Below are positions 1 to 12,347 of a stretch of DNA of 12,347 nt, in pieces (position 1 is the stretch's first letter; each line of letters starts with the position of its first letter). Source of the stretch: an uncultured Alcaligenaceae bacterium. Its GTDB lineage: Bacteria; Pseudomonadota; Gammaproteobacteria; Burkholderiales; Burkholderiaceae_B. The stretch is taken from NCBI GenBank assembly GCA_937897265.1, contig CALCPT010000495.1, positions 1 through 12,347 of the forward strand. The letters are read 5' to 3'. The position numbers were made by a program, and so were the translations under genes. The notes under the pieces are model-generated. The model searched no databases. It saw only the letters and a list, made by a program, of their open reading frames with translations, and was not told the origin of the DNA.

Positions 1-107
1 TCGAAGAAATGGGTTTGTCCGTGGCTCTTGACCAAAAGCCTGTCGAGACCATGAGCCCTAAGAGCCGCCTTGATGCGCTTAAGGCAATGTTAAATAAAAA
101 TGTTTAA
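1..107 (+). CDS. 3' end of an unidentified gene (partial)
   Basis: Reading from position 3 gives an open frame of 34 codons that ends at a TAA at 105-107. The peptide begins EEMGLSVALDQKPVE and ends RLDALKAMLNKNV. The amphipathic, helix-like C-terminus and the codon use are compatible with a real protein end, but I do not recognise the family and will not guess one. It converges on nnrD, and the two stop codons share the TTAA at 104-107. The start and most of the gene lie off the left edge. No hairpin terminator is visible just downstream, because that sequence is nnrD coding DNA on the other strand. Confidence 0.6.
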   Translation, partial: EEMGLSVALDQKPVETMSPKSRLDALKAMLNKNV

Positions 108-973
108 CTGATCAAAGACTGATTACGTATTGTGCGAGCGGCGTCTGCCAGTTCACCGGCGGTTAAGCCAATTGGGCCGCAACCGTGTGTGACCAAGTGA
201 TCGGCGGCCGAGCCGTGTAACCAAACGGCAGCTGGTACAGCAACGCGTGCCGGCATTCCCTGAGCAAGCAAACTGACTAAGATTCCGCTGAGTACGTCTC
301 CGGTTCCTCCGCTAGCCAAGCCAACATTACCGGTTTCGTTGAACTGCCAACTAAGGTCGGGTGCGCAAATAAGTGTCTGAGGTCCTTTGAGCACAATCCA
401 TGCTTGGTATGTTTTGGCGAGTTGCTGAGCGGCATTCAGTCGATCTGCTTGGACCGCCTGTGTGTCGATTTGTAGCAGGCGCGCTGCCTCTTTTGGGTGT
501 GGGGTCAAGATGACGTCACCGCGTCCCCAGTTTTTTTCGAGAGCGTGGCTCGCCAGCGCACTGAGCGCATCTGCATCGAGTACCAACGGTCGACCAAGAC
601 GCACTGTCATGAGCTTTTGAAGCCAGGCAAGTGCTTGGGGGCTGTGGCTCATGCCACAGCCAGCGGCCCAGCCGGTTACGAGTTCGGGTTGTGCAAGTAG
701 TTCATCAGCCTCGCGGAACATTATTTCAGGAAAGGGAGGGTCGTAGGAAAAGGGTAGGGGCTGTTGGGCGAGCGCGATCAACACTTTGCCGGCACCTAAC
801 TTGAGTGCGGCGCGTCCGGCCAAGATTGCCGCGCCGGTCATGCCGGGCGCGCCACCTAAAATACCGACTGACCCGAAAGTGCCCTTATGCCCGTCAGAGG
901 GCCGTGCTGCAAATATTTCAGCAAAGTCTTTAGGCTGAATGGATTGACCACTTACTAGTAACAGGTTGGCCAT
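104..973 (-). CDS. nnrD: ADP-dependent NAD(P)H-hydrate dehydratase
   Basis: The 289-residue product belongs to the NnrD/YjeF C-terminal (ribokinase-like) family. These cytoplasmic enzymes dehydrate the damaged S-hydrates of NADH and NADPH back to NADH and NADPH using ADP (or ATP) as phosphate carrier. Family landmarks are in order: KGTFGSVGILGGAPGMTGA at about 30-48, LVLDADALSAL at about 130-140, ILTPHPKEAARLL at about 155-167, VLKGPQTLI at about 193-201, and the nucleotide-binding GLASGGTGDVLSG at 217-229, whose Asp225 corresponds to the catalytic Asp. Only the dehydratase half is present; the NnrE epimerase domain that is often fused at the N-terminus is missing and must be encoded elsewhere if it exists. 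The ATG at 971-973 has a weak GTGAG upstream. The upstream terminator at 1029-1054 suggests the gene has its own promoter in 974-1028; a TATAAG on the minus strand near 1020-1025 is only a weak candidate. The stop overlaps that of the converging neighbour. Confidence 0.93.
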   Translation of the reverse strand: MANLLLVSGQSIQPKDFAEIFAARPSDGHKGTFGSVGILGGAPGMTGAAILAGRAALKLGAGKVLIALAQQPLPFSYDPPFPEIMFREADELLAQPELVTGWAAGCGMSHSPQALAWLQKLMTVRLGRPLVLDADALSALASHALEKNWGRGDVILTPHPKEAARLLQIDTQAVQADRLNAAQQLAKTYQAWIVLKGPQTLICAPDLSWQFNETGNVGLASGGTGDVLSGILVSLLAQGMPARVAVPAAVWLHGSAADHLVTHGCGPIGLTAGELADAARTIRNQSLIS

Positions 974-1028
974 ATGCTCACGCAGTGAGTGAAGTGTGAA
1001 CAGCCCTTCGGTAAAGGCAGCTTATAGT

Positions 1029-1054
1029 AAAAACGCGCCTTTTGGCGCGTTTTT
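1029..1054 (-). terminator. Rho-independent terminator after the cytochrome c5 gene
   Basis: An 11-bp perfect stem (AAAAACGCGCC at 1029-1039 with GGCGCGTTTTT at 1044-1054) closes a TTTT loop. The A and T runs on the two flanks mean that RNA from either strand has a GC core followed by a U run, so the element is structurally bidirectional. It lies 29 bases past the stop of the leftward cytochrome c5 gene and about 55 bases before nnrD, so its natural role is to end cytochrome c5 transcription and insulate nnrD. Confidence 0.88.
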
Positions 1055-1082
1055 ATTTACTCGTTTGACAGCAAACTCAATG

Positions 1083-1607
1083 TCATTTTGCAGGAGTTGC
1101 CGGCGGGACGGGCTCAGGAAAGTTTGAACCAGCCGCATTAGTCATGTAAACCACCGCGCGGGTAATCTCAAAATCGTCAAGAGATGGATTACCACCTTTT
1201 GCAGGCATGGCATTTTTGCCTTTGACGACGCTTGCAACCATTGCATCTAAGCCGGTTTTGATTGGGGCAGCCCAGCTCGCCGTATCGCCAAATTTATGGG
1301 CGCCGGCCACACCAGCCTGATGACAGCCCGCACAAACGGCCTTATATACCTGTTCGCCCGATTTGAAGACCTTTGGGCCACTGGCATCAACGACTTCAAG
1401 CTTGGCGACCGGCGCAATCCGTTTGGCTGTTGCTTCGGGGCCTAACGCATCTGAGCCTGCCACAGGTGCATTGCCTGCGGCAACCATATTGACCAGCATG
1501 ATGATAATGATGATCGGAACCACCAGAGCCAGCACAACTGTCGTGATCAATTGCTTAGGCGTTTTGATGGGTGAATGATGTTCTTCGTGTTGTTGCGTGT
1601 CGCTCAT
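1083..1607 (-). CDS. Membrane-anchored cytochrome c5 family protein
   Basis: This is a 174-residue mono-haem c-type cytochrome. A charged, His-rich cytoplasmic start (about 1-19) is followed by one hydrophobic segment (about 20-43, with the run IIIIIM), which should anchor the protein in the inner membrane and leave the rest in the periplasm. After a linker comes the haem-attachment motif CAGCH at 92-96; Met134 in NAMPAKGG is the expected distal haem ligand. This is the usual architecture of the cytochrome c5 proteins of Burkholderiales, which are thought to carry electrons in the respiratory chain; the partner here is unknown. The frame is open up to an ATG at 1656-1658, but the ATG at 1605-1607 has AGGA seven bases upstream and gives a normal N-terminus, so I chose it. 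The Ile run is encoded by a short ATG/ATA/ATC-rich simple tract near 1498-1516. A strong terminator follows. Confidence 0.9.
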   Translation of the reverse strand: MSDTQQHEEHHSPIKTPKQLITTVVLALVVPIIIIIMLVNMVAAGNAPVAGSDALGPEATAKRIAPVAKLEVVDASGPKVFKSGEQVYKAVCAGCHQAGVAGAHKFGDTASWAAPIKTGLDAMVASVVKGKNAMPAKGGNPSLDDFEITRAVVYMTNAAGSNFPEPVPPATPAK

Positions 1608-1724
1608 GACCAAGTCCTGCGTGGCTTCGCCGAGTTGACCAACGCCCAAGTGTTGCAATTTGAGGCGCTGCCCAAAGGGGCGGCTGGATTAAAGTGGTTT
1701 GACTGCTTTCGTATAAACCCTCAG

Positions 1725-1730
1725 ATTATA
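1725..1730 (-). promoter_or_regulatory. Probable -10 box for the cytochrome c5 gene
   Basis: The minus strand reads TATAAT here, about 118 bases before the chosen ATG, which would give a leader of roughly 110 bases. No good -35 hexamer lies 16-18 bases upstream (the region is CCCCG-rich), so the promoter may be weak or need an activator. The perfect -10 and the divergent layout are the only support. Confidence 0.45.
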
Positions 1731-1781
1731 GCGGGATCGGACTCGCTCGGGGTGTTGAGAACGAGTGTTCTTGGCTACCGC

Positions 1782-1787
1782 TATAAT
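1782..1787 (+). promoter_or_regulatory. -10 box of the tRNA-Arg promoter
   Basis: A perfect TATAAT ends ten bases before the first base of the tRNA, so transcription should begin just before or at about 1794. The bases after it (CCTGCCTC) are GC-rich, as in the discriminators of growth-rate-controlled stable RNA promoters. The best -35 candidate, TTGAGA at 1755-1760, is 21 bases away, too far for a standard promoter; no better one is seen. Confidence 0.65.
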
Positions 1788-1797
1788 CCTGCCTCTG

Positions 1798-1872
1798 GCG
1801 CCCGTAGTTCAATGGATAGAATAAGAGTTTCCGAAACTCTCGATACAGGTTCGATTCCTGTCGGGCGCACCA
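1798..1872 (+). tRNA. tRNA-Arg (anticodon CCG)
   Basis: A complete cloverleaf can be folded by eye. The acceptor stem GCGCCCG/CGGGCGC (1798-1804 with 1862-1868) has 7 bp; the D arm GTTC/GAAT has a loop containing GG; the anticodon stem AGAGT/ACTCT (1824-1828 with 1836-1840) holds the loop TTCCGAA with anticodon CCG at 1831-1833; the T arm ACAGG/CCTGT has loop TTCGATT. The discriminator is A1869 and the CCA end is encoded (1870-1872). It reads CGG arginine codons. It stands alone, driven by the TATAAT at 1782-1787, and converges on gshA with 34 bases between. Confidence 0.97.
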
Positions 1873-1906
1873 AAAGTTGGTCTCAAAAATAGATGCCGTT
1901 GCCAAA

Positions 1907-3481
1907 TTAAGACTGGCTCGGACGCTTCAGGGCTCTATGAAACCGAGCCACATACTCATCAAAATCTTCGGTATCGCCGGCTTCGAGAGCAACCTGATCC
2001 ATCAGGGATTGTTCAGCCTGTTTGGCTGTCAACGCACTCTCGGCTGGGCTTAGGCCCGTTTTGCGTAATCGTTGAGCGTGCTCGGTGCTCTGCGCAAGCG
2101 CATAGTCTTGATAAGACATGCCAGTCGTTTTTAAGTGCGCCAGGACACGAGCAGACGGGGTAGCCTCTATGTTGAGGATTTTTTCGCGCTGTGCCGACAC
2201 CGATTTTGAGTAGCGGGTGTCGCCCAAGGCGCTGTCAAAAGCCTCGGCGCAAAGACCAATTTGCTCAAGCAACTGTTCAGCCCAGTTCGCTAGCGCGAGC
2301 TCTTTGCCTTGGTATCTGAGTTGCAATCCCGGCTGACGCCCTTGTTTAACCACGCTCGCAAAGTTACCGGCGCTTTCGGGGCACCAGCCACTCTCGGCGA
2401 AGGGGGGGCTCTCTTGGATCGCGCAAAATAGTAAGAACGCGTCAACAAATCTGGCTGTCTGCTCGGCAATGCCCAAGGGCTCGGTTGGATCAATGTCTAG
2501 GCAACGTACCTCGACGTACTGAATCCCACGCTCGGCGAGCGCCGTGATTGGCCGTTCGCAGGGGCCAGTTGTGCGCTTGGGCCTGATGCTTGAGTAAAAC
2601 TCATTTTCGATTTGTAAAATATTGGAATTGAGTTGGATCCATTGACCGTCGCGCTTGATGCCAATATTTTGATAATCGGGCCAAGGGGTTGTGACAGCGT
2701 CGTAGAGCCGTTCTAAGAACGTTGGGAGATCGTTGTAGCAAAGCTTTAGACTGGCCTGAGCTTTGTTTTGGTACCCAAGGTCGCTCATGCGTAAGCTGGT
2801 GGCATAGGGAAGATACAGCGTGTGATCCCCTAGCGATGCTAAGCCAGCGGTTTGACCACGCAAAAAATCGCGCGACACGGCGGGCGATGCCCCAAACAGA
2901 TACATGAGCAGCCAGCTATAGCGGGTGAAGTTACGGATCAGAGAGATATATCCGCTAGAGCGTCTGTCTTTGGCGTCGGTTTGAGGTAGGTCGAGTGCGC
3001 CCCAAAATGACTCGTCAAAAGAAAAGTTGTAATGGACTCCGGCGATACATTGCATCGTTTTGCCATACCGCTGTGCGAGCCCACGGCGATAAACGTGTTT
3101 GATCATTCCGGTGTTTGAGGTGCCGTACCAGGCGATCGGAATATCGGCCTCAGCCGGTAATCGAGCCGGCATTGAGTGATTCCAGAGGAGTTCGTCATGC
3201 AAGTTGGTGGCAACTACGCGATGCACTTGATCGAGTTCGCTCATTAAGGCGTCGACATTGTTGTGGGTGCCGGTTATGAGCTCAAGCAACGCTTCAGAGT
3301 AGTCAGTGGTGATGCTAGGGTGCGTGAGCGCCGAACCAAGCACCGTTGGATGTGGCTTGGTGGACAGCAGCCCCTGTTGATCAACCCGCAAGCCTTCTTT
3401 CTCGATCCCACGCAACGACTGACCCAAAATTTTTGGGTTGGCTTGTAGTTGGGTCAAATGTTTGTACAGGGTTGAGGTCAC
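1907..3481 (-). CDS. gshA: Glutamate-cysteine ligase, E. coli type
   Basis: The 524-residue product is gamma-glutamylcysteine synthetase, the first and usually rate-limiting step of glutathione synthesis (L-Glu + L-Cys + ATP). It matches the enterobacterial GshA group in length (about 518) and motifs: RGIEKEGLRV at 24-33 (Mg/ATP-binding acidic residues), TTDYSEALLELIT at 58-70, the SMP at 103-105, and the long conserved stretch from TGMIKHVYRRGLAQRYG to AGVHYNFSF (124-155), which forms the substrate pocket. The start is GTG at 3479-3481; AGGA lies six bases upstream and no in-frame ATG precedes it. The gene stands alone: gshB is not in the window, the tRNA converges at the 3' side and the lipoprotein gene diverges at the 5' side. 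The 5' region 3482-3580 shows no clear promoter; a TAAAAT without a good -35 is the best candidate. A tRNA-side hairpin with a U run is not seen. Confidence 0.95.
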   Translation of the reverse strand: MTSTLYKHLTQLQANPKILGQSLRGIEKEGLRVDQQGLLSTKPHPTVLGSALTHPSITTDYSEALLELITGTHNNVDALMSELDQVHRVVATNLHDELLWNHSMPARLPAEADIPIAWYGTSNTGMIKHVYRRGLAQRYGKTMQCIAGVHYNFSFDESFWGALDLPQTDAKDRRSSGYISLIRNFTRYSWLLMYLFGASPAVSRDFLRGQTAGLASLGDHTLYLPYATSLRMSDLGYQNKAQASLKLCYNDLPTFLERLYDAVTTPWPDYQNIGIKRDGQWIQLNSNILQIENEFYSSIRPKRTTGPCERPITALAERGIQYVEVRCLDIDPTEPLGIAEQTARFVDAFLLFCAIQESPPFAESGWCPESAGNFASVVKQGRQPGLQLRYQGKELALANWAEQLLEQIGLCAEAFDSALGDTRYSKSVSAQREKILNIEATPSARVLAHLKTTGMSYQDYALAQSTEHAQRLRKTGLSPAESALTAKQAEQSLMDQVALEAGDTEDFDEYVARFHRALKRPSQS

Positions 3482-3580
3482 GGACGATCCTAATGCAAAG
3501 CAAAAACTGATTTTAAGGGAATTGTGAGGTGATCTGTTTCAGGGCAACTTGGCGGCCTTCCCGTACCCAAGGCGCAAGGT

Positions 3581-3609
3581 TTGACGCGCCTAGCGATCAA
3601 GGACAATAT
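3581..3609 (+). promoter_or_regulatory. Candidate promoter of the lipoprotein gene
   Basis: TTGACG at 3581-3586 (five of six -35 consensus bases) is followed after exactly 17 bases by CAATAT at 3604-3609, a weak -10 lacking the first T. Transcription would begin near 3616, about 44 bases before the ATG at 3660. The spacing is ideal but the -10 is poor, so this stays tentative. Confidence 0.4.
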
Positions 3610-3659
3610 GGCGAGTGAAGGTCGCATTCTGAAATAAAACAACGGTTTTGAATAAAAAA

Positions 3660-4163
3660 ATGGTTAAAGTTAAATCTTTATTAGTGTTGGTCTGTCTGCT
3701 TTGGTTGGCGGGCTGTACGCCTGAATACAACTGGCGTGAACTCATCGTTGCTGATGACCGTGCAATCGTGATGTTTCCCTCAAGGGTAAAAACCGAGCAG
3801 CGCACGATTCGAGTCGATGGTAGCGACTTGGTGTTTTCGCTGACCTCTGCCGCGGTCGATCAGTCTGTATTTTCGGTGGGGTATGCGCCCTTGAGCTCAG
3901 CGCTGGATTCTGCCCAAGGTGAGCGACTGGTTCAGGCTTTTGCGACGGCGCTTGCAGCTCGAGTTGGTCAGCCACTTGCGCCGCAGGCGTTAAACGGTGA
4001 CGTGTTCGAACTTGAGTCGGTCGTGGGCGGTCAGGCTTCGCGCTTGATGGCTCGAGTCTTGATACATCGCGGCATGTTGATTCAGGTCGTCGTGTCTGGC
4101 CCCAAAAAGTCCTTATCAAAAGAGAACGCTACTGAATTTATGCGCTCGTTGGTGCTGCGATAG
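3660..4163 (+). CDS. Putative lipoprotein of unknown function
   Basis: The product is 167 residues from the ATG at 3660-3662. The N-terminus MVKVKSLLVLVCLLWLAGC is a textbook lipoprotein signal: basic start, hydrophobic core, lipobox LAGC with Cys19 as the lipidated residue; Thr at +2 would allow outer-membrane sorting by the Lol rule. The mature part (PEYNWREL, then an alternating strand-rich region ending MRSLVLR) resembles small uncharacterised lipoproteins that I recall from other betaproteobacteria, with a PEYxWRE start and a TSAxVDxxxFxVGYA segment; no catalytic motif is visible and I assign no function. A TTG at 3648 would add four residues, but neither start has a good ribosome binding site; a stop at 3630-3632 limits the N-terminus. 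The last 26 bases overlap the 3' end of the convergent LuxR-type gene. Confidence 0.8.
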   Translation: MVKVKSLLVLVCLLWLAGCTPEYNWRELIVADDRAIVMFPSRVKTEQRTIRVDGSDLVFSLTSAAVDQSVFSVGYAPLSSALDSAQGERLVQAFATALAARVGQPLAPQALNGDVFELESVVGGQASRLMARVLIHRGMLIQVVVSGPKKSLSKENATEFMRSLVLR

Positions 4164-4419
4164 AGGCGAGCGCGTCTGAAGGCTGGCTAACAGTTGCGGC
4201 AGCTCGGGCAGGCGAGCCATGCAACAGGTTGTGCCGCAGCGCTAGCGCGACAGCCGCTTGACGGCCGTAAACGTTTAGTTTTCTGCAAGCGTTTAACAGG
4301 TGAAAGTTGATCGTTCGTTCGCTGACGCCCAGAATCATGGCGGTCTCCCAGCTCGTTTTGCCAAACGACACCCATTCGAGGCATTCGAGTTCTCTTTCTG
4401 AGAGCTTTGGTAGGGTCAT
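4138..4419 (-). CDS. Stand-alone LuxR-type (GerE) DNA-binding domain protein
   Basis: A 93-residue product is predicted from the ATG at 4417-4419. Residues about 3-66 are a complete LuxR C-terminal helix-turn-helix: LSERELECLEWVSFGKTSWE, then ILGVSERTINFHLLNACRKL. Glu10, Leu14 and Gly20 fit the spacing of the invariant residues of the family. The wording SWE...ILGVSERTINFHL is that of acyl-homoserine-lactone-type LuxR proteins rather than of response regulators. There is no sensor or receiver domain: the frame is open for 90 codons more (to a GTG at 4687-4689), but that stretch covers the metX promoter and riboswitch and shows no autoinducer-binding residues. AGGAG lies 11 bases before the ATG, rather far. 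The tail after the domain (about 67-93) is Ala/Ser/Pro-rich and overlaps the lipoprotein gene by 26 bp. It may be a genuine short regulator or the relic of a truncated LuxR; I cannot decide. Confidence 0.7.
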   Translation of the reverse strand: MTLPKLSERELECLEWVSFGKTSWETAMILGVSERTINFHLLNACRKLNVYGRQAAVALALRHNLLHGSPARAAATVSQPSDALASIAAPTSA

Positions 4420-4447
4420 GAGGTCTCTGGCTCCTGCAGCTGCTAAT

Positions 4448-4471
4448 TTCAAGTGCACAGTGTGCCTTGAA
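4448..4471. promoter_or_regulatory. Dyad symmetry upstream of the LuxR-type gene
   Basis: Outer arms TTCAAG (4448-4453) and CTTGAA (4466-4471) enclose inner arms GCACA (4455-4459) and TGTGC (4461-4465); only the extra T at 4454 and the centre G4460 break the symmetry. Eleven paired positions around a single central base suit a dimeric DNA-binding protein better than an RNA hairpin, which needs a larger loop. It lies 28 bases upstream of the small LuxR-type gene, about 130 bases before the metX -10. An autoregulatory operator is a reasonable guess; it is not a canonical lux box. Confidence 0.5.
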
Positions 4472-4601
4472 CCCGAGCGTCTGAAAACTCGCAAAACCCC
4501 TGTAAAACAATAAAAATTTGTAGCTATTTGTAAGAAATTGAGGCGAAACCGATTCGAATTGTTACCAATGTATGTGTCTGTACGCGGTAACCACCGTGCA
4601 A

Positions 4602-4610
4602 TGCTAGAAT
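4602..4610 (+). promoter_or_regulatory. Extended -10 promoter for metX
   Basis: TGC directly followed by TAGAAT (4605-4610) forms an extended -10 element, which fits the absence of a recognisable -35 hexamer at the standard distance. Transcription would begin near 4617, just ahead of the first stem of the SAM-II riboswitch at 4622. That placement is independent support for the promoter. An inverted repeat GTTACC/GGTAAC (4561-4566, 4586-4591) lies where the -35 would be. Confidence 0.65.
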
Positions 4611-4620
4611 TTGTCTGAGT

Positions 4621-4676
4621 TGGCGCCGATTTGCTCGATCCGCTTGCGGGCGCCTCATAAATCCCGCTAAAGAAGG
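4621..4676 (+). promoter_or_regulatory. SAM-II riboswitch controlling metX
   Basis: The leader matches the SAM-II (metA-type) aptamer closely. P1 pairs GGCGCC (4622-4627) with GGCGCC (4649-4654). It is followed in the loop by GATTT (4628-4632), as in the known RNA, where the middle U contacts the sulfonium. TTGC at 4644-4647 can pair in pseudoknot fashion with GC...AA of GCTAAA (4666-4671); T4668 corresponds to the second sulfonium-contacting U. CC at 4640-4641 can pair with GG at 4675-4676. The linker from P1 to GCTAAA is 11 bases and contains ATAAAT, in length and position as in the crystallised metX RNA as I remember it. One difference is about five extra loop bases near 4633-4639. AGAAGG at 4671-4676 is also the metX ribosome binding site, so SAM binding should hide it and block translation. 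The class is mainly alphaproteobacterial, with betaproteobacterial examples. Confidence 0.93.
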
Positions 4677-4681
4677 TCCGT

Positions 4682-5911
4682 ATGACCACACAGTTCGTTT
4701 CACAAGACGCGCATGCTGCAAAGACGCCCTCCGAAGTTGAGGTGGGTTCTGTTGGCGTTGTTCACACCCAGTTTTTGCAATTTCACGAGCCGTTACCCCT
4801 GAGTAGCGGTCAAACGATTAACTCGTATGAGTTGGCGATTGAAACTTACGGTACGCTCAATGCTGAGGCCAGCAATGCGGTGTTGGTGTGTCATGCGTTG
4901 AATGCGTCACATCATGTCGCGGGTCGTGCCGCCGACAACCCTGAAGATATTGGCTGGTGGGATAACTTGGTCGGCCCGGGAAAACCTGTTGATACCAACG
5001 TATTTTTTGTGATTGGTATCAATAATCTCGGTTCGTGTTTTGGGTCGACAGGCCCTGCTTCGATTCGACCCGAAACTGGCGAGCCCTGGGGGGCTGCGTT
5101 TCCGGTCTTGACGGTTGAGGACTGGGTGCGTGCGCAGGCTCGCGTGGCAGACAAACTTGGTATTCAGCGGTTTGCTGCAGTCATGGGGGGGTCTCTTGGC
5201 GGTATGCAGGCACTGAGTTGGGCCATCACCTTGCCAGAGCGGGTTGCGCACTGCGTAGTGGTTGCCTCGACGCCTAAGCTGTCGGCGCAAAATATTGCGT
5301 TTAACGAAGTGGCGCGGCGCGCAATTATTACCGACCCCGAGTTTCATGGGGGTAACTATTACGCACACAAGACGGTACCTCGTAGTGGCCTGTCGGTGGC
5401 GCGTATGGTCGGTCACATCACCTACTTGTCTGACGATGACATGGCTGAAAAATTTGGTCGAACTCAACGTGAGCCTGCAGCTGGTGGCGCGTTTCATTAT
5501 GGCTATGGTGTTGAGTTTGAGGTCGAGTCTTATTTGCGCTATCAGGGCGAAAAATTCTCGCGCTATTTTGACGCCAACACGTATTTACTGATCACTCGCG
5601 CACTTGATTATTTTGATCCCGCGCGTACGACCGATGGCGATTTAGCAAAAGCGCTGGCGCCGGCGACGGCAGATTTTTTATTAATTTCGTTTACGACGGA
5701 TTGGCGCTTTGCGCCTGCTCGTTCGCGAGAAATCGTACAGGCATTGCTGAAGAATGAACAGGCCGCCACGTATGCTGAGATAGACGCGCCTCATGGCCAT
5801 GATGCCTTTTTGCTAGATGACGCCCGTTATCATGGGCTGATGCGCGCATACTTTTTGCGAATTGCAGCGACGCTGACAGGCGTGACGACCCAGCTCGGGG
5901 TGCAGAGATGA
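4682..5911 (+). CDS. metX: Homoserine O-acyltransferase (probably succinyltransferase)
   Basis: The 409-residue alpha/beta-hydrolase-fold enzyme activates the hydroxyl of homoserine with an acyl-CoA, the first committed step of methionine synthesis. The catalytic triad is visible: nucleophile Ser171 in [12 protein letters not shown], Asp340 in FTTDWRFAP and His373 in [11 protein letters not shown]. The oxyanion/substrate signatures [15 protein letters not shown] (67-81) and the conserved block from [15 protein letters not shown] are intact. Betaproteobacterial MetX proteins are generally classed as succinyltransferases (MetXS); Arg342, two residues after the catalytic Asp, agrees with that class from memory, where acetyl-specific enzymes tend to have Leu. 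The N-terminus is some 20-30 residues longer than usual and of low conservation. AGAAGG ends five bases before the ATG and lies inside the SAM-II riboswitch. The gene leads an operon with metW and the ampG-like gene. Confidence 0.96.
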
Positions 5912-6597
5912 TTCACGACACAAGCGCCACAAGTCAGGCAACGGGTCAGGCTCGATTGGCCGGCCAAATGTCAGCGCCTCAAACGACTGAGCTGCGGGGT
6001 GACCTTGCCCGTATCGCGCAATGGGTACGACCCAAGACCCGCGTGCTTGATTTAGGTTGCGGCGATGGGACCTTGCTCGCTCATCTCAAGCGCAGTAAGA
6101 GCGTTCAGGGAGTTGGGGTCGAAATCAGCGATGAGCACGTGTTGAGTTGCGTGCAACGTGGTGTGCACGTCATTCAACAAAACCTTGAAGATGGCTTGGC
6201 CATGTTCGATGATCAGCAGTTTGACACCGTGGTGTTATCTCAAACACTGCAGTCAATGCACAACACTGAACATATTCTCAGAGAAATGACGCGCGTCGCG
6301 CGTGAGGCGATTGTGTCATTTCCAAACTTTGGTTATTGGCCCCATGGCTGGTCGATTCTTTTAGGGCGTATGCCGGTGACCGGGCAAATGCCCTACGACT
6401 GGCACGATACGCCTAACATTCACCTGTGCACGCTGAAAGATTTCGAACGCCTGTCGCAAAAATTAGGCTTCAGTATTCTTGAGCGCGCAACATTCAATGA
6501 TCAGCGCGAGGTAAAGTTTCTGGCGGGTTGGCGTAGTACCCTCGCGGCTTATCGGTTTACGGCCGGTCACCACTCGGGCGCACGCACTCGCGTATGA
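5908..6597 (+). CDS. metW: Methionine biosynthesis protein MetW (SAM methyltransferase fold)
   Basis: The 229-residue protein has a class I methyltransferase fold with the SAM-binding motif [13 protein letters not shown] at 46-57, followed by the acidic VGVEIS strand and the MetW-specific region [10 protein letters not shown], then VSFPNFGYW and [18 protein letters not shown]. MetW accompanies MetX in many proteobacteria; it has been reported to act with or on MetX in acylation of homoserine rather than as a conventional methyltransferase, though its exact chemistry is not firmly settled. The ATG at 5908-5910 overlaps the metX stop in ATGA, which points to translational coupling. A second ATG at codon 21 (5968) has no ribosome binding site, so I kept the overlapping start. 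The first 20 residues are poorly ordered-looking and could be dispensable. The 3' end overlaps the next gene in the same way. Confidence 0.93.
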
Positions 6598-7868
6598 CGC
6601 TGCCAAGCATGCCGTCGGTGGCGCCTCTACCTGCCTCAAAACTGTATACCAGCCGGCGCGTGGCACCTTTGCTGGCACTCGGATTTGCAAGCGGTTTACC
6701 CTTGGCCTTAACCGGCGGCACCTTACAGGCCTGGGCCACGATTGAACAAGTCTCGCTCCAAGAGATTGGATTCTTAACGTTGGTGGGGACAGCCTACACC
6801 TTAAAGTTTTTATGGGCACCGTTGGTTGACCGTTATGCACCGCCGTGGCTTGGGCGCAGGCGAGGTTGGATGGTATTGATGCAGGTGCTGTTGGCTTTGG
6901 GGATGTTGGCCATGGGCTGTCTTTCGCCGGGTCAAAGTTTGTTGCCACTGGCTTTGCTAGCAGTCTTTGTTGCGTTTTGTTCTGCAACGCAAGATATTGC
7001 CTTTGATGCCTATCGCAGCGATGTGCTGCGTAAAGATGAGCGTGGTGCGGGGGCGGCGTTATCGGTTTTGGGTTACCGACTGGCGATGTTGGTGTCGGGC
7101 GGCTTGGCGTTGATCATTGCAGACCAATGGCTAGGCTGGGGAACCACCTACATGTTGATGGGGGCCTTGATGCTGTTGCTGGCGCTCGCAAGTTTCTGGG
7201 CGCCTGAACCCGAGGTACCCGCGCAAACTCCGCGCTCGTTACAACAAGCCGTCCTGGAGCCATTTCAAGAATTTTTTGGACGCCCCGAGGCGATTACCGT
7301 TTTGGTGTTAATTGTTTTATACAAATTGGGCGATGCGTTCGCCGGAGCGCTGTCCACTACCTTTTTGATTCGCGCCGCGGGTTACACAGCAACAGAAGTC
7401 GGTACTGTTAATAAATTATTGGGTTTGGCGGCTACCATCGTGGGCGCCTTGGCAGGTGGTGCTTTGATGGCGCGTCTTGGCTTGTATCGCTCGTTGATGC
7501 TCTTTGGTGCGCTGCAGGCGATTTCGAACTTGGGGTTTTGGGTGATCTCGGTGGGGCCCCATAACGTTTGGCTCATGGCCGCTGGCGTAGGCATCGAAAA
7601 CTTATGTGGCGGCATGGGTACCGCTGCGTTTGTGGCGCTCTTGATGGGGCTGTGCAATCAACAGTTTTCTGCAACGCAATTTGCACTCTTGTCAGCATTA
7701 TCGGCAGTAGGGCGCACCTATCTTGCCGGCCCATTGACGCCGCAGTTGGTACAGTCTGCAGGCTGGCCGACCTTCTTTTTGCTGACGGTCTTGATCGCGT
7801 TGCCGGGGCTATGGTTGTTGCATTGGCGCCGAAAAGATATCGACCGCATTGACGCGATTGGTATCTAA
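6594..7868 (+). CDS. ampG: AmpG-type muropeptide MFS permease
   Basis: This 424-residue, strongly hydrophobic protein of about 12 membrane segments belongs to the AmpG family of the major facilitator superfamily. AmpG imports GlcNAc-anhydroMurNAc and its peptides from periplasm to cytoplasm for cell-wall recycling. Family marks are LGFASGLPLALTGGTLQAW (29-47), KFLWAPLVDRYAPPWLGRRRGW (71-92; here the cytoplasmic basic loop) and ATQDIAFDAYRSDVLRKDERGAGAA (131-155), with FLIRAAGYTATEVGTVNK in the second half. It is shorter than E. coli AmpG (491), lacking extra C-terminal helices, as in many other proteobacterial members. The ATG at 6594-6596 overlaps the metW stop (ATGA), so the gene is probably translated by coupling. 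Its presence in a methionine operon is a matter of genome organisation; I see no direct metabolic link. A large hairpin follows at 7871-7914. In Bordetella, AmpG function governs release of tracheal cytotoxin. Confidence 0.88.
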   Translation: MTLPSMPSVAPLPASKLYTSRRVAPLLALGFASGLPLALTGGTLQAWATIEQVSLQEIGFLTLVGTAYTLKFLWAPLVDRYAPPWLGRRRGWMVLMQVLLALGMLAMGCLSPGQSLLPLALLAVFVAFCSATQDIAFDAYRSDVLRKDERGAGAALSVLGYRLAMLVSGGLALIIADQWLGWGTTYMLMGALMLLLALASFWAPEPEVPAQTPRSLQQAVLEPFQEFFGRPEAITVLVLIVLYKLGDAFAGALSTTFLIRAAGYTATEVGTVNKLLGLAATIVGALAGGALMARLGLYRSLMLFGALQAISNLGFWVISVGPHNVWLMAAGVGIENLCGGMGTAAFVALLMGLCNQQFSATQFALLSALSAVGRTYLAGPLTPQLVQSAGWPTFFLLTVLIALPGLWLLHWRRKDIDRIDAIGI

Positions 7869-7870
7869 AC

Positions 7871-7914
7871 GAGGCCGTTCTTCAGCGCCAAGTCAGCCCG
7901 CTGAACGCGGTCTC
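7871..7914. terminator. Two-part hairpin between convergent ampG and xthA
   Basis: An outer stem pairs 7871-7877 with 7908-7914 (GAGGCCG with CGGTCTC, one G-T pair), and after a small asymmetric internal loop an inner stem pairs TTCAGCG (7881-7887) with CGCTGAA (7899-7905), closing an 11-base loop. It sits exactly between two convergent genes and runs into the xthA stop codon. No U run follows on either strand, so it is not a classical intrinsic terminator; it may instead protect transcript 3' ends or assist Rho-dependent termination. Confidence 0.45.
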
Positions 7915-8704
7915 ACTTCAACGCAAAGTCGTAGTCAATCGTGAGCGGAGCATGATCTGAAAAGCGCTCGTCTTTGTAGATGCTGGCCGCTTTTGCCTTT
8001 GCCGCTAAGCCAGGCGTAACAAGCTGATAATCAAGCCGCCAGCCTACGTTCTTAGCCCAGGCTTGGCCGCGATTGCTCCACCAGGTGTATTGTTCAGCAC
8101 GCGGATCTAGCTGCCTAAACACATCGACAAAGCCAATCTCGTCGATCGCGCCAGTGACCCAAGCGCGCTCTTCTGGCGTAAATCCTGAATTTTTCTGATT
8201 CGACTTCCAGTTTTTTAGGTCGATTTCTTTGTGGGCGATATTCCAGTCTGCGCAAATAACGTATTCGCGTTTAGTTTTTTTATAGTCATCCATCAGGGCT
8301 TGCATCCAAGGGCCAAACTGAGCAAGAAAGCGAAACTTTGCCTCTTGCCGCTCTGGTCCGCTCGAGCCAGAGGGTAGATAGGCACTGATCACAGAAATGT
8401 TTGACCAGTCCGCGCGAATCACACGACCTTCGAGGTCGAACTCTTCACAGCCCATCCCCTGAATCACACGTTTTGGCTCGCTTTTCAAGTAAATGCCTAC
8501 GCCGCTATAGCCCTTTTTTTCGGCAGCGTAAAAGTGACCGGTATAGTCATGCGGATGTTGAAAGTCTTCGTGGATGTCAGCGAGGTGCGCTTTGAGTTCT
8601 TGCAGGCAGAGGATGTCGGCCTCGTGTGTTTTTAACCAGTTCGCAAGCCCTTTGTTATAGGCCGAACGGATACCATTCAGGTTCAGTGAGGTGATGCGCA
8701 GCAA
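7913..8704 (-). CDS. xthA: Exodeoxyribonuclease III (AP endonuclease)
   Basis: The 263-residue product is a class II AP endonuclease/3'-5' exonuclease of the EEP superfamily, acting in base-excision repair of abasic sites and blocked 3' ends. From the chosen start it reads MLRITSLNLNGIRSAYNKG, with Asn8 and Glu36 (CLQELK) for metal binding, Tyr109 in ISAYLPSG, Asp153/Asn155 in ADWNIAHKEIDL, Asp225 in RLDYQ, and the Asp250-His251 pair of SDHAPL. Length and order equal E. coli ExoIII (268). The frame continues to an ATG at 8738-8740, but that codon has no ribosome binding site, whereas the TTG at 8702-8704 is preceded by AGGAG at a spacing of seven and gives the standard family N-terminus; hence I call TTG. 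The gene is divergent from pyrE and convergent with the ampG-like gene. Confidence 0.94.
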   Translation of the reverse strand: MLRITSLNLNGIRSAYNKGLANWLKTHEADILCLQELKAHLADIHEDFQHPHDYTGHFYAAEKKGYSGVGIYLKSEPKRVIQGMGCEEFDLEGRVIRADWSNISVISAYLPSGSSGPERQEAKFRFLAQFGPWMQALMDDYKKTKREYVICADWNIAHKEIDLKNWKSNQKNSGFTPEERAWVTGAIDEIGFVDVFRQLDPRAEQYTWWSNRGQAWAKNVGWRLDYQLVTPGLAAKAKAASIYKDERFSDHAPLTIDYDFALK

Positions 8705-8711
8705 GGTAGGG

Positions 8712-8716
8712 CTCCT
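8712..8716 (-). promoter_or_regulatory. Ribosome binding site that fixes the xthA start
   Basis: On the minus strand AGGAG stands seven bases before the TTG at 8702-8704. No comparable motif precedes the upstream in-frame ATG at 8738-8740. The motif therefore decides for the TTG start, in agreement with where ExoIII proteins normally begin. Confidence 0.8.
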
Positions 8717-8767
8717 AGTCAATGAGATAATGCAATTCATCGAAATACTTAAATCACGAGGCTTGCG

Positions 8768-9442
8768 ATGTCGACGGGTTCAGAACGTAGTGCGTTTGTG
8801 CAGTTTGCCTTAAACGAAGGGGTGCTGCGCTTTGGTAGTTTTGTGACCAAATCTGGGCGTACCAGCCCCTACTTTTTTAATGCTGGCCTGTTTAATTCTG
8901 GCGCCTCGGTGGGCCGGTTAGCCCAATTTTATGCTCAAGCCTTAGTCGATTCTAAACTGCCATTTGATATGTTGTTTGGTCCGGCCTACAAAGGCATTCC
9001 GCTCGCCACCGCAACAGCCGTTGCACTCGCGGCTCATCCCGCTATGAACGGACGTTCAATCGATTTTGCCTACAACCGAAAAGAGGCGAAAGATCACGGT
9101 GAGGGCGGAGTATTGGTCGGTGCGCCGTTAAAAGGGCGTGTGGTGATCATTGATGATGTGATCACTGCAGGCACTTCGGTGCGCGAGTCGGTCGAGATCA
9201 TTCGTGCAGCAGGCGCAGAGCCCTGTGCCGTACTGATTGCAATGGATCGCATGGAGCGCGCTGGCGCCGACGGACAGCTATCGCCGCACTCGGCAGTGCA
9301 AGAGGTGCAGCAGCGCTATGGCTTGCCGGTTGTGACGATCGCCTCGCTTGACGATATCTTGGTACTGCTTAAACAGAATGCCGAGTTTGCTCAGTATCGC
9401 GAGGCTGTGCTCGCTTACCGCGCGCAATACGGCATTCAGTAA
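8768..9442 (+). CDS. pyrE: Orotate phosphoribosyltransferase
   Basis: The 224-residue type I phosphoribosyltransferase joins orotate with PRPP to give OMP, the fifth step of pyrimidine synthesis in the cytosol. Landmarks are [14 protein letters not shown] at 27-40 (orotate/phosphate site), [10 protein letters not shown] at 71-80, the flexible catalytic loop with [13 protein letters not shown] at 102-114, and the PRPP-binding motif [13 protein letters not shown] at 125-137. Length is normal (E. coli 213). GAGG at 8758-8761 lies six bases before the ATG. The divergent 63-bp gap to xthA contains GATAAT at 8726-8731, a possible -10, without a convincing -35; no leader peptide or attenuator like that of E. 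coli rph-pyrE fits in so short a space. The gene is followed by a palindrome and a GC hairpin and converges with gatB. Confidence 0.96.
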
Positions 9443-9463
9443 ACGCGCTAGCGTTGTGCAAGC

Positions 9464-9477
9464 TTTTAGCGCTAAAA
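9464..9477. repeat. 14-bp perfect palindrome between pyrE and gatB
   Basis: TTTTAGCGCTAAAA is its own reverse complement. It is nested in a looser inverted repeat AGCGTT (9450-9455) / AACGCT (9476-9481). It begins 22 bases after the pyrE stop. The sequence could be a protein-binding site or part of a folded 3' end; the zero-length loop argues against a simple RNA hairpin of the full palindrome. Confidence 0.6.
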
Positions 9478-9505
9478 CGCTGCGCTCTTCAAAAATGATC
9501 TAGCG

Positions 9506-9525
9506 CCCCAGCGATTGCGCTGGGG
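9506..9525. terminator. GC-rich hairpin in the pyrE-gatB convergent spacer
   Basis: CCCCAGCG (9506-9513) pairs with CGCTGGGG (9518-9525) around a four-base ATTG loop. Eight GC-rich pairs in a convergent spacer suggest a terminator for both genes. A U run is missing on the plus strand; on the minus strand TTTTT occurs only about 11 bases beyond the stem. I therefore regard it as a probable 3'-end structure, not a proven intrinsic terminator. Confidence 0.5.
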
Positions 9526-9545
9526 GAGGACAAACTGCTTAAGAC

Positions 9546-11045
9546 TTAAGCTTGATCGAGCTTGGCCTTAAGCAAATCATTCACCTGCTGAGGGTTTGCT
9601 TTGCCTTTGGCGGCTTTCATAATTTGGCCGACGAGTGAGTTGAAGGCCTTTTGCTTGCCCGCGCGGTATTCAGCCACGATCGCAGCGTTTGCTGCTAAAA
9701 CGGCGTCGATCATGGCTTCAATCGCACCAGAGTCATTGATCTGCGTGAGACCCTTTGCTGCGATGATGGCATCGGGCTGACCATTTTCTTCACCCGTCCA
9801 CATTGCGGCGAATACGTCGCGAGCGATTTTGTTTGAAATGGTGTTGTCTAAAATGCGCTTCAGCAGAGCGGCCAACATGGCGGCTGCGACCGGACATTGT
9901 GCAATGTCTTTCTCTTCACGATTCAACGTGGCCGACACTTCGCCCATCAGCCAGTTGGCCGCAAGTTTTGCTCGGGCAGGGCGCAGGGCAACAACGTTCG
10001 CTGCATCGGCTGAATCAACTTCAAGAGCGCTGATAACGTCTAAGAAATACGTTGCCATTGCACGGCTACTAGACAGCTGGGCCGCGTCAATTGGAGCGAT
10101 TCCAAATTCATTGATAAAACGCTGTCTCAGCGCGTCGGGTAAGGCTGGCATCGACTCTTGGACTTCAGCAATCCACTCTTGACTAATCACCAGTGGTGGT
10201 AAGTCGGGATCTGGAAAGTAACGGTAGTCGTGTGCATCTTCTTTGCTGCGCATGCTGCGTGTCTCGTCAAGATCGGCGTCGTAGAGACGGGTTTCTTGAA
10301 CGACCTTGCCACCGTCTTCGATGAGTTCAATTTGACGACGGACTTCGTAGTTGATGGCGCGTTCAATAAAGCGAAACGAATTCACATTTTTAATTTCGCA
10401 GCGCGTGCCAAACTCTTTTTGCCCAACTGGGCGTACGGATACGTTGACATCGACCCGAAAGGAACCTTCTTGCATGTTGCCATCACAAATGCCCAGCCAC
10501 ATCACGAGGCTGTGTAGAGTCTTGGCGTAGGCGACCGCTTCAGCGGCCGAGCGCATCTCAGGCTCAGAGACGATTTCAAGCAGGGGTGTACCAGTTCGAT
10601 TTAAGTCGATGCCGGTAGATAGCTCGCCATGCGGGCCCGTGTAATTGTCGTGCAACGACTTGCCAGCATCTTCTTCAAGATGAGCACGCGTGAGGTTGAT
10701 CGTGGTTTCTTTGTCGCCGACAAAGAACGTTAAGGAGCCGCCGAGTACGACTGGGATTTCGTATTGGCTGATTTGATAGTTTTTGGGTAGATCAGGATAA
10801 AAATAATTTTTACGAGCGAAAATCGAGCGAGGCGCAATAGTGGCACCAACAGCCAGACCAAAGCGAATCGCATGTTCAACTGCCGCACGGTTCATGACCG
10901 GCAGGGTGCCAGGCAACGCCATATCTACTTCGTTGGCTTGCGTGTTGGGTTGCGCGCCATAGCGCGTGCTGCTGCCCGAAAAAATTTTGGTCTGAGTCGA
11001 AAGCTGGGTATGCGTTTCGAGACCAATGACGATTTCATAAGTCAT
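9546..11045 (-). CDS. gatB: Asp-tRNA(Asn)/Glu-tRNA(Gln) amidotransferase subunit B
   Basis: The 499-residue subunit binds misacylated Glu-tRNA(Gln) or Asp-tRNA(Asn), phosphorylates the acyl side chain with ATP and amidates it using ammonia channelled from GatA. The cradle domain begins with [12 protein letters not shown] (4-15) and contains [35 protein letters not shown] and the hallmark stretch [19 protein letters not shown]; the C-terminal about 150 residues are the helical YqeY-like tail domain that contacts the tRNA elbow (ending [16 protein letters not shown]). Length is slightly above the usual 475-490. The ATG at 11043-11045 shares one base with the gatA stop (TAATG), and GGGGC near the end of gatA is the likely ribosome binding site, so translation is probably coupled. 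It converges with pyrE. Confidence 0.97.
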
Positions 11046-12347
11046 TATGCTTGCCCCGCGCTACGTTGATGCCAATCGGTAGCAAGTTGATATTGATGTG
11101 CAATCGCCAGCAGGCGACCCTCATCAAAATAGTCGCCAATGATTTGTAAGCCGATCGGCAAGGGTTTGCCCGCAGCGCTTTGACCAAAACCGCAGGGAAC
11201 CGACATGCCCGGTAATCCGGCAAGGTTCAAACCTAGCGTGTAGACGTCGGCTAGCCAGTCTGCCGTGGGGTCGTCTTGATTGTCACCAATTGCCTTGGCG
11301 ACTGTGGGCGTGACCGGCCCCATAATCACGTCGCATTTTTGTGTGAATGCGGCCTGAAAATCATCGGCGATCATGCGGCGTAAACGTTGAGCTTGCAGGT
11401 AGTAGGCATCGTAATAGCCGTGCGAGAGTACATAGGTGCCGACAAGAATGCGGCGTTTGACTTCAGTGCCAAAGCCCTCGGCACGTGAGCGACCGGTCAT
11501 GTCGGCAAGATCGGTATACGAGTCGCTGCGATGCCCGTAGCGTACGCCGTCGTAGCGCGATAGGTTGCTTGAGGCTTCGGCGGGGGCGATGACGTAATAA
11601 GCTGGGATCGACAGGCGCGTACGCGGTAATGAGATCGACACACGTTGGGCGCCAAGTTGTTCGAACTGAACTAAAGCAGCCTCGATTGCCGCCCCAACCT
11701 CAGGCGAAAGCCCTTCACCAAAAAACTCGCTGGGCACACCAATGCGTAACCCTTTTAATGGTAACGAGGCCTGAGAATAAAAGTGAGCGCTTGCTTTGTC
11801 GAATTCGCTTTGAATACGGCCAGGTGAGTTTGGTACGCCGCGACATTGCTCGGCACTGGTCGCGTCACGAACGTCAAACCCACTGATCGTGTCAAGCAAA
11901 GCAACGAGGTCGGCTGCCGCGGGCGCTAGAACGCCGGCTTGATCTAAGCTAGAGCCATAGGCAATCATGCCGTAGCGCGAAACCGTACCGTACGTTGGCT
12001 TAATGCCGCTCACCCCGCAGAGCGCCGCTGGCTGTCGTACCGAGCCTCCGGTGTCTGTGCCGGTGGTTGCGAAAACCAGTCGGGCTGCTACCGCAGCGGC
12101 CGAACCGCCTGAGGACCCGCCAGGCACGCAATTGACATCCCAAGGGTTATGGGCAGGCCCGAAGGCAGAATGCTCGTTGCCTGAGCCCATGGCAAATTCG
12201 TCGCAGTTTAGTTTGCCTAAGCTGACGCTCCCAGCGGCTAAGAGCTTGCTAACAACGGTTGCGTCAAACGGACTGACGTAGTTTTTAAGCATATTGCTGC
12301 CGGCGGTGCTGCGCCAGCCTGGGGTGACAAACACGTCTTTGTGGGCA
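11045..12347 (-). CDS. gatA: Asp-tRNA(Asn)/Glu-tRNA(Gln) amidotransferase subunit A (5' truncated by window)
   Basis: This is the amidase-signature glutaminase subunit of GatCAB, which releases ammonia from glutamine for GatB. The frame is open to the right edge: before [13 protein letters not shown] it reads AHKD, so coding continues to 12346 and the GTG at 12332-12334 is an internal Val, not the start. That AHKD Lys is the expected catalytic lysine of the Ser-cisSer-Lys triad. The cis-Ser lies in [14 protein letters not shown] and the nucleophile Ser in [19 protein letters not shown]. The conserved [18 protein letters not shown] and GVPSEFF segments and the C-terminal [10 protein letters not shown] and [14 protein letters not shown] follow. 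About 430 residues are present; some 70-80 N-terminal residues are off the edge. gatC is expected upstream, outside the window. The TAA stop overlaps the gatB ATG by one base. Confidence 0.97.

Follow-up and report, generated by a model that had tools for sequence, protein, structure and literature searches.

The window analysed here, a 12,347-nucleotide stretch of DNA from an uncultured Alcaligenaceae bacterium, carries a metX gene whose leader had been described in a first-pass annotation as a SAM-II riboswitch with an enlarged loop, and the locus raises the question of which RNA stands in front of this gene and by which route it would control it. Judged on its sequence features, the element is most likely an ordinary, well-supported SAM-II riboswitch of the translational type.

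Identity and architecture of the metX leader element

The SAM-II assignment is borne out by the covariance-model search that the annotation had proposed for it. In cmscan, positions 4613-4692 match the Rfam family SAM_alpha (SAM-II, RF00521) with 41.7 bits (E 1e-6 in the window) against a gathering cut-off of 36, and the alignment to the Rfam 15 model covers its full length (1-79) with a single inserted base. Across the whole window, the Rfam 15 scan gives two matches above cut-off, i.e. one tRNA and SAM_alpha, and in the window's own genome (89% complete) RF00521 has one match only, the metX-leader copy. None of 14 control genomes searched with RF00521 gives a match. The order read in the window is GGCGCC-GATTT...TTGC-G-GGCGCC-TC-ATAAAT-CCC-GCTAAA-GAAGGTCCGT-ATG, and P1, GATTT, TTGC, ATAAAT and GCTAAA all stand in SAM-II order as first described (Table 1). 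The span initially given, 4617-4684, does hold the element, although the Rfam model places the 3' end rather at about 4692. We take the U of GCTAAA to have a role in SAM binding, as in the crystal structure.

Table 1. Coordinates of the riboswitch, its parts and the genes behind it in the window.
Feature	Position	Strand	Basis
SAM-II (SAM_alpha, RF00521), full Rfam model	4613..4692	+	cmscan, 41.7 bits
P1 5' strand GGCGCC	4622..4627	+	Rfam structure line; P1 covariation in 74 beta elements
P1-enclosed loop, 21 nt: L1 GATTT, variable part, P2 5' strand	4628..4648	+	Rfam consensus length
L1 GATTT	4628..4632	+	sequence
P2b 5' strand GATC, partner 4675-4678	4637..4640	+	pairing across family combinations
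P2a 5' strand TTGC; GC with GC 4666-4667, TT with AA 4669-4670	4644..4647	+	sequence, conservation
P1 3' strand GGCGCC	4649..4654	+	Rfam structure line; P1 covariation
ATAAAT linker	4657..4662	+	sequence
GCTAAA, P2 3' strand and SAM-pocket region	4666..4671	+	sequence, conservation
Shine-Dalgarno AAGAAGG, overlaps P2, holds genus-specific extra A (4673/4674)	4670..4676	+	Rfam insert; loci counts
P2b 3' strand GGTC, takes in Shine-Dalgarno GG	4675..4678	+	pairing in family combinations
metX, homoserine O-acyltransferase	4682..5911	+	ORF; NCBIfam NF047916, NF001209; ATG 5 nt past Shine-Dalgarno
metW, overlaps metX end	5908..6597	+	ORF; TIGR02081, 278 bits

The gene behind the element is metX, as had been stated, its product scoring 661 bits with NF047916 (named homoserine O-succinyltransferase MetX) and 564 bits with NF001209, and metW is likely in one operon with it. 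The metX ATG of the window lies 10 nt past GCTAAA. On the minus strand, an ORF at 4138-4689 with a LuxR-type HTH (GerE) is divergent from metX. Since this ORF as listed begins inside the riboswitch, its real start codon probably lies deeper within the frame, and coding across the riboswitch was rejected, only residues 95-150 matching a family above cut-off. A promoter scan found nothing.

For comparison, the element was set beside three groups of loci. The 'family' consists of the f1 set together with 80 named loci whose MetX is closest to that of the window, and is taken as Alcaligenaceae (Bordetella, Achromobacter, Advenella, Zwartia, Jezberella), the named loci being the best 80 of at least 562 confirmed MetX relatives, some with MAG titles that look mislabelled; its 112 loci (92 distinct) are the window, the 80 named and 31 others. 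The 'order' stands for other families of the same order, and 'outside class' for the rest of the phylum, presumably alphaproteobacteria; both are made up of RF00521-positive places among the matches listed and are biased to recognisable copies. The 50 outside-class loci, less four without a regex match and one duplicate, leave 45 distinct, and in the order set of 104, L239 is read off-place and L194 is left out.

A start codon at most 25 nt from GCTAAA, in frame and open with MetX, is present at all 112 family loci (ATG in 107), and between 37 and 92 MetX residues separate it from the first motif found. The frame is thus kept through many indels, which on sequence grounds makes the aptamer-adjacent start very likely the one used for metX.

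The loop enclosed by P1 is not enlarged. Its 21 nt equal the Rfam consensus, the alignment has no insertion there, and the same length is found in all 92 distinct family elements. Loops outside the class range from 15 to 22 nt and are most often 21 nt (24/45, among the matches listed), and those of the order measure 18-23 nt plus one of 32, with 20 the commonest (49/104, again among the matches listed). The loop as an unusual feature, or as the mark of an enlarged-loop SAM-II variant, was rejected since its length is the class norm; the earlier reading came from comparison with the crystallised Sargasso Sea RNA, reportedly a compact copy with a loop about four bases shorter. A truly long-loop copy, unlike that of the window, is the RF00521-listed L242 from a 1.3-Mb genome, with 32 nt enclosed by P1.

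Conservation of the pairing was examined in an alignment of 74 beta elements that includes the window's own (A1, from which model R1 was built; the off-place readings L183, L240, L246 and L195 are absent). In P1, four of the six pairs have both-side changes, 98.1% of cells are paired and 33 both-side changes are counted, neither of the latter two values being reached in 500 shuffles. The outermost pair, unpaired in 11/74, accounts for 29 of these 33 changes, and the count of further P1 pair types in the same elements is not above shuffles (307/500). GATTT, TTGC and GCTAAA are invariant in 74/74, and the invariance of TTGC/GCTAAA makes a covariation test of P2a impossible. The distal helix P2b (GATC/GGTC) forms four of four pairs in 32 of the 34 distinct loop/tail combinations of the family, where it does not vary and covariation is uninformative (500/500 shuffles equal). 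Outside the class, 30 distinct combinations give 3.50 pairs versus a mean of 3.07, above all 500 partner shuffles, with GGCC/GGCC the commonest form (8/30). P2b is weak in the rest of the order (mean 2.74 of 4, a value that includes four off-place readings, L183, L240 and L246 at the variant, and L195), yet still above 500 shuffles.

Proposed Shine-Dalgarno burial and the extra base

From its sequence, the element reads with good confidence as a translational OFF switch for metXW. Family membership, pairing potential, conservation and the position and frame of the start codon are directly supported, as is the absence of a detected terminator; SAM binding, the direction of control and the coupling of metW are what we infer. 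At low SAM, the pseudoknot would be open or transient, the Shine-Dalgarno AAGAAGG would be free, and MetX would be translated from the ATG at 4682. At high SAM, the pseudoknot would be locked by the ligand docked between the P2 helix and L1 (GATTT), with TTGC paired to GC.AA and GATC (4637-4640) to GGTC (4675-4678); the GATC/GGTC helix would then bury the Shine-Dalgarno GG, and translation of metX, and of the coupled metW too, would drop. One paper, in the available passages, describes burial of this kind for the Sargasso Sea SAM-II and suggests it for metA of S. meliloti (PMC9373788).

The alternative to be weighed here is that the element, like those of other Burkholderiales, terminates or attenuates transcription. 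Terminator-like hairpins follow 94 of the 104 elements from other families of the order (5.8 expected) and 34 of the 45 outside the class (1.3 or 2.0 expected), both among the matches listed, and SAM-II termination in betaproteobacteria has been reported (PMC2258182, PMC4239095, each as excerpted). The accessible text of Leyn 2014 (PMC4239095) further describes terminators as consistently 3' of the beta metXZ elements, three Alcaligenaceae included, which counts against the translational model. Against termination in the present case, no terminator-like site was found at 4400-4900 of the window, hairpins of this type within 180 nt follow only 4 of 92 distinct family elements, i.e. at chance level (3.7 and 5.0 expected from shuffles), and the metX ATG follows GCTAAA at the short distance given above. 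Terminator control was therefore rejected for the family, and for the window's element we regard it as improbable. A downstream complement of the loop of at least 7 exact bases occurs in 29/105 elements of the order (a count that includes the off-place readings L183, L240, L246 and L195), 17/104 of the family and 2/46 outside the class, versus about 3-4% in shuffles, and hints at a possible antiterminator in some copies. By the terminator comparison, SAM-II of the Burkholderiales would use two expression platforms: terminators for the majority of copies sampled beyond the family, and burial of the Shine-Dalgarno for the Alcaligenaceae.

Relative to the Rfam consensus, the length changes at one point only: the 3' strand of the pseudoknot carries one additional A (4673/4674) between GCTAAAG and GGTC. 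The window's genus has GCTAAAGAAGG where most of the family has GCTAAAGAGG (78/112 loci); GAAGG is found at 24/112 family loci and, within the genus, in 27 of its 29 elements, the two others being L298 with GAAAGG (two extra As) and L299 without GGTC. The insertion makes the P2 spacer 3x4 rather than 3x3, so that P2b could weaken. One might then suppose that the additional base broke switching, leaving a degenerate or non-responsive SAM-II remnant whose leader is now a mere ribosome-binding region, a view to which the second inserted A of L298 and the absence of a full P2b in L055 and L299 also lend themselves. Yet GATTT, TTGC and GCTAAA are intact, the element is nearly unchanged in those 27 genus elements although the flanks vary, and P2b is kept in the genus with its register shifted by one base. 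A broken switch is on this evidence quite improbable, and the extra A in the Shine-Dalgarno strand is a small variant. A GGTC/GACC hairpin (4675-4678 with 4684-4687, predicted fold of the + strand) spans the start codon; in the window's species this local structure could hide the start in the SAM-free state, and may tune basal translation of metX.

Spread of SAM-II and related leaders in the Burkholderiales

The first-pass annotation had also held that a copy in a betaproteobacterium adds to the known spread of SAM-II, and this does not stand. The figure legend of the founding 2005 paper already has Bordetella bronchiseptica in the SAM-II alignment (PMC1273637), alpha- and beta-Proteobacteria are named for SAM-II terminators in an excerpt of a second paper (PMC2258182), and a passage of a third calls SAM-II commonest in Alpha-, Beta- and Gammaproteobacteria (PMC2704228). 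RF00521 itself matches 165/200 family genomes in 38/43 genera (129/200 above cut-off), 29/32 genomes of the genus (27 above), 137/300 of the order (52 above) and 84/398 of the phylum (70 above). Taxonomic novelty was rejected on the family-wide matches and on these earlier betaproteobacterial reports, as far as their excerpts go (PMC1273637, PMC2258182).

Model R1 reaches 226/300 order genomes versus 137/300 with RF00521, its 74 training sequences, matched by construction, being included, and in 23 of 24 genomes picked for a closer look R1 finds a match. Of 30 R1 loci read, 8 stand before metX, 5 before metZ, 8 before metK and 4 before MATE-like genes, and 5 have no query match. In genomes without an RF00521 match, the metX/metZ leaders L341, L342, L345, L348, L350, L351, L358 and L359 retain the SAM-II core, with P1 and GCTAAA set apart by added sequence or a hairpin; such insertions probably account for part of the RF00521 misses. 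These results suggest that the public RF00521 model misses many betaproteobacterial copies. Two weak R1 matches in the window's own genome, on C39 (21.9 bits) and C414 (17.8 bits), were negative in tblastn with met-gene queries and are taken as chance. Other R1 matches (L336, L338, L340, L343, L346) have a short stretch from P1 to GCTAAA, and downstream of them neither the met nor the MATE queries match. Among RF00521-listed places, a downstream ORF resembling metH or metK by its translation is seen at L139, L186, L201, L204, L220, L224, L229 and L231 and at L125, L174, L181, L247 and L248.

At 14 of 24 loci of an operon that encodes a ~100-aa protein starting with M[FY]DC and a MATE-like transporter (named by sequence), a canonical SAM-II is followed in tandem by the variant that also stands before metK (L118, L180, L182, L183, L208, L215, L218, L223, L226, L234, L387, L388, L390, L391; two genomes are represented twice among the 24). 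At two further loci, L240 and L246, the upstream copy has AATTT. The small protein has no Pfam match in four copies tested and no credible NCBIfam match in three.

The metK leaders that R1 additionally finds carry GAGTTAA...GACAACTTGC...GCTAAAGCGTCGC, and none of eight such loci has an Rfam 15 match at the element, even at E 1. A model of these eight (R2, to which they match by construction) gives 48.9 bits in the window's own genome at G000:C562:1922-2020 on the + strand (L411), about 100 nt before metK, where GAGTTAA, GACAACTTGC, GCTAAAGCGTCGC and an inserted hairpin are present. This copy keeps P1, UUGC/GCUAAA and the P2 spacing. Its type mostly has GAGUUAA where SAM-II has GAUUUG, GACAACUUGC in place of the usual loop strand and GCUAAAGCGUCGC with a GAC/GUC distal helix, and most family copies seen have an extra hairpin before GCUAAA. 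R2 matches 207/300 genomes of the order, 92/101 of the family, 63/158 of the class and 8/170 of the phylum, counts that overstate the metK variant because R2 also picks up ordinary SAM-II. When the best-scoring 59 R2 loci were read, the element was followed by metK in 47, by the small-protein/MATE operon in 7 and by other genes in 5. Among 51 distinct R2 elements, all six P1 pairs form in 41 and five in 10, with several compensatory types, and the mean of 5.80 pairs compares with at most 5.20 in 500 shuffles; 48 have GAGTT as L1 and 3 have GATTT, and a terminator-like hairpin follows 3/51. At L344, L347 and L353, a SAH riboswitch (RF01057) follows the metK-leader element on the same strand at a distance of ~1.3 kb, just past metK.

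The metK-leader RNA is plausibly an unclassified SAM-II subclass. The U that is changed from GAUUU to GAGUU presumably sits at the SAM pocket, going by the crystal structure, and by sequence this change possibly confers altered affinity or a different ligand; the relative is a natural test of what one pocket base does to SAM-II recognition. We think it probable that the genome holds at least two SAM-II-class RNAs, and that the Burkholderiales have both a changed-pocket subclass and a tandem SAM-II control unit. A hint of such leaders is already in print, as a 2022 paper, in the part available, mentions that regulatory elements in the metK, metX and metZ leaders of Burkholderia had been confirmed in unpublished work (PMC8814607). 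The metK relative would also fill a gap, the regulation of metK in betaproteobacteria being reported as unsolved in the accessible text of Leyn 2014 (PMC4239095).

Relation to known SAM riboswitches and to the metXZ element

The window's element shares with RF00521 SAM-II the full model, P1, L1 GATTT, the TTGC/GCTAAA pseudoknot, the distal P2b, the metX context and the loop length. It differs in the extra A between GCTAAAG and GGTC, in a P2b of GATC/GGTC rather than the GGCC/GGCC commonest outside the class, and in that no terminator was detected. With the Sargasso Sea metX SAM-II (PDB 2QWY) it has in common the translational layout and a Shine-Dalgarno inside the pseudoknot, as the available passages describe them (PMC9373788, PMC5352136). 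SAM-V resembles it in the H-type pseudoknot and in similar ligand contacts, as excerpted (PMC2704228), whereas the window has the final 3' pairing and no SAM-V match at the Rfam gathering score; a SAM-V identity was rejected, as only the tRNA and SAM_alpha reach that score.

The closest comparison is with the metXZ element of Leyn 2014 (PMC4239095), which, in the sections available, is a new pseudoknot element of 35 betaproteobacterial genomes (3/3 Alcaligenaceae) with six conserved regions, a 1:4 stem, a 2:6 pseudoknot and a downstream terminator. It resembles the window's element in its metXW or metZ leaders, its stem and pseudoknot, its single copy and its occurrence in Alcaligenaceae, but is described as novel and with a terminator, of which the window's family has no excess. 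One could hold that the window contains this separate RNA and not SAM-II proper, since the genes (metXW) and the family coincide, and the same sections find SAM_alpha only in Rhizobiales and Rhodobacterales. Set against this, the 1:4 stem and 2:6 pseudoknot of the published description, on which the comparison is based, have the SAM-II topology and fit the pairing of the window's element, and RF00521 scores both the window copy and 129/200 family genomes above cut-off. We consider a separate metXZ RNA in the window extremely improbable. We found no statement equating metXZ with SAM-II in the papers searched, a few of which were represented by passages. As far as its published description goes, metXZ and SAM-II are most likely one thing, and metXZ is probably SAM-II that was overlooked because RF00521 underscores the beta copies.
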